Shown: in pieces, positions 1 to 64,000 of the stretch | Layout of the letters: every line of letters begins with the position of its first letter | Position numbering within the stretch: the first letter of the stretch is position 1 | Assembly (NCBI RefSeq): GCF_933509905.1 | Contig: NZ_OW150024.1 | Coordinates: forward strand, 2,716,001-2,780,000 | DNA from: Trichlorobacter ammonificans | Lineage (GTDB): Bacteria > Desulfobacterota > Desulfuromonadia > Geobacterales > Pseudopelobacteraceae | Direction of reading: 5' to 3' | DNA length: 64,000 nucleotides | Translations under genes and position numbers: made by a program | The notes under the pieces: generated by a model | The model's database searches: none | The model's input: the letters and a program-made list of their open reading frames with translations, nothing else | Told to the model about the DNA's origin: nothing

Positions 1-17
1 CCGGAAGGTAGCCCGTA

Positions 18-1061
18 ATGTCGAATCCGCCGTACCCGCAGCACCCCGCAGCACCGCCTCAACGTACCGCCGTGGCCCTCCTCTCGGGGGGCCTCGATTC
101 AACCCTTGCCGTCAAGCTGATGCTTGAGCAGGGGATCAGGGTCGTAGCCCTCAACTTCACCTCTCCCTTCTGCACCTGCACCAGCAAGTCATCCGGCTGT
201 AAGTCCGAGGCGGTGCGGGTTGCCCAGGAGTTCAACATCCCGATCACGGTCAAGAACAAGGGGATCGACTATCTGGAGATCGTCCGGGCGCCCCGTTTCG
301 GCTACGGCAAGGGCCTGAACCCCTGCATCGACTGCCGTATCTTCCTGCTGCAGAAAGCCGGTGAGTTTCTGCGGGAAACCGGTGCCGACTTCGTCATCAC
401 CGGCGAGGTGCTGGGGCAGCGCCCCATGAGCCAGCGCCGGGACGCCCTGCTGCGGATCGAGCAGGAAAGCGGCCTGGCCGGCCTGATCCTGCGCCCCCTC
501 TCGGCCCGCCACTTCGAACCCACCATCCCGGAAAACGAGGGGTGGGTTGACCGGGAAAAGCTGCTGGCCATTGAAGGGCGTTCCCGCAAGGAACAGATTC
601 AGCTTGCCGAAGAACTGGACCTGGGGAACTACCCCTGTCCCGCCGGCGGCTGCATGCTGACCGAGCCGCTCTTCGTGCCCAAGCTGAAGGATCTGTTCGA
701 GCAGTGCGACCAACTGGAGATGTTCGACATCAAGCTGCTCAAAACCGGCCGCCACTTCCGGCTCTCCCCCCGGCACAAGCTCGTGCTGGGACGGGACGAG
801 CGCGAGAACGACCTGCTGGCCGCCGTGGCCCGCCCCGAGGACACGGTACTGCTCTGGCAGGACGGCACCGGCCCCTGCGGCCTGCTCACCGGCCCGGAGG
901 ACCCGGCCGTGCTGGATCTGGCCGCTGCCCTGCTGCTGCACCACACCAAGGCGACACCCCGCGAGGAGAGCCGTGTGCTGGTCCGGCACAACGGCCACGA
1001 AAAAACCGTCAGCCGGATGAATGATCTGGAACGGGAGGCTGTTACGGCGCTCCGCCTGTAG
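18..1061 (+). CDS. PP-loop (ThiI/MnmA-like) tRNA thiolation-type ATPase with DUF814-like C-terminus
   Basis: The N-terminal half carries an adenylating PP-loop (SGGLDST, residues 23-29), as in ThiI, MnmA and other tRNA thiolases. Cysteine pairs follow (CTC near 57-59, CIDC near 100, CPAGGC near 206) that could carry persulfide or bind metal. The last ~100 residues resemble the RNA-binding DUF814/NFACT-R region. A GGAAGG Shine-Dalgarno sits 10 bases upstream of the ATG. Such proteins are often annotated as tRNA 2-thiouridylate methyltransferase, which is probably a misnomer. It probably modifies RNA, but the nucleoside is not knowable here. It lies 44 bases before the carbonic anhydrase gene. 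Confidence 0.75.
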   Translation: MSNPPYPQHPAAPPQRTAVALLSGGLDSTLAVKLMLEQGIRVVALNFTSPFCTCTSKSSGCKSEAVRVAQEFNIPITVKNKGIDYLEIVRAPRFGYGKGLNPCIDCRIFLLQKAGEFLRETGADFVITGEVLGQRPMSQRRDALLRIEQESGLAGLILRPLSARHFEPTIPENEGWVDREKLLAIEGRSRKEQIQLAEELDLGNYPCPAGGCMLTEPLFVPKLKDLFEQCDQLEMFDIKLLKTGRHFRLSPRHKLVLGRDERENDLLAAVARPEDTVLLWQDGTGPCGLLTGPEDPAVLDLAAALLLHHTKATPREESRVLVRHNGHEKTVSRMNDLEREAVTALRL

Positions 1062-1105
1062 GACCGCCCCCCGCACACCCCACACCCGAGCAAAGGAATC
1101 AGCCG

Positions 1106-1657
1106 ATGACCCTGCTGGACGAAATCATTGCCCACAACCGGAGTTTCACCCATCCCGGTGCCTTTCCCCCCCTCTCCAAGTCCCCCCGCAAGCAGCTGGG
1201 GATCTTCACCTGCATGGACACCCGGCTGGTGGATTTCCTGGAGCCGGCCATGGGGTTGCAGCGGGGGGACGCCAAGATCATCAAGAACGCCGGCAACACC
1301 ATCATTGACCCCCACCAGGGGGGGGTGATCCGTAGTCTGGTGGTGGCGATTTACGAGCTGGGTGTTGAGGAAGTGTTCGTCATCGGTCATGAGGACTGCG
1401 GCATGGGTTCGGTGGATGGGCCGGGACTGCGGGACAAGATGATCGCCCGCGGCGTGTCGCCGGAGATCATCGACCGGATGATGCCGGACATCGGTCAATG
1501 GGTGGGAGCATTCTCCCATCCGCGGGAGAATGTGGAACGGGTGGTGCGGGTACTGCGGGAAAACCCGCTGCTGCCGAAGAACGTGCCGATCCACGGCCTG
1601 CTGTTCTGTCCCAACGACGGCCGCCTGGAGGTGGTTTCCGCCGGGTACGGCACTTAG
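1106..1657 (+). CDS. beta-class carbonic anhydrase
   Basis: Zinc enzyme interconverting CO2 and bicarbonate. The beta-class zinc ligands are visible: C36-x-D38-x-R40 (the Cys ligand and the Asp-Arg dyad) and H95-x2-C98 in GHEDCGMG. At 183 residues it is one of the short bacterial forms. Bicarbonate supply would suit a genome with biotin-dependent carboxylases such as those at 48-53 kb, but that link is an inference. It follows the PP-loop gene on the same strand and its stop lies only 7 bases from the convergent dtd stop, so there is almost no room for a terminator. Confidence 0.9.
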   Translation: MTLLDEIIAHNRSFTHPGAFPPLSKSPRKQLGIFTCMDTRLVDFLEPAMGLQRGDAKIIKNAGNTIIDPHQGGVIRSLVVAIYELGVEEVFVIGHEDCGMGSVDGPGLRDKMIARGVSPEIIDRMMPDIGQWVGAFSHPRENVERVVRVLRENPLLPKNVPIHGLLFCPNDGRLEVVSAGYGT

Positions 1658-1664
1658 AAAACTC

Positions 1665-2105
1665 TCAGCGCCGCTCCAAAATAAACGTTACCGGGCCGTC
1701 GTTTACCAGGCTCACCTGCATATCGGCCTGAAAAACACCGGTGGCCACCGTCACCCCGTGTCGTTGCAGGGTTTCGACGAAATAGTCGTACAGCCGCCTC
1801 CCTTCCGCTACAGGGGCGGCACCGTCAAAGGACGGCCGCCGTCCCTTGTCGCAGTTTCCGGCCAGCGTGAACTGCGACACCGCCAGGATGGCACCCCCCA
1901 CCTCCCCCAGGGCCAGGTTCATCTTGCCCGCCCCGTCCTCGAAGATGCGCAAGCCGATGATCTTCTCCGCCAGCCAGTCGGCCTGGGCCTCGCCATCCCC
2001 TTTCTCAACCCCCAGCAACACCAGGATTCCCCGGTTAATGGCACCGACCGTCTCTCCGTTCACCGCCACCGAAGCGGAGCTGACGCGCTGAATCACGGCC
2101 CGCAC
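1665..2105 (-). CDS. dtd: D-aminoacyl-tRNA deacylase
   Basis: Hydrolyses D-amino acids from mischarged tRNA in the cytoplasm. Full-length for the family (146 residues), with the start [13 protein letters not shown], the active-site motif SQFTLA near residue 87 and the Gly-cisPro element in NDGPVTF close to the C-terminus. The start codon lies inside the end of the upstream histidine kinase gene (13-base overlap), so the two are probably translationally coupled. Nothing else suggests a functional link to the signalling cluster. Confidence 0.93.
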
Positions 2106-4084
2106 GACACCACCTCCTGCTCACAGGGGATGACGATCCTGAATTGCGCTCCCTCCGCGGTGTTGACGACACTGATCCGGCCGCCCAGCTTGCTTTCCAG
2201 GATCATGCGGGTCATGTACAGCCCCAGACCGGTTCCCTGGGACTTGTGACGGGTCGTGAAATACGGGTCGAAAATCTTGTCGATGATCTCCTCCGTCACC
2301 CCACCGGCATTGTCGCTGATGGTGATCAGGGCTTCGCCGTCGCTGATGCGGCAGATCACCTCAATTGTCGGGTTGACGGTATTTCGCTCCACCAGCACGT
2401 CACGGGCATTGTTGATGATGTTGAGAAGTGCCTGGGAGAGCTCGTTGGCGTACCCCATCACCATACAGCGGCGGTCAAGCTCCACCGTGACCGTAATGCC
2501 GTAATGCTGCAGCGACGCCCGTACCAACCCCACGGCATTCTGGATGGCGACCTCCAGGTCAAACAGCCGCGGGACGCGGTCCTGCTTGAAAAAGTCACGA
2601 AAATCGTTGATGGTATTGGACATGTACTGGATGGTGCTCATGCTCGAGTCGATGAACTGGCCCACTTTCTGGCCATCCAGCAGGCCGTCCTCGTAGTCGT
2701 ACCGGACCATCTGGATAAGAATACCCAGCTCGTTCAACGGCTGGCGCCACTGGTGGGCGATATTGGAGAGCATCTCCCCCATGGCTGCCAGCCTGCTCTG
2801 TTGCATCATCAGCAGGTCCTTCTCCCGGTTCTTGGCCAGCTCCTCCCGCACCCGCTGTTCGAGGGAATCGTTCACCGCCTCCAGCTGCAGCTGTTTAACC
2901 CGTAACGCCTCCTCGGTCCGCTGACGCACCGAGACCTCCTCCTCAAGCAGGGCCGCATTCAGGTGGAGCTCCTCCTCCATCTTCTGGCGTTCGGCGATCT
3001 CATGCTCCAGTACCTTTGCGCGTTCATGGAGGGTGGAGGACATCTCCTGCAGCGTCATGGCTAGGCTGTCCAGCTCGGCGATCTCGGAGCCGGGCCAACG
3101 GGTAACAATCTCATCGTTGGCGATGTTGCGCGCATGAGAGGCCAGGGCTTCGATCTGCCGGGCCAGGCGGTAGGAAAAGACCAGGGAAGCGGCCAGGACC
3201 GTCAGGGCAGTCACCAGCAGTCCGGCCACAGCAATGGCAACGGCCACCCAGACCTGGCGGTAGGCCGTTGCCCGCGGTTCCGTGACCAGTACCCACCAGT
3301 CCAGCGTCCTGATCTTCTGAATGCTGCCCACCATGACGGTACCGTTCAGATCGAGAAGGCCACTTGCATCCGCACCGGTTTTAATGCTGTTCTGAATCAG
3401 CTCATTGTTGCTCAGGTTTATCTGCTGCGCGGTATAGCGGCCGCTCTGGTCGGCAATAATCTGACCGCGACGGTCGATCACGAACAGCTGCCGGTCCTTT
3501 GCCATCGAAATCCGGCGGAGAAACAGGGAAAGCTCAGCCAGATCGATCTCGCCGATCAGCACCCGCGGCCCCGAGGGAGCGGCAACGGCAACGGAGAGAC
3601 CGCTGCCCACCACCGACAGGAAGGTCTCCGACCATTGAAGATTGCCGGTTGTGCGCGTCTGCCGGAAGAGGTCGTTGCCGGTCATGTCCAGCCCCTGCAG
3701 ATCGGCACTGCTTACCCGGGCATCCTCCATGAGCCCCACCATCCCGATCCGGCCATCGGCATCCACCAGGTAGAGGCTGCGCAGGTGCGGTACCGATTTG
3801 ACGGCGGCATATATGACATGCTGGACGTGGCGCCGGTATTCCGCTGTCAGCTCAGCTTCGGGATGCAGGCGGGCAATGGTGGTGACGTGGGATTCAGCAA
3901 CGGTGAGAAACGACTCGACCTGGCCGGCAATGGCTTCGGCCAGTTGGTGTTGTTGGGCGTTTACGCCGCGGCTGATCAGCGGCACCAGCCAGAGCCAGCC
4001 GAAGAACAGCACCAGCAGCAGGGGCAGAAATATGGCAAGGGCCGAGTTGGCAAACAGTATGGTGCGCAGGCTTCTGGTGGTCAT
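2093..4084 (-). CDS. membrane sensor histidine kinase (periplasmic Cache-type sensor)
   Basis: 663 residues. A membrane segment near 10-36 and another near 278-303 flank a ~240-residue periplasmic region that looks like a double Cache sensor. A HAMP-like linker and a long coiled coil (345-425) follow. The phospho-acceptor box is AHQWRQPL with His444, a HisKA variant, and the ATPase domain shows an N box ([10 protein letters not shown]), DNAGG and GTGLGLYM. No response regulator is adjacent. The gene is 6 bases from the substrate-binding lipoprotein gene, suggesting the two share a signal. The same HQWRQPL box occurs in the soluble kinase at 13646. Confidence 0.88.
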
Positions 4085-4090
4085 GGAAGC

Positions 4091-5209
4091 CTATGGCTCC
4101 AGGGTATGGTAGCTGCCGTCGCGCACGACGGCAAGGTAGGTGGGCCGGTCGGCATCGCCGAAACGGTCGATGGTGAACTCCTGCTGGACACCGCTGAAAC
4201 GGCCGATCCGCAGCAGCGTCTGTTTGACGGTTTCCCCTGGGCCACGCTTTTCGAGCGTTTCGAGAGCAACCTTGGCGGCATCATAACCGGCAAGTGCGGC
4301 AAATCCCGGCTCCTGGCCGCCAAAGCGAGCCCGATAGGCGTCCCTGAAGGCGCGATACCGGGGATGGGCGCTTTCGCGGTTGAAGAACTGCGACACGTGC
4401 GCCCCTTCAGCCGCGGCGCCGGCCAGCTCCACAAAGCGTTCGGTGGAGGGCCACTCCGACAGGGCGATGGCCTGCCGGGGCGCCAGCTTGCGGATCTGCT
4501 GGCAGATGACCGCCGCGTCCACCGAGTTGGTAATCACCAGCACCAGGTCCGGCTTTGCGGCCAGCACTTGGCGCAGTGGCCCTTGAAAAGCAGGGGTGGC
4601 GCCGGAGTGAAAACCGTACGCTCTCACCATCTTCCCGCCGTGTTTCCCGAACCGGGCCGCGAACTCGTTCAGCCAGACCTCGCTGTAGGCTCGGTTGTCC
4701 AGATCGTAGACAGCCGCCACGGAACGCCGGTTCAGCCTGCGGTACTGAAAATCCGCCGATTTTTCGGCATAGGCGCGGGTATCGCCGCAGACCCGGAAAA
4801 AATTGTCGTCCTTCCCGGCAAGCGAGCTGGAGGTAACGGTGGGACTGAGCAGAATGGTGTCGGAGGCATTGATTCGCGGCAGAATGGCGGTTGCCACGCC
4901 GCTGGTCATGGGACCGATGATCACCTCGACCCGGTTGGCCAGCAGTTCCTCGACAGCTTTTCCGGCAATATCCGGATTCTGTTCGTCGTCACGTACCAGC
5001 AGTTCCACGGGATGGCCATTCAGACCACCGGCAGCGTTACGCTCCTCAATGGCCAGCATGACGCCGTTGCGTCCCGCAATCCCCAGGTCAGCCACCCGAC
5101 CGGACATGCCGGCCATCATGCCGATTTTGACCGGTTCTTTCCGGGAACAGCCAGCCAACAGGCACGCGAGCACGAGCGTCGCCGCAGCAAGTCGTGTCAG
5201 TCTGCTCAT
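4091..5209 (-). CDS. ABC-type substrate-binding lipoprotein (branched-chain amino acid/amide family)
   Basis: Periplasmic-binding-protein fold of the Leu/Ile/Val receptor family (Peripla_BP_6): KIGMMAGMSGRVADLG at the mature N-terminus, then two lobes with DEQNPDIA and ALAGYDAAKVAL. The signal peptide ends in a lipobox, LLAGC, with Cys21. I chose the ATG at 5209 because GGGAGGA lies 7 bases upstream; a GTG 15 bases further up lacks a ribosome site. No permease or ATPase gene is nearby. It sits between two sensor kinases, so a role as ligand-presenting subunit for a kinase is more likely than transport. Ligand unknown. Confidence 0.85.
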   Translation of the reverse strand: MSRLTRLAAATLVLACLLAGCSRKEPVKIGMMAGMSGRVADLGIAGRNGVMLAIEERNAAGGLNGHPVELLVRDDEQNPDIAGKAVEELLANRVEVIIGPMTSGVATAILPRINASDTILLSPTVTSSSLAGKDDNFFRVCGDTRAYAEKSADFQYRRLNRRSVAAVYDLDNRAYSEVWLNEFAARFGKHGGKMVRAYGFHSGATPAFQGPLRQVLAAKPDLVLVITNSVDAAVICQQIRKLAPRQAIALSEWPSTERFVELAGAAAEGAHVSQFFNRESAHPRYRAFRDAYRARFGGQEPGFAALAGYDAAKVALETLEKRGPGETVKQTLLRIGRFSGVQQEFTIDRFGDADRPTYLAVVRDGSYHTLEP

Positions 5210-5307
5210 GGATAGTCCTCCCACACCCGCCGAACTTCAGATACCACGCTCCACATCGTTTCCGTTGCCCTTATACCACAGCTTTCCGATAAGGAAAGCC
5301 GGCGTCA

Positions 5308-8300
5308 TCAACCGCTCTCGCCACGGAGAGCGGCCAGCAGCGCTTCCGCACGGGTTTCCACCAGGCGCAGCCGCCGCTGTATCTGTTCGCTGCCGGCGTT
5401 TTCGGCCTCCTGCTCCAGCAGGCTTGCCGCCAGATGCAGCTGACCGGCACTGATATTAGCGGCACACCCCTTGATGGCATGGGCCACCTGCCGCAGGGCG
5501 GAACGATCGTCAGCTTCCGTCGCCGCCCGGAGCTGACTGAGCTGACGGGGAATATCCTCCAGCGCGATCGCGAGAATTTCGTTCATCAACTCTTCCGCGT
5601 CTCCCACCCGGTCCAGCAGATCAGCCCGATCAAAAACCTGCAGGTCCCGCTGCCCCTCGCCCGTTGCGGGGTGATCGCCCGTCCCCGGCGGCGGCTGGTG
5701 GGCGTGGGGACCACGGGATAGCCATTTGTCCAGCATTTTCACCAGCTCCAGCGGCTTGACCGGCTTGGAAAGGTAGTCATCCATACCGGCGGCCAGGCAG
5801 CGCTCCCGGTCGCCGGACAGGGCGTTCGCGGTCATGGCGATCACCGGCACCGTCCGGTTCAGCGCCGTGGAGTCCGGGGAACGCAGCCGGCGTGTTGCGG
5901 CAAACCCGTCCAGTTCCGGCATCTGGCAGTCCATCAACACCAGGTCGTAGGCAATCCGTTCCAGCAGTTCAAGGGCCTCCCGGCCATTGGCCGCCACATC
6001 GGCACGATAGCCGGCCTTGCCCAGCATGGCCAGTGCCACCGCCTGATTCACCTGATTGTCTTCCACCAGCAGAATATGCACCCCGTCCCGCTGGGCCTCC
6101 CGGATGGCGTGGGCGGCACCAGGCCCGCCCCCTCCCTGGTGCGACGGCGCCCCACGCCCCACCAGCACGGAGAGGCAGTCATGGAGGTGTTGCTGTCGGA
6201 TCGGTTTGGTCAGAGAGGCATTGAAGCCGGCCTGTTCAAAGGTAGCCGCATCCCCCCGCTGCCCCAGGGAGGTCAGCGCCACCAGCGCCGTCTTCCCCAC
6301 CTCGGCATCGGCCCGGATCATGCTTGCCAGGCTTAGGCCGCCCGTTTCCGTCATGTCGTAATCCAGCAGAGCAACCTGGAAGGGGTCTCCCTGCCGCTGG
6401 CGTTGGCGGAGCAGTTCCAGCGCCGCTGTGCCGTCGGCCACGGCGACATGGTGGCAGCGCCACCCCGCCAGCAGCGATCCCAACAGCTCGCAATTGGCCG
6501 CGTTATCGTCCACCACCAGCACCTTGAGACCGTCAATCGGTTCTAAGGGATGGGAGCCAATCCGCTCCGCCGGCGCCACCGGTTCGAAGCGGACGGTAAA
6601 CCAGAATTCCGACCCTTCCCCCTCTTGGCTCTCAACGCCGATCTGACCTCCCATCAACCGTACCAGCTGCCGGCAGATGGCGAGTCCCAGGCCGGTACCG
6701 CCGTATTTGCGGGTGGTGGAGCCGTCCACCTGGATGAACGGTTCGAAAATGGCGTTCAGCCGTTCCCGGGGGATGCCGATACCGGTATCACGCACCGAAA
6801 CCCGCAGCACCACCTGCCGATGATCCTCCTGTTCCAGCAGCGCCCTGATGCAGACATCGCCGTGCGCCGTGAATTTGATGGCATTGCCGGCCAAGTTCAA
6901 CACGATCTGGCGCAGCCTGCCCGGGTCTCCCTTCAGCTCCCAGGGAACCGCCGGGTCCACCAGACAGACCAGCTCCAGTCCCTTCTCGGCAGCCCGGCCG
7001 GCCAGCAGTTCAATCGTCTCCTCCAGGGTCACCCGCGGGTCGAAGACCAGGGTCTCCAGTTCGAGGCGGCCGGCCTCGATCTTGGAGAAATCCAGGATGT
7101 CGTTGATGATGTCCAGCAGGTTTTCGCCGCTTCTGCGCACAATCTCGGCGAAGCGGCGCTGTTCCGGCGTCAATTCGGTTTCCAGCAGCAGGCCGGTCAT
7201 ACCGATCACCCCGTTCATCGGGGTACGGATTTCGTGGCTCATGGTGGCCAAAAATGCGCTTTTTGCCTGGGTGGCCTCTTCAGCCTCCGCCAACGCCAGC
7301 GCCAGCTCAAGGCTCTTCTGCTCCATGGAAATGGAAAAATCCAGCAGCTTGGATTCCCGAGCCGCCAGACCGTCCAGCAGATTATTGAAGGAGTCGGCCA
7401 GCAGCTGCAGCTCGTCGTTGCTGGTAAGATGGATACGACTGCGGTTGCCGGCACCGGTGGCCACCGCCTTCACCTGGGAGGTCAGGCTGTCCAGCCCCCC
7501 GGTAATACTGCGCCCCAGCAACCAGGCAACCAGCACCGCCACCCCCACGGCGGCGGTCATCCCCCAGAGGAAGGCGGCCCTGAAACGGAAAATCGGCTCG
7601 TAGGCCTCCTCGATGGGAAACTGGGAAACCAGCACCCAGCCGGTGGATTCGAGCCGCTTGAAGGCGGCCAGGAACTGTTGCCCCCCGAAGTTGCTGGTTT
7701 CTCCCACCCCTTCGGCCTGCTTCATCGCCCGGTCAAAAATCAGATTGGACTCGGGCGAAAGATCCTTTTTCCCCACCCGGTCCCGGGCGGGATGGAGGAT
7801 CACGGTCCGGTCGGGGGCGAACAGGGAGAGATAGCCGCTCCTGCCCACCTTGGCGCTGGTCAGATCCCGGAAGAAGCTGTCTTCGGCCTGTATATCGATG
7901 GCACCGGTCAGCAGGCCGACGACTCTTCCCTGCTGATCGCGCAGCGGCGCTGTCATGACAAGGATCGGCGTCTTATCGACCCGTGAGTTCACCGGCAGGG
8001 ACACCAACGGCTTTCCGCTGCGGAGCGTTTCGCGGACATAGGGTTCGTCGGCGACGGAAATGCCGAGCAGCCGTGGCAGATGGGGGTTTGTAGCAACCTG
8101 AACGCCGTTGCCGTTCACCAAGGAGAGACCGTGGGAAAAGATTGAACGGATGCCGGTACGGTTTTCCAGCCAGCTCTGCATCCGCAGACGGTCACCCAGC
8201 ATTGTCACCGGCACCACGCGCGCCACGGCGATGAGCGCTTCCTGAGCACTTGACATTTTGTGGTCCAACCCCCGAGCCACGGTGGAGACCATCGAAAGCT

Positions 8301-8433
8301 GTTCGCGGTAGATACTCTCCTGGGTCTGCAGCTTGAACCAGGCATAAGTGCCCCAGGCAATCATCCCCAACAGCAGGGCAATGAAGATGCTGAAGCCGGC
8401 AATCAGCTTGTAACGTATGCTGACAAAGGTCAT
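5308..8433 (-). CDS. hybrid sensor histidine kinase: Cache, HAMP, HisKA, HATPase, two receivers, HPt
   Basis: 1041 residues from the ATG at 8433 (GGAAGG about 12 bases upstream; the 34 residues before it look like non-coding read-through). Order: membrane segment ~8-30, periplasmic dCache ~35-285, membrane segment ~287-307, HAMP, coiled coil, HisKA with His400 in [10 protein letters not shown], ATPase with GTGLGLAI, first receiver with Asp691 in LLDYDM, second receiver with Asp835 in LMDCQMP, and HPt with His985 in [10 protein letters not shown]. All phosphorelay residues are present but there is no output domain, so phosphate must leave to a regulator encoded elsewhere. First gene of the minus-strand cluster reaching dtd. 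Confidence 0.92.
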
Positions 8434-8574
8434 GGGTGCGGAATACCTTCCGGTACAACAAAAATCAGGACAGCATGCGGCGGGACGGTGCCGAAGCAAC
8501 ACAGGCGCACCCCGAAGAGTACGCCTGTGCGGCACGAAAGGCGGCGCGACGCACGCCGGTGATCCCGTCTCGGC

Positions 8575-9678
8575 TTACAGGCGGATCATCTCATACCTGC
8601 GGCTTCCCAGGCCAATCTTTTCTGCATGTTCCAGCTGCACTTCCCAGGGGATATCCGGCCAGACTCCCCGGAATTTGTCGCCACCCGGCTCATGCCCCGA
8701 CTTCAGGGCGCTCCCTTCGTTCCCCCGGGCACCGTTCACCAGATCGGCACAGGCCTGGTCCAGGGCCACCGGATCGGTGGAGGCGCAGATACCGATGTCG
8801 TTGACGATGGGGGCGTCGCAGTGGCCGTAGCAATCGCAGGCCGGCGAAACCTGGGTGATGAAATTCAGGTAGACGGTCTTGCCCTGCTTGTTCGAAACCG
8901 CTCCCAAAGCATATTCGGCCATCTTCTTCATCACCAGATCCACCGCCTCGTTCCACTGGATATTCACCGCCTTGGTGGGGCAGACCGTGATACAGCGGGA
9001 ACAACCGGCGCATTTCGCCGCATCGATCACCGCCGTGCCGTCCGTGATGACGATGGCATCATGGGCACAGGCCTTGATACAGAGGCCACAGGCGGTGCAG
9101 TGCTTGGCGGCAACCACCGGCGCCACGGTGGAATGCTGCACCAGCTTTCCCTTGCGGGACGCACAGCCCATCCCCAGGTTCTTGATGGCGCCGCCGAAGC
9201 CGGTCAACTCGTGACATTTGAAGTGGGACAGCGCCACCAGGGCATCGGCCTCCACGATCTCGGTACCGATGTAGACTTCCTGCAACAGTTCCCCGTCCAC
9301 CGGTACCGTTGTTTCCGTCACCCCGCGCAGGCCGTCGCTGATGATCAGCGGCACCCCCACCACCGCATAGGCGAAACCGTTCTCGATGCCGCAGGCGAGA
9401 GCCGACACCGCCTCCTTGCGCTCACCGGGATAGAGGGTGGAGGAATCGGTCAGAAACGGCTTCGCCCCCAGTTTCTTCAACTCGTCCACCACCCGGCGGG
9501 CAAAGATCGGTCGAATGAAAGCGCTGTTCCCCTTTTCCCCGAAGTGGATCTTCACAGCGGTCAGGTCGTCCTGGGTGACGCGCTGCTGCAGGCCGCACAG
9601 CGTCAACAGCTTGGTGATCTTGTCGAACAGGTTCTCCTTGTGACTGGCCCGCATATCGGCGAAAAATACTTTTGACAT
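8575..9678 (-). CDS. DUF362-family protein with two 4Fe-4S clusters
   Basis: An N-terminal DUF362 region (KVFFADMRAS..., VKIHFGEKGN, FLTDSSTLY) leads to a bacterial ferredoxin pair: C-x2-C-x2-C-x3-C in CTACGLCIKAC and CAGCSRCITVC, near residues 190-235. DUF362 proteins are common in anaerobes and probably transfer electrons or bind a metal cofactor; their reaction is not established. The start at 9678 gives a GGGGG ribosome site a 6-base spacing, better than the ATG two codons upstream. The gene is divergent from hcp and could share its redox-responsive control region. Function unassigned. Confidence 0.85.
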   Translation of the reverse strand: MSKVFFADMRASHKENLFDKITKLLTLCGLQQRVTQDDLTAVKIHFGEKGNSAFIRPIFARRVVDELKKLGAKPFLTDSSTLYPGERKEAVSALACGIENGFAYAVVGVPLIISDGLRGVTETTVPVDGELLQEVYIGTEIVEADALVALSHFKCHELTGFGGAIKNLGMGCASRKGKLVQHSTVAPVVAAKHCTACGLCIKACAHDAIVITDGTAVIDAAKCAGCSRCITVCPTKAVNIQWNEAVDLVMKKMAEYALGAVSNKQGKTVYLNFITQVSPACDCYGHCDAPIVNDIGICASTDPVALDQACADLVNGARGNEGSALKSGHEPGGDKFRGVWPDIPWEVQLEHAEKIGLGSRRYEMIRL

Positions 9679-9704
9679 AAACATCCCCCGGTAACCGGAA
9701 TTTT

Positions 9705-9718
9705 TTGACTCAGGTCAT
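9705..9718 (+). promoter_or_regulatory. FNR/HcpR-like operator upstream of hcp
   Basis: TTGAC-N4-GTCAT, one mismatch from a perfect TTGAC/GTCAA palindrome with the FNR/CRP-family 14-base layout. A -10 like element, TATAGT, lies at 9739-9744. This places the site centre about 40 bases before the inferred transcription start, the class II activator position. hcp genes in anaerobes are commonly controlled by the CRP/FNR-family regulator HcpR. Which regulator binds here is inference. Confidence 0.5.
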
Positions 9719-9734
9719 GCAGAACTGAAAACCC

Positions 9735-9755
9735 GTGGTATAGTGTTCATACCAC
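9735..9755. promoter_or_regulatory. inverted repeat over the hcp -10 region
   Basis: Perfect inverted repeat GTGGTAT-N7-ATACCAC that includes the TATAGT -10 like element. Its position over the core promoter is what one expects for a repressor operator. I do not recognise the consensus. Confidence 0.45.
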
Positions 9756-9815
9756 AAAACGACCAAAACTCATCCATTCCAGTTGAGCCATCACCATCAC
9801 AAGGAGGAAGCACCA

Positions 9816-11417
9816 ATGAGCATGTTCTGTAACCAGTGCGAACAGGCCGCCAACGGCACCGGCTGCAACATATCCGGCGTCTGCGGCAAGAAGCCCGACG
9901 TTGCCGCTCTGCAGGACCACCTGCTGTACGGCCTGAAGTCCCTGGCCCTGTACGCCGACAAGCTGGGCCGCAATGCCGAGATCGACCGTTTCACCATCGA
10001 GGGGCTCTTCACCACCGTTACCAACGTGGACTTCGACCCGGAAACCATCGGCAAGAAGATTCAGCAGTGCTACCAGTTGAAGGAAAAGGCCAAGGCCGCC
10101 AGCGGTGCCGTCATCGCCGGCCCGGTTGCCGACTGGAAACCGGCCGCCGACCTGGCCGGCATGGTAACCCAGGGTGGTCAGTACGGCATCAACAGCCAGC
10201 ATGTCAACGAGGATATCCGCTCCGTCATCGAAATCCTGATGTACGGCCTGAAAGGGATGGCCGCCTACGCCGACCACGCCCTGATCCTGGGTCGCAGCAA
10301 CGATGAGGTGAACGCGTTCTTCCAGCGGGCGCTGGCCGCCACCACCGATGCCTCCCTGGGGCTGATGGACTTCGTGGGGCTGTGCATGGAGTGCGGCAAG
10401 CAGAACCTGACCGTCATGGGGATGCTGGACGCCGCCCACAACGACACCTACGGCGCACCGGTTCCCACCCCGGTCAACCTGGGCACCAAGGCCGGCAAAG
10501 GGATTCTGGTTTCCGGCCACGACCTGAAAATGCTGGAAGAACTGCTCAAGCAGACCGAAGGCAAGGGGATCAACATCTATACCCACGGCGAGATGCTGCC
10601 GGCCCACGCCTATCCGGGGCTCAAGAAGTATTCCCACCTGGCCGGCAACTTCGGCGGCGCCTGGCAGGACCAAGCCAAGGAGTTCCCCCACTTCCCCGGC
10701 GCCATCATCTTCAACACCAACTGCATCCAGCGTCCGGCCGACTCCTACACCGACCGCCTCTTCAGCTGGGGTCTGGTGCAGTGGCCCGGCGTCAAGCATG
10801 TCAATGGCTGGGATTTCTCCGAAGTGATCAACAAGGCCCTTGAGTGCCCCTCCCTGCCGGAGAATCCGGGCCAGGAGATCCTGACCGGCTTCGGCCACAA
10901 CGCCGTGCTGGGGGTTGCCGACAAGGTTATCGCCGCCGTCAAGGCCGGCCAGATCAAGCACTTCTTCCTGGTGGGCGGCTGCGACGGCGCAAAATCGGGC
11001 CGTAACTACTACACCGAATTCGCCGAAAAGGCGCCGAAGGATACGGTCATCCTCACCCTGGCCTGCGGCAAGTACCGCTTCAACAAGCTTGAGTTCGGCG
11101 ATATCGGCGGTATCCCCCGTCTGCTGGATGTGGGGCAGTGCAACGACGCCTACAGCGCCATCCAGATCGCCGTGGCCCTGGCCGGTGCCTTCGAGTGCGG
11201 CGTCAACGACCTGCCGCTGTCCCTGGTCCTCTCCTGGTACGAGCAGAAGGCGGTGGTCATCCTGCTGACCCTGCTGTCGCTGGGTATCAAGAACATCCGC
11301 CTCGGACCCACCCTGCCGGCCTTCATCACCCCGGCGGTGCTGGGCTTCCTGGTGGAGAACTTCAACATCATGCCGATCACCACGGCCGAAGAAGACCTGA
11401 AGGCGATCCTGGGATAA
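9816..11417 (+). CDS. hcp: hydroxylamine reductase / hybrid-cluster protein (prismane), class I type
   Basis: Cytoplasmic Fe-S protein with a hybrid 4Fe-2O-2S cluster, implicated in NO and hydroxylamine detoxification. The N-terminal motif is C-x2-C-x8-C-x5-C (CNQCEQAANGTGCNISGVC), the 4Fe-4S type of strict anaerobes rather than the enterobacterial 2Fe-2S type. Later cysteine motifs GLCMECGKQNL and VGGCDGAKSGR fit the hybrid cluster. 533 residues, full length. I start at the ATG at 9816, with AAGGAGG 9 bases upstream; an in-frame TTG at 9783 would add an artificial His-rich stretch. No hcr reductase gene is adjacent. An FNR-like site and a second inverted repeat lie upstream, and a strong hairpin follows. 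Confidence 0.95.
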   Translation: MSMFCNQCEQAANGTGCNISGVCGKKPDVAALQDHLLYGLKSLALYADKLGRNAEIDRFTIEGLFTTVTNVDFDPETIGKKIQQCYQLKEKAKAASGAVIAGPVADWKPAADLAGMVTQGGQYGINSQHVNEDIRSVIEILMYGLKGMAAYADHALILGRSNDEVNAFFQRALAATTDASLGLMDFVGLCMECGKQNLTVMGMLDAAHNDTYGAPVPTPVNLGTKAGKGILVSGHDLKMLEELLKQTEGKGINIYTHGEMLPAHAYPGLKKYSHLAGNFGGAWQDQAKEFPHFPGAIIFNTNCIQRPADSYTDRLFSWGLVQWPGVKHVNGWDFSEVINKALECPSLPENPGQEILTGFGHNAVLGVADKVIAAVKAGQIKHFFLVGGCDGAKSGRNYYTEFAEKAPKDTVILTLACGKYRFNKLEFGDIGGIPRLLDVGQCNDAYSAIQIAVALAGAFECGVNDLPLSLVLSWYEQKAVVILLTLLSLGIKNIRLGPTLPAFITPAVLGFLVENFNIMPITTAEEDLKAILG

Positions 11418-11443
11418 CCGGACATCACCAGGCTGCAGCATCC

Positions 11444-11480
11444 CATAACGGCGCGATACCGGACGTATCGCGCCGTTATG
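11444..11480. terminator. bidirectional hairpin terminator between hcp and the radical SAM operon
   Basis: A perfect 16-base stem (11444-11459 with 11465-11480) closes a 5-base loop, between the convergent ends of hcp (+) and the radical SAM gene (-). There is no long T tract on either side, so it may act as a bidirectional terminator or RNA 3'-end stabiliser. Confidence 0.75.
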
Positions 11481-11543
11481 CGTTTCGCTGCGGCATATCG
11501 CTCAACTGCGGTTCCGCACACGTCGCATGCCAGTTTCCCTCTT

Positions 11544-12428
11544 TCAGTAATACTCCTCCCCGTACTCCGGCACGCTGTCCAGAAAGCCGGGATAGCGCTC
11601 CGCCGCTGCCAGCGCCTGGCGTGCATCGTCGATCAACCGTTCCCGGTCCTTGGGGTAGCTGCCGGTCAGCTCCAGAAAATTGGAAACATGGTTGGAGCGC
11701 AGGATGGTACGGGCAGGCTGCAGGTGCTGCAGCAGTTCCAGGGCCTCCCCCATCAGCTCCCGCCGGGTGCAGCGCTCAAGGGAGCGGACGAAGCCGTCGT
11801 TGTGGCGGTGAAAAAGAGTAAGGAGCGAAAAATACTCCGGGTTGACCCGGTTGATCCAGGCCGCGGTGGCCCGGGCGTGGTCCCTGCTCCGTCCGCGCCC
11901 CGCCAGCCCCAGGATGGCGGTCACCGACAGCCTGATGCCGGCATCCCGGGCCATGAGGGCCTGTTCTGCCATGGTTGCGGCGGAGAACCCCTTGTCGATG
12001 GTCGTCAGGGTGACATCGTCGCCCGATTCCAGACCGAAATAGAGAATTCGCAGCTTCAACGCCCGCAGACGGCGCAGCTCTTCCGGGCTCTTGGTGGTCA
12101 GGCTGTTGGGGGAGGCATAGGCTCCCACCCTGGTCAGGGCCGGAAAGGTGGCGGACAGCGCCTCCAGAATGATGGCCAGCCCTGCCGTGGGGTAGACCAG
12201 GGCATCGCCGTCCGCCAGGAAGACCCGTTCGATGCGTGAACGGTAGGCCGCGGGAATGGCCCGTATCTCGGCGAGAATCTCCTCCGCCGGACGGATGCGG
12301 AACGGTTTTCCCTTGTACATGCCGCAGAACCGGCAACGGTTCTGGGAGCAGCCGATAGTGATCTGGAAGATCAGGCTGCGGGCCTCGCTGGGGGGACGGA
12401 AGAGCGGTTCAACGTAGTGCGGCATCAT
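11544..12428 (-). CDS. radical SAM protein of unknown substrate
   Basis: The radical SAM cluster motif is C-x4-C-x2-C in GCSQNRCRFCGMYKGK (residues ~27-42), a spacing variant of the usual CxxxCxxC seen in a conserved bacterial subfamily. The rest has the partial TIM-barrel features of the superfamily (FLADGDALV, YFGLESGDD). No B12-binding or SPASM cluster domain is visible. Its start overlaps the cupin stop as ATGA, so the two are translationally coupled, and YkgJ is coupled in turn. 294 residues. Substrate unknown. Confidence 0.8.
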   Translation of the reverse strand: MMPHYVEPLFRPPSEARSLIFQITIGCSQNRCRFCGMYKGKPFRIRPAEEILAEIRAIPAAYRSRIERVFLADGDALVYPTAGLAIILEALSATFPALTRVGAYASPNSLTTKSPEELRRLRALKLRILYFGLESGDDVTLTTIDKGFSAATMAEQALMARDAGIRLSVTAILGLAGRGRSRDHARATAAWINRVNPEYFSLLTLFHRHNDGFVRSLERCTRRELMGEALELLQHLQPARTILRSNHVSNFLELTGSYPKDRERLIDDARQALAAAERYPGFLDSVPEYGEEYY

Positions 12429-12763
12429 GGCGCAGCAGCCTCACTATCGATATGCACCGCCAGCCAGACCGTCACCTGTCCGGCATCGGTCCAGGCAACC
12501 CGGTGACGGCAGCGGGGCGGCAGGTACAGGTAGTCACCCGGCAGCAGACGTCGCGGACCGGCCTCCCCCTCCAGCTGCAGTCCGGCTCCCCCGGCCAGTA
12601 GCAGCACCCACTCCCCCTGTCGCTGGTCGTACCACTCTCCCTCCGGCGTGGCCTGACCATGGGAGACGATCCGTTCGATCCGGACCGCCGGCAGGGTCAG
12701 CAAGGTTTCGAACACCTCCCCTGCTCCGGCATCGGGCAGACCGGCGAACAGGTTGCCGCTCAC
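12425..12763 (-). CDS. small cupin-domain protein
   Basis: 112 residues forming one cupin barrel: EWVLLLAGGAGLQLEGEAG, then GDYLYLPPRCRHRVAWTD, with His ligands of the second cupin motif. The GTG start overlaps the upstream YkgJ stop, and its stop overlaps the downstream radical SAM start. Such small cupins are metal-binding and hydrolase- or isomerase-like, or act as sensors. No specific reaction can be assigned. Confidence 0.8.
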   Translation of the reverse strand: MSGNLFAGLPDAGAGEVFETLLTLPAVRIERIVSHGQATPEGEWYDQRQGEWVLLLAGGAGLQLEGEAGPRRLLPGDYLYLPPRCRHRVAWTDAGQVTVWLAVHIDSEAAAP

Positions 12764-13500
12764 GACAGCCGCTCCACCAGAAAGGGGTGATCCAGGCCGG
12801 CGCGGCTCAGCAGCTCTTCCACGGCAGACGGTCCGGCAGACAGGATCTCCTGAATCCGCCAGGCCAGCACCAGGTGCAGCAGTACCGGCAGATTACCGTA
12901 GAGGGCGATGCCGAACTGCTCTCTCATCCGTACCAGCAACCGCTCCTCCAACTCCCGGCCGCTGTCCTGAGTGAAGGCCGCGTAGTGGAGCGGAAAGGCC
13001 ACCACCGACCGATCCAGTGACGCCACGAACGCCTGTTTTTCCTCGGGGGGGAGTGTCCCGAAGTCTGCGCCGCACCAATGAGGTTCCTTGGTGGAGAGCA
13101 GCGCCCGACAGGACAGGGGGCGCAGAGGATACACCATGCAGCAGCCGTCGTCCCCCAGCAGCGGACACCAGCCCATTTCACTGCGCTGCATCCGCAGATA
13201 GCTCTTCAGGTCGGTCAGTGGGATGGTCAAGTCCCGCAGGCGCTGCACATAGCCGGCAACCGCGCCGGCCTGCTCCGTTGTCAGGATTGCCGCCAGGTCA
13301 ACCGCCTCGGTCAGGGTGCAGTTGACCGCCAGGCTACAGCAGGAGCGGCAGCCCGCCGTGCAGAACAGCCGCCCCCCGGCGCCCCGGTACTCACCCGCCC
13401 AGGCAGCGGTCATCAGGTCAAGGGTAGCACGCTGTTCCGCCAGCTCATCCAGCAGCGGTTGCCATGGTGTCCCGTGTTGTTCATCGGTCAGAATCGTCAT
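12760..13500 (-). CDS. YkgJ-family cysteine-cluster (Zn/Fe-chelating) protein
   Basis: 246 residues with the YkgJ/CxxCxxCC-type pattern: FCTAGCRSCC near 46-56, then CPLLGDDGCCMVYPLRPLSCR near 113-133, and further Cys and His residues, consistent with a metal-bound cluster. Family members are proposed to chelate Zn or Fe and to serve in modification or insertion of metals, but the role is not settled. First gene of a three-gene coupled operon (YkgJ, cupin, radical SAM). No clear ribosome site precedes the ATG. A 9-base inverted repeat lies 32-57 bases upstream. Confidence 0.8.
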   Translation of the reverse strand: MTILTDEQHGTPWQPLLDELAEQRATLDLMTAAWAGEYRGAGGRLFCTAGCRSCCSLAVNCTLTEAVDLAAILTTEQAGAVAGYVQRLRDLTIPLTDLKSYLRMQRSEMGWCPLLGDDGCCMVYPLRPLSCRALLSTKEPHWCGADFGTLPPEEKQAFVASLDRSVVAFPLHYAAFTQDSGRELEERLLVRMREQFGIALYGNLPVLLHLVLAWRIQEILSAGPSAVEELLSRAGLDHPFLVERLS

Positions 13501-13531
13501 TCGTTACATGCCTGTTGCTGAATTTCCACAT

Positions 13532-13557
13532 ATTGGTACAACTCACGGTGTACCAAT
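13532..13557. promoter_or_regulatory. operator-like inverted repeat between divergent ykgJ and histidine kinase genes
   Basis: Perfect arms ATTGGTACA (13532-13540) and TGTACCAAT (13549-13557) with an 8-base spacer. It lies in the only non-coding stretch (145 bases) between two divergent operons, so a dimeric regulator here could control both. I see no convincing -35/-10 pair. Confidence 0.5.
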
Positions 13558-13645
13558 TCGACGTTTTATGCAACAATCATCGCGCCGGACTCCGGGGACC
13601 CGTACCGGTTGTCCCCATACTGGCACCACCGAGCGAGATCATACC

Positions 13646-14653
13646 ATGCCACCAAAAAAGGTAACCGTAACCGCTGATGAAGCGCTGAGCCGTGCCTTGC
13701 AGGTTCTTGACGCCCCGGCACCGGACAGCAGCCTGCTCGCCGAGGAGCTGCGACTGCTGGCAGGAAGCTATCACACCCTGTTGCGCAAACTGCACAAAAC
13801 CCTGATCATCAGCGACAGCTACCAGCACCAGCTGCGGCAGTTCAACACGACTCTTACCCAACGGGTGGAGGAGGAAACTGAGCGGCGCCTGGCCCAGGAG
13901 CGGCTGCTGGCGCAGAACGCCAAAATGGCCGCCATGGGGGAGATGATCGACGCCATCGCCCATCAGTGGCGTCAGCCCCTGACTACCCTGGACATCCTGG
14001 TGCAGAACATCCGCGAAGCCCGTCGCCAGAACAAGCTGGATGACGCCTATCTGAACCGTGCCACCGACCGCGCGCTTTCCCAGATACTGTTCATGTCCGA
14101 GACCATCGCCGCCTTCCGGAAATTCTTCCGGCCTGAGAAGCGCAAAGAGTTGTTCAGCGTTTCCGCCAGGGTCATTGAGGCAGCCTCCCTGATGAACGCG
14201 CAGATGCGGCGCGACAACATCACCCTCGCAGTTGTCACCCAAACGGAGGACGACCAGACCTGCGGACTGCCCAACGAGTTCGCCCAGGTGGTCGTCAACC
14301 TCCTGACCAACGCCCGCGATGCCATTCTTGAACTGCGTCGCAGCCAATCAGCCCCCGGCGGCGACCATCGTGAGCGGGACCGGATAACGGTGCAGGTCAG
14401 CAGCGGCCCCGACCGGATTCTCCTTGAAGTATGCGACAACGGTGCCGGCATCCCCGCCGAGGCAGCCCCCCGGCTGTTCGAGCCGGACTTCAGCACCAAG
14501 AAGAAGCGGGAAGGAAGCGGGCTGGGACTCTACATGTCGCGCCTGATCATCGAACAGAGCATGGGCGGCACCATCACTTTTTCCAGCTCCCCCGGGGAAA
14601 CGGTATTCCGGGTGGAGGTCCCACGGGGGGAGTGCCGGGAGGAAGCGGCATGA
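13646..14653 (+). CDS. soluble histidine kinase without a sensor domain
   Basis: 335 residues from the ATG at 13646 (MPPKKVTV...); upstream in-frame sequence is low-quality read-through. No membrane segment or PAS/GAF domain is visible: the first ~95 residues are helical and coiled, then AHQWRQPL with His106, then an ATPase domain with [17 protein letters not shown] and [12 protein letters not shown]. It closely resembles the kinase core of the gene at 2093. The stop overlaps the larC start as ATGA, so kinase and cofactor gene are translationally coupled. No regulator is adjacent. The input is presumably a partner protein or the cytoplasm. Confidence 0.85.
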
Positions 14654-15843
14654 ACCTCCTGTACCTCGACGCCACCGCCGGCATCAGCGGCGATATGACC
14701 GTAGCGGCCCTGCTCGACCTGGGGCTCCCCCTCGATCATTTGCAGGAACAACTGGCTACCCTCGCCCTGCCGCCCGACTCCTTCACGCTTGTCGCTCAAC
14801 GGGTGGAACGGCGCGGCATGGCCGGGCTGCACCTTGACGTTCGTCTGCCCGGCGACGATCATCACCACCACGGCGCTCACGGACACCATCACCACCGCAG
14901 CTACGCCGACATCCGTGCCATGATCGCCGCCAGCGGTCTCAACGAACGGGTCAAGGCAACGGCACAGCGGATTTTTCTGCGTCTGGCCGAGGCGGAAGCA
15001 CTGGTTCACGACACCACGGTGGATGCTGTCACCTTCCACGAAGTGGGGGCGGTGGACAGTATTGTGGACATCGTGGCAACGGCCATCGGCCTGGACTACC
15101 TGCAGGTTGGACGGCTGCACGTCTCGGCAGTACCGCTGGGTGGCGGCTTCGTCGAGACGGCCCACGGCCGGCTGCCGGTGCCGGCACCGGCCACGGCGAA
15201 ACTGCTCACGGGATGTGCGGTACATGCCCGCTGCGGCGACGGTGAGCGGGTAACCCCCACCGGTGCCGCCATCCTGGCGGCACTGGCGGAACGCGCCGAC
15301 ACCATGCCGGAGATGACGATCACCCGGATCGGCCACGGCGCGGGAACCAAGGACTTTGCCGACTGTCCCAACCTGCTGCGGGCCTTCCTGGGGACCACAC
15401 CGCAGTCTTCGGAGCAGGACATGGTCCGGGAGGCGGTCTGCAATCTGGACGACGTCACCCCGGAACAGCTCGGCTACACCCTGGAGCGCTTGCTGGAGGC
15501 CGGAGCGCTGGACGTCTGGCATACCGCCATCCAGATGAAAAAGAACCGGCCCGCCGTGCAGCTCTCGTTCCTCTGCACCGCCGCACATCTTGATGCGCTG
15601 ATCGGACTGGTTATGGCCGAAACCGGCAGCCTGGGGGTACGGGTCTACGAGGTGACCCGCCGGATCGCCCCCCGGACGGTGGAGGAACGGCTGACCCCCT
15701 GGGGAACGGTCCATTTCAAACGATCTCCGGCGGGGATAAAGCCGGAGTACGAGGACTGCCGCCGGATCGCCCGCGAGCAGGGCCTGCCGCTTCGGGAGGT
15801 ACAGCAGCGTCTGCTGCGGGAGGAACGCAATGACCGCCGTTGA
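14650..15843 (+). CDS. larC: nickel-pincer cofactor biosynthesis protein LarC
   Basis: LarC inserts nickel into the pincer nucleotide cofactor used by lactate racemase and related enzymes. This 397-residue protein begins [16 protein letters not shown], the family signature, and has a His-rich loop at residues 71-82 that fits nickel binding. The first and second halves, split as LarC1 and LarC2 in lactobacilli, are here one uninterrupted frame (linker near [14 protein letters not shown]). larB and larE are not nearby. It is coupled by 4 bases to the kinase upstream and overlaps pncC by 14 bases downstream. Confidence 0.92.
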
Positions 15844-16321
15844 TGAGGTCGTGGCGGACCTGCTTCGTTCCTCCGGCCTGACCCTGGCCCTGGCCGAATC
15901 CTGCACCGGCGGTATTATTGCCGCGCGGATCACGGCGGTACCGGGCAGTTCCACCTATTTTCGGCTGGGGATCGTTGCCTACCACAACGATGCCAAGCAG
16001 CAGATGCTGGGGGTTCCGTCGGCCCTGCTGGCGGAGCACGGTGCCGTCAGTGGACCGGTGGCTCACGCCATGGCCGCAGGAGCGCGGGCCGCGGCCGACA
16101 GCGACCTCGCCCTGGCGGTGACCGGCATCGCCGGCCCCGGCGGCGGTACTGCGGAAAAGCCGGTGGGCACCGTCTTCATCGCCCTGGCCGACCGGACCGG
16201 CTGTACGGCTCACCGCTACCAGTTTCAGGGTACCCGTGACGACATCCGCCTCCAAACCACGGAAGAGGCGCTCTTTTTGCTGAAAAATCGTCTTTTGATG
16301 ATAAAATCGCCGGTAAATTAG
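15830..16321 (+). CDS. pncC: nicotinamide-nucleotide amidohydrolase (CinA C-terminal domain)
   Basis: 163 residues, the stand-alone CinA C-terminal domain. It deamidates NMN to nicotinate mononucleotide in NAD salvage. Signature elements: [10 protein letters not shown] with the nucleophilic serine near residue 24, [28 protein letters not shown] and [11 protein letters not shown]. The N-terminal MoaB-like domain of full CinA is absent, which is normal for PncC. The start lies within the end of larC. The gene directly precedes recA, the cinA-recA neighbourhood known from many bacteria. Confidence 0.92.
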
Positions 16322-16395
16322 CTTGCCGCCCCCTGTTTCGATATGCTACTTTTCGCAACTCTTTTCATCTCTTTTCACGCCAAGGAGGCAGAGCC

Positions 16396-17400
16396 GTGAG
16401 CGATAAGAACAAGGCCATCGAGCTGGCCCTTTCCCAGATAGAAAAACAGTTCGGCAAGGGTGCCATCATGCGCCTAGGCAACGACGAAGCCCTGCCCGGC
16501 GTGGAGGCGATCTCCACCGGCGCCATCTCCCTTGACCTGGCGCTGGGGGTGGGCGGTGTGCCCCGGGGCCGGGTCATCGAAATTTACGGTCCCGAATCCT
16601 CCGGCAAAACCACCCTGGCCCTGCATATCGTGGCGGAGGCGCAGAAGAGCGGCGGCATCGCCGCCTTCGTCGACGCCGAGCATGCCCTGGACATCACCTA
16701 CGCCCGCAAGCTGGGGGTGAAGACCGACGACCTGCTGGTCTCCCAGCCCGACACCGGCGAGCAGGCCCTGGAGATCGCCGAAACCCTGGTGCGCAGCGGC
16801 GCCATCGACGTGCTGGTGGTTGACTCCGTTGCCGCCCTGGTGCCCAAGGCGGAGATCGAAGGGGAGATGGGTGACGCCCATGTGGGCCTGCAGGCCCGCC
16901 TCATGTCCCAGGCCCTGCGCAAGCTGACCGGCATCATCTCCAAGTCCAACTGCTGCGTCATCTTCATCAACCAGATCCGGATGAAGATCGGCGTCATGTT
17001 CGGCAACCCGGAAACCACCACCGGCGGCAACGCCCTCAAGTTCTACGCCTCGGTGCGGCTGGATATCCGCAAGATCGCCACCCTCAAGCAGGGGGATCAG
17101 GTGATCGGTTCCCGCACCCGGGTCAAGGTGGTCAAGAACAAGGTCGCCCCACCCTTCAAGGAGGCTGAATTCGACATCCTCTACGGCGAAGGGGTCTCCC
17201 GCACCGGCGACGTTCTGGATCTGGCAGTGGAACGGGGGATCATCGACAAAAGCGGTGCCTGGTTCTCCTACAACAAGGAGCGGATCGGCCAGGGGCGGGA
17301 GAACTCCCGTCAGTTCCTCAAGGAGAATCCGGCCATGCTGGCGGAGATCGAGGCGAAGCTGATGGAGCTGATCAAGCCGGCCCCCAAAGCCGACGCCTGA
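16396..17400 (+). CDS. recA: recombinase A
   Basis: ATP-dependent strand-exchange protein and co-protease of the SOS response. 334 residues beginning [22 protein letters not shown]; Walker [10 protein letters not shown] near 65-73, VDAEHALD, and loop motifs QALRKLTGI and [12 protein letters not shown] are intact. GTG start with AAGGAGG 8 bases upstream. The 74-base gap before it shows no recognisable LexA-type box. Followed by pilT-like and recX genes, the Geobacterales arrangement. Confidence 0.98.
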
Positions 17401-17424
17401 CAGCCGCTCCCCACGGAGGCATGC

Positions 17425-18585
17425 ATGGACCTGAATGAGATTCTCACCATCGCGGTCAAGGCGAAAGGTTCCGACATCCATATCAAGACCGGACTGCCTC
17501 CCATTGTGCGGATCGACGGCCGGCTGCACCCGATCCCCAACGCCCAGCGCCTGGCACCCGAAGTGGTGGGCGGCATGGCCATGTCCATGATGAACGATCG
17601 CCAGAAGCGGATCTTCGAGGAAAACTCCGAGGTGGACCTGGCCTACGCCGTGCCGGGATTGGGCCGGTTCCGGGTCAGTTGCTACCGCCAGCGGGGGACC
17701 GTGGCCATGGTGTTCCGCGCCATTTCGGTGAAAATCCCCAACCTCGACGAACTGAATCTGCCGCCGGTGCTGAAAAAACTCTGTCAGGAAGAGCGAGGGC
17801 TGATTCTGGTGACCGGTACCACCGGCTCCGGCAAGTCCTCCACCCTGGCGGCCATGATCGACCAGATCAACAGCAGCCGCACCTGCAACATCATTACCAT
17901 CGAGGACCCGGTGGAGTTTCTGCACCGGGACAACAAGAGCATCATCAGCCAGCGGGAGGTGGGCACCGATACCCCCACCTTCGCCAGCGCCCTGAAAGGG
18001 GCTCTGCGTCAGGACCCGGACGTGATCCTGGTTGGCGAGATGCGGGACTACGAAACCGTGGAAACCGCCATGACCGCGGCGGAAACCGGCCACCTGGTGA
18101 TGTCGACGCTGCACACCATGGATGCCCAGGAAACCATCAACCGGATTATCGGCGTCTTCCCCCCCTACCACCAGCGGCAGGTGCGGATTCAACTGGCCGG
18201 CATCATCAAGGGGATCGTTTCCCAGCGGTTGGTGCCCCGGGCGGACGGCAAGGGACGGGTGCCGGCGGTGGAAGTGCTGCTGGGAACGGCTCGGGTCCGG
18301 GAGTGCATCGACGACAAGGACAAGACCAAGCAGATCCGCGACGCCATTGCCCAGGGATTCGTCTCCTACGGCATGCAGACCTTCGACCAGTCGTTGATGA
18401 AGCTGTACACCTCCAAGCTGATCACCTACGAGGAGGCGTTGCGGCAGAGCTCCAACCCCGACGACTTCGCCCTCAAGGTTTCCGGCATCTCCTCCACCTC
18501 CGACACCACCTGGGACAATTTCGAGGAAAAGAAGGTGGACGCAGCCATCGACGAAGGAGAAAAGATCGAGGTGGATCGTTATTGA
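17425..18585 (+). CDS. PilT/PilU-type twitching motility ATPase
   Basis: Hexameric retraction ATPase of type IV pili, acting at the inner-membrane base. 386 residues with Walker A GTTGSGKSST at 131-140, the Asp box ITIEDPVEFLH, Walker B ALRQDPDVILVGEMRD, and the His box ETGHLVMSTLHT. The C-terminus is extended beyond PilT with an acidic tail (EEKKVDAAIDEGEKIEVDRY), reminiscent of PilU. Placed between recA and recX, which is typical of Geobacter relatives. PilT versus PilU cannot be decided from this window. Confidence 0.9.
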   Translation: MDLNEILTIAVKAKGSDIHIKTGLPPIVRIDGRLHPIPNAQRLAPEVVGGMAMSMMNDRQKRIFEENSEVDLAYAVPGLGRFRVSCYRQRGTVAMVFRAISVKIPNLDELNLPPVLKKLCQEERGLILVTGTTGSGKSSTLAAMIDQINSSRTCNIITIEDPVEFLHRDNKSIISQREVGTDTPTFASALKGALRQDPDVILVGEMRDYETVETAMTAAETGHLVMSTLHTMDAQETINRIIGVFPPYHQRQVRIQLAGIIKGIVSQRLVPRADGKGRVPAVEVLLGTARVRECIDDKDKTKQIRDAIAQGFVSYGMQTFDQSLMKLYTSKLITYEEALRQSSNPDDFALKVSGISSTSDTTWDNFEEKKVDAAIDEGEKIEVDRY

Positions 18586-18607
18586 CGCTGGCCGCGACCC
18601 GTATCTG

Positions 18608-19063
18608 GTGGCTCTGCGCCTGCTGACGACACGGGATATGACCGTGGCGGTACTGCGTCGCAAGCTGCTGATGCGGGGATACGAGGCCGCCACGGTCGAG
18701 AGTGCCGTAGAGCGGCTGCTACGGGAGCGCTACCTGGACGACCGGCGCTACGGCGAACGGTTTGTCGAAGCGGCTCTGACGAGTGGGCGGTACCGTGGTT
18801 ATCGCTTGCGCCAGGAACTGACACGTCGGGGAATTTCCCGCGAACTGACAGCAGAACTGCTGAATACCGTCGATGATCCAGCCGACGAAACCGCCTTGGC
18901 CCGACAGGTGGTCGCCCGCCGCTACGGCGGATTCGATCCTGTCCGCGCCGACGAGCGGGAACGGCGACGCATCGCCGGCTTTCTGCAGCGGCGGGGGTTC
19001 GGGATGGCGACGATCCGTTCGGTGCTGCAGCACAACGGAGAGGAGGGAAGCCATGACGGCTAG
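18608..19063 (+). CDS. recX: regulatory protein RecX
   Basis: Small helical inhibitor of RecA filaments. It contains three RecX three-helix repeats: LRLLTTRDMTVAVLRRKLLMRGY, YLDDRRYGERFV...GRYRGYRLRQELTRRGI, and RRRIAGFLQRRGFGMATIRSVL. The GTG at 18608 is the first common start codon, but in-frame sequence upstream reads D-A-G-R-D-P-Y-L and looks homologous, back to an ATT at 18581 preceded by GAGGTGG. The true start may therefore be that rare ATT, overlapping the pilT stop. The end overlaps the next gene by 11 bases. Confidence 0.88.
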   Translation: MALRLLTTRDMTVAVLRRKLLMRGYEAATVESAVERLLRERYLDDRRYGERFVEAALTSGRYRGYRLRQELTRRGISRELTAELLNTVDDPADETALARQVVARRYGGFDPVRADERERRRIAGFLQRRGFGMATIRSVLQHNGEEGSHDG

Positions 19064-20252
19064 CCGTATCGTACCAGGAACAACGCGCTGGTTGAGCGCT
19101 GTCGCGGCTCTGCTTCTGTTCTGCCTGAGCACGATGACCGCCGCACTGGCGGCGGACCTGCCCTCCGCCCAGGTTGAAGCCGAAGGGTATGCGCTCATCC
19201 CCAACGGACGCAAGGACCTGGGCCGGGAGGCTGCCCTGCAGAACGCCTTCCGCCGGGCCGTGGAACAGGTGGTGGGCGTGGCGGTCGAATCCCGCACCGT
19301 GGTCAAGGATTCGGAACTGCTCAACGACAAGATATTCTCCAAAAGCCGCGGCTTCATCAAGACCTACCGGATTACCGGCGAGCGGACCGAGAACGACGCC
19401 TACCGGGTCGCCATCACGGCCTCGGTTTCCCGTCACCGGCTGGAGCAGGAGTTGGACAACGTGGGGCTGCTGGTCCGCAAGCTGGGCAAGCCCCGTGTCG
19501 CCGTCGTGGTCATGGAGCAGAACGGCGATGCCCCCGCCGCAGCGGGCGGCATCGTGGAAACGGGTCTGACCGGAGCCTTCGGCAAAAAGGGCTATGCCCT
19601 GGTGGATCGCCAAGCCATGCTGGCCGTTGAGCGGGAGGTGGTCAGGGGCCACGGCGACCAGACCGATGCCGTGGTCCGTGCGGCAGCAGCCGGTGGCGCC
19701 GAAGTGGTCATCGTCGGCCAGGCAGCGGCCCGTCACGGTGCTGCCGTGGGGGGTACCAGCCTTCGGCCGGTACAGGCGTCGACCACCTGCCGCGCGGTCG
19801 ATGTGAATACCGGTGAGGTGCTGGCAACGGCAAGTTCTACGCAACAAGCGCTGAACGTCAACCCGGCGGCGGCGGGCACCGAGGCCCTGCAGAAGGCGAC
19901 CCTCGAACTGACCGAGCAGCTGAACCGCCAACTGATCGCCGCCTGGCACAAGCAGCTGACCGGCGTGCGCACCCTGCACCTGACCGTCACGGACCTTCCC
20001 GCCGTTGAAGCACCGCGTCTCAGGGAGGCCCTCAAGGAACAGATGGGGCAGGTGGAGGAGGTACGCGAGCGTGGCTACCGCAATCATCAGCTGCGCTTGG
20101 AACTGGAGGTCTGCGGCACAACCCGCAGCGTCATCGACGAGTTGGCCTCCCTGAATCTCGGCGGGAGCCGGCTGAAGATTTCCGGCTATTCATCAGGGAC
20201 GGTACAGGCGCACTGGACGGGTCCGGCGAAAAAGGGGGGGAAGAAACCATGA
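19053..20252 (+). CDS. secreted FlgT-N/CsgG-cassette protein (first gene of envelope cassette)
   Basis: 399 residues from the ATG at 19053, which has a strong GGAGGGA site. A signal peptide covers ~1-34 (hydrophobic VAALLLFCLSTMTAALA). Residues ~45-130 (GRKDLGREAALQNAFRRAVEQVVG...ESRTVVKDSELLNDKIFSKSRGFIKTYRI) match the N-terminal domain of the flagellar assembly protein FlgT. The rest has an RVAVVVMEQN strand and a nucleotide-free alpha/beta fold like FlgT-M/CsgG. No flagellar genes are near. It overlaps recX by 11 bases and the next gene by 4. Likely a periplasmic or outer-membrane assembly component. Confidence 0.65.
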   Translation: MTASRIVPGTTRWLSAVAALLLFCLSTMTAALAADLPSAQVEAEGYALIPNGRKDLGREAALQNAFRRAVEQVVGVAVESRTVVKDSELLNDKIFSKSRGFIKTYRITGERTENDAYRVAITASVSRHRLEQELDNVGLLVRKLGKPRVAVVVMEQNGDAPAAAGGIVETGLTGAFGKKGYALVDRQAMLAVEREVVRGHGDQTDAVVRAAAAGGAEVVIVGQAAARHGAAVGGTSLRPVQASTTCRAVDVNTGEVLATASSTQQALNVNPAAAGTEALQKATLELTEQLNRQLIAAWHKQLTGVRTLHLTVTDLPAVEAPRLREALKEQMGQVEEVRERGYRNHQLRLELEVCGTTRSVIDELASLNLGGSRLKISGYSSGTVQAHWTGPAKKGGKKP

Positions 20253-22231
20253 AGCGGATACTGGCAGGTGTCGCAGTATGCATTCTGGCCGGATGCAACA
20301 ATCCGGGCAAGGAAAGCTTTGAGCTGGGACGACAACTGGAACGGCAGGGACGGCTGGATGAAGCGATCACCCTGTACGAGGACGCCCTGACCAAGGAGCG
20401 GGACAACCAGGAGTACCAGCAGGTTCTGGCCGGTGCCCGCAAGGCTGCTGCCGGACGGTTCATCGAACAGGGGCGCAAGCGTCTGCAGGGAGCGCCCCCT
20501 ACCTACGACCTGCTGCGGGCGGCCCAACTGGATCTGGACAAGGCGCTCAAGGCGGACCCGACCAACAGCGAGGCCAGGGCACTGGCCGCATCGATCAAGA
20601 GCCAGTCCGATGCCCTGCTCACGCGGGCAGAGACGCTCTATGGCGAATCGGGCAAGGCAGCAGAAGCCAAGGACTGGCCCACTGCCATCAACAAGCTGCG
20701 CGAGCTGCGCCAGTTCTATCCCACATACCTCGATCTGGCCGTCAAGCTTCCCCAGACGGAAAGTGCGGCCGTCAGCCACTATCTCAGGGAAGTTGAACGT
20801 CTGCGGTCGCAGGACAACCTGGACGGCATGATCGCCGCTCTGCAGCAGGCCCTGGCCATCCAGCCGTCAAACCAGCAGCTGACGGCCCTGCTGGCGGACA
20901 CCAAGGCACAGAACACCGCCGCCGCCTGGTTTGCCAAGGCGGAACAGCGGGCCGGTCAGCAGAAGTGGCGCGATGCTGTTGACTATCTGCGCAAGGCCCA
21001 GGCACTGGAGCCGGACGCGGAACTATCCGCCAAGATGCATGAACTGCGCCGCCAGGGTGCCGGCCGGCTTCTGCAGCAGGCAACGGTACACCTCAACCGC
21101 AAGCAACTGTACAGCGCCTATCTGTCCCTTTTGGCCAGTGTCGAGCTTTCCCCCGACTCCCTCAAAGAGGGGGAGGCGTCTGAGCTACGCCGGCAGCTGG
21201 TCGGCGAGATGACGGCGAAATCTCAGGAAAGCGAGACCGGCGGCCTGCTGGGCAATGCCTACCACTGGCAGGAGTTGGCCCTGAAGCTGGGCGGACCTGA
21301 CCGGGCTGCTTCCCAGCGGTTGCAGGGGCTCAAGGACCGGCTGCGGCAACGGGTGGTCAAGAAGATCGCCGTGATGGATTTCACGCCGCCCACCAACAGT
21401 ACGGATGCCGGGCGCCTGGTCACGGACAGCCTGCTCTCCTACATGACCAAGAACGCCAGCAGCGACGTAAAAATACTTGCCCGCGACGTGCTGGGTGCCA
21501 TCATCAAGGAAATCGAGTTCGGCCAGGCCGGGCTGTACGATATCGAAAGCGCCAAGAAAACGGGCAAGCTGAAGGGTACCGACATCTTCATCTTCGGCAG
21601 CGTGCTGCAGTACAGCGTGGAAAAGGGGGCCGAAGAGAGCTCGAAGATGGTCAACGTTTCCGTGGCCAAGCGCAAGGTCTCCAACCCGGCTTACCAGAGC
21701 TGGCTGCAGCGGAATCCGTCACCCAACGAGCGGGAGCTGGCCCTGGCGCCGCCGGCCCTGATCGATGAGGACATTCGTGAAACGGTGCGCTACAAGGTGG
21801 GTACCCATAAAAAAACCGCCAACGTGGCCCTCTCCTTCCGGGTGATCGACGTGGAGTCCGGCGAGGTGGTCATCACCAAAACCATCAAAAGCAAAAAAGA
21901 AGCTCAGGATAACTTCTCCGAGGGAGTCGAATTCGCCAATATTCCCTTCGACCCCCTGCAACTCCCTCCGGACACCGAGCTGCTGGAAAAGGCGGTGGAG
22001 GAAGGGATCGCCGAGTTGGGGCATCTGGTGCTGTCCCGCTTTCAGAATCTGCAGGCTACCTACCTGAATGCCGCCGAGCTTCTGGGTAAAAAAGGACAAC
22101 ATGATACGGCCATCGAACGCTACATCGACGCCATGGTGTCCGAAGAGGTGAAAAACGTTTCCAGCCAGGTAACCGAGCAGGCTCGCCGTGAAATCGACCG
22201 CCAGCTCCAACTGGCGGACAACAGCAGATAG
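20249..22231 (+). CDS. TPR-rich lipoprotein with CsgG-like domain
   Basis: 660 residues. A short signal peptide ends at lipobox ILAGC, with Cys16 as lipid anchor. Residues ~20-330 are TPR-like helices (ELGRQLERQGRLDEAITLYEDAL and several degenerate copies). From ~355 the sequence changes to a CsgG/curli-pore-like fold: VKKIAVMDFTPPTNSTDAGRLVTDSLLSYM, GTDIFIFGSVLQYS, NVALSFRVIDVESGEVV. A final TPR-like helix pair ends the protein. CsgG proper is a lipoprotein pore for curli subunits. Whether this one forms a pore is unproven. It is coupled by ATGA to the preceding gene. Confidence 0.7.
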   Translation: MKRILAGVAVCILAGCNNPGKESFELGRQLERQGRLDEAITLYEDALTKERDNQEYQQVLAGARKAAAGRFIEQGRKRLQGAPPTYDLLRAAQLDLDKALKADPTNSEARALAASIKSQSDALLTRAETLYGESGKAAEAKDWPTAINKLRELRQFYPTYLDLAVKLPQTESAAVSHYLREVERLRSQDNLDGMIAALQQALAIQPSNQQLTALLADTKAQNTAAAWFAKAEQRAGQQKWRDAVDYLRKAQALEPDAELSAKMHELRRQGAGRLLQQATVHLNRKQLYSAYLSLLASVELSPDSLKEGEASELRRQLVGEMTAKSQESETGGLLGNAYHWQELALKLGGPDRAASQRLQGLKDRLRQRVVKKIAVMDFTPPTNSTDAGRLVTDSLLSYMTKNASSDVKILARDVLGAIIKEIEFGQAGLYDIESAKKTGKLKGTDIFIFGSVLQYSVEKGAEESSKMVNVSVAKRKVSNPAYQSWLQRNPSPNERELALAPPALIDEDIRETVRYKVGTHKKTANVALSFRVIDVESGEVVITKTIKSKKEAQDNFSEGVEFANIPFDPLQLPPDTELLEKAVEEGIAELGHLVLSRFQNLQATYLNAAELLGKKGQHDTAIERYIDAMVSEEVKNVSSQVTEQARREIDRQLQLADNSR

Positions 22232-22251
22232 ATGCGGTGGGGGTGCTTGTC

Positions 22252-24480
22252 ATGGGCTGGCGTCAGACACGCATAAAGGCAATGATCCGGTTACTCCGTG
22301 CCCTACTCTGCGGCGGGCTGGTGCTGTGCTTGGCGGCCTCCTGGGGGGGCGCCGCCGAGCATCGCCTGAAGTCAAAGCTGGCAGCCGTACCGTTTGTAGC
22401 CAGCAACATCGAGGCCATGGCCTTTACCGAGTACCTGACCACGGTGCTTTTGAACGAACTGGACAACACCGGACAGTTCGAAATTTTCGAGCGGAAACGG
22501 CTGGAGTCGATGATGGCCCTGGAAGGGGTCCGTTCCGACTCGCTGACTCCGGAGCAGATGCAGCGGCTGGGAAGCAGGCTGGGCCTTGACTTCCTGGTTG
22601 CCGGTACCGTGACCAGCCAGCCGCAGGGCATGCTGATCAACCTGCGTCTGCTGAGCCTGCGCAGTCAGAAAATTCTCTTTACCGAACAGACACGGATGAC
22701 CGAGGCTGATACCAGCCGCATGCTGCGGGAGATCGCCTGGAAGGTCAAAGATGTCGTGCAGGGCGCCACCGTTCCCCGCACCGTTTCTCCCGTCTCCGTT
22801 CCCCTGCAGCCGCCGACCTCGCTTGAGGCCGTGGGATCAACCAATGCCGTGCGGTTGCGCTGGAAACCGCAGAATCCCACCCAGGTGGTCGGCTACCTGG
22901 TACAGCGCGCGCTCACGCCGGAGGGGCCGTTCAACACCGTCAGCACCGTGACCGAACCGGCCTACACCGATGAAAACCTGCGTCTGAACGAGAGCTTTTT
23001 CTACCGGGTGGCTGCCGTGGGCCAGGGGGGCGGCACCAGCCAGCCGACGACAGCGGTGCGCGGCGCCACCACCATCGCGCCGGCAGCGCCGATCTTCATG
23101 AATGCCGAGCCGCTGCTCGGCAGCGCCGTCCTCACCTGGCGCCAGCGCCCCTTCGGCGGCAATGACGCGCAGACCACCCCCCGGGGTGTGCAGATTTACC
23201 GCCGCAGTAGCGCAGAAAAAGAATTTACGCCGGTCACCCGGGTTGGTGAAGAAGCAATGACGTTCCGGGACCAGGGGCTGAAAGACGGTACTACCTACCT
23301 GTACGCAATGACCGCCTTCAACCTGGCAGGGGCGGAAAGCGAGCTGTCGGTACAGCTCTCGGTCACCACACCGCCGACCACGGGCGGGATTACCGTCACC
23401 AGCGGCAAGGTACGACGGATTCCCCTTTCGTGGCAGATGCATCCCTTTGAACAGGTAAACGGCTATCGGCTGGAGCGGGCCACCGCGCAGGACGGGCCGT
23501 ACCGTGAGATTGCCGTGGTGAACGGACGGGAACGGACCAGCTACCTTGATACCGATCTGGCTGACAAGACCACCTACTGGTACCGAGTTTCCGCCCTGAG
23601 CAAGGAAGCGGGCACCGGAGGCCCCTCGCCGGAACTCTCGGCAACAACCCGCGACCTGCCGCCGGCGCCGGTAAAGGTTACCGCCGGCAGCGGCGAACCC
23701 CGTCGTATCACGATCAGCTGGGAGTCCGCCGCCGTTGCGGACGATGAAGTAACCGCCTATCAACTCTATCGCGGTGAAGCGGGACAGGAGACCCTGAGCA
23801 GGATAGCGGAGCTGAGGGCCCACCAGACCTCGTTTCGTGACGATGAAAAGCCGCTCAAGGATGCGACCGCCTATTCGTACGTCGTTTCTGCAGTCAACGC
23901 CGGCGGGGCGGTCAGCACCTTAAGCGCCCGCGCCACGGCCACCACCAAGGCGGTACCGGCCATGCCGCGGGGGATGACAGCGGCCTCGGGCGAACCGCGC
24001 CGGGTGACCCTGCGCTGGCAGAAGAATCCCGAAGCGGACATCACCGACTACGTAGTCTATCGCAAACATGATGACGGTGAATTCCGCCAGCTGAAGCACA
24101 CCCAGGAACCGGGACTTGTCGATGGCGACCTGCGGGACGGTCAGACCTACAGCTACCGGCTTCAGGCCGTGGACAAGGACGGCCTGGAAAGTCCGCTGTC
24201 CGAGCCGGTGACGGCAGTCACCAAGTCGTTGCCCAAACCGGTGGACGGGCTGCTGCTCAAGGACCGTACCGCCCGGACCGTAACCTGGCAGAAGTCGGCC
24301 CAGAGCGACGTCCGGCAGTACGCCGTTTACAAGAAAGGATTTTTCGGCGGCCAGAAGCTGGCTACCCTGGAGGCAACTGAGTGGAAGGTACAGGAACCGG
24401 GCAAGCTGGAACTGTACGTCACCGCAGTCGATGCCGATGGCCTGGAAAGCGAACCGTCGGCAGTGCTGGTCATCGAATAG
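22252..24480 (+). CDS. secreted CsgG/TolB-N-like protein with six fibronectin type III domains
   Basis: 742 residues from the ATG at 22252 (GTGGGGGTG site); an ATG at 22282 would also give a good signal peptide. After the signal (~11-35) comes an alpha/beta domain at ~38-170 (KLAAVPFVASNIEAMAFTEYLTTVLLNEL...FLVAGTVTSQ) of CsgG/TolB-N/FlgT type. Six consecutive FN3 domains follow at about 187-272, 277-372, 373-467, 469-565, 567-658 and 659-742, each ending with a Y-x-Y/V-x-A-V strand. There is no membrane anchor or sorting motif. An extended surface or periplasmic adhesin or scaffold is plausible. Confidence 0.75.
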   Translation: MGWRQTRIKAMIRLLRALLCGGLVLCLAASWGGAAEHRLKSKLAAVPFVASNIEAMAFTEYLTTVLLNELDNTGQFEIFERKRLESMMALEGVRSDSLTPEQMQRLGSRLGLDFLVAGTVTSQPQGMLINLRLLSLRSQKILFTEQTRMTEADTSRMLREIAWKVKDVVQGATVPRTVSPVSVPLQPPTSLEAVGSTNAVRLRWKPQNPTQVVGYLVQRALTPEGPFNTVSTVTEPAYTDENLRLNESFFYRVAAVGQGGGTSQPTTAVRGATTIAPAAPIFMNAEPLLGSAVLTWRQRPFGGNDAQTTPRGVQIYRRSSAEKEFTPVTRVGEEAMTFRDQGLKDGTTYLYAMTAFNLAGAESELSVQLSVTTPPTTGGITVTSGKVRRIPLSWQMHPFEQVNGYRLERATAQDGPYREIAVVNGRERTSYLDTDLADKTTYWYRVSALSKEAGTGGPSPELSATTRDLPPAPVKVTAGSGEPRRITISWESAAVADDEVTAYQLYRGEAGQETLSRIAELRAHQTSFRDDEKPLKDATAYSYVVSAVNAGGAVSTLSARATATTKAVPAMPRGMTAASGEPRRVTLRWQKNPEADITDYVVYRKHDDGEFRQLKHTQEPGLVDGDLRDGQTYSYRLQAVDKDGLESPLSEPVTAVTKSLPKPVDGLLLKDRTARTVTWQKSAQSDVRQYAVYKKGFFGGQKLATLEATEWKVQEPGKLELYVTAVDADGLESEPSAVLVIE

Positions 24481-24489
24481 GAGGATGCC

Positions 24490-24807
24490 ATGACGTATCG
24501 GGTTGGGTTCTGTGCCGCCGGACTGCTGCTGGGCCTGCTGACAACGGACGCCGTAGCAAACAACAAGGCTGCCATTGTCCAGGAAATCGGACGTTACCAG
24601 CTTTTTCAGGGCAGCTATACCACCTTTGACCTGAAGCGCAAAGAAACCTATGTCCACCAGGGTGTTTTCCTGCTGGATACCGCAACCGGTGACGTGAAGA
24701 GGTACATTAATAAAATTGACGTAGAAGGGCGCTACATTGAAACCTGGCTGCCCACCGACCTTTCGGGGGTAGACAAGGGGCGTCCCGCACAGGAGAGGAA
24801 GCCATAG
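24490..24807 (+). CDS. small secreted protein, unknown function
   Basis: 105 residues with a clear signal peptide (LLLGLLTTDAVANN, cleavage near residue 24). The mature ~80 residues read as a small beta protein (RYQLFQGSYTTFDLKRKETYVHQGVFLLDTATGDVKRYINKID) ending in a charged tail. The phrase LLDTATGDVKRY resembles small domains found in repeated bacterial surface proteins, but I assign no family. It is the last gene of the cassette; its stop abuts the alaS start, so expression is probably linked to alaS. It could be a substrate or accessory of the upstream components. Confidence 0.7.
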   Translation: MTYRVGFCAAGLLLGLLTTDAVANNKAAIVQEIGRYQLFQGSYTTFDLKRKETYVHQGVFLLDTATGDVKRYINKIDVEGRYIETWLPTDLSGVDKGRPAQERKP

Positions 24808-27438
24808 ATGACCGGCAATGAGATTCGCGCACGTTTTCTGAAGTACTTCGAAGACCGGGGCCATGTGGTGGTGGCCAGCTCCGGCCTGATCCCCCACAAC
24901 GACCCGACCCTGATGTTCACCAACGCCGGCATGAACCAGTTCAAGGACTGTTTCCTGGGGATGGAAGACCGGGGCTACTACCGGGCCGCCAGTTCCCAGA
25001 AGTGCGTCCGCGCCGGCGGCAAGCACAACGACCTGGAAAACGTGGGACGGACCGCCCGTCACCACACCTTCTTCGAAATGCTGGGCAATTTTTCCTTTGG
25101 CGACTATTTCAAAAAAGAGGCCATCGCCTTTGCCTGGGAGTTCCTGACCCAGGATCTGAAGCTTGACAAAAGCCGGCTCTACGTAACGGTCTACACCGAC
25201 GACGACGAGGCCGCCGACATCTGGCATCACCAGGAAGGGGTACCGCGGGAGCGGATTTACCGCTTCGGCGAAAAAGACAACTTCTGGGCCATGGGGGACA
25301 CCGGCCCCTGCGGTCCCTGTACCGAAATTTTCTGGGACAACGGCCCCGAGGTGGGGTGCGGCTCACCCGACTGCGCCGTGGGCTGCGACTGCGACCGCTA
25401 CATGGAGATATGGAACAACGTCTTCATGCAGTTCAACCGCACCCCTGACGGCGTGCTGCATCCACTGCCCAAGCCGGCCGTGGATACCGGCATGGGCCTG
25501 GAGCGGATCACCACGGTGATGCAGGGGGTCCGCTCCAACTACGATACCGATCTGCTGCAGGGGATCATCCGTCATATCGAACGGCACAGCGGCAAGAACT
25601 ACGGCGGCAATGAGAAGGATGACGTTTCCATGCGGGTGATCGCCGACCACTGCCGCGCCGTCACCTTCCTGATCTGCGACGGAGCCCTGCCCAGCAACGA
25701 AGGACGCGGCTACGTGCTGCGCCGGATCATGCGGCGGGCTGCCCGTCATGCCAAGATGCTGGGGCTGGCTGAACCGCTGCTCTGCCGGATGGTGGATGCG
25801 GTGCGGGAGATGATGGGAGACGCCTACCCGGAGCTGGCGGAGCGGGAGGCGTATATCCGTAAGGTGGTACTGGCCGAGGAAGAGCGGTTCAACGAGACCA
25901 TCGACCGCGGCCTCGCCATCCTGAACGACGAGGTCGCCGCCCTGCGGGCTGCCGGCAAAGCCGTCATTCCGGGAGAGACCCTGTTCAGGCTCTACGACAC
26001 CTTCGGCTTCCCGGTGGACCTGACCGAAGATATCGTCCGCAGCGAAGGATTCAGCGTGGATGAGGCAGGCTTCGAAGCCTGCATGGAGCGCCAGCGGGAG
26101 CTGGGCCGGGAACACTGGAAAGGCTCCGGCGCCGCCGGCATCGCCGATGTCTACAAGGAGCTCCACAACCGCGGTCTGCGTACTTCGTTTGTCGGCTACA
26201 ACGCCCTGACCGCCTTCGCTCCCCTCACCGCCCTGCTGCGCGACGGCACTGAGGTCGCCTCGGCAACCGCCGGGGACCGGGTCGATCTGGTGACGGAAAC
26301 CACCCCCTTCTACGGCGAGTCCGGCGGCCAGGCCGGGGACACCGGCACCATCTCGTCCGGCAACGCCCGCCTGGAGGTGGTGGCCACTTCCCGTCCCTTC
26401 ACCGACCTGGTGGTGCACCATGCCGTGGTCCAGGAGGGGGCCGTCAATAGGGGAGATGCGGTCAACCTGACCGTGGCCGTTGACGAACGCCGCGCCACGG
26501 CCCGCAACCACACCGCCACCCACCTGCTGCAGGCAGCCCTGCGCCGGGTGCTGGGGGACCATGTCAAGCAGGCCGGTTCCCTGGTGGAGCCCGATCGGCT
26601 CCGCTTCGACTTCACCCATTTTACCGGCGTTACCGCCGAAGAACTGCAGACCGTGGAAGATCTGGTGAATGTCTGGATCATGGAAAACGACGCACTCAGC
26701 ATCCGGGAGATGGGGATGCAGGAAGCGGTGGAAAGCGGCGCCACGGCCCTGTTTGACGAAAAATACGGCGACACCGTCCGGGTGGTGCGGATCGGCGAGG
26801 TCAGTGCCGAACTGTGCGGCGGCACCCATGTGCGGGCTGCAGGCGACATTGGCCTGTTCAAGATCCTTTCCGAAGGGGGAATCGCCGCCGGTGTCCGCCG
26901 GATCGAAGGGGCCACTGGTTTCAACGCCCTGCGCACCGTCCGCCGCCTTGAAGACGAGCGCCGTGCCATCGCCGACCTGATCAAGGCCGACAGCGGCAAA
27001 TTACTGGAGCGGGTGGAGAAGCTGGTGGAACGGCAACGGGAGCTGCAGCGGGACGTTGAGCAGCTGCAGGGCAAGCTGAATGCGGCCCAGTCCGGCGACC
27101 TGCTTTCCCGGGTACACGAGGTGCAGGGAGTCAAGCTGCTGGCGGTGCAGGTGCAGGTGCCGGATATCAAGGCGCTGCGCGACTTGGCCGATCAGCTGCG
27201 GGATCGTCTGGAGTCCGGCATCCTCGTCCTGGGTGCCGAACTTGACGGCAAAGCCAACCTGCTGGTGGCAGTGACCAGGGATCTGACCGACCGCTTCAAG
27301 GCCGGTGAGCTGGTGGGCAAACTGGCCCCCATCGTCGGTGGGCGCGGCGGCGGCAAGCCCGAACTGGCCCAGGCCGGCGGCCCCAGCCCGGAAAAATTGC
27401 CCGAAGCGTTGGCGGCGGCGGCAACGTTTCTGGGTTGA
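24808..27438 (+). CDS. alaS: alanyl-tRNA synthetase
   Basis: 876 residues, full length. The catalytic class II core begins [29 protein letters not shown]; motif [21 protein letters not shown] and the editing-domain zinc sites HTATHLLQ and CGGTHV are intact, as is the C-terminal C-Ala/DHHA1 region with [14 protein letters not shown]. Starts directly after the stop of the small secreted protein, with AGGAGAGGAAG as ribosome site. In Geobacter relatives alaS follows recA/pilT/recX closely. Here ~5.7 kb of envelope genes intervene. Confidence 0.98.
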
Positions 27439-27456
27439 CAAACCATCGAAAAACCG

Positions 27457-27541
27457 AGGTTGCTCAAAAATAGTCAGATCCTCGCACCCGCACACAGGGG
27501 CTGTCGAGGACGGTGGCGAGATGGCTGTTTTTCACCAACCT
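27457..27541. repeat. 85-bp imperfect palindromic element (MITE/REP-like)
   Basis: Arms at 27457-27473 and 27525-27541 match at 14 of 17 positions as an inverted repeat. Nested complementary segments between them (CCTCG with CGAGG, CTCGC with GCGAG) allow the whole unit to fold into one long hairpin. It fills most of the 120-base alaS-argB gap and ends just before the argB ribosome site. Its architecture is that of a miniature non-coding dispersed repeat; copy number cannot be judged from one window. Confidence 0.6.
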
Positions 27542-27558
27542 GCCCATGTGAGGTACCT

Positions 27559-28437
27559 GTGAAGCATCTGATCGATAAAGCCAGCACCCTGATGGAGGCC
27601 CTCCCCTACATCCGCCGTTTTTCCGGCAAGACCTTCGTCATCAAATACGGCGGTCACGCCATGGCCGACGAACGGCTGAAGGAGTCCTTTGCCCTGGATG
27701 TGATCATGCTGCGCTCCCTGGGGATCAATACCGTGATTGTCCATGGCGGCGGCCCCCAGATCAACGAAACTCTGAAGCGTTACGGCATCGTCTCCGAGTT
27801 TGTCCGCGGCATGCGGGTCACCGATGCCGAAACCATGTCGGTGGTGGAGATGGTGCTGGTGGGACAGGTGAACAAGGAAGTGGTGGGCTACCTGAACCAG
27901 CACGGCGGACGGGCTGTAGGGCTCTCCGGCAAGGACGGCACCCTGCTGCTTTCCCGGAAGCTCCTGCAGGAAATTACCGCCGAGGACGGCAGGCTGGAGC
28001 AGGTGGATATCGGCTACGTGGGGGATGTGGTCAAGGTGAACACCGACCTGATCAGAACCCTGGAGCAGGGGGGCTACCTGCCGGTGATCGCACCGGTGGG
28101 AGTGGGCCCGGCCGGAGAAAGCTACAACATCAACGCCGACCTGGTGGCCGGCCGGGTGGCTGCGGCCCTGAATGCCGAAAAGCTGATCCTGCTCACCGAC
28201 ACCCCCGGTGTGCTGGATCGCGACAAGAACCTGATACCGAATATCTGCGTAGCGGACATGCACCGCCTGATTCGGGAAGAAGCCATCACCGGCGGCATGA
28301 TTCCCAAGGTGGTCTGCTGCGCCGATGCCTTGCACGACGGCGTCAAAAAGGCCCATATCATTGACGGCAGAATGGAGCATGCCGTACTGCTGGAAATCTT
28401 CACCGATGGCGGCATCGGTACTGAAATCGTCAGGTAA
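27559..28437 (+). CDS. argB: acetylglutamate kinase
   Basis: Phosphorylates N-acetylglutamate, the second step of arginine biosynthesis. 292 residues from the GTG at 27559 (GAGG 5 bases upstream; typical N-terminus [35 protein letters not shown]). Motifs [19 protein letters not shown] and TDTPGVLD of the amino-acid kinase family are present. The sequence upstream of this GTG in the same frame belongs to the palindromic element. First of the arg genes here; argC, argJ and argA are not in the window. Confidence 0.96.
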
Positions 28438-28459
28438 CCCACTCAAAGGAGCCCATGCC

Positions 28460-29038
28460 ATGAAACGACTCGCACTGGCTGTTGCCCTGTTCGCCCTGCT
28501 GTTCGTGACGGCGACCGCCGCTCAGGCGTCATCGGATCTGTGCGCCGGCACGTCGCCCGGAACCTTCATGTTCTTTGACCGGGAAGTCGAACGCGGCAAA
28601 CCGCTGCCGCCGCAGGTGACAGAATTTGATTTCGGCAAAGATATGTGGGCGGTGGCCTGCCTGACCGATACGGTGGGCCCCCAGCCGGACGGTGGCAAAA
28701 AGTTCCGGGTTGTCCTCTACGTCAAGCAGACCAAGAGCCATGACGGCAAATATTCCTCCTACGCGGCCAATGCCAAGCAGGAGGGGGTCTATCGTCCCGG
28801 GCTTTCCAAACCGCGCAAGGATGTGATCCTGTTCCTGAACGAGGATTTCGCTACCAACAAGGGGCTCAACTACAAGCTCGATCCGGGTGAGTACGAGTTT
28901 CGCCTGCAGGCAGCCACGGAAAAGGGAACCGGTCGGCTGGATCTGACCGTCGACTGGAAGAATGACGTTGCCTACATCCAGGAGCTGCGCAAGGCCGGCT
29001 ACGTAGCCGACGGCACCATCAAGGTAATCAAGCGCTAG
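28460..29038 (+). CDS. secreted protein of unknown function
   Basis: 192 residues with a textbook signal peptide (MKRLALAVALFALLFVTATAAQA, cleavage after ~23). The mature part has mixed beta character (FRVVLYVKQTKSHDGKYSSYAAN, LDPGEYEFRLQAATEKGTGRLDLTVDWK) and one Cys near its start. I do not recognise a family. AAAGGAG lies 8 bases before the ATG, so it is a real gene, although it has no obvious link to arginine synthesis. It sits 22 bases after argB and 72 bases before the PilZ gene. Confidence 0.75.
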   Translation: MKRLALAVALFALLFVTATAAQASSDLCAGTSPGTFMFFDREVERGKPLPPQVTEFDFGKDMWAVACLTDTVGPQPDGGKKFRVVLYVKQTKSHDGKYSSYAANAKQEGVYRPGLSKPRKDVILFLNEDFATNKGLNYKLDPGEYEFRLQAATEKGTGRLDLTVDWKNDVAYIQELRKAGYVADGTIKVIKR

Positions 29039-29110
29039 TGCCGCAGGCAGGGCAGCAACCATGCCCGGCCCGCTCCGCAGCGCCTCGTTGACAACGAACG
29101 GACAGAATCC

Positions 29111-29947
29111 ATGGAACTGACCACAAAGGAATTCAGGAACTACTTTCGTCTGGGAGAGCTGGGTACGGTACGAATCAGCGACGATAGCGACTACCTGCAC
29201 GAGTTTCCCGCCATTATCGTCCAGCTGTTCGACAGCTCCCTTGAGGTAGTGCTCGTTTCCGATGAACTTCCGGGCGAGATGCTTGGCCGGGAGGTTGTGG
29301 CACAGCTGTCCGTCATTACCGGACACCTGGTTTGCGACGTACCGGTCATCATCGGCAAGAACTCCTTTGAGCAGACCCTGTTTCTCCGTTTCAACGGGGA
29401 AGCGGTCGTCCGGATCAAACGGAACTTCATCCGTACGGATGTGCTGATTCCGTTTTGCTACGACGAACATGGCAGAAACAGCGTGAAGGCGGTCCGCGAA
29501 GTTCAGGAGCTGCGGGCAATCCCCAGCCGCACAGTTTTTGCGCCCGTGCCGTACAGCGAGTCGTACAAGATCGCCGACTGGCCCGGCAAGGGAGAACTGC
29601 TGCCGGTACGGGTCAACCTGGGGGGCGGCGGCATCCGCTTCGCCAGCGTGGAACCGTTTCAGCGGGGCACGATGCTGGGGCTGCAGATGTTTCTTGACTG
29701 GCCAGAGCCGCGGGTCATTCACGCGGCGCTGCAGGTCACCCGTTCGAAACCGTTCGAGCAGACGCCGGAAGACCGGGCCTTTTATACCTGGTCGAAAATC
29801 CGGCTCAAGTCCCAGACCATCAGCATCACGGCAGGACAGTACGACTATATCGACGACGGTGACCGGCAGTTCGTCATCGACTACATCAAGGAGATTCAGA
29901 AGCGGCAGCACAATCCTGCCGAAACGGAGGGAGCCGAACCAACATGA
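29111..29947 (+). CDS. PilZ-domain protein (putative cyclic-di-GMP receptor)
   Basis: 278 residues. The N-terminal ~95 residues resemble a YcgR-N-like barrel. The PilZ signature follows: R104-x3-R108 in KRNFIRTDVLIP and N169-LGGGGIRF, a variant of the D/N-x-S-x2-G motif in which Ser is replaced by Gly. The RxxxR pair that grips c-di-GMP is intact. No membrane segment. Its stop overlaps argD by 4 bases. Many PilZ proteins control motility or surface polymers, so its presence in an arginine operon is odd. The effector role is unknown. Confidence 0.78.
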   Translation: MELTTKEFRNYFRLGELGTVRISDDSDYLHEFPAIIVQLFDSSLEVVLVSDELPGEMLGREVVAQLSVITGHLVCDVPVIIGKNSFEQTLFLRFNGEAVVRIKRNFIRTDVLIPFCYDEHGRNSVKAVREVQELRAIPSRTVFAPVPYSESYKIADWPGKGELLPVRVNLGGGGIRFASVEPFQRGTMLGLQMFLDWPEPRVIHAALQVTRSKPFEQTPEDRAFYTWSKIRLKSQTISITAGQYDYIDDGDRQFVIDYIKEIQKRQHNPAETEGAEPT

Positions 29948-31140
29948 CCAATCACCAGTGGGTAGAACGGTCCGACCGTGTCATCATGAAGACCTACGGC
30001 CGGTACCCGATTGTGCCGGTACGGGGCGAGGGATGCCGGCTCTGGGATGCCGACGGCAAGGAATACCTGGATTTTCTGGCCGGCGTGGCGGTCAACAACC
30101 TGGGGCATTGTCATCCCAAGGTAGTGCAGGCGATCCAGGAACAGGCTGCGCGCCTTATCCATTGCTCGAACTATTACCAGATTCCGCAGCAGATCGAGCT
30201 GGCCGAACTGCTCTGCGCTCACTCCTTTGCCGACCGCGTTTTTTTCTGCAACTCGGGCGCAGAGGCCAACGAGGCGGCCATCAAGCTGGCCCGTAAATAC
30301 AGTCGGGACACCAAGGGGGCGGAGCGGTTTGAAATCATCACTGCCACCGACTCGTTCCACGGCCGTACCTTGGCCACCGTGTCCGCCACCGGCCAGGAAA
30401 AGATCCAGCGCTTCTTCGATCCGCTCCTGCATGGCTTCACCCATGTGCCGTTCAACGATGTGGCTGCCATTGAAGCGGCCATCCGCCCCACCACCTGTGC
30501 GGTGATGCTGGAACCGATTCAGGGCGAAGGCGGGGTGAACGTGCCGGATGCGGCGTACCTGCCGGCGGTGCGCGAGTTGTGCGACCGGCATGGCCTGCTG
30601 CTGATCCTGGACGAAGTGCAGACCGGCATCGGCCGCACCGGCACCCTGTTTGCCCATGAGCAGTTCGGCATCACCCCCGACATCATGACCCTGGCCAAGG
30701 CGCTGGCCGGCGGCGCCCCCATCGGCGCCATGCTGGCCCGGGAGGAGGTCGCCGCCGCCTTTGTTCCCGGCACCCACGGCTCCACGTTTGGCGGCAACCC
30801 GCTGATGACCGCCGCCGCCATCGCCACGCTGCGGACCATTCTGGAGGAAGGACTGCTCAACCGGACCGAAGAGATCGGCGAATACCTGCTGGGAGAACTG
30901 GACACGCTGGGGAAGAACTATTCCTTTGTCCGGGAAGTGCGCGGCATTGGTCTCATGATCGGCATGGCTCTCACCATCCCGGCCGGAGATATCGTGAAAA
31001 AAGGCCACGAGCGGGGTCTGCTGCTGAACGTGACCCACGACACGGTGCTGCGCTTTGTGCCGCCGCTGGTGGTCACCAAACAGGAGATCAACCGGATGAT
31101 TGAACTACTGGACGGCATTTTTGCGGAGGTAGCGGTATGA
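29944..31140 (+). CDS. argD: acetylornithine aminotransferase
   Basis: Pyridoxal-phosphate transaminase converting N-acetylglutamate semialdehyde to N-acetylornithine. 398 residues; class III aminotransferase motifs: FCNSGAEANEAAIKLARKY, ATDSFHGRT, LILDEVQTGIGRTG, and the PLP lysine in LAKALAGGAPIGAML. Bifunctional activity with N-succinyl-diaminopimelate is common in the family. Start and stop both overlap neighbours by 4 bases (PilZ gene upstream, argF downstream). Confidence 0.96.
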   Translation: MTNHQWVERSDRVIMKTYGRYPIVPVRGEGCRLWDADGKEYLDFLAGVAVNNLGHCHPKVVQAIQEQAARLIHCSNYYQIPQQIELAELLCAHSFADRVFFCNSGAEANEAAIKLARKYSRDTKGAERFEIITATDSFHGRTLATVSATGQEKIQRFFDPLLHGFTHVPFNDVAAIEAAIRPTTCAVMLEPIQGEGGVNVPDAAYLPAVRELCDRHGLLLILDEVQTGIGRTGTLFAHEQFGITPDIMTLAKALAGGAPIGAMLAREEVAAAFVPGTHGSTFGGNPLMTAAAIATLRTILEEGLLNRTEEIGEYLLGELDTLGKNYSFVREVRGIGLMIGMALTIPAGDIVKKGHERGLLLNVTHDTVLRFVPPLVVTKQEINRMIELLDGIFAEVAV

Positions 31141-32057
31141 TGCGCCATTTTCTGCGCCTGCAGGACTTCTCCAAACAGGAACTCGACGATCTGCTGGCCC
31201 TGGCGGCCGACCTGAAGGCCCGCCAGAAGGCAGGGATCGAACATCACCTGCTCAAGGGAAAAACCCTGGCAATGATCTTTGAAAAAGCCTCCACCCGTAC
31301 CCGGATCTCCTTTGAGGTGGGGATGTTTCAGCTGGGGGGCCATGGCCTGTTCATCTCCTCCGGCAACTCCCAGATGGGGCGCGGCGAGCCGATTCGCGAT
31401 ACGGCCCGGGTGCTGGCCCGCTACTGCGACGGCGTGATGATCCGCACCTTTGGCCAGGAGATCGTGGACGAATTCGCCTTGTTCAGCAACGTGCCGGTGA
31501 TCAACGGCCTGACCGACCGCTACCATCCCTGCCAGATCATGGCCGATCTGCAGACCGTCATCGAGCAGAAGGGACGATACAGCGGCCTGAAGTTCGCCTG
31601 GGTCGGCGACGGCAACAACATGGCCAACACCTGGATCGAGGCCGCCGCCATCCTGGGCTTTGACCTGGCCCTCGCCTGTCCCCACGGGTACGAGCCGGAT
31701 CCCGGTGTTCTGGCATGGGCGCGTTCCCGGAACACCGGCGCCATCACACTGACCACCGATCCCCGCGAGGCGGTACGGGGTGCCGATGTCATCAACACTG
31801 ATGTCTGGGCCAGCATGGGACAGGAAGCGGAGCAGAAACAACGCGAGCAGGCATTTCAGGGGTACTGCGTGAACGATGACCTGCTGAGCGATGCCGCAGG
31901 GGACTGTATCGTCCTGCACTGCCTGCCGGCCCACCGCGGCGAGGAGATCAGCAACGACGTAATTGAAGGACGCCACTCGGTGGTCTGGGATGAAGCGGAA
32001 AACCGCCTGCACATCCAGAAGGCGATCATGGCGACCCTGATGGGTGGGGCGAAGTGA
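31137..32057 (+). CDS. argF: ornithine carbamoyltransferase
   Basis: Makes citrulline from ornithine and carbamoyl phosphate. 306 residues, usual length. Carbamoyl-phosphate motif STRTR near residue 52-56, then the family motif near DRYHPCQIMADLQT and HCLPAHRG with the catalytic cysteine. GGAGGT lies 10 bases upstream. Two adjacent ATGs (31137 and 31140) are possible starts; the first overlaps the argD stop. The stop overlaps the GTG of the following nucleotidyltransferase gene. Confidence 0.97.
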   Translation: MMRHFLRLQDFSKQELDDLLALAADLKARQKAGIEHHLLKGKTLAMIFEKASTRTRISFEVGMFQLGGHGLFISSGNSQMGRGEPIRDTARVLARYCDGVMIRTFGQEIVDEFALFSNVPVINGLTDRYHPCQIMADLQTVIEQKGRYSGLKFAWVGDGNNMANTWIEAAAILGFDLALACPHGYEPDPGVLAWARSRNTGAITLTTDPREAVRGADVINTDVWASMGQEAEQKQREQAFQGYCVNDDLLSDAAGDCIVLHCLPAHRGEEISNDVIEGRHSVVWDEAENRLHIQKAIMATLMGGAK

Positions 32058-32548
32058 TCTCGTTTCTCGATCTGTTTGCCGCCCTGAACGACAATGATGT
32101 GCGATATCTCGTTGCCGGCGGGTGGGCCGTCAACCTCTACGGAGTTGAGCGGGCCACCGGTGATCTGGATCTGGTTGTCTATCTGGAGCAGCGAAACCTT
32201 GAGAAATTCATCGATGTTGTGACACGCTTTGGTTTCAGGCCGCGCGTGCCGGTTGCCGCGATTGAGTTTGCTGACGCCGAGAAACGGCGAGCGTGGCGTG
32301 TCGAAAAGGGAATGATGGTATTCAGTTTTCACGACCCGCACAACCCCTTTGTGCTGCTTGATGCTTTTATTGAAATTCCCTTTGATTTTGAAACGGTCTA
32401 TGCCGAGCGCTCACGCATACAGACCGGCAGGGTCGAGATTCCGGTGGTGCCTCTGGAGACCCTGATCATGATGAAGCAGCAGGCCGGTCGGCCGCAGGAT
32501 CTTGCTGATATTCACTACCTGCGGAAGATCCAGGAGGGCACGCAATGA
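32054..32548 (+). CDS. MNT-type nucleotidyltransferase-fold protein
   Basis: 164 residues. The signature is GG (22-23) ... R33-A-T-G-D37-L-D39, the GG...DxD pattern of the minimal nucleotidyltransferase superfamily; a C-terminal part ends LIMMKQQAGRPQDLADIHYLRKI, as in AbiEii/DUF6036-type toxins and related proteins. GTG start overlapping argF by 4 bases, and a stop that overlaps the start of a 59-residue gene. The three-gene coupling places it firmly in the arg transcript. Toxin-antitoxin function is a possibility from the family, not demonstrated. Confidence 0.75.
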   Translation: MISFLDLFAALNDNDVRYLVAGGWAVNLYGVERATGDLDLVVYLEQRNLEKFIDVVTRFGFRPRVPVAAIEFADAEKRRAWRVEKGMMVFSFHDPHNPFVLLDAFIEIPFDFETVYAERSRIQTGRVEIPVVPLETLIMMKQQAGRPQDLADIHYLRKIQEGTQ

Positions 32549-32724
32549 CGGTGACACCACTTCTATATTACCGCACCAAGGAGCAGCTTGAAAATTACCG
32601 CACGATGCCGGTTGAACAAAAAATTCGCAAATTGGAACTGGAAATGGAGCTTGTCAACGCCATGCGGCACGGGCGGGCTTTGATGCTGAACAACACCGGG
32701 AATCACCAGCAAAAGGAGAAATAG
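32545..32724 (+). CDS. 59-residue partner of the nucleotidyltransferase, putative antitoxin-like
   Basis: A short gene easily missed by length cut-offs. ATG at 32545 overlaps the nucleotidyltransferase stop (ATGA), and AGGAGGG lies 6 bases upstream, so translation is well supported. The product begins MTVTPLLYYRTKEQLENYRTM and is mostly charged helix (VEQKIRKLELEMELVNAMRHGRAL). It resembles small helical proteins that accompany nucleotidyltransferases. Ends 3 bases before argG and contains the argG ribosome site AAAGGAG. No enzymatic motif. Confidence 0.65.
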   Translation: MTVTPLLYYRTKEQLENYRTMPVEQKIRKLELEMELVNAMRHGRALMLNNTGNHQQKEK

Positions 32725-32727
32725 CAC

Positions 32728-33948
32728 ATGGCAAAACCGAAGCTTGACGCACAAAAGATCGTACTGGCCTATTCCGGAGGCCTGGACACCTCCATTATCC
32801 TCAAGTGGCTAAAAAACGAGTATGGCGCCGAAATTGTTGCCTTTTCCGCCGATCTGGGCCAGGGCGACGAACTGGCACCGGTCCGCGAGAAGGCACTCAA
32901 GACCGGCGCCAGCACGGTCTATATTGACGACCTGCGTGAGGAGTTCGTCCGCGATTTTGTCTACCCGATGTTCCGGGCCAACGCCATTTACGAGGGTCAC
33001 TATCTGCTGGGCACCTCCATCGCCCGGCCGCTGATCGCTAAGCGTCAGATGGAAATCGCCAAGCTGGAGGGGTGTGACGCCGTCTCCCACGGCGCCACCG
33101 GCAAGGGGAACGACCAGGTTCGTTTCGAGCTGGCTTACTACCACTTCGATCCATCCATCACGGTCATCGCTCCCTGGCGTGAATGGAAGCTGAACAGCCG
33201 CAAGGCCCTCATCGCCTACGCCAAAAAGAACGACATCCCGATTCCGGTCACCAAGAAGCGTCCCTGGTCCTCCGACCGGAACCTGCTGCATATCTCCTTT
33301 GAAGGCGGCATTCTTGAGGACACTTGGGCCGAGGCACCGGAAGAGATGTACGTGCTGACCTGCAAACCGGAAAAAGCTCCCAACAAGCCGCAGTACGTCG
33401 AGATCGAGTTCGAGAACGGCAATGCCGTGGCGGTTGACGGGGTACGGATGACCCCGGCCCAGCTGCTGGCCCACCTGAACACCATCGGCGGTGTCCACGG
33501 CATCGGCCGGGTGGACCTGCTGGAGAACCGCTCCGTGGGGATGAAGTCCCGCGGTGTCTATGAGACCCCCGGCGGCACCATCCTGCGGGAGGCCCACTCC
33601 GCAGTGGAGCAGATCACCATGGACCGCGAGGTGATGCGAATCCGCGACTCCCTGATTCCCCAGTACGCCTGGCAGGTGTACGCCGGCTACTGGTTCTCGC
33701 CGGAGCGTGAAATGCTGCAGGCCCTGATTGACGACTCCCAGAAGACCGTAAACGGCGTGGCCCGGGTCAAGCTGTACAAGGGGCACTGCCGTACCGTGGG
33801 CCGCAAGTCCGAGACCAACTCGCTGTTCAACCTGGATTTCGCCACCTTCGAGAAGGACAAGGTCTACAATCAGGCCGATGCCGAAGGGTTCATCAAGATC
33901 AACTCGCTGCGTCTGCGGATCCGCTCCCTGATGCAGGGCAAGAAATAG
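32728..33948 (+). CDS. argG: argininosuccinate synthase
   Basis: Joins citrulline and aspartate using ATP. 406 residues, type-I synthase. N-terminal PP-loop AYSGGLDTS, then [16 protein letters not shown] and [18 protein letters not shown]. The C-terminal tetramerisation helix is present. Start ATG with AAAGGAG upstream inside the 59-residue gene. Confidence 0.98.
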
Positions 33949-33950
33949 GT

Positions 33951-34397
33951 TTGACCAAGCCTCAGTACAAAAAGGAACATATCGTCACCTCGGTGGTGGC
34001 GGTCATTGTCGATGAACAGGAACGGGTGCTCCTGACCAAGCGGAGCATCCGTCCTTTTCTCGGCATGTGGGTCATGCCGGGGGGTACCATCAACCTGGGC
34101 GAACCGATTCTGAGGGCGTTACAGCGTGAGGTGGATGAAGAAGTGGGGCTTGACGTCGAGGTTGGTGACCTGATCGATGTATTCGAGCATGTTACTCCGG
34201 GCGAGGACACCTGTCATTACATCATCCTTTTTTATCGCTGCCGTCCGCTGCAGAGCACGGTGACGTACAACCCGCAGGAGGTTCTGGAGGCAGCCTGGGT
34301 ACCGCGCCATGAACTGGTACGCTACCAGATGCCGGAGGGAACCCGCCACATCCTGGGTAAACTGTTTCCGGAGCTGACTGCAGCAGCGCCGGGGTGA
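33951..34397 (+). CDS. Nudix hydrolase
   Basis: 148 residues with a complete Nudix box: G45-x5-E51-x7-R59-E60-x2-E63-E64-x-G66 in GGTINLGEPILRALQREVDEEVG. It starts from a TTG two bases after the argG stop and lacks a strong ribosome site, so it may rely on coupling. Nudix enzymes cleave nucleoside diphosphates linked to another group; ADP-ribose- or 8-oxo-dGTP-type substrates cannot be told apart by eye. Next gene begins 6 bases after its stop. Confidence 0.85.
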   Translation: MTKPQYKKEHIVTSVVAVIVDEQERVLLTKRSIRPFLGMWVMPGGTINLGEPILRALQREVDEEVGLDVEVGDLIDVFEHVTPGEDTCHYIILFYRCRPLQSTVTYNPQEVLEAAWVPRHELVRYQMPEGTRHILGKLFPELTAAAPG

Positions 34398-34403
34398 GAC
34401 CAG

Positions 34404-35570
34404 ATGCCGACCATCATCGAGAAAAAAGTCAACCTCGCCTTTCCCCTGGGACATCACCTGCACTGCCTGATTGCCCAGCTTCCCAATCGACTGCACCGCG
34501 AGACCGGCTTTTCACCCGCTGAGCAGGAGCAACAGTGGGAACAGATTCACTCGGTCCTCGACCTGGTGGCAACCGGGGCCGGTAATCTGAAGAAACTCCA
34601 TTTTTTGTTGTTTCCCGAGTCCTGTCTGCCGTTCAGCCGTTTCGACGACCTGCTGACCGTGGTGCGGGACCGGTTCCGGCCGAACACCGTCACCATGATC
34701 GGCATTGAGCATCTGGCGCTCCGGGAGTACCGCACCGTTCTGGAGCGGTTCCGCAGCGACAACGAGGAAGCCCTTGCCCTGGTGGACCACGACATCGATT
34801 CCGGCGACGTGCTGGAGATGCCGGTCAACTGGTGTGTGCTGCTGCTCAAGGAGACCGACGGCGCCCTGCGGGTGTTTCTGGAAGCCAAGAGCCATCCGTT
34901 CCACGGCGAGGAGTTCATCGACACCTACCGCGATCTGTACCGGGGCCGTCACTTCTACCTGCTGCGCAGCCGGCCCTCCTGTTTCAACTTCATGGCCATC
35001 ATCTGCCTTGACTACCTGTACCGAAGCCTGTACGAATCCAATATCAAGCAGATCATCGACCATGCCAACACGTTGTACTTCAGCACCCGGCAGGGTCTGG
35101 ACGCACTGTTCGTCATCCAGTGCAACCCCAAGCCGGACCACCGCGCCTACCGGGACGTGGTCTGCGGCTTTTACGGCGAATACCTGGAAGACCTGCCCGG
35201 GGTCCGGGAAACCGTGACCATCTTCGGCAACGCCTCCGATGAGACCTGCATCGACGGCGTCCCGGTCCTCCATGGCTTCGGCCATGCCGCCGTGATCATC
35301 AACCAGCGGCACCGGTTGCTGAAGGCCCAGTTCGCTGAATTCGGCACCGATGACTACCACGGCGCCCCGGTCTGCCGGCTCCGTTTCGGCAGCGGTACCC
35401 GACTGCTGTACTTCAATCTGCCGCAGCACCACGAACTGGACCCGCGCAGTTCGCGGATACCGCTCAAGGTCCACAGCATCATGACTCGCAGCAGCTCCGG
35501 AGACTGGGAAAAAATTCCGGCCACCGAGCCGGCTGAGACCGGCTGGCTCAACGACACCTCGTCACACTAA
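34404..35570 (+). CDS. divergent nitrilase-superfamily (carbon-nitrogen hydrolase fold) protein
   Basis: 388 residues, not a standard family member. I can align the catalytic triad of the nitrilase superfamily: Glu72 in LLFPESCLP, Lys162 in [12 protein letters not shown], Cys201 in [11 protein letters not shown]. The order and spacing fit nitrilases, with long insertions. The protein lies between the Nudix gene and argH and shares their strand and spacing. Substrate unknown; amidase, nitrilase and N-acyl transferase activity are all possible for the fold. Confidence 0.55.
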
Positions 35571-35587
35571 GCAAGGGAGATAGCTTC

Positions 35588-36964
35588 ATGTCACAAAACA
35601 AACTCTGGGGCGGCCGCTTTACCCAGCCCACCGACAAATTCGTGGAGGAGTTCACCGCCTCCATCGATTTCGACAAGCGCCTGTACCATCAGGATATCCG
35701 CGGTTCCGCCGCCCATGCCCGGATGCTGGGCCGCCAGGGAATTATCCCCAACGAGGACGTTGAAAAAATCGTCCACGGCCTGAAGGAGATTCTGGAGCAG
35801 ATCGAGGCGGGTCAGTTCGACTTTTCCGTCTCCCTCGAAGACATCCATATGAATATCGAGGCCCGGCTCTCCAAGAAAATCGGGGAGGCAGGCAAGCGTC
35901 TGCATACCGGCCGGTCCCGCAACGACCAGGTGGCGCTGGATATCCGTCTCTACCTGCGTGACGAGATCGTGGAGATCGTCGCCTACTTGGATATGCTGAT
36001 CGACTCCCTGCTCAACCAGGCGGAAGCCAACCTTGACGTGATCATGCCCGGCTTTACCCACCTGCAGTCGGCCCAGCCGATCCTGTTCTCCCACCACCTG
36101 ATGGCCTACGTGGAGATGTTCAAGCGGGACAAGGGACGGATGGAGGACGGCCTGAAACGGGTGGATGTACTCCCCTTGGGGGCCGGCGCCCTTGCCGGTA
36201 CCACCTTCCCCATTGATCGCGAATACGTTGCCGAAATGCTGGACTTTCCGGCAGTCACTCGCAACTCCCTGGATGCGGTGTCGGATCGTGACTTCGCCCT
36301 GGAGTTCATGGCTGCCTCCTCGATCCTGATGATGCACCTCTCCCGTTTTTCGGAAGAGCTGATCATCTGGTCCACCAGCGCTTTCCGCTTCATCGAGCTC
36401 TCCGACGGCTTCTGCACCGGCTCCTCCATCATGCCCCAGAAGAAGAACCCCGATGTGCCGGAACTGGTGCGGGGGAAGACCGGACGGGTCTACGGCAACC
36501 TGATGGCTCTTTTGACGGTGATGAAGGCACTGCCCCTGGCCTACAACAAGGATATGCAGGAGGACAAGGAACCGCTGTTCGACACCATCGACACCGTCAA
36601 GGGGAGCCTGAAGATCTTTGCCGACATGATCAGGGAGATGCGGGTCAACCGGGAAAAAATGTCCCAGGCAGCCGGCCAGGGCTTTTCTACGGCCACCGAC
36701 GTGGCCGACTACCTGGTACGCACGGGGCTTCCGTTCCGTGACGCCCATGAAGCGGTCGGCAAGGCCGTTGCCTACTGCGTCGAGAACGACATGGAGCTGA
36801 CCGAGCTGTCACTGGCTGAATGGCAACTGTTCTCGCCCCACTTCAGCGACGACATTTTCGACAAAATTTCAGTTGAGGCCAGCGTCAATGCCCGGAATGT
36901 CATCGGCGGCACGGCCCGCAATCGGGTCGAGGACGAAATCCGGCGCTGCCGTGAAGGGCGCTGA
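35588..36964 (+). CDS. argH: argininosuccinate lyase
   Basis: Final step to arginine and fumarate. 458 residues, full length. Fumarase/aspartase superfamily signature [12 protein letters not shown] near residue 279-290 and [16 protein letters not shown], plus the catalytic-loop serine region GSSIMPQ. AAGGGAGA lies upstream. The lipoprotein gene starts 2 bases after its stop. Confidence 0.98.
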
Positions 36965-36965
36965 C

Positions 36966-37706
36966 ATGACCGGAACGCGGGCTGTCCTGTACCTTGTCGG
37001 CGCTCTGCTGCTTTCCGGGTGCGGCAAAAAAGGGCCGCTGGTATATCCTGACCAACTGTTGCCGGGACCGCCTCCGGCCGTTGTTCTGGAGCAAACCGGC
37101 GCACAGCTTCGCCTTGCGGTAACGGTGCCGTCGCGGGACCGGCGGGACCGCCCGCTCAGCGAGCCGGTGACCTCACTTGTCATTCTGAGAAAGATATCCT
37201 GCGCCCAGTGCCCGGAAGATTTCCGGGAGGTGCAGCGTTTTGCCGTCACCCGGCCCGCCTCTGCTGAACGGGTCGCCTGGATCGACACCGATGTCCGGCC
37301 GGGTGTTTTCTACCAGTACCGTGTGACCTCCCTGCAACGAAATGGCGATGCCGGAACCGCCCTCGACACACCGGCGGTTGCGCTCCAGCCGATACCGATG
37401 ACGCCGACGGTACAGGCGCTCCCCGCGTTCGGCAGTGTAGTTTCCATTACCCTGGTTGCAGACGTCCCGGCCGGTACCGCACGGATCGGGTTCCGGTTGT
37501 ACCGCGCGGCGGTTGGTGCGGACACGGATTTTTCGCCCGTCGGCCCACTGATTTCCGCGGACAGGTATGTTGATCAGGCGGTGCGGCGTGACACGGCGTA
37601 TCGTTATGCCGCGCGACAGGTGGTACGTCACCTCTCCAGCGGCCTCTACCTGGAAAGCGAACTGTCGGCGCCCGTCACGGTCACCGTGCGTGACGCCCCG
37701 CCGTAA
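36966..37706 (+). CDS. lipoprotein with LptM-like N-terminus and FN3-like repeats
   Basis: 246 residues. Lipobox LLLSGC, Cys19, followed by GKKGPLVYP, the short motif of LptM (YifL), an assembly partner of the outer-membrane LPS translocon. Unlike LptM (about 65 residues), this protein continues with two FN3-like beta domains (e.g. VFYQYRVTSLQRNGDAGTALDTPAV). It may be a lipoprotein that only shares the LptM motif. Genes of this kind follow argH in several Geobacter genomes, as I recall. Ends the arg transcription unit. Confidence 0.7.
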   Translation: MTGTRAVLYLVGALLLSGCGKKGPLVYPDQLLPGPPPAVVLEQTGAQLRLAVTVPSRDRRDRPLSEPVTSLVILRKISCAQCPEDFREVQRFAVTRPASAERVAWIDTDVRPGVFYQYRVTSLQRNGDAGTALDTPAVALQPIPMTPTVQALPAFGSVVSITLVADVPAGTARIGFRLYRAAVGADTDFSPVGPLISADRYVDQAVRRDTAYRYAARQVVRHLSSGLYLESELSAPVTVTVRDAPP

Positions 37707-37736
37707 CCGACATCATCTCATCGTTCGCGACCAGAA

Positions 37737-37778
37737 CGCACAAAGGGCGTCCGGAGTATTCCGGACGCCCTTTGTGCG
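37737..37778. terminator. 19-bp perfect stem terminator between lipoprotein and atpE
   Basis: Arms 37737-37755 and 37760-37778 are exactly complementary over 19 bases with a 4-base loop. This is the strongest hairpin I saw in the window. It separates the convergent arg operon (+) and F0 operon (-) and can serve both. No T tract flanks it. Confidence 0.85.
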
Positions 37779-37801
37779 CGGTTCAGCTTGCAGAGTACCA
37801 A

Positions 37802-38077
37802 TTACTTCGCCACGGTCTCCAGAGCCTTGACCACGATATCCTTGTAGGGGTTAGCAAACAGGATGATCAGACAGACAACCAGAACGTAGATTGCCAGGGA
37901 CTCGATCATGGCCAGACCGATCAGCATGATGGTCATGATTTTGCCGGAAGCGCCGGGGTTACGGGAAACGCCTTCAACGGCGCGGCTCACAGCAAGACCC
38001 TGACCGATACCGGTACCGAAAGCACCGATTGCCATACCGAAACCAGCTGCCAGCATACACATAGTGAAAAATTCCAT
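37802..38077 (-). CDS. atpE: F-type ATP synthase subunit c
   Basis: 91-residue, two-helix rotor subunit of the F0 ring. The ion-binding carboxylate is Glu59 in AMIESLAIY. Gln26, Ser60 and Tyr64 occupy the positions of the sodium ligands in the known Na+-binding c-rings (Gln-33 residues-Glu-Ser-x3-Tyr). The other F0/F1 genes (b, delta, alpha, gamma, beta, epsilon) are absent; only atpZ-atpI-atpB precede it. The ribosome site is AGAGGAGG. A 6-bp hairpin lies just upstream (38108-38126). Confidence 0.96.
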   Translation of the reverse strand: MEFFTMCMLAAGFGMAIGAFGTGIGQGLAVSRAVEGVSRNPGASGKIMTIMLIGLAMIESLAIYVLVVCLIILFANPYKDIVVKALETVAK

Positions 38078-38107
38078 CGTTACTGCCTCCTCTAGGGGGA
38101 TGATATG

Positions 38108-38126
38108 CTCCTAAACAGTATAGGAG
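38108..38126 (-). promoter_or_regulatory. intergenic hairpin between atpB and atpE
   Basis: Arms CTCCTA and TAGGAG with a 7-base loop in the 68-base atpB-atpE gap, ahead of a very strong AGAGGAGG ribosome site. It may help set the high c-subunit stoichiometry (translation enhancement or RNA processing). Low confidence. Confidence 0.3.
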
Positions 38127-38145
38127 AAAACGCTAGGATACGTGC

Positions 38146-38847
38146 TTAGTGTGCCTCTTCCAGCGAGCCCTGGATATAGATCATGGCCAGCAGCATGAAG
38201 ACGAACGCCTGGATGAAAGAGACCAGGATGCCCATCAGCATCATCGGCAGCGGCGCCAGCGGCATGAAGTACTTCACCCCCAGGGTGAAGAAAATCATCA
38301 GCACCAGTTCGTGACCCTGCATGTTGCCGAAGAGACGCAGGCTCAGGGAGAGGACCCGGGAAAGGTGACCGATGACTTCGATAAAGAACATCAACGGCGC
38401 CAGCCAGATGATCGGCCCCATGAAGTGCTTGACGTAGTGCGTACCATGCTCCTTGATCCCGACAATATGGGTTGCACAGAAGACCACCACGGCGCAGGCG
38501 GCGGTGGTGTTGATGTTGGCGGTGGGGGGGAAGAAGCCGGGGATCAGTCCGATCAGGTTGGAAACCAGAATGAAGAGCGCCAGGGTCGCGATCAGCGGAA
38601 AGAAGGCGCGTCCTTTGGGGCCCATGGACTCGGCGATCATGTTCTCGATGCCGTCGATGATGATCTCCATCAGGTTCTGGAGTCCCTGCGGCACTTCGCG
38701 AACGGCGCGGGTGGCAAGCAGCGATACTACTACGGCGACGATGATGATCAGCCAGGTATAGGCGATGGCATCGGCAGCGGCCTCACCGATATGCAGCGGC
38801 GCCAGCAGCTTGCGAAAGAAGTCCAGAAAGATAATCGGATGTATCAT
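38146..38847 (-). CDS. atpB: F-type ATP synthase subunit a
   Basis: Multi-span membrane protein forming the ion half-channels next to the c-ring. 233 residues from the ATG at 38847 (AAGGAGA 8 bases upstream); the longer ORF adds 30 residues without homology. The conserved arginine lies in [15 protein letters not shown] near residue 170. Usual bacterial length 225-275. Start overlaps the atpI stop by 4 bases. Confidence 0.95.
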
Positions 38848-39236
38848 GATGAAGTCTCCTTCGACGAAATTGCTACGTACAACGTCAGTCCGAACAGACA
38901 AACAACGGTTACCGACAACCCGGCCAGCAGCCCCCACAGTGAAAACCAGGAGGAGGTAATGACCAGGTACAGCACAACAGCAGTCAATGAAATTCTGATG
39001 ATGAATCGTACCAGTGCCGCCAGCATCGGCCGGTCCTGAGGCGTGAGCTGCAACAGAGCTCCCAGGGATCTCCGCTGCCAGAGCAGGTTGATGATGGCAA
39101 TCATCCCACCAGCAGAGGCGCTTGCTGCAGCCGACGCAGAAAAGAGCAGGGCACTGACAGCGGCGATAATCAGTAAACTCAGTATACTGCCAGCGAGCAA
39201 ATATCGCGGCAGGCGTTCCTCACGATCGCTCATCAT
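38844..39236 (-). CDS. atpI: ATP synthase subunit I (AtpI-like)
   Basis: 130 residues with about four membrane helices and a family pattern [14 protein letters not shown]. AtpI proteins assist c-ring assembly and are not part of the final complex. It overlaps atpB by 4 bases and atpZ by 17 bases, so the four genes are one coupled operon. Confidence 0.8.
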
Positions 39237-39456
39237 CCGCCGACTTCCGTAGCTCTCTGCTGGCTATCAGATGGATGTTTCTGAAACCTGCCGCAATACC
39301 GATAAACATGAACAGATAAAAGAACCAGGGTGCGGTGCCCAGCCAGCGATCAATGGTCAGTCCCAGCCAGACACCGATGGCAATGGCGATAACCACCGAA
39401 AGGCCCATGCTGGAGACCAGGCCGATATTGCGAAAAAGGTCACGGAATTCCTTCAC
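39220..39456 (-). CDS. AtpZ/AtpI-family two-helix protein
   Basis: 78 residues from the GTG at 39456, with GAGGGGGC upstream; the longer frame lacks a ribosome site. Two transmembrane helices with the DUF/AtpZ pattern SSMGLSVVIAIAIGVWLGLTIDRWLGT...FMFIGIAAGFRNI. AtpZ is an ATP-synthase accessory protein found with F0 genes, possibly involved in ion (Mg2+/Ca2+) handling or complex assembly. First gene of the F0 operon. Confidence 0.78.
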   Translation of the reverse strand: MKEFRDLFRNIGLVSSMGLSVVIAIAIGVWLGLTIDRWLGTAPWFFYLFMFIGIAAGFRNIHLIASRELRKSADDERS

Positions 39457-39498
39457 ATCGCCCCCTCGCCAGCCTCGATCGTATACAAAAACCTGTGT

Positions 39499-39528
39499 TG
39501 CATACCATACTTCGCCACGGCCTGTCAA
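39499..39528 (-). promoter_or_regulatory. putative promoter of the F0 operon
   Basis: On the minus strand, TTGACA (39523-39528) is followed 18 bases later by TATGCA (39499-39504), upstream of atpZ. The -35 is perfect, the -10 is moderate. Located in the 93-base gap after hemL. Confidence 0.45.
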
Positions 39529-39549
39529 TCATTCGTTCCAGAAGCCGGG

Positions 39550-40836
39550 TCAGGCGATCAGCTTGAAACTTTTCCGGGCAGCAGCAATGGTCGCCTCTAT
39601 GTCGGTATCAGTGTGCGCCTGGGACATGAATGCGGTCTCAAACTGCGACGGCGCCAGGTAGACCCCCTCAGCCAGCATGGCCCGGAAATAGGTGGCAAAG
39701 GCCCTGGTATCACAGGCGGCGGCGGTGGGCCAGTCATGAACGTCGCCTGCCGTGAAGAAGGCGCAGAACATGCTGCCGACCCGGGTGCTGTAGATCGGAT
39801 AGCCGGCATCCCGCGCCGCCCGGGCGATGCCATCGGCCAGACGAGCGCTCTTTTCTTCAAGCTGCTGATAGAACCCCGGCTGCTGCAACAGCGTGAGGGT
39901 GGCAATGCCGGCAGTCATGGCCAGGGGGTTGCCGGACAGGGTACCTGCCTGATAGACCCCGCCGGAGGGAGACAACTTCTCCATGATTTCGCGCTTGCCG
40001 CCGAAGGCCCCCACCGGCAGTCCGCCGCCAATGATCTTGCCCAGGGTGGTCATGTCCGGCGTCACGCCGTAGACCTCCTGGGCGCCGCCGTAGGCAACCC
40101 GGAAACCGGACATCACCTCGTCGAAAATCAGAATGATTCCCTCATTGGTGCAAAGCTCGCGCAACCCTTCCAGGAACCCCTCACGCGGCGGTACGGTGCC
40201 CATGTTGCCGGCAATCGGCTCCAGAATGATGCAGGCGACCTGCTCGCGGTTTTCCGCCACCAACGCCTTGACCGACTCAAGGCTGTTATACTCGGCGGTC
40301 AGTGTATGCTTGGCGAAATCGGCGGGCACACCGGGGGAATCGGGGACACCAAAGGTTGCGGCACCGGAACCGGCTTTCACCAGCAGCGCATCGGCGTGAC
40401 CATGATAGCAGCCGGAAAATTTGAGAATCTTATCCCGTCCGGTGTAGCCCCGGGCCAAGCGGATGGCGCTCATGGTGGCCTCGGTGCCGGAACTGACCAT
40501 CCGTACCATCTCGATGGAGGGGACCGCATCAATCACCATACGGGCCAGCGTAATCTCAAGCTCCGTGGGAGCACCGAAACTCGAACCGCTTTCAAGGGCA
40601 GCGGTGACCGCCTGCACTACCTGGGGGTGACAGTGCCCCAGAATCATCGGCCCCCAAGAGCCAACGTAGTCAATGTAGCTGTTACCGTCTTCGTCAAAAA
40701 TCCGGCTGCCGCTGGCTTTCTTGATGAAGCAGGGGGTTGTTCCCACCGACTTGAACGCCCTCACCGGGCTGTTGACACCACCGGGAATGACCTGGCTTGC
40801 CTGCTGAAAGAGCTGTTCCGAGCGGGTATGTTCCAT
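39550..40836 (-). CDS. hemL: glutamate-1-semialdehyde 2,1-aminomutase
   Basis: PLP enzyme of the C5 tetrapyrrole pathway producing 5-aminolevulinate. 428 residues from the ATG at 40836 (GAGGAG upstream), beginning [31 protein letters not shown]. The PLP lysine is in [19 protein letters not shown]; aminotransferase motifs [10 protein letters not shown] and [16 protein letters not shown] are present. The upstream promoter is consensus-like. No other heme gene is in the window. Confidence 0.96.
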
Positions 40837-40875
40837 GACGCGACTCCTCACAGGATAGAATCAATCGAGCTTTTC

Positions 40876-40904
40876 TGTGTACTGGAAGCGTACGACATTG
40901 TCAA
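40876..40904 (-). promoter_or_regulatory. sigma70-type promoter of hemL
   Basis: Minus strand TTGACA (40899-40904), 17-base spacer, TACACA (40876-40881). About 40 bases before the hemL ATG. Lies in the 164-base divergent region shared with arnD, for which I see no clear -35/-10 pair. Confidence 0.6.
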
Positions 40905-41000
40905 TGGTTGCGAGGCATGCTCATGCATGAATTGCCATCTCCCTGTTCCCAGCTTGATGAAAAGCTGCTAGCATGCAGGCACCTTGCTCAGGAGAACCCC

Positions 41001-41903
41001 ATGCCCACACCGACCGTAGCCCTGAAAATTGATGTCGACACCTATGCCGGTACCCGTGAGGGCGTTCCGCGCCTGCTGGACCTGCTCAACTCCCATCACG
41101 CCCGCGGCACCTTCTATTTCTGCATGGGCCCCGACCATACCGGCCGCGCCCTGCGTCGCATCGTTACTCACCGGGGATTCCTGCAGAAGGCTTTGCGCTC
41201 GGGAGCTCCCTCCGCCTATGGCCTGAAGACCATGCTCTATGGCGTACTGCTGCCCGGGCCGCTTATCTCAAAACAGTGTGCTTCCGTTATGCGTGAAACG
41301 GTACGCCAAGGGCACGAACCCGGCATCCATGCGTGGAACCATGTCGACTGGCACGACCACCTCATCGGTAACGACATCGGCTTTGCCAAGTCGGAGTTGG
41401 GGCAGGCCGCCGCAGCCTTCAAGGAAATTTTCGGACACCTGGCCGCCAGCACTGCCGCGCCGGGGTGGACCGTATCACACGAGTCACTCGCCCTGCAGGA
41501 TCAGATGCAGCTCAGTTTCTGCAGCGATGCCAGGGGGACGCATCCGTTTTACCCGGTCGTTGACGGCAAGCGCTTTACGACACTGCAAATTCCAACCACC
41601 CTGCCCACAGCTGATGAACTGCTGGGCCGCAACGGCCTGCAATCTGTCGACTTACCCGAATACTACCTGCACGCCTTGCGTCCCGGACTGAACGTGCTTA
41701 CTATTCATGCCGAACTCGAAGGAGGGTGCATCAGCAGCTATTTCGACCGGTTGCTGAGGTTGCTGCACGAGCATGGCATACCCTGTATTACCTTGGCGGA
41801 GGCCGCCGCCTCTGTCGCTGCAGCACCCGCCTGCAACCTTGCCATGGGGATGATTGCAGGACGTGCCCTGCCGGTGGCCCTGCAGGGCACGGAGCTACCG
41901 TAA
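41001..41903 (+). CDS. arnD: ArnD-like deformylase of lipid A L-Ara4N pathway
   Basis: Polysaccharide-deacetylase-fold enzyme that removes the formyl group from Ara4FN-undecaprenyl phosphate. 300 residues from the ATG at 41001 (AGGAGA upstream). The match to ArnD is strong: KIDVDTYAGTREGVPRLLDLL, FYFCMGPDHTGRALRR, EPGIHAWNHVDWHDH and TIHAELEG. The metal-binding Asp-His-His set is present. ArnA, B, C and T partners are absent from the window, so it may use a different lipid-linked sugar. Its stop overlaps the next gene by one base. Confidence 0.85.
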   Translation: MPTPTVALKIDVDTYAGTREGVPRLLDLLNSHHARGTFYFCMGPDHTGRALRRIVTHRGFLQKALRSGAPSAYGLKTMLYGVLLPGPLISKQCASVMRETVRQGHEPGIHAWNHVDWHDHLIGNDIGFAKSELGQAAAAFKEIFGHLAASTAAPGWTVSHESLALQDQMQLSFCSDARGTHPFYPVVDGKRFTTLQIPTTLPTADELLGRNGLQSVDLPEYYLHALRPGLNVLTIHAELEGGCISSYFDRLLRLLHEHGIPCITLAEAAASVAAAPACNLAMGMIAGRALPVALQGTELP

Positions 41904-42136
41904 TGTGCGCCCGCTACTTCCGGGTCCCCCGCCAGGACCATGCCTATCTGACGTGCATCATGGAGTCCTACGAAGGGATAGCCACGGTCAGCACTGTTGA
42001 CGGCGCGGCGGGTATCATCCGGATATGTGCACCTCCGGGAAGAGCCGTGGAACTGACTGAGCTGCTCGCGGCCCTCTCCCGGGAAATTGCACTTGACGAA
42101 ACCACCCCCCCGGAAACCATGACAGAGCAGCACTGA
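41903..42136 (+). CDS. DUF4911-family protein
   Basis: 77 residues: CARYFRVPRQDHAYLTCIMESYEGIATVSTVDGAAGIIRICAPPG... The pattern of an aminoacyl-independent small alpha/beta protein with a final EL/ALSREI helix fits DUF4911, conserved in deltaproteobacteria. Start ATG overlaps the arnD stop, so it is coupled to arnD. Function unknown; it may act near the cytoplasmic side, as no membrane or signal segment is visible. Confidence 0.6.
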   Translation: MCARYFRVPRQDHAYLTCIMESYEGIATVSTVDGAAGIIRICAPPGRAVELTELLAALSREIALDETTPPETMTEQH

Positions 42137-42198
42137 ACCACGGCCGGCCCACTCCCCCGCTTTACCTTTCCTTCGTGCTACAACTACAAAACAAAAAA

Positions 42199-42233
42199 CA
42201 AAAGCGGCACGGGGTGTACCCGTGCCGCTTTTG
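42199..42233. terminator. hairpin terminator of the porin gene (also serving arnD operon)
   Basis: A 15-bp stem (42199-42213 with 42219-42233), loop of 5. On the minus strand a T-rich run (TTTTGTTTTTTG) follows, the classical rho-independent form for the porin gene. It can also end the arnD transcript. Confidence 0.85.
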
Positions 42234-42267
42234 CTCTTTCCTGTTTTCCTCTTGTCGAGGGTCGGTA

Positions 42268-43635
42268 TTAGAAGCTGTACCGAGCCTGGAGGCGTGCAGT
42301 GTAGGGGTTCTCGGGGTCGCCGCTGGTATTGGTGGAGGAGTTCTTGTAGTAACCACCCAGAACCATGTAGGCAGCCTGTGCCTGCAGTTTCAGGTTCTTG
42401 TAGAGCTGGTAGCCGGCGGTCAGGCCGATTTCAGTGCCCATGAAGTCGCTGGCATTACGCTTACCAATCTTTGTATCAACGGGAGCGTCGGCAGAAGACG
42501 GTGCCCAAGCGAAGCCAACACCACCGTCAAGGTTGAACTTGTCGGTCAGCTTGGCATCATAGCCCAGGTAGGCAAGCGCGATGTTGGTGATGTTCCGGCG
42601 GATGTACTGGTCGGTGTTGGCCGGGCTGTTAACGGTGTTGCGGGCCAGAATGATCAGACCGGACTCGTTGTAGGACTGAACGTTGGTAGTCGAGCTGGTG
42701 CTGTTCGTTGCACCCTGCCAACCTTTGTTGTGACCAGCGTCGTCGGAGTTGTTACCGGAGGTAAAGAGGAAGCCGAGACGGGCTGCACCGGGACCAACAT
42801 TGGCCTTGGCGGCCACGTTGGCTGCCCAGCCGTGGTAGTTGGTGCTTTTACCAAAGCCAGCACCGTTCTTCTGATGACCAGCCTGCATTGCAGCGAAACC
42901 GCTCAGGTCAACACCGGCGATCTTGGTCTGACCGCCAAGAGCGAAGGTATTGATCAGCTTGGCGCTGTCGCCGAGTGCGCTGGTGTAATCAGCGTTGAAA
43001 TAGTAGGAGAAGGTTGCCTTGGTGTCCTTGTTGAAGGCAAAGGTGTTGTCCATCATGAATACATCAGTGTTACGGTCACCGACCCGGCCAACGCCATCAT
43101 CATTATAGCGGGTAAAGCCCAGACCCAGAGTATAGGCACCCAGCTTGGTGGTGGTCATCACCGCCGGAATGTCGGCATCCAGGAAGATACCCTTGACGGT
43201 ATCTTTGTAGGGCTGGATACCCAGCTTGGTGTTGAAGTTCTTGCCAACGTTGAAGTCAAGGTAAGCATGCTTGACTTCGATGTTGACCACGTCGGCGTCA
43301 AGGCCAACACCGTTGGTCTTGTTGCTGGTTGCTGTCGTAGCAGTGGACTTGCCGAACTGGTTGTCGATTTCGAACTGGGTGACCAGCTTCAGGTCGTCGC
43401 TGGCCTTGGCGATGTACTGCAGACGGACCCGCTGCTCGAAGTAGTTGTTGGTCTTAAGCTTGTCTCGCGTAGGAGTAAAGTTGCCCGAGTTGCCATCGTT
43501 GTAGTTGGAGAAGATGGTGTTGAAGTTGTAGGTACCGTGGAACTCGTTCTCAAAGGCCAGGGCGGGAAGGGCAGTCACGGCAGTCAGGGCGCCGGCTGCG
43601 GCGATGGTCAGCATCTGCTTTTGAAACTTGGTCAT
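42268..43635 (-). CDS. outer-membrane beta-barrel porin
   Basis: 455 residues from the ATG at 43635 (AAGGAGG ~10 bases upstream). Signal peptide MTKFQKQMLTIAAAGALTAVTALPALA, then alternating amphipathic beta strands with Tyr/Phe at turns (FEQRVRLQYIAKASDDLKLVTQFEID, HAYLDFNVGKNFNTKLGIQP) and a C-terminal aromatic residue (ARYSF) as required for BAM insertion. Resembles the large porins of Geobacter relatives (OmpJ/alginate-export-type barrels). Substrate unknown. It has its own consensus-like promoter and a leader of about 178 bases. Confidence 0.82.
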   Translation of the reverse strand: MTKFQKQMLTIAAAGALTAVTALPALAFENEFHGTYNFNTIFSNYNDGNSGNFTPTRDKLKTNNYFEQRVRLQYIAKASDDLKLVTQFEIDNQFGKSTATTATSNKTNGVGLDADVVNIEVKHAYLDFNVGKNFNTKLGIQPYKDTVKGIFLDADIPAVMTTTKLGAYTLGLGFTRYNDDGVGRVGDRNTDVFMMDNTFAFNKDTKATFSYYFNADYTSALGDSAKLINTFALGGQTKIAGVDLSGFAAMQAGHQKNGAGFGKSTNYHGWAANVAAKANVGPGAARLGFLFTSGNNSDDAGHNKGWQGATNSTSSTTNVQSYNESGLIILARNTVNSPANTDQYIRRNITNIALAYLGYDAKLTDKFNLDGGVGFAWAPSSADAPVDTKIGKRNASDFMGTEIGLTAGYQLYKNLKLQAQAAYMVLGGYYKNSSTNTSGDPENPYTARLQARYSF

Positions 43636-43819
43636 AAACGGTGTTCCTCCTTCTGTGGTGTATGTACTGCCTAATAAAATTAAAATCTCATTGTACGGTG
43701 CTGCTGGTGTCTGATCGGTGTTGGGCCTCACCACCTTTCAAAAACGTACGGTATTTCAGGCACTTTATTGTTTTCATTCAAATATTCGAATACTTATCAT
43801 GTTCTACCCAGCCGGGGTG

Positions 43820-43847
43820 ATAATACAATAAATATAACACCTGTCAA
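43820..43847 (-). promoter_or_regulatory. consensus-like promoter of the porin gene
   Basis: Minus strand TTGACA (43842-43847), 16-base spacer, TATTAT (43820-43825). The inferred start near 43813 leaves a leader of about 178 bases before the ATG, with an AT-rich region and a TATTCGAATA palindrome at 43783-43792. Strong expression expected. Confidence 0.65.
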
Positions 43848-43907
43848 GGTTTTATCTCTTTTTTTCCGCCGCCACCTTCCATCCGGCACCTTTTCAGCCG
43901 GCACAGC

Positions 43908-44315
43908 TCACTCATGTCCGCACTGGCAGAGCTCCGTCAGGACGCTACAGCTGCTTTTGGGATGGATGAAAGCGATCAGTGAGCCATGGGCGCCGTTACG
44001 GGGGGCATCGTCGATCATGCGCACACCGCGTTCCTTCAGACAGGCAATGGCAGCCATGATGTCATCAACTTCGTAGGCAATATGGTGGATACCCTGCCCG
44101 TTTTTTTCGAGAAACTTGGCAATAGGACTGTCCGGCGCGGTCGGCTCCAGCAGCTCGATTGTGGACTCACCGATTCCCAGCATGGCAACACGCACTTTCT
44201 GCTCGCTCACCTCTTCCGTACCATGGAACGGCATGCAAAGGGTATCACGATACAGCGGCAACACCTCCTCCAGGGAGTGCACGGCAATACCGATATGGTT
44301 TATCTTGTGAAGCAT
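43908..44315 (-). CDS. mce: methylmalonyl-CoA epimerase
   Basis: Interconverts (R)- and (S)-methylmalonyl-CoA. 135 residues, a vicinal-oxygen-chelate fold with metal-binding His7 (KINHIGIAVHSLEEVLPLYRD) and Glu/His positions in GQGIHHIAYEVDD. Last gene of the methylmalonyl block, 23 bases after MeaB. Together with the mutase and the carboxylase upstream it completes the propionyl-CoA/succinyl-CoA route. Confidence 0.96.
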   Translation of the reverse strand: MLHKINHIGIAVHSLEEVLPLYRDTLCMPFHGTEEVSEQKVRVAMLGIGESTIELLEPTAPDSPIAKFLEKNGQGIHHIAYEVDDIMAAIACLKERGVRMIDDAPRNGAHGSLIAFIHPKSSCSVLTELCQCGHE

Positions 44316-44338
44316 ACAGATTTCCTTTCGCGTGAAGA

Positions 44339-45307
44339 TTACCGCCTGAATACATTCAGCAAGCGCCGGGCAGCCACGGACGGGGTGGTGATTCCCCGGG
44401 AAACCGCTTCCTGCACCTGAGGAAACATCCCCTGTACATCATTGTGCTGCAGAAACAGCTGTTTCAAATCATCCATCACAAGCGACCACATCCAGTCCAC
44501 CGACTGACGGCGACGGTTGCCGTCGAACTCGCCGGACTCCTTCATGGTGCGCCTGAAGCGGGACAGCATCTCCCAGACTTCGGGTACCCCCTCATGGTTC
44601 AGGGCACTGACCGTCTGCACCGGAACCGCCCAATTCCTGCTTTTGGGCCGTAGAATATGCAGGGCATTTTCATATTGCCGCCGTGCAAGTTCCGTCTTGG
44701 CTCGGTCGATATCCGCCTTGTTGATGAGAATGGCGTCAGCCAGCTCCATGACCCCCTTCTTGATCCCCTGCAGCTCGTCACCGGCCGTGGCCAGCTGCAG
44801 CAGCATGAAGAAGTCCACCATGGATGCCACGGTGGTCTCGGACTGCCCCACACCAACGGTTTCGACTATTACCACATCGTAGCCGGCAGCCTCGCACAGC
44901 AGCATGGTTTCCCGGGTGCGGCGGGCCACCCCGCCCAGCGTATCGCCGGCGGGCGATGGCCGGATGAAGGCCCGGGGGTTGCGGGACAGCTCCTCCATGC
45001 GGGTTTTATCCCCCAAAATACTTCCCCCGGATATCTGCGAGGAGGGGTCCACCGCCAGCACCGCCACCTTGTGCCCCTGCTCGGTCAGGTAGCTGCCGAA
45101 GGACTCGATGAAGGTACTCTTTCCCACGCCCGGCACGCCGGTGATGCCGACGCGCAGACTCTGTCCCGCATGGGGCAGCAACAGTTCCAGCAGGCGGGCC
45201 GCCCTCTCGGCATGTTCCGGCTTTCTGCTTTCGATCAGGGTGATACCCTTGCCGATGGCGCGGATATTCCCCTCCCGGATTTTATCTGCCAGCGCCTGCA
45301 GTTCCAT
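44339..45307 (-). CDS. meaB: methylmalonyl-CoA mutase-associated GTPase MeaB
   Basis: SIMIBI-class GTPase chaperone that protects and reloads adenosylcobalamin on the mutase. 322 residues. Walker A GVPGVGKS at 57-64, G3-like VETVGVGQSE, and the base-recognition region INKAD. Begins 3 bases after the mutase stop. Confidence 0.96.
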   Translation of the reverse strand: MELQALADKIREGNIRAIGKGITLIESRKPEHAERAARLLELLLPHAGQSLRVGITGVPGVGKSTFIESFGSYLTEQGHKVAVLAVDPSSQISGGSILGDKTRMEELSRNPRAFIRPSPAGDTLGGVARRTRETMLLCEAAGYDVVIVETVGVGQSETTVASMVDFFMLLQLATAGDELQGIKKGVMELADAILINKADIDRAKTELARRQYENALHILRPKSRNWAVPVQTVSALNHEGVPEVWEMLSRFRRTMKESGEFDGNRRRQSVDWMWSLVMDDLKQLFLQHNDVQGMFPQVQEAVSRGITTPSVAARRLLNVFRR

Positions 45308-45310
45308 TCG

Positions 45311-47455
<2,145 letters not shown>

Positions 47456-47479
47456 AGCTGTTTCCTCGCGTGGATTTGA

Positions 47480-47511
47480 AAAAATCCCCTCCATCCTGGC
47501 GAATGGAGGGG
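47480..47511 (-). terminator. rho-independent terminator-like hairpin upstream of the mutase gene
   Basis: Arms 47486-47494 (CCCCTCCAT) and 47503-47511 (ATGGAGGGG) with an 8-base loop; on the minus strand it is followed by ATTTTTTC. A second hairpin (47528-47536 with 47546-47554) lies between it and the stop of the kinase-like gene. The pair separates the carboxylase genes from the mutase genes and may cause partial termination. Confidence 0.65.
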
Positions 47512-47560
47512 TCAGGTTACTCACTGGGGTGTCCGCACCCCACGGGCGGACACCGACAGC

Positions 47561-48199
47561 CTACAGAATACCCTTCACCAAGGCGATGATCTCGGCGTCG
47601 ATCTGCTCCTGGGTCCGGGAGGACGAGACATCGACCCGTACACCCCGCCAGCGGGGCAGTTCCTTGAGGTAAAACTCCCGCATTGCCCGGTAGTACTCAA
47701 TGCCCCCCTCATGGTGAATCTGCAGCACCTCTTCCACCCGCTCAAACGCCTCCTCCGGCGGAACATCGAAGAAGATGGTCAGATCGGGATAAATTTCGTC
47801 GTCAAAGAGAAAACCGCGGGAAATCTTTTCCAGGTGACGCAGTACGTCAAAATGCTGGGTGCAGCCGTTAATCCAGGCGTTTGCCAGCGAAGAGATGCTC
47901 GACTGTTTGCACAGTACGATCTTGTCCTGCTGCAGGGCCGGTTCGACGATTCCCTTAAAAATTTCGGTGCGCACCGCGCTTTCGAAAATAAAGTCGGCAC
48001 GGGCATTCCGGCCGAAGGGCCAGTTGACCATGGAGTTCATCCCCAGCTCCTGGGCCCGGCCGGAGTCGGGGTTGGCGCACTCGATAACATCGTGGTTAAG
48101 CGCTGCCAGCGCCTTGTGCAGGGCAACGATTCCCGCCTTCACCTGCTGACCGGAACCGCTGATCCCTTCCAGTACGATAAACTTCCCTTTTCTCGCCAT
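47561..48199 (-). CDS. thymidylate-kinase-like protein with degenerate P-loop
   Basis: 212 residues, P-loop kinase fold of the TMK type (KFIVLEGISGSGQQVKAGI...YPDLTIFFDVPPEEAFERV). The Walker A at residues 12-19 reads GISGSGQQ instead of GxDGxGKS/T: the essential Lys and Ser/Thr are gone. The DR(Y) and EPGG motifs of true TMP kinases are also replaced (CKQSSISSLA, ANPDSG). I infer no normal phosphotransfer. The start at 48199 gives GGAGG a 6-base spacing. It sits between biotin carboxylase and mutase genes. Role unknown. Confidence 0.7.
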   Translation of the reverse strand: MARKGKFIVLEGISGSGQQVKAGIVALHKALAALNHDVIECANPDSGRAQELGMNSMVNWPFGRNARADFIFESAVRTEIFKGIVEPALQQDKIVLCKQSSISSLANAWINGCTQHFDVLRHLEKISRGFLFDDEIYPDLTIFFDVPPEEAFERVEEVLQIHHEGGIEYYRAMREFYLKELPRWRGVRVDVSSSRTQEQIDAEIIALVKGIL

Positions 48200-48224
48200 A
48201 CGCATCCTCCATCACCCTGCCGCT

Positions 48225-48244
48225 CCCCCCGCGGGGGCGGGGGG
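48225..48244. repeat. GC hairpin between carboxylase and kinase-like genes
   Basis: CCCCCC (48225-48230) and GGGGGG (48239-48244) with an 8-base spacer inside the 76-base gap. No T tract, so it is a weak terminator or an RNA-stability element. Confidence 0.3.
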
Positions 48245-48275
48245 CGCATGGAATGTCATGATTATAAAGTATACC

Positions 48276-51164
48276 TCAGATAACCGCCTTGAGATAGGCC
48301 AGGGTCTTTTCCCGTCTGCTGCGGTTGATCTCTTCGGGGTCGATCTCGACGAACTTCTCGTCCGGCGTGATCTTGAACAGCGGCTGTCCCTTCTGCACGA
48401 TACTGCCGTCGCCGCTCTGGATGATGATCTTGTCGATGGTGCCGGAGAACGGCGCCCGCACGGTATTGAACATCTTCATGACTTCAATGATGTAGAGCGG
48501 TTGCCCCTTCTCGAAATGCATTCCCTCGCTCACGAAGGGGGGCAGTCCGGGGGCTTCCTGGCCATAGTACATGCCGCCGCAGACGGCAACGATCTCGTCG
48601 GCCTTGGTGGCCGGCGGCGGTACCAGCACCTTCTTCATCCGTGCCTGGAGGTCGACCTCGTGCAGACGGTCCGGAATGGTCACCTCCAGGTCCTCTTCCA
48701 CCCGCAGTTCCCAGAATCCGGTGTTTTCGGCAACAACAAACAGCATCCCCAGCAATTCCAGGCCGATTTCAAAGCCGGCATGGGCTGACTGAATTTTGGA
48801 CCATTCGTCGGCGGAGAAACCGGCCTGCGGCTTGTCCTTGGACAGCAGCACTTTCAGCTTGTCGAACTCGTGCAGCCCCAGCTTGAGACGCTCCGACAAC
48901 GTGGTATAGAAACGGAGCCCCGTCTGCAGCAGTTCGTCGTCATGCTCCCAGATCACCTCGGCGGCGGGAAAAGCCGGATTCCACTGCATGTTCAGATAGC
49001 GATAGGTATCGGCCAGGATCACGAAGGGGTTGTCGTGCCAGACCACCTTGCCCTTTTCAATGGAGAAATTCTTCCGGTTGACGGAGAGCCAGCCGGAGAG
49101 CAGGTGCGGATCTTCCAGCAGCCGGTCCATGGGCCGGGTCACCAGCAGCCCCTTGCGATCCAGGATGGCGGAGATCTCCTTGCCCTGCTTCGGATCGTCG
49201 GGGAACTCCTCAGCCACCTTCTTGGCGTAGGCTTTCTTCATCTGCAGGAAGGCGTACACCGTATCCAGTTTCTGGGCCTCTTCCTTGAGCAGGCCGATCA
49301 TGGTCAGATACGGCACCACGAAACGGGTGGTGGGCTTGGCCATGACGTTCTGACCGATGAACCAGTTGGTGAGGCCGTACTGGAATTCAAGGTTGGTGCC
49401 CAGGTCGGTACCGCGCAGACTGGTGCTGCCCAGTACCCGCGACATCTCCCGGTAGGACTCCAGCCGGTCCTGGCCCTTGGTCAGGATCAGGGCGATGTTG
49501 GAGTCGTAGGCGCCGGCCACCCGGTACCGCATGAACAGGCCGGTATCCGGATTGACCATGCTGATCCCCTGGTCGTCACGGATTTCGCCTTCAACCGGCT
49601 TGGACCAGTAGCGGATGATGCCGCCGGCATGGGGGGAGAGGGAGGCGTCGGTGGCGTTGAGACGGGCTTCGACGCTGGCACCGAAGCGGGGAATCCGCTC
49701 CGGCTTGGGTACCCGCTTCTTGTGACGGGCCAGCAGCGCCATGGCTTCCACCAGGGACTCCACGATGAAGTAGTCGTTCTTGTCCTTGGGGTTGGTGAAC
49801 TTGAGGGAGTAGCAGAGTTCCGACACCCGGTGCTCCACCTGGATACGGGTGTTGACCTCCATGAAGTAGTAGCGGTCACGGTCGACGATACATTCAAAGG
49901 TGGAAGCGGAGTCCAGCCCCACGGCGGCGCCGAACTTGGCGGCATCCTCCTCCATCCGCTTGAGCACCTTCAGGTCGCTTTCCAGAGCCGCAACTTCGGA
50001 CTTCTTGCCCGCCTTCTTGGCCTGGGCAATGGCCAGTGCCAGCCCTTCCTGGGTGACGGAAACCTCCAGCAGCTTCTGCTCGTGCATCTGCAGGGAGCAG
50101 TCCCGTCCCCCCATGGTGATGCACCACTCGCCGTTACCCAAAAGCTGAATCTCGTTATGGCGGGTCTGCTCGATGTTGAGCTCCACCAGGACGTTCTTGT
50201 TGTCCCCCACCCCGTTGGCCTTTACTTCGTTCAGCACCTCACGCACCAGGGTCGGGGCCTCGCTGGCAGCTTCCTTGATCTGGGCATCGGTCGCCTTCTT
50301 CAGGGTCAGGAGCGACGCCCCCAGAATCCGCTGTCCCTTGCCGCCGCCGCCACCGATGGCCTTCAGACGGATCCGGCTGCCGGGATACTCTTTGAACATC
50401 TGCTCCACCTCGTACTGCACCTGGGCGGAGAGTTCCTCAATGGTATAGAGATCCAGTCCCTTCTCGTAGGAGGCGTACAGAATTTCGTCCGCCAGATCTT
50501 CAAGAGAGAGTTTTTTGTCGTTCAATACCGCGGTATCCACGGCCAGACCGTGGGACTTGACCAGTCCCAGCAGCTTGTCGCGGCTGTTGTACTTTTTGAC
50601 CAGGGTACGGGCGGTGACGTTGTTGATGCCGGGGGTGACGCTGACCCCTACCTGCAGGGCGGTCCGCTTGGCCTCGTCCTTTTTGCCGGCATCGGCCTGG
50701 GTGCGGGAGTTGGGACCGATGAAGGTCAGGCCGGCATTCTCGATGGCGGCGACGAACTCCTCGTCCTCGGCCATGAAGCCGTAGCCGGCGAAGATGGAGT
50801 CATAGCCGTTATCCTTGGCAATCTGGATGATCTGGCCGATCCGCTCCACCCGCTCTTCCTTGGAGGCACCGGTGTAGTCGGGCACCCGGTGGACGTTTTC
50901 GGGGTTCTTGATCTGACGCAGCTCCGGTGACAGAGCGTTGGGATAGACAATGGAGTCTTTTTCGGACAGCAGGATGCCGACATGGGTCATCCCCATCTCC
51001 CCGAAGACATCGAGGGCTTCCTTGCGGATCGGACCGCGGCAGACGATCAGCGGCTTCAGGTCCTCGCAGGCAAAGGAACGGACCCATTCGGAATCCGACG
51101 CACCAAGGCGGCGGTCCCGGTGAATCAAGGGGTTGTTCAGGTAAAGATCATTGGTCTGGCTCAT
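48276..51164 (-). CDS. acyl-CoA (propionyl-CoA-type) carboxylase biotin carboxylase/carrier subunit
   Basis: 962 residues. Biotin carboxylase domain at the N-terminus with ATP-grasp motif AIGGGGGKGQRI and catalytic loop MEVNTRIQVEHRVSE. The C-terminus holds a biotinyl domain with Lys897 in EVMKMFN, an uncommon variant of AMKM. The central ~350 residues are longer than the ~60-100-residue linker of normal acyl-CoA carboxylase alpha subunits (580-670 residues), so an extra domain is present. The paired carboxyltransferase lies 41 bases upstream. Propionyl-CoA is the likely substrate given the mutase and epimerase genes. Confidence 0.85.
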   Translation of the reverse strand: MSQTNDLYLNNPLIHRDRRLGASDSEWVRSFACEDLKPLIVCRGPIRKEALDVFGEMGMTHVGILLSEKDSIVYPNALSPELRQIKNPENVHRVPDYTGASKEERVERIGQIIQIAKDNGYDSIFAGYGFMAEDEEFVAAIENAGLTFIGPNSRTQADAGKKDEAKRTALQVGVSVTPGINNVTARTLVKKYNSRDKLLGLVKSHGLAVDTAVLNDKKLSLEDLADEILYASYEKGLDLYTIEELSAQVQYEVEQMFKEYPGSRIRLKAIGGGGGKGQRILGASLLTLKKATDAQIKEAASEAPTLVREVLNEVKANGVGDNKNVLVELNIEQTRHNEIQLLGNGEWCITMGGRDCSLQMHEQKLLEVSVTQEGLALAIAQAKKAGKKSEVAALESDLKVLKRMEEDAAKFGAAVGLDSASTFECIVDRDRYYFMEVNTRIQVEHRVSELCYSLKFTNPKDKNDYFIVESLVEAMALLARHKKRVPKPERIPRFGASVEARLNATDASLSPHAGGIIRYWSKPVEGEIRDDQGISMVNPDTGLFMRYRVAGAYDSNIALILTKGQDRLESYREMSRVLGSTSLRGTDLGTNLEFQYGLTNWFIGQNVMAKPTTRFVVPYLTMIGLLKEEAQKLDTVYAFLQMKKAYAKKVAEEFPDDPKQGKEISAILDRKGLLVTRPMDRLLEDPHLLSGWLSVNRKNFSIEKGKVVWHDNPFVILADTYRYLNMQWNPAFPAAEVIWEHDDELLQTGLRFYTTLSERLKLGLHEFDKLKVLLSKDKPQAGFSADEWSKIQSAHAGFEIGLELLGMLFVVAENTGFWELRVEEDLEVTIPDRLHEVDLQARMKKVLVPPPATKADEIVAVCGGMYYGQEAPGLPPFVSEGMHFEKGQPLYIIEVMKMFNTVRAPFSGTIDKIIIQSGDGSIVQKGQPLFKITPDEKFVEIDPEEINRSRREKTLAYLKAVI

Positions 51165-51205
51165 TGGTCGTTATCTCCGAATCGTCAAGTCGTTAACAGT
51201 TCTGG

Positions 51206-52930
51206 TTAGTGGAATTCGCGCTGCGGCCCCATCATCGGGCCCGGCTTGTAGTGCCTGAGCAGGAAGTTCATGTTCTCACCCAGCACCTTACGCAGGTCGG
51301 TCGGCATGACAATCGAGGAGATGGAGCCCAGGGCAAGGCCTTCCTTCGGGTTCATCAACTCTTTTTCGTACCGCTGGTTCAGGGCGGCTTCCTGGCCCCG
51401 CAGCCATTCAGCGGCTTCTTTCTCCGCATCCTTCTTGGCGGCAGCACCGTCCTGACCTGCGGCGACCCGCTCCTCGGTTCCCTTTTTGACCATGTCGGCC
51501 GCGGTAGCGCGCACCTTGCGCAGCTCATCCTTGTAGACGAACTCCTTGCCGGCCGGCCCCATCACCGCCAGACGGGTGGTGGGCAGCGCCAGCACCAGGT
51601 CGGCACCGGTGGGATAGTTGTTGTAGGAGGCGTAGGCGCCACCGAAAGCGTTCCGCAGAATCAGCAGAATACGGGGGGTACGGACATCGACGATGGAGTC
51701 CAGCATGGAGCGGCCGGCCTGCACGATACCGCGGGCTTCCTGCTCCCGGCCCGGCAGGAAGCCGGTGGTGTCTTCCATGAAAATGATCGGAATGTTGTAG
51801 ATGTTGCAGAAGCGGACAAAGCGTGCGATCTTGACCGCCGAGTCGCAGTCGATCTGGCCGGAAGCCACGGCGGAGTTGTTGGCCACGAAGCCGACCACGT
51901 TCCCGCCGAGGCGGCCGAAGGCGGTGACCACTTCCCTGGCCCGCTCCGGCTGCAGCTCGAAGTAATCCCCATGGTCACAGATCTGCTGAATGATGATGGA
52001 GACGTCGAACGGTGTGTTGAAGCCGGTGGGGGAGTTGAACGCCTTCTTCAGCAGGGTGTTGATCTCCCAGGTCTTGCGGTCCAGCGGGTCGCTGGTCTCC
52101 TGGTAGGGAGCCGCGGTGAAGTTGTTGTCCGGGATGTAGGAGAGCAGCCGCACCGCCGTGCGCAGGGCGGCAACTTCGTCATTGACGGTCAGGTCGGCCA
52201 CGCCGGACTTGCCGTGGACCTTGGGTCCCCCCAGCTCTTCGGGGGTCACGTCCTCACCCAGGACCGACTTGACCACGCCGGGGCCGGTGAGCCCGAAGAA
52301 GGTGTCGTTGGGCTGGATCACGAAGCTGCCCTGACGGGGCAGGTAGGAGCCGCCGCCGGCGTTGAAGCCGAACATGCACATGATGGAGGGAACCACGCCG
52401 CTGATTTTGCGCAGCGCGGTGAACGCCTCGGCATAGCCGTCCAGACCGCCGACACCGGCCGGCACAAAGGCCCCGGCGGAGTCGTTCATGCCGATGACCG
52501 GAATCCCTTTTTCACCGGCCAAGTTGAAGAGACGGGCCAGCTTGTTGCCGTTGGTGGCGTCGATGGAGCCGGCCCGCACCGTGAAGTCATGGCCGTAGAC
52601 CGCCACGTCGCGGCCGCCGATGTTGAGGATGGCGGTAACCAGCGAAGCACCGTCCAGATTCTTGCCCCAGTTCTGGTACAGCACGTTGGGGGCCTGGCTG
52701 GAGAGCACCTTCAGACGCTCCCAGACCGTCATCCGCTTTTTGAAGTGCTGTTTTTCGATCTGCTCGATCTTGACCGACTTGATCGGCCGCTGGACCAGCT
52801 CGTACCCTTCCTTCATCGATTCTTCGTAGGGGCCGGTGGTTTTGGAGATCTCGCCGGGAATCGTGAATTCGACCTTCTCGGGCGGATCAAAAGGATTGCT
52901 CAACACTGGTTTGATCGCTTGCTTGGACAT
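51206..52930 (-). CDS. acyl-CoA carboxyltransferase beta subunit (propionyl-CoA-type)
   Basis: 574 residues with two crotonase-like halves: [17 protein letters not shown]..., [13 protein letters not shown] and [14 protein letters not shown] in the first; [21 protein letters not shown] and [37 protein letters not shown] in the second. These are the carboxybiotin- and acyl-CoA-binding motifs of PccB-type subunits. It also has a ~50-residue lysine/alanine-rich insertion near the C-terminus. GAGGAAGG ribosome site. Two 14-base direct repeats lie 24-55 bases upstream. Confidence 0.9.
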
Positions 52931-52953
52931 ACGCCGCCTTCCTCTTCATTGAT

Positions 52954-52985
52954 TATGGTCACTACACTTTGTATGGTCACTACAC
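52954..52985. repeat. tandem direct repeat TATGGTCACTACAC
   Basis: Exact 14-base repeats at 52954-52967 and 52972-52985, 18-base period, in the gap between the regulator and carboxyltransferase genes. Position and period suggest a two-site regulatory element in the leader. The reverse complement reads GTGTAGTGACCATA. Confidence 0.5.
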
Positions 52986-53042
52986 GGAGCACAGCATTGA
53001 ATAGGTGCGAATGTTTGATGAACGTCTTGGCAGGATGCCACC

Positions 53043-53609
53043 TCAGCGTGCAACCACGGCCAACACCTGTACGTCGGACGCGTCGCGGGAGAGTAACCGG
53101 TGCCGCAGGTTGGAATCGAAATAGACGCAGTCTCCCTCGTCCAGCTCGAACCGTTCGTCCTCAAGCAGCAGCTCGGCTTTTCCCTTCATGATGAACAGAA
53201 ATTCTTCACCATCATGACTGTACGTATTCTCCTCCGATGCCTTCTCCGTAACCGACAGCAGAAACGGCTCCATCTTTTTGTTCTGCTTGCGCCAGGAAAG
53301 GGATTCATAGGAGTACCCCTGGCTGGTGCCGGCCCGGGAAATAACCCGCGGCATCAGCTTGCGCTCGTCGGCACGGACGATTTCGTACCGGCACTCTTCT
53401 TCCTCTTCAGCAAAGAAGTGACTGATCTTCACATCGAAAAACCGTGCGATCTTGGAAAGGGTCGCAATGGGGGGAGAGACGTTGTTGTTTTCAATCTGCG
53501 AAATCAGGGCCGGTGAAAAGCCGGTTTCCCGTGCCACCGCCTGCAGCGTCAGCTTCTTGGCCAGACGCAGTTTTTTTATTTTCGCCCCGATGTTGAACTC
53601 ACTGCTCAT
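53043..53609 (-). CDS. XRE-family transcriptional regulator with C-terminal cupin
   Basis: 188 residues. Helix-turn-helix at ~8-62 ([37 protein letters not shown]), a SinR/XRE fold, then a cupin sensor domain at ~110-188 (EEFLFIMKGKAELLLEDERFELDEGDCVYFDSNLRHRL). Members often sense small metabolites in amino-acid or organic-acid pathways. It is first in the methylmalonyl block and is probably its local regulator. A TTGTATACAA palindrome lies about 44-53 bases upstream. Confidence 0.88.
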   Translation of the reverse strand: MSSEFNIGAKIKKLRLAKKLTLQAVARETGFSPALISQIENNNVSPPIATLSKIARFFDVKISHFFAEEEEECRYEIVRADERKLMPRVISRAGTSQGYSYESLSWRKQNKKMEPFLLSVTEKASEENTYSHDGEEFLFIMKGKAELLLEDERFELDEGDCVYFDSNLRHRLLSRDASDVQVLAVVAR

Positions 53610-53652
53610 AAGGCTTAATCCACCGAAATATAAACCTGTTTTGGTCCGGCGG

Positions 53653-53680
53653 TTGTATACAAAACCAATTATATTGTCAA
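53653..53680 (-). promoter_or_regulatory. promoter/operator region of the XRE regulator
   Basis: A perfect palindrome TTGTATACAA (53653-53662) and, on the minus strand, TTGACA at 53675-53680. The TATACA inside the palindrome would give a -10 with only a 15-base spacer, so the promoter call is tentative, but the palindrome sits where a repressor would block it. Autoregulation is plausible. Confidence 0.4.
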
Positions 53681-53710
53681 TAAAATAGTTTTATTCCCAA
53701 CAAAGAGCAC

Positions 53711-53779
53711 ACAAACAGTAAAACTGTTGTATTTTTATTAAAATTAAAATCCCAGACACAACAAACAGAAAACTTGTTT
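53711..53779. promoter_or_regulatory. two related imperfect palindromes, 50 bases apart
   Basis: ACAAACAGTAAAACTGTTGT at 53711-53730 and ACAAACAGAAAACTTGTTT at 53761-53779 share the ACAAACAG...AACT..GTT layout. The first contains a perfect AACAGT-AAA-ACTGTT palindrome. They start exactly 50 bases apart (about 5 helical turns). The rest of 53610-53993 is AT-rich and holds only promoter elements; I see no gene in it. Confidence 0.35.
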
Positions 53780-53842
53780 CGTTCCATAGGGGTGCGCTCA
53801 TGGGCAGCACCACTCCCCGGCGCCGGTAAATCTGCCCCCCTG

Positions 53843-53871
53843 TTGACAGCCGCCGGCGGCGGGATTACAGT
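53843..53871 (+). promoter_or_regulatory. sigma70-type promoter of the MATE transporter gene
   Basis: TTGACA (53843-53848), 17-base spacer, TACAGT (53866-53871), about 120 bases before the chosen start codon. Confidence 0.55.
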
Positions 53872-53993
53872 AGCTGCACCCCGACTGCAGGACGCAGACG
53901 GATAGACGCTCTCTCGCCCCGACCGAACCGCCCGCCATGCCGGGACTTCAACTCCACACCTGTCACCCGCATTCGCTCCAGAGACCACCTACT

Positions 53994-55334
53994 ATGTTCA
54001 CCCATATCTCCCCCCTGCTGAAACTGGCCGGCCCCATGATTCTTTCCTCCTCTGCAATTACCATCATGCAGATCATCGATGCCCTGGTGCTGTCGTACCA
54101 TTCCAGCACGGCAGTGGCGGCAATGGGACCGGCGAGCATGGCGGTGATCCTGTTTCAGGGGTTTGTCTTCGGCACCGCAGGGTATGCCGGCACCTTCGTG
54201 GCTCACAACCATGGGCGCGGAGACAGGGCCGGGGTGCGCAAAGCAGTCTGGCTCGGCATCCATACCGCCGTAATCTCAGGCATCGCAGCCCTGGCGCTGA
54301 CCTGGCCGGTTGCACACCTGTTCCTGCTGGCAGGCCATGAGGCACAGGTTGCACAGGACGAAAAAATCTATTTCCAGATATGCATGGCCGGTTCACTCTT
54401 GCCGGCATTGTGCGCAGCCCTGGGGGGCTGGCTTTCCGGTACCGGACGTGCCGTCATCGTTACCGGGGTTACCTTTATCTCACTTATCATCAATGCCCTG
54501 CTGGCGTGGGGACTCGTCCTGGGCGAATGGGGCCTGCCGCGCCTGGGGATCGCCGGGGCGGCTCTTGCCACCGTCAGCGCTCAACTGGTGGCCACGCTGC
54601 TCTACCTACTGTTGTTTGCCAGAACCGGCGGCTTTACGGACCGGGCAGCCCGCTGCTTCGACTGGCCACAACTCCGTCACTTCCTCTCTCTGGCCGTCCC
54701 GTTGGGACTGCGGATCAGCGGGGAACTGACCGCCTGGACCCTCTTCCTGGTGGCAGTGGGGCGGCTGGGGACCGTTGAACTGGCCGCTTCCAGCATCGCC
54801 TTCCGGATCAACGGCACTGCCTTTTTTCCTGCCCTGGGGCTCGGTCAGGCAGCTGGCATCCTGGTGGGACACGCCCGCGGTTCCGGCCGGGACAACGATG
54901 TGCCGGCCATCGCCTGGCAGTCGTTGGCCCTCTGCGAACTCTGGATGCTGGCCATGGCACTTCTGTTTGCCTGCGTCCCTGCCCCCCTCGTCGCAGCATT
55001 TGCCGGCACCGGTCCGGAATCTGCGCAGATTGTGGAAGTAGGTGTCCTGACCATGCGTTTCGTCGCGCTGTACTGCCTGTTCGATGCCGCCAACGTGGTG
55101 ATCGGCTGCGTTCTGGCCGCGGCGGGAGAAACCCGCTGGGTTGCCCGGGCCTTCTTCATTGCCTCCTGCCTGTTTCTGACGCTGCTTTGGCTGCTCGACC
55201 GGCTGATGCCGAGTCTGGTGGCGGAGTGGACCCTGGCCACGCTGTTCGTCTTCGCAACGGCAACGGTTTGGTCGATCCGTTTCAGGAGCGGTGCCTGGCG
55301 CAGGGTCACCGTACTGCAGGGGCCATCATCCTGA
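53994..55334 (+). CDS. MATE-family multidrug efflux transporter
   Basis: 446 residues from the ATG at 53994; an in-frame ATG at 53937 would add a 19-residue non-membrane stretch. About twelve membrane helices in two homologous halves (PMILSSSAITIMQIIDALVLSYHSS; GLRISGELTAWTLFLVAVGRLG). MATE carriers use H+ or Na+ gradients to extrude cationic compounds. The substrate and coupling ion are not assignable. It is isolated, with its own promoter, and is followed by a hairpin. Confidence 0.85.
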   Translation: MFTHISPLLKLAGPMILSSSAITIMQIIDALVLSYHSSTAVAAMGPASMAVILFQGFVFGTAGYAGTFVAHNHGRGDRAGVRKAVWLGIHTAVISGIAALALTWPVAHLFLLAGHEAQVAQDEKIYFQICMAGSLLPALCAALGGWLSGTGRAVIVTGVTFISLIINALLAWGLVLGEWGLPRLGIAGAALATVSAQLVATLLYLLLFARTGGFTDRAARCFDWPQLRHFLSLAVPLGLRISGELTAWTLFLVAVGRLGTVELAASSIAFRINGTAFFPALGLGQAAGILVGHARGSGRDNDVPAIAWQSLALCELWMLAMALLFACVPAPLVAAFAGTGPESAQIVEVGVLTMRFVALYCLFDAANVVIGCVLAAAGETRWVARAFFIASCLFLTLLWLLDRLMPSLVAEWTLATLFVFATATVWSIRFRSGAWRRVTVLQGPSS

Positions 55335-55368
55335 ACACCCCAGCCGGAGGACGTACACGCCATACACA

Positions 55369-55401
55369 AGCGGCAGCCTGTCACCGCAGACTGCTGCCGC
55401 T
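55369..55401. terminator. bidirectional hairpin between MATE and GlcF-like genes
   Basis: Arms AGCGGCAGC (55369-55377) and GCTGCCGCT (55393-55401), 9 bp perfect, 15-base loop, in the 69-base gap between convergent genes. Moderate terminator candidate. Confidence 0.5.
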
Positions 55402-55403
55402 GC

Positions 55404-56693
55404 TCATTCTTCCTTTGCCAGCAACCGTCGAGCCAGAAGCTCCACCGTGTGTACCACCTCCACCGCGGAACCGTGCTGTTTGAGGCCGTCGTCCAGCTGC
55501 ATCATGCAACCGGGACAGCCGGTGGCCACGGCATCGGCCCCGGTGGCGACGATGGCCGCGCTCTTGGCCTCGTTGATCGTCATGGACGAGCCGTAATGGT
55601 AGACGTTGAAGGTACCGCCCAGACCGCAGCAGCGGTCCGCCCCCTCCATCTCCACCAGCTCCAGCCCCGGCGTTGCTTTGATCAAATCCCGGGGTTGGGC
55701 GGTCAGCTTGCGGGTCCGCAGGTGGCAGGGATCGTGGTAGGTCACCCTGCCGCTGCTGCCGGCACCGGTCTCAGCCGGATCGAGCCCCAACTGCTTCAGC
55801 AACTGGGCCGCATCCACGGTCTTTTTCGCCAGCCGGTCCAGCCGCTCCTTAAGCTCCGGATGGCGCTTGCCCACCACCAGGGGATAGAGCCGGTGCAGGG
55901 CACCGCCGCAGGTGGCGCAGGCGCTCATCACGTAATCGGCCTCGAACCGCTCCAGGGCCGCCAGGTTCTTCTCCGCCAGTTCCCGAACCGTGCCGATGTC
56001 GCCGCCGGACATGCCCGGCAAGCCGCAGCATTGCTGCTCCTTCGGGATGATGACGGTACAGCCCAGGTGGCGAAACAGGGCCACCGTCGCCGCCCCCACC
56101 CGGGGGTAGACGAAGTTGGTCATGCAGCCGACGAAAAAAACGATACGCGGTTTGCCCGGTTCCCCCTCGATCACTTCCGGGTAGCGCTCCATGAAGGGCG
56201 TCTTGGCAATGGCCGGGATATAGCGCTGGTTCCCCACGAACGGGAGCGGAAAGCGGAGCCTGAGCCCCGAGGTCTCCGGCACCTTCTTGAAGAAAAGCGG
56301 CCCCAGCAGTGCAGCGGCCTTGGCCCCCAGCTTCATCCGGGTGCGGCTCTGGATCACCTGCCCCACAGCCGTGTGAAAGGTGGTGAGCCCCCGCTTCTTG
56401 GCCAGGGCCTCCCGCGCCGCAATCACGATCTCGTCGGTGGGAACCTCGTTGGGGCACTTCTCCACGCAACTGCCGCAGAGCAGACATTTGGACATGGCCT
56501 GGTAGGTCTGCTCGTCCAGGTCGATATCGTCCTTCAGCAGGTGCTGGGCCAGGGCGATCTTGCCCCGCGCCACGGCCGGCTCCCGCTGAAAGGCGGTAAA
56601 GGCGGGACAGTTGGCCCGGCAGGCACCGCACTTCACGCATTTCTTCAACTGTTCTTCGACCCTCTTGAGGGGGTCGTCGGTATGGTCCGACAT
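55404..56693 (-). CDS. GlcF-like iron-sulfur subunit (CCG-domain protein)
   Basis: 429 residues. Two 4Fe-4S clusters at the N-terminus (CVKCGACRANCP, CLLCGSCVEKCP) and two CCG-type domains (VGCMTNFVY...CCGLPGMSGGD; CHLRTRKLT...CCGLGGTF). This architecture belongs to the Fe-S subunit of glycolate or lactate oxidase complexes. The FAD subunit (GlcD-like) usually adjoins; here trmFO precedes it and MATE follows, so the partner must be elsewhere. Reaction unknown. Confidence 0.8.
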   Translation of the reverse strand: MSDHTDDPLKRVEEQLKKCVKCGACRANCPAFTAFQREPAVARGKIALAQHLLKDDIDLDEQTYQAMSKCLLCGSCVEKCPNEVPTDEIVIAAREALAKKRGLTTFHTAVGQVIQSRTRMKLGAKAAALLGPLFFKKVPETSGLRLRFPLPFVGNQRYIPAIAKTPFMERYPEVIEGEPGKPRIVFFVGCMTNFVYPRVGAATVALFRHLGCTVIIPKEQQCCGLPGMSGGDIGTVRELAEKNLAALERFEADYVMSACATCGGALHRLYPLVVGKRHPELKERLDRLAKKTVDAAQLLKQLGLDPAETGAGSSGRVTYHDPCHLRTRKLTAQPRDLIKATPGLELVEMEGADRCCGLGGTFNVYHYGSSMTINEAKSAAIVATGADAVATGCPGCMMQLDDGLKQHGSAVEVVHTVELLARRLLAKEE

Positions 56694-56724
56694 TGGCTTT
56701 TCCTCTTTGTCCGACGTTTTTCTT

Positions 56725-58035
56725 TCAGCTTAGCGCTTCAGCGCGCCACTTGTCCAGTGCGGCCAGCGCCCGCTCCGCCAGCAGCGGCTTGCGGTCCTTT
56801 TTCTTGATGCGTCCCTCCAGTGGAGGAAACAGGCCGTAGTTGACGTTCATCGGCTGGAAATGGCGGGAATCCGAAGCGGTAAGGTGATGGATCAGCGCCC
56901 CCAGGGCGGTTTCGCGGGGGGGAAGCGGCGGTTCGCTCCCCCTCGCCAGGGCAGCGGCGGTCAGGCCGGCCAGAAAACCGCTGGCCGCCGACTCCACATA
57001 CCCTTCGACGCCGGTGATCTGACCGGAAAAAATCAGACGGGGCTCTGTCCGCAGTTGCTGGGTCGGCAGCAGGAGTTGCGGGGCATTGATGAAGGTGTTG
57101 CGATGCATCACCCCCAGCCGGGCGAAGTCGGCTCGTTCCAGGCCGGGAATCATCCGCAGCACCCGGCGCTGTTCCGGCCAGGTCATCTTGGTCTGGAACC
57201 CCACCAGATTGTACAGCGTCTTTTCACGGTTCTCGCTCCGCAACTGCACCACGGCCCACGGTTCTTCACCGGTGGCGGGGTCCGGCAATCCCACCGGCTT
57301 CATCGGGCCGAAGCGCAGGGTATCGTCCCCCCGGGCCGCCATCTCCTCGATCGGCATGCACCCTTCAAAGTGGACCACCTTTTCGAATTCGCGGGGTGCC
57401 ACCTTCTCGGCGCTGCGGAGTGCCGCCAGAAACGCCTCGTACTCCGGCTGATTCAAGGGGCAGTTAAGATAATCGTCACCATCCCCCTTGCCGTAGCGGG
57501 AAGCGGCGTAGATTTTTGAGTGATCCAGGGATTCGGCGGTGACGATCGGGGCAACGGCATCGTAAAAATAGAGCCGGTCGCCGGTAAGACGGGCAAGGCG
57601 GGCTGCCAGGTCGTCACTGGTCAGGGGGCCGGAAGCAACGATCACCAGGCCGTCAGCCGGAAGCTCCACGATCTCTTCCCGGACCAGCTCAATCAGCGGG
57701 TGGCTGGCGATTTTTTCAGTGATATAGGCGGAGAATTGCCCCCGATCAACAGCCAGGGCGCCGCCGGCGGGAACACGGGTGGCATCGGCCGCCTGCATGA
57801 CGAGCGATGCGCAACGCCGCAGTTCCTCCTTGAGCAGCCCCACGGCATTGGCAAGGTCGGCCCCCCGCAGGGAGTTGGAACAGACAAGCTCAGCAAGACC
57901 GGGGGAGCTGTGGGCCGCGGAGAACCGGTGCGGTTTCATCTCGTACAGCCGGACCTGAACACCCTGTCCGGCCAGCTGCCAGGCCGCCTCGCACCCGGCC
58001 AGACCGGCGCCGATAATGGTTATGTGATCACTCAT
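56725..58035 (-). CDS. trmFO: folate/FAD-dependent tRNA m5U54 methyltransferase TrmFO
   Basis: Makes ribothymidine 54 in tRNA using methylenetetrahydrofolate. 436 residues from the ATG at 58035 (GGAGAA upstream). FAD-binding GxGxxG is in [15 protein letters not shown]; family motifs [21 protein letters not shown] and [13 protein letters not shown] are present. Follows topA after its terminator. GlcF-like gene is 31 bases downstream. Confidence 0.95.
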
Positions 58036-58082
58036 ACACAGATTCTCCGGCATAGCTGCAGGCTCCAGATGCCAGGCGCACG

Positions 58083-58127
58083 AAAAAATCCGGCACGACG
58101 GCGTACGAGCAGTACGCCGGGTGCCGG
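58083..58127 (-). terminator. rho-independent terminator of topA
   Basis: Outer arms 58090-58096 with 58121-58127 and inner arms 58100-58106 with 58112-58118. On the minus strand the hairpin is followed directly by ATTTTTTCG. Separates topA from trmFO. Confidence 0.85.
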
Positions 58128-58168
58128 ACGACAAATGCAACGAAGCAGACGGACCTGCGGCGAAACCG

Positions 58169-60445
58169 CTACGCCGAGGTCCAGTCGCAGCCTTCTTTCG
58201 GGCATTTCAGGAACTCGCCCTTTTTCTTGTAAACCTTCTTCACCAGCACCGGGAAGCCGCACTTCGGGCAGGGCTGGGTGACCGGCGGATCCCAGAGGGC
58301 GAATTTACACTGGGGATAGCGGTTGCAGGAGTAGAACATCTTGCCGTACCGGGATTTTTTCTCGGTGAGCTCCCCCTCTTTGCACTCGGGGCAGGTGACC
58401 CCGGTCCCCTTGGGTTTGTTGAGGGGCTGGATGTTCTTGCAGGCCGGGTAGCCGGAGCAGGCCAGGTACTTGCCGTAGCGGCCGGACTTGATCAGCATCG
58501 GCTGGCCGCATTTATCGCATTTTTCATCAGAGACTTCCGGCTCGGCAGCCTCTTCAGCGTTGGTATTCTCAAGATTACGGGTGTACGTGCACCCTTCCTT
58601 GAAACCGGTGCAGGCGATGAACTTGCCCCGCTTGCCCAGCTTGACCGCCAGCGGCTTGCCGCACTCGGGGCAGGCTTCGTCGATGGTTTCGGTGGTCAGA
58701 TCATCCTTCTTGACCTCCGCCTCCTTCTGCTTGAGCAGGGAGATGAACGGGGTCCAGAACTCCCGCAAAAGCGGCTTCCACTGCTTTTCCCCCCGGGAAA
58801 CCTGATCAAGCTCCTCCTCCAGACCGGCGGTGAAGTTGTAGTCGACGTAGCGGGGGAAGTGGGCGGTGAGCAGGTCGTTGACCACCATCCCCACATCCTC
58901 CGGTACGAACCGTTTCTTGTCCAGGCGGCAGTACTTGCGCTCCACCAGGGTGTTCATGATGCTGGCGTAGGTGGAGGGACGGCCGATGCCGTACTCCTCC
59001 AGGGTCTTGACCAAGGTGGCTTCTGTGTAACGGGGGGGTGGCTGGGTGAAATGCTGCTCCGGCAGCACCTCCAGCAGTTTGAGCGCCTCCCCCTCCTCCA
59101 ACAGCGGCAGGGTCCCTTCCTTTTCCTCGTCCTGGTCGTCCACCCCTTCAATGTACAGTTTCATGAAACCGGGGAACCGGATCACCGAACCGGTGGCCCG
59201 CAATGTGTAGCCGTCTTTGGCGGTGCCGGTGACCGCGATATCCACCGAGGTCTGATCCAGCAGCGCCTCGGCCATCTGGCAGGCGATGGTCCGCTTCCAG
59301 ATCAGTTCGTACAGGCGGTACTGGTCCGGGGTCAAAAATTTCTTCAAAGAGACCGGGGTCTTGTCCAGGTAGGTGGGACGGATCGCCTCGTGGGCTTCCT
59401 GGGCGTTCTTGGATTTGTTCTTGTAGTGCCGCGGCTTTGCCAGGGCATATTCCTTGCCGTAGGCGGCGGTGATGACCTCTTTGGCCTCTTTCAGCGCCTG
59501 GGCGGAGAGGTTGACGCTGTCGGTACGCATGTAGGTGATCAGACCCACGGTACCGTCCTCGCCAATGGCCACCCCTTCGTACAGTTTCTGGGCCGTGGAC
59601 ATGGTCTTCTTGGCCGAGAATCCCAACTTGCGCGATGCTTCCTGCTGCAGGGTGGAGGTGGTGAAGGGTGGGGACGGGTTACGCCGGGTCTCCTTGCGGG
59701 TAACGGCGGCCACCGCTGCCCGGCCTGCGGCAATGGCTGTCTTGAGCTTTCCGGCGGCAGCGGCGTCGGGGATGTCGAACTTACCCAGCTTCCGGCCATC
59801 AACGGCAACCAGTGAGGCTTTGAAACCCTGCCCCCCTGTTTTCTCAAGGTTGGCGGCAATGGTCCAGTACTCCTGCTCCGTAAAGGCGGCGATCTCCTTT
59901 TCCCGCTCGCAAACCAGGCGCAGCGCCACGGACTGTACCCGCCCGGCGGAGAGGCCGTAACGGATCTTTTTCCAGAGAAAGGGAGAAAGGTTGAAACCGA
60001 CCAGATAGTCCAGGATGGAGCGGGCCTGCTGGGCATCCACCAGATCGCCGGCAATGGCACGGGGATGACTGACCGCCTGCAGGATGGCTTCTTTGGTGAT
60101 TTCGTGGAACACCACCCGCTGGACCGGAATGCCCCCTTTTTTATCCAGCCCCAGGGCTGCCAGCAGGTGCCAGGAGATGGCCTCCCCTTCACGGTCGGGG
60201 TCAGTGGCGAGCAGCAGGCGGTCGGCACCTTTCAGCGCCTTCTTGATGGCATCGACATGCTTTTTGCTCTCCGGCAAAACATGGTACTTGGGTTCAAAAT
60301 CGTTGGCCGTGTCAACGGAGCCCTGCTTGCTGGGCAGGGCCCGGACGTGGCCGAAAGAGGCCATGACCGTGTAGCCGGGGCCGAGAAACTTTTCGATGGT
60401 CTTGGCCTTGGCCGGAGACTCGACGATGACGAGGTTGTGCGCCAT
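58169..60445 (-). CDS. topA: DNA topoisomerase I (type IA)
   Basis: Relaxes negative supercoils. 758 residues. TOPRIM start [22 protein letters not shown]; active-site tyrosine in [10 protein letters not shown]. The C-terminal half ends in four C4 zinc-binding modules (CPECGKP, CDKCGQP, CPECKEG, CPKCGFP). Long relative to the catalytic core, as is typical. Starts 14 bases after the dprA stop. Confidence 0.97.
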
Positions 60446-60459
60446 ATGATCAGCAATCC

Positions 60460-61560
60460 TTACGCTATGGAATAAAAAGAACCGGGGAGCTGGACCAGCA
60501 GACCTTTCAGTTCAAGGCCAAGAACCATAGCCGAAACCTCCCCGGCCGTCAATTCAAGAGCAGCGGTTATTTCGTCCAGATGCCGCGGACCTTGGGCCAC
60601 CAGTTCATACAGAGCCGCCTCTCGCGGGGTCAGGGACGACGGAACGCCCTGAGACGCATCACTGAACAGGGATGCCTGACCGCCAACCGGCAACGGTCCC
60701 AACGCAAGGGCATCCAGAATATCCTCCACGCAGTCCACCAGCTGGGCCCCCTGCTTGATCAGACGGTTACTTCCCCGGCAGGAGCGGGTATTGATCGGTC
60801 CCGGCACCGCCATGACCTCCCGCCCCTGGTCCAGCGCGTAGCGGGCCGTGATCAGGGAGCCGCTCTGTTCGGCCGCCTCCACCACCAGCACCCCCCGGCA
60901 GAGGCCGCTGATGATCCGGTTGCGGCGGGGGAAGTGCTCGGCCAATGGTTGGGTGCCCAGGGGAAACTCGGAGATGATGCAGCCCGACGCCGCAATCCGG
61001 TCGGCCAGTTCCCGGTTCTCCGGCGGATACTGCACATCCACCCCGCAGCCCAGCACCGCAACGGTGACGCCGCCCCCCTGCAGCGCCCCCCGGTGGGCAG
61101 CGGTATCAATGCCGCGAGCCAGTCCGGACACCACCCGTACCCCCAGAGCTGCAAGCTGTGCGGAAAGCTGCTCGGCAGCCATCAGCCCGCCCCGGCTTGC
61201 CCGCCGGGAGCCGACCACCGCCACCGCCGGCTCCCAGAGTGGAGTCATCCCGCGCAGATACAGTAGCGGCGGCGGATCGCCGATCTCAAACAGGCGACGG
61301 GGATAGGCGGCGTCCAGAAAGGTGAGCAGGCGGACTCCCGTGCGTTCCAGCCGTCGGCATTCTTCCTCGGCAAAACGGCGACAGGCGTCGCTGCGAATGG
61401 ATCCGCAGACTGCCTCACTCATCCCCCGCACCGTAAGCAGCTCAGAAGGTGAAGCGGCAAGGGCCCGCGCCGGCGTCTCAAAGCGCTCCAGCAGGCGCCG
61501 GAACAGTACCGGCCCGACTCCATCGGCCGCCCGCAATGCAATCCATGAAAAGGTATCCAT
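60460..61560 (-). CDS. dprA: DNA-processing protein DprA (Smf)
   Basis: ssDNA-binding, RecA-loading protein in natural transformation and DNA handling. 366 residues from the ATG at 61560 (GGAG upstream; the TTG further up is unlikely). The Rossmann core shows VVGSRRASRGGLMAAEQL, SGLARGIDTAAHRGAL and LGCGVDVQYPPENREL, plus a C-terminal winged-helix (DprA_WH-like) after residue ~300. Pairs with topA in an operon-like arrangement, common in this group. Confidence 0.94.
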   Translation of the reverse strand: MDTFSWIALRAADGVGPVLFRRLLERFETPARALAASPSELLTVRGMSEAVCGSIRSDACRRFAEEECRRLERTGVRLLTFLDAAYPRRLFEIGDPPPLLYLRGMTPLWEPAVAVVGSRRASRGGLMAAEQLSAQLAALGVRVVSGLARGIDTAAHRGALQGGGVTVAVLGCGVDVQYPPENRELADRIAASGCIISEFPLGTQPLAEHFPRRNRIISGLCRGVLVVEAAEQSGSLITARYALDQGREVMAVPGPINTRSCRGSNRLIKQGAQLVDCVEDILDALALGPLPVGGQASLFSDASQGVPSSLTPREAALYELVAQGPRHLDEITAALELTAGEVSAMVLGLELKGLLVQLPGSFYSIA

Positions 61561-61575
61561 GTGGGGACTCCGGAA

Positions 61576-61601
61576 AAACAAAGGCCGGCAGAAAGCCGGC
61601 C
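61576..61601 (-). terminator. rho-independent terminator of the LysM gene
   Basis: GGCCGGC (61583-61589) and GCCGGCC (61595-61601) with a 5-base loop. On the minus strand TTTGTTTTT follows. It lies just above the dprA start, so dprA must have its own promoter or be read through. Confidence 0.75.
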
Positions 61602-61623
61602 GATGGTCGACGCAGCCGGGCCG

Positions 61624-62625
61624 TCAGCGCGGTGCGCTGATTACCATGTCCGTTTTGAAGATGGCATCGATACTCTTGATGACCAGCGCCGTTGAGGTTC
61701 GATTTCCCACGCTGACCACCACCACCGCCCCGACCACTTCATGGGGAAGCTGCACCAGGGACGGATCCACCGCCCCTTTTTCGATCTTCACATCCCGGAC
61801 GATGTAGAGCAGATTGCCCTCTTCGAGGCCGTGGCTGATCCCGAGGTCCAGATAGACGATGTCACCGGCCGCCAACGCGTTGTTCCCGGTATAGCTTTCC
61901 ACGATCATACCGCTCAAGGGACGGCCGGATGCCTTCAACGCTATTTCGCGACGCTCCAGATTATGGTAGGGCACCAGCAGGTCGCCCGGGGCAACCTCCC
62001 GGAACGACCTGCTGATAATGGCTCGCGAACCGCTCTCCGTCACCCGGGCCAGCTGCAGCGAACCCAACGGCACCACCCGTCTGCCCAGCTTTTCCCCGGT
62101 TGTAGGATGATAGACTTCGCTGGAACTGCGCAGGATCGTGTAACGCTCCCCCTCGGTGCCCTGACGGTTGGTACCGATATCGGTGAAAACCGTATCTTCT
62201 TCACCAATCAGTACCCGGCCGTGCTGCCCGGCAATGATCACCCCGCTGTGCTGTACTTCCGCTTCCAGCAGTCCCCCTTCGTTGCCCAGCACCGTAAAGG
62301 TCCGCTCCTCGACCGCCTCGAGAGGCTGTTCCACAGTCGGCTTCGCTGCAACTGCCTTGGGGGCAACCGCTTCCGTCACCGTTTCCAGCCGGCCGTCCAC
62401 CACGCGTACCCGCTGACCGGGATAGATCAGGTGGGGGTTGGTGATCTGCCGGTTCTTCGACCAGAGGTCGGGCCAAAACTTGGGATCTTTGAGGAATTGC
62501 TCCGACAGCCCCCAGAGGGTATCACCCTTCCTGATGACATAAATTGTGGTGTCATCCGCAGCAGCATGGCCCCCCAGCCCGCAGACCAGCAGCAGCAACA
62601 GCAACATGTAACGGGCCATACGCAC
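61624..62625 (-). CDS. secreted LysM-domain protein
   Basis: 333 residues. Signal peptide MRMARYMLLLLLLVCGLGGHAAA, then a LysM domain (~27-77: IYVIRKGDTLWGLSEQFLKDPKFWPDLWSKNRQITNPHLIYPGQRVRVV) that binds peptidoglycan. The rest holds mixed beta-rich segments resembling the LysM-linked region of Geobacter periplasmic proteins (VLGNEGGLLEAEVQHSG, EEGNLLYIVRDVKIE). No catalytic motif. Cotranscribed with the CpoB-like gene (14-base gap). Confidence 0.85.
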   Translation of the reverse strand: MRMARYMLLLLLLVCGLGGHAAADDTTIYVIRKGDTLWGLSEQFLKDPKFWPDLWSKNRQITNPHLIYPGQRVRVVDGRLETVTEAVAPKAVAAKPTVEQPLEAVEERTFTVLGNEGGLLEAEVQHSGVIIAGQHGRVLIGEEDTVFTDIGTNRQGTEGERYTILRSSSEVYHPTTGEKLGRRVVPLGSLQLARVTESGSRAIISRSFREVAPGDLLVPYHNLERREIALKASGRPLSGMIVESYTGNNALAAGDIVYLDLGISHGLEEGNLLYIVRDVKIEKGAVDPSLVQLPHEVVGAVVVVSVGNRTSTALVIKSIDAIFKTDMVISAPR

Positions 62626-62639
62626 CTCGCCTGCGCCGG

Positions 62640-63356
62640 CTACTTCGCCGGAAAGTCTGCGGCCATCATCCGTTCTCTGGCCTTGCTGGCAGCGGGACTG
62701 CCGGGGTAACTTCTGATCACGTGCTCAAACGCACTGCGCGCGTCCTCGAACCGTTTCGCGGCCACATGGCTGTACCCGATTTTCAGCAGGGCATCAGCAG
62801 CTTTGGGGTGGCGCGGCCAACCGTCAACAACCTTCCTGAATGCGACCAGCGCCTTGGGAATATCGGAGCTGCTGTAGTGACACTCGCCGATCCAGTACCA
62901 GGCGTTGGGCACGAACTCACTGGCAGGGGACTCCTGGATGAATTGCTCGAACGCGGGAATGGCGGCGGCGAAACTGTTGGCGCTATAGAGCCCGAATGCC
63001 TTGAGATAAGCGGGCGGCGGCCCCCCGTCCCGCGGCTTGACCGCCGGCTCGGGATTCACCAGCTCCACGCGCGGAACCACCGCTGCGCCATCCGCCTGAA
63101 TCCGCGGCTGCTGTGACGGGCCGGCCTCTCGCAGTGCACGCAGTTCGGCGTCGCGGGCAGCTTCTCGCTGCTCAAGGGATGCCAGACGTCCGGCCAGTTC
63201 GCCCAGTCGCCCTTCCACCCCCCCCAGGACCTGAAAAAGGTGCTCGACCCGCGCCTCCGTCTCGCTCTGACGTTTGACTACCAGGTCATTTGCTCCGCAG
63301 CCCCCCAGCAGCACTCCCCCTGCCAGCAGCAGCCCCAACATCGTCGGACACCGCAT
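62640..63356 (-). CDS. YbgF/CpoB-like lipoprotein with TPR
   Basis: 238 residues from the ATG at 63356, which has GGAG 6 bases upstream. Lipobox LLGGC, Cys20. A coiled coil follows at ~25-80 (ETEARVEHLFQVLGGVEGRLGELAGRLASLEQREAARD), then TPR repeats (AYLKAFGLYSANSFAAAIPAFEQFIQESPASEFVPNAWYWIGECHYS). Matches the Tol-Pal accessory protein CpoB, coordinating peptidoglycan synthesis with outer-membrane constriction. No tol/pal genes are in the window. First gene of the LysM operon. Confidence 0.82.
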   Translation of the reverse strand: MRCPTMLGLLLAGGVLLGGCGANDLVVKRQSETEARVEHLFQVLGGVEGRLGELAGRLASLEQREAARDAELRALREAGPSQQPRIQADGAAVVPRVELVNPEPAVKPRDGGPPPAYLKAFGLYSANSFAAAIPAFEQFIQESPASEFVPNAWYWIGECHYSSSDIPKALVAFRKVVDGWPRHPKAADALLKIGYSHVAAKRFEDARSAFEHVIRSYPGSPAASKARERMMAADFPAK

Positions 63357-63386
63357 AATCACTCCATTTTTTGCGTTCTTTCGTGT

Positions 63387-63415
63387 TATTAACGCCAGAA
63401 AATCCGCTTTGTCAA
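63387..63415 (-). promoter_or_regulatory. sigma70-type promoter of the CpoB/LysM operon
   Basis: Minus strand TTGACA (63410-63415), 17-base spacer, TTAATA (63387-63392). The start would lie about 25 bases before the ATG at 63356. Good match and spacing. Confidence 0.65.
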
Positions 63416-63518
63416 GCGAAAGTCAGGGAATTACACTCCGCGTTTGCATGGGGGGCTCCCCCTGTGGTAGCATGCCCCATTTAACCACTGCCCCCTGACG
63501 GACGGAGCTTGCGACCCC

Positions 63519-64000
63519 GTGAAAAAGCCCGAGCTGCTGGCCCCGGCCGGCACCATGGAAAAACTGGACTATGCCATCAGGTACGGCGCCGACGCCGTCT
63601 ACCTGGGGGGGCCGGCCTTCGGTCTGCGCACCAGTGCCGGCAATTTTTCCCTGCCGGAACTGGCACGAGCGCTGCGCAGGTGCCACGACAGCGGGGTCCG
63701 CTGTTACCTGACCGTCAACAGCTATGCTCCAGACAGCTCCCTGGCGCAGCTTGAGCAGTACCTGCAGTACCTGGCCGACCTCCCGTTCGATGCTTACATC
63801 ATCAGTGATCCCGGCGTGCTGCGCATGGTGCGTCGCATTTCTCCGGAACGGGAGCTGCACCTTTCCACCCAGGCCAACACCATCAACCACGAAGCGGCCC
63901 TGTTCTGGCAGGACCAAGGGATAAGCCGCATCAACCTCGCCCGGGAGATGACCCTTGCGGACATCAGTACCACCGCCGCAGCACTGACCATTCCCTGCGA
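63519..64000 (+). CDS. peptidase U32 family protein, 3' end outside window
   Basis: Partial: 160 codons from a GTG at 63519, still open at the window edge. It reads VKKPELLAPAGTMEKLDYAI and continues with VYLGGPAFGLRTSAGNFS, then ELHLSTQANTINHEAALFW, the signature of U32 proteins that act in tRNA or rRNA hydroxylation (TrhP/RlhA) or collagenase-like proteolysis. The family cannot be subdivided without the C-terminus. Ribosome site weak (GGAG 12 bases upstream). Confidence 0.8.
   Translation, partial: MKKPELLAPAGTMEKLDYAIRYGADAVYLGGPAFGLRTSAGNFSLPELARALRRCHDSGVRCYLTVNSYAPDSSLAQLEQYLQYLADLPFDAYIISDPGVLRMVRRISPERELHLSTQANTINHEAALFWQDQGISRINLAREMTLADISTTAAALTIPC

Follow-up and report, generated by a model that had tools for sequence, protein, structure and literature searches.

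A conserved four-gene unit between recX and alaS in Trichlorobacter ammonificans and its possible role as a periplasmic collar

The junction between recX and alaS in Trichlorobacter ammonificans is filled by four genes for putative envelope proteins, and the question it raises is which machine, if any, these proteins serve. The window, that is, the whole 64-kb stretch of DNA analysed here, belongs to a single-contig genome of 3.06 Mb whose closest named relatives are Trichlorobacter and further Geobacteraceae. The four genes, called A, B, C and D in their order on the strand (Table 1), follow recA, pilT and recX and precede alaS (start at 24808) and argB. The 3' end of recX, at 19063, overlaps A by 11 nt and A overlaps B by 4 nt; B and C are 5 nt apart, C and D 9 nt, and D abuts alaS with a gap of 0. 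The start codon of C is uncertain, being either the GTG at 22237 or an ATG at 22252. The initial annotation had described a cassette of four overlapping or tightly spaced genes coupled to both recX and alaS; all four reading frames are indeed present on one strand at the positions given in Table 1, none of them overlapping a neighbour by more than 11 nt or lying more than 9 nt away from it. Promoter-like sites numbered 2 (1.4 expected) and terminator-like sites 4 (8.1 expected), and no regulation signal is claimed from them.

Table 1. Features of the recX-alaS junction (nucleotides numbered as in the window, residues as in each protein)
Feature	Window position	Strand	Residues	Description
Gene A	19053-20252	+		399 aa, secreted FlgT-like protein
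A, N-terminal domain			~38-126	FlgT_N/LPP20-like
A, middle domain			145-300	CsgG/TolB-N/PelC-like
A, C-terminal domain			306-390	alpha/beta
Gene B	20249-22231	+		660 aa, TPR/CsgG lipoprotein
B, N-terminal part			20-369	TPR-type helices
B, C-terminal domain			370-601	CsgG/PelC/FlgT-M-like
CsgG-like domain of B	21359-22048	+	446-478, 504-534, 539-557 (long strands)	strands lie around the place of the CsgG hairpins
Gene C	22237-24480	+		747 aa, secreted, FlgO/TolB-N/CsgG-like head and FN3-like repeats
Gene D	24490-24807	+		105 aa, small secreted protein, last gene before alaS

The four genes recur together. Ten relatives whose loci were fetched by place share the order A-B-C-D at the recX-alaS junction, and a search for relatives of B yielded 50 loci, 32 from a scan of species genomes and 18 from a search of the phylum. 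Four of these (L099-L102), holding only distant B relatives (194-247 bits) and no A, C or D, were dropped before counting, which left 46 loci with B above 300 bits. Among them A lies immediately 5' of B at 41 of 45 assessable loci, C immediately 3' of B at 40 of 42, and D after C at 32 of 38 (26 by the profile of D itself and 6 by a D-like profile), counts that do not represent independent events, as the profiles were built from many of the same loci and close kin are included (L053-L055; four members of the genus g59). Because the gene order recurs, the association of the genes goes beyond chance. The unit occupies differing sites in Thermodesulfobacteriota and Nitrospirota. The 32 loci of the species scan, whose sites were confirmed by tblastn, comprise 17 at recX-alaS (14 with both neighbours seen and 3 with one, at a contig end) and 15 elsewhere, so that the expectation of a unit found at differing loci in several genomes is borne out. 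In Nitrospirota, the phylum of L062, it is rare: the B profile matches 4 of 245 genomes.

The exceptions to this order are real. At three loci of Syntrophaceae (L075-L077) B is not directly preceded by A; two of these do have an A, 6.5-6.9 kb upstream on the far side of a giant gene with PKD domains, and C is missing from L075 and L077. At L068 there is likewise no A beside B, and what is apparently the same genome carries, on a different contig, an A relative whose neighbours are LPP20 and TPR-SLH genes. Outside the Geobacteraceae and their near kin the unit often takes larger forms, which include LPP20, GNA1162 (two with NosD-type repeats) and FlgO proteins, CsgG lipoproteins with sub-cut-off matches to FlgT_M or FlgT_C, TPR lipoproteins that have an SLH domain at their end, transglutaminase-like proteins and FecR. 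To judge from gene content, such an envelope gene set is of the kind expected for a structural assembly. A CHASE2-cyclase gene is also found in the neighbourhood of L071. In the distant family represented by L088 the unit is followed on the same strand by cinA-like, recA, recX and alaS genes, and its link with the recA-recX-alaS neighbourhood may be old.

The unit had been described as inserted between recX and alaS, and the relatives without it agree with this wording. Thirty of the 46 relatives that had no strong B match were checked at this junction, and 29 of them have pilT-recX-alaS with recX beside alaS and no room for the unit, the largest gap between aligned ends being ~310 nt; the remaining locus (L131) runs into the end of its contig. 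Insertion as a mobile element was considered and set aside: the empty site of G002 and the filled site of G009 are homologous up to about the 3' end of recX and again from 7 nt ahead of the alaS start, with no obvious duplication at the junctions by eye. In a tree of 35 alaS rows, which takes in 7 carriers (L015 and L019, being too short, were excluded, and L018, L021, L131 and L132 were not entered), G002 is the starred sister of G009, and the presence of the unit needs four changes, three of them forced by starred branches; gain and loss are not distinguishable from this tree. A tree of B (42 rows), made by a quick method that gave long-branch warnings, mixes Nitrospirota with Thermodesulfobacteriota and needs three changes, two of them forced. 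B of L060 is the sister of B of L063, which sits at recX-alaS, and the L060 unit has probably moved, coming to lie once again beside a pilT-type gene.

Protein A is FlgT-like. It scores 26.3 bits against Pfam FlgT_N, just below the cut-off of 28.8, and a profile search of the PDB matched its N-terminal domain to the entry 9hmf ('Lipoprotein, putative', E 6.5e-8). The NCBIfam profile of LipL46 (NF033164), a lipoprotein of Leptospira, aligns with residues 37-343 of A at 69.9 bits and with most of the length of two further A relatives at 49.8 and 51.6 bits, all below its cut-off of 400; unlike LipL46, A has a signal peptide of the non-lipoprotein type, by inspection only. Searching the PDB by Foldseek with an AlphaFold2 model of A (alignment of 27 sequences; pLDDT 79, pTM 0.46) gave as top matches 8z5n_0 (E 3.6e-10, 407 columns) and FlgT itself (3w1e, E 2.7e-9, 392 columns). 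The former is a chain of an entry named only for the LPHT ring, and we take it, from the fold match, to be FlgT. The model of A has the FlgT fold along nearly its whole length. Its TM-scores against the FlgT matches are low (0.24-0.34), which in our opinion may reflect domains rotated differently relative to those of FlgT; VIA-align superposes A on 3w1e with Z 9.3 over 219 residues, and the rmsd of 7.3 over that length indicates that the domain orientation of the model does differ. The middle domain on its own gives Z of about 12 against both PelC and TolB (PelC: Z 12.4 over 125 residues). A was also tried as a marker of the unit and rejected, since A-like proteins occur in 89 of 297 genomes of the phylum (E<=1e-15), whereas only 22 of these 297 gave a B match (E<=1e-30).

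Protein B combines TPRs with a domain that scores 45.8 bits against Pfam CsgG (PF03783; cut-off 20.8). Its lipobox cysteine, C16, is invariant in all 29 aligned rows, as are N479, P480, Y482 and W485, and the ring-type domain carries a conserved NPxYxxW...AP...ETxxYKV insert. In the model of B (pLDDT 86, pTM 0.57) this domain is closest by VIA-align to PelC, with the highest fold score (Z 14.9, 2.2 Å over 117 residues), followed by the middle domain of FlgT (Z 13.2-13.3) and CsgG (Z 12.6, 4.4 Å over 162 residues). Foldseek places unrelated TPR proteins first and CsgG at rank 20 (E 3.1e-5), and setting the profile of B against a single CsgG sequence gave no useful information (12.5% probability over 15 columns). 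The predicted CsgG-type fold is thus seen in the models of both A and B by Foldseek and VIA-align, with low global TM-scores (query-normalised 0.08-0.31). The same comparisons also matched TolB, LptE and LpoB, and because these proteins share the fold, the fold of A and B is no proof of a ring.

The head of protein C (residues ~47-155) matches CsgG (27.6 bits) and FlgO (25.1 bits), both above the Pfam cut-offs, and TolB_N at 19.6 bits, below the cut-off of 22.4; B and C are the only PF03783 matches in the host genome at E<=0.001. The rest of C scores 101.7 bits against fn3 and consists of six FN3-like repeats of ~93 residues each, spanning residues 190-745. Taken one at a time, repeats 1, 3, 4 and 5 give fn3 matches at E<=5.3e-5, repeat 2 reaches only 0.06 and repeat 6 has no match; of the six FN3 domains initially assigned to C, four therefore stand by profile, and repeats 2 and 6 rest on their spacing. 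Two orthologues of C (L015 and L016) are one repeat short. The signal peptides of C and D were recognised by inspection only. Taken together, Pfam profiles, fold matches and the invariant lipobox uphold the protein types first assigned to the locus, namely an FlgT-N-like A, a lipoprotein B with TPRs and a CsgG-like domain, and a CsgG/TolB-like C.

Protein D had been put forward as a candidate secreted substrate, and here the evidence points elsewhere. It has no Pfam match below E 0.12, no curlin repeats and no named family, and its profile found nothing among PDB sequences (best E 1.3). What it does have is a conserved core, GRYQLFQGxYTTxDLK...FLLDTxTGxVKRYxNKID, with 26 invariant columns in 11 rows, and its conservation is about equal to that of A and C; in the 297 phylum genomes searched it occurs only where B is also present (6 of 6). 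Six distant loci have a D-like gene 3' of C; the alignment between D and a profile made with five of these genes covers only 26 columns, at 88% probability, which is suggestive of a relationship. Being conserved like A and C and found only with B, D fits better as a fixed component than as a substrate.

How might these four proteins work together? We consider it about an even chance (probability roughly 0.5) that A-D form a periplasmic collar, neither flagellar nor curli and anchored at the outer membrane, which stabilises another envelope-spanning machine. B would be lipid-anchored, most likely in the outer membrane, with its TPR arm reaching into the periplasm and its CsgG/PelC-type domain held under the membrane. 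A, B and C, the last with its FlgO-like head and FN3 stalk, carry domains of one fold family and would probably come together there in a ring or collar, in the way that FlgT and FlgO do in the Vibrio H ring and PelC does on PelB; the ring and its stoichiometry are inferred. D would be a small fixed partner, and the collar as a whole would hold, align or stabilise the machine. Proteins of these kinds are known to form outer-membrane-linked rings: FlgT and FlgO make up the H ring (PMC6504787), and the PelC dodecamer contacts the TPR domain of PelB (PMC12141448). By comparison with the H ring of the Vibrio polar flagellum (FlgT/FlgO/FlgP), A is like FlgT by fold and the head of C is like FlgO; unlike that ring, C has FN3 repeats, and 18 of the 40 carrier genomes have no match to FlhB. 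To our knowledge, the H ring has no counterpart of B, with its TPR-CsgG architecture, or of D.

The distribution of marker genes is in keeping with the terms non-flagellar and non-curli, which the initial annotation had already used. FlhB (PF01312) was found in 22 of the 40 carriers, the host included, and in 12 of the 21 of high quality, the other nine giving no match; since metagenome assemblies make up many of the carriers, a missing FlhB may there be a gap. CsgF was found in none of the 40 at E<=0.001, with a positive control in E. coli. Among the neighbours scanned with Pfam, the sole flagellar family names were of the FlgT and FlgO types.

Several other readings were weighed against the collar. 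One is a function like that of TraC, in which the unit would take part in the surface display, processing or turnover of outer-membrane proteins and would not be a structural collar; we regard this as unlikely. TraC of Myxococcus (MXAN_0804) is described as an outer-membrane lipoprotein of 604 aa that has TPRs and, at its C-terminus, a domain called uncharacterised; in its absence outer-membrane exchange is impaired and TraAB levels are higher, and the authors propose that it acts in the function, turnover or processing of TraAB (PMC8546572). It is the best named match to the full architecture of B, a lipoprotein with TPRs followed by a C-terminal domain: B scores 42 bits against the TraC profile (NF040658), and each half also matches separately, the TPR part at E 1.6e-5 (profile positions 42-145) and the CsgG half at E 4.9e-5 (positions 408-542), both weakly. 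Three other B relatives, taken whole, match as well, yet the scores (36-45 bits) are far under the family cut-off of 500. Partners of the A, C or D type are not mentioned with TraC in the available part of that paper, and FlgT, CsgG and fibronectin are absent from its main text (PMC8546572). These alignments suggest that the 'uncharacterised' C-terminal domain of TraC has a fold of the CsgG/PelC/FlgT-middle type.

A secretion pore, the reading built on the proposal made at the outset, now appears improbable; in it B would oligomerise into an outer-membrane channel that exports D, and A and C would supply the gate and stalk on the periplasmic side. B does share with CsgG its lipoprotein nature and C-terminal fold, with a CsgG domain above the Pfam cut-off, CsgG among its fold matches, and a long beta-strand pair at the place of the first membrane hairpin of CsgG. 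However, the modelled strands at this place, 19-33 residues long, are rich in conserved Lys, Arg, Glu and Asp, even though their beta-moments (0.18-1.39) overlap those of the CsgG hairpins (0.87-1.09), and in our reading the long charged strands together with the conserved insert are more likely to form a binding surface than a barrel. B further differs from CsgG in its TPR arm, and no CsgF was found in the 40 carriers. The presumed substrate fares no better, as D has no curlin repeats and is not detectable in 6 of 38 assessable units.

We are similarly doubtful of an accessory role in polysaccharide or adhesin export of the PelC type, in which the TPR arm and ring domain of B would guide a polymer to an outer-membrane barrel encoded elsewhere. 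PelC is the closest solved fold for the ring-type domains of both A and B, a TPR region next to a PelC ring is the layout of PelBC (PMC12141448), and a neighbour at L071 has a sub-cut-off match to an outer-membrane barrel (17.6 bits), with relatives, themselves without a Pfam match, at L085 and L097. Against this, A-D include no PelB-like barrel, no synthase and no deacetylase, and the TPRs are fused to the barrel in PelB but to the ring-type domain in B. Finally, the genes could be a duplicate of the FlgT/FlgO-like flagellar accessory set and still work for the flagellum. The FlgT fold of A, the FlgO head of C and the FlhB gene of the host could be cited for this reading, but it is very hard to reconcile with the 18 carriers without an FlhB match, nine of high quality, and with neighbours whose flagellar family names stop at FlgT and FlgO.

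On the collar reading, the client would be another envelope-spanning machine. This client cannot be essential, because the unit is patchily distributed, to the point that of the close relatives G002 and G009 only the latter has it. Type IV pili lead the candidates, on weak evidence. PilM_2 was detected at E<=1e-5 in all 40 carriers, strongly (E<1e-15) in 38, with short weak matches only in G009 and G317, and every carrier has T2SSE ATPases, 3-17 each; pilus genes are, however, common in these phyla generally. Across the 29 loci away from recX-alaS (15 from the species scan and 14 others), a PilT-family gene is the direct neighbour at two (L060 and L067; 0.14 expected, Poisson P 0.0085), lies within two genes at three (L096 added; 0.27 expected, P 0.0026), within five genes at the same number (0.57 expected, P 0.02) and within eight genes at four (L098 added; 0.72 expected, P 0.0063), P values that are optimistic because the test was post hoc and prompted by the first cases. 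The pilT-recX-alaS arrangement also exists without the unit. A bolder extension of the collar reading, which we offer as speculative, is that the unit represents a second, non-flagellar machine resembling the H ring, in which FlgT-, FlgO- and TraC-like proteins form an outer-membrane collar for the type IV pilus or for a retractile machine related to it, and that gene transfer has carried it between Thermodesulfobacteriota and Nitrospirota.

No description of this A-D unit was found in the open-licence papers searched, in line with the earlier impression that no described system has this gene set. The folds of its parts come from known families, and proteins like FlgT are common across the phylum. 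FlgT has been described as a flagellar part, and finding its fold in a conserved unit whose carriers often lack a detectable FlhB implies that such proteins serve other machines as well. The suggested identity of the TraC domain, in turn, bears on a protein of bacterial outer-membrane exchange. Should the bolder reading be true, a single family of outer-membrane collars would have among its branches the H rings of flagella, the TraC component of outer-membrane exchange and the rings of the curli and Pel systems.

The C-terminal domain of the Myxococcus outer-membrane-exchange lipoprotein TraC (NF040658), so far called 'uncharacterised', is probably, on sequence grounds, a domain of the CsgG/PelC/FlgT-middle type, because the TraC profile matches gene B of the window (20249-22231), a TPR lipoprotein carrying a domain of that kind. 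The unit to which B belongs, genes A to D, recurs in a distant family (L088:1-12191, genome G341), where A, B, C, a D-like gene, a cinA-like gene, recA, recX and alaS follow one another on one strand; the unit thus lies on the opposite side of recA, though within the same gene neighbourhood. Its neighbours elsewhere are collected in the table.

Features adjoining the unit or related to its genes
Position	Feature	Setting
L075:2133-8948	giant secreted gene	Syntrophaceae, immediately upstream of B
L076:2317-8883	giant secreted gene	Syntrophaceae, immediately upstream of B
L077:2470-8940	giant secreted gene	Syntrophaceae, immediately upstream of B
L060:12917-14587	PilT-type ATPase, 556 aa	immediately downstream of D
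L071:3778-4998	TPR lipoprotein, terminal S-layer homology domain	adjoining unit
L085:2133-4121	TPR lipoprotein, also CsgG-type, terminal S-layer homology domain	adjoining unit
L093:1000-2379	TPR lipoprotein, terminal S-layer homology domain	adjoining unit
L154:5956-10269 (G000:C1 about 2414955-2419268)	four secreted proteins in tandem	host genome, outside window

The giant genes encode products of 2156-2271 aa, with PKD domains shown in those of L075 and L077, and these proteins may possibly be surface clients of the B-type lipoprotein. The PilT-type ATPase carries an N-terminal extension of about 190 additional residues, and is followed by a cyclic-nucleotide-binding protein that shows a sub-cut-off match to Hfq. 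A distant B relative (247 bits; L100:9342-16959), with none of A, C and D directly adjoining it, has three neighbours, namely a CHASE2-cyclase, a protein combining FecR and TPR, and one of transglutaminase-like type; all three families also flank the unit in L071.

The tandem proteins of the host measure 303, 367, 376 and 374 aa and, by eye, resemble FlgT. An A-profile match (E 7.8e-33) overlaps the 367-aa protein, in which Pfam places FlgT_N at 23.8 bits, below the cut-off, and the 303-aa protein matches A weakly; the Pfam scan gave the other tandem proteins no convincing name.

The whole unit is present in L016 (G009) and absent from its close relative L104 (G002). These two genomes are sisters on the alaS tree (100/98), and form a natural pair for comparing phenotypes.
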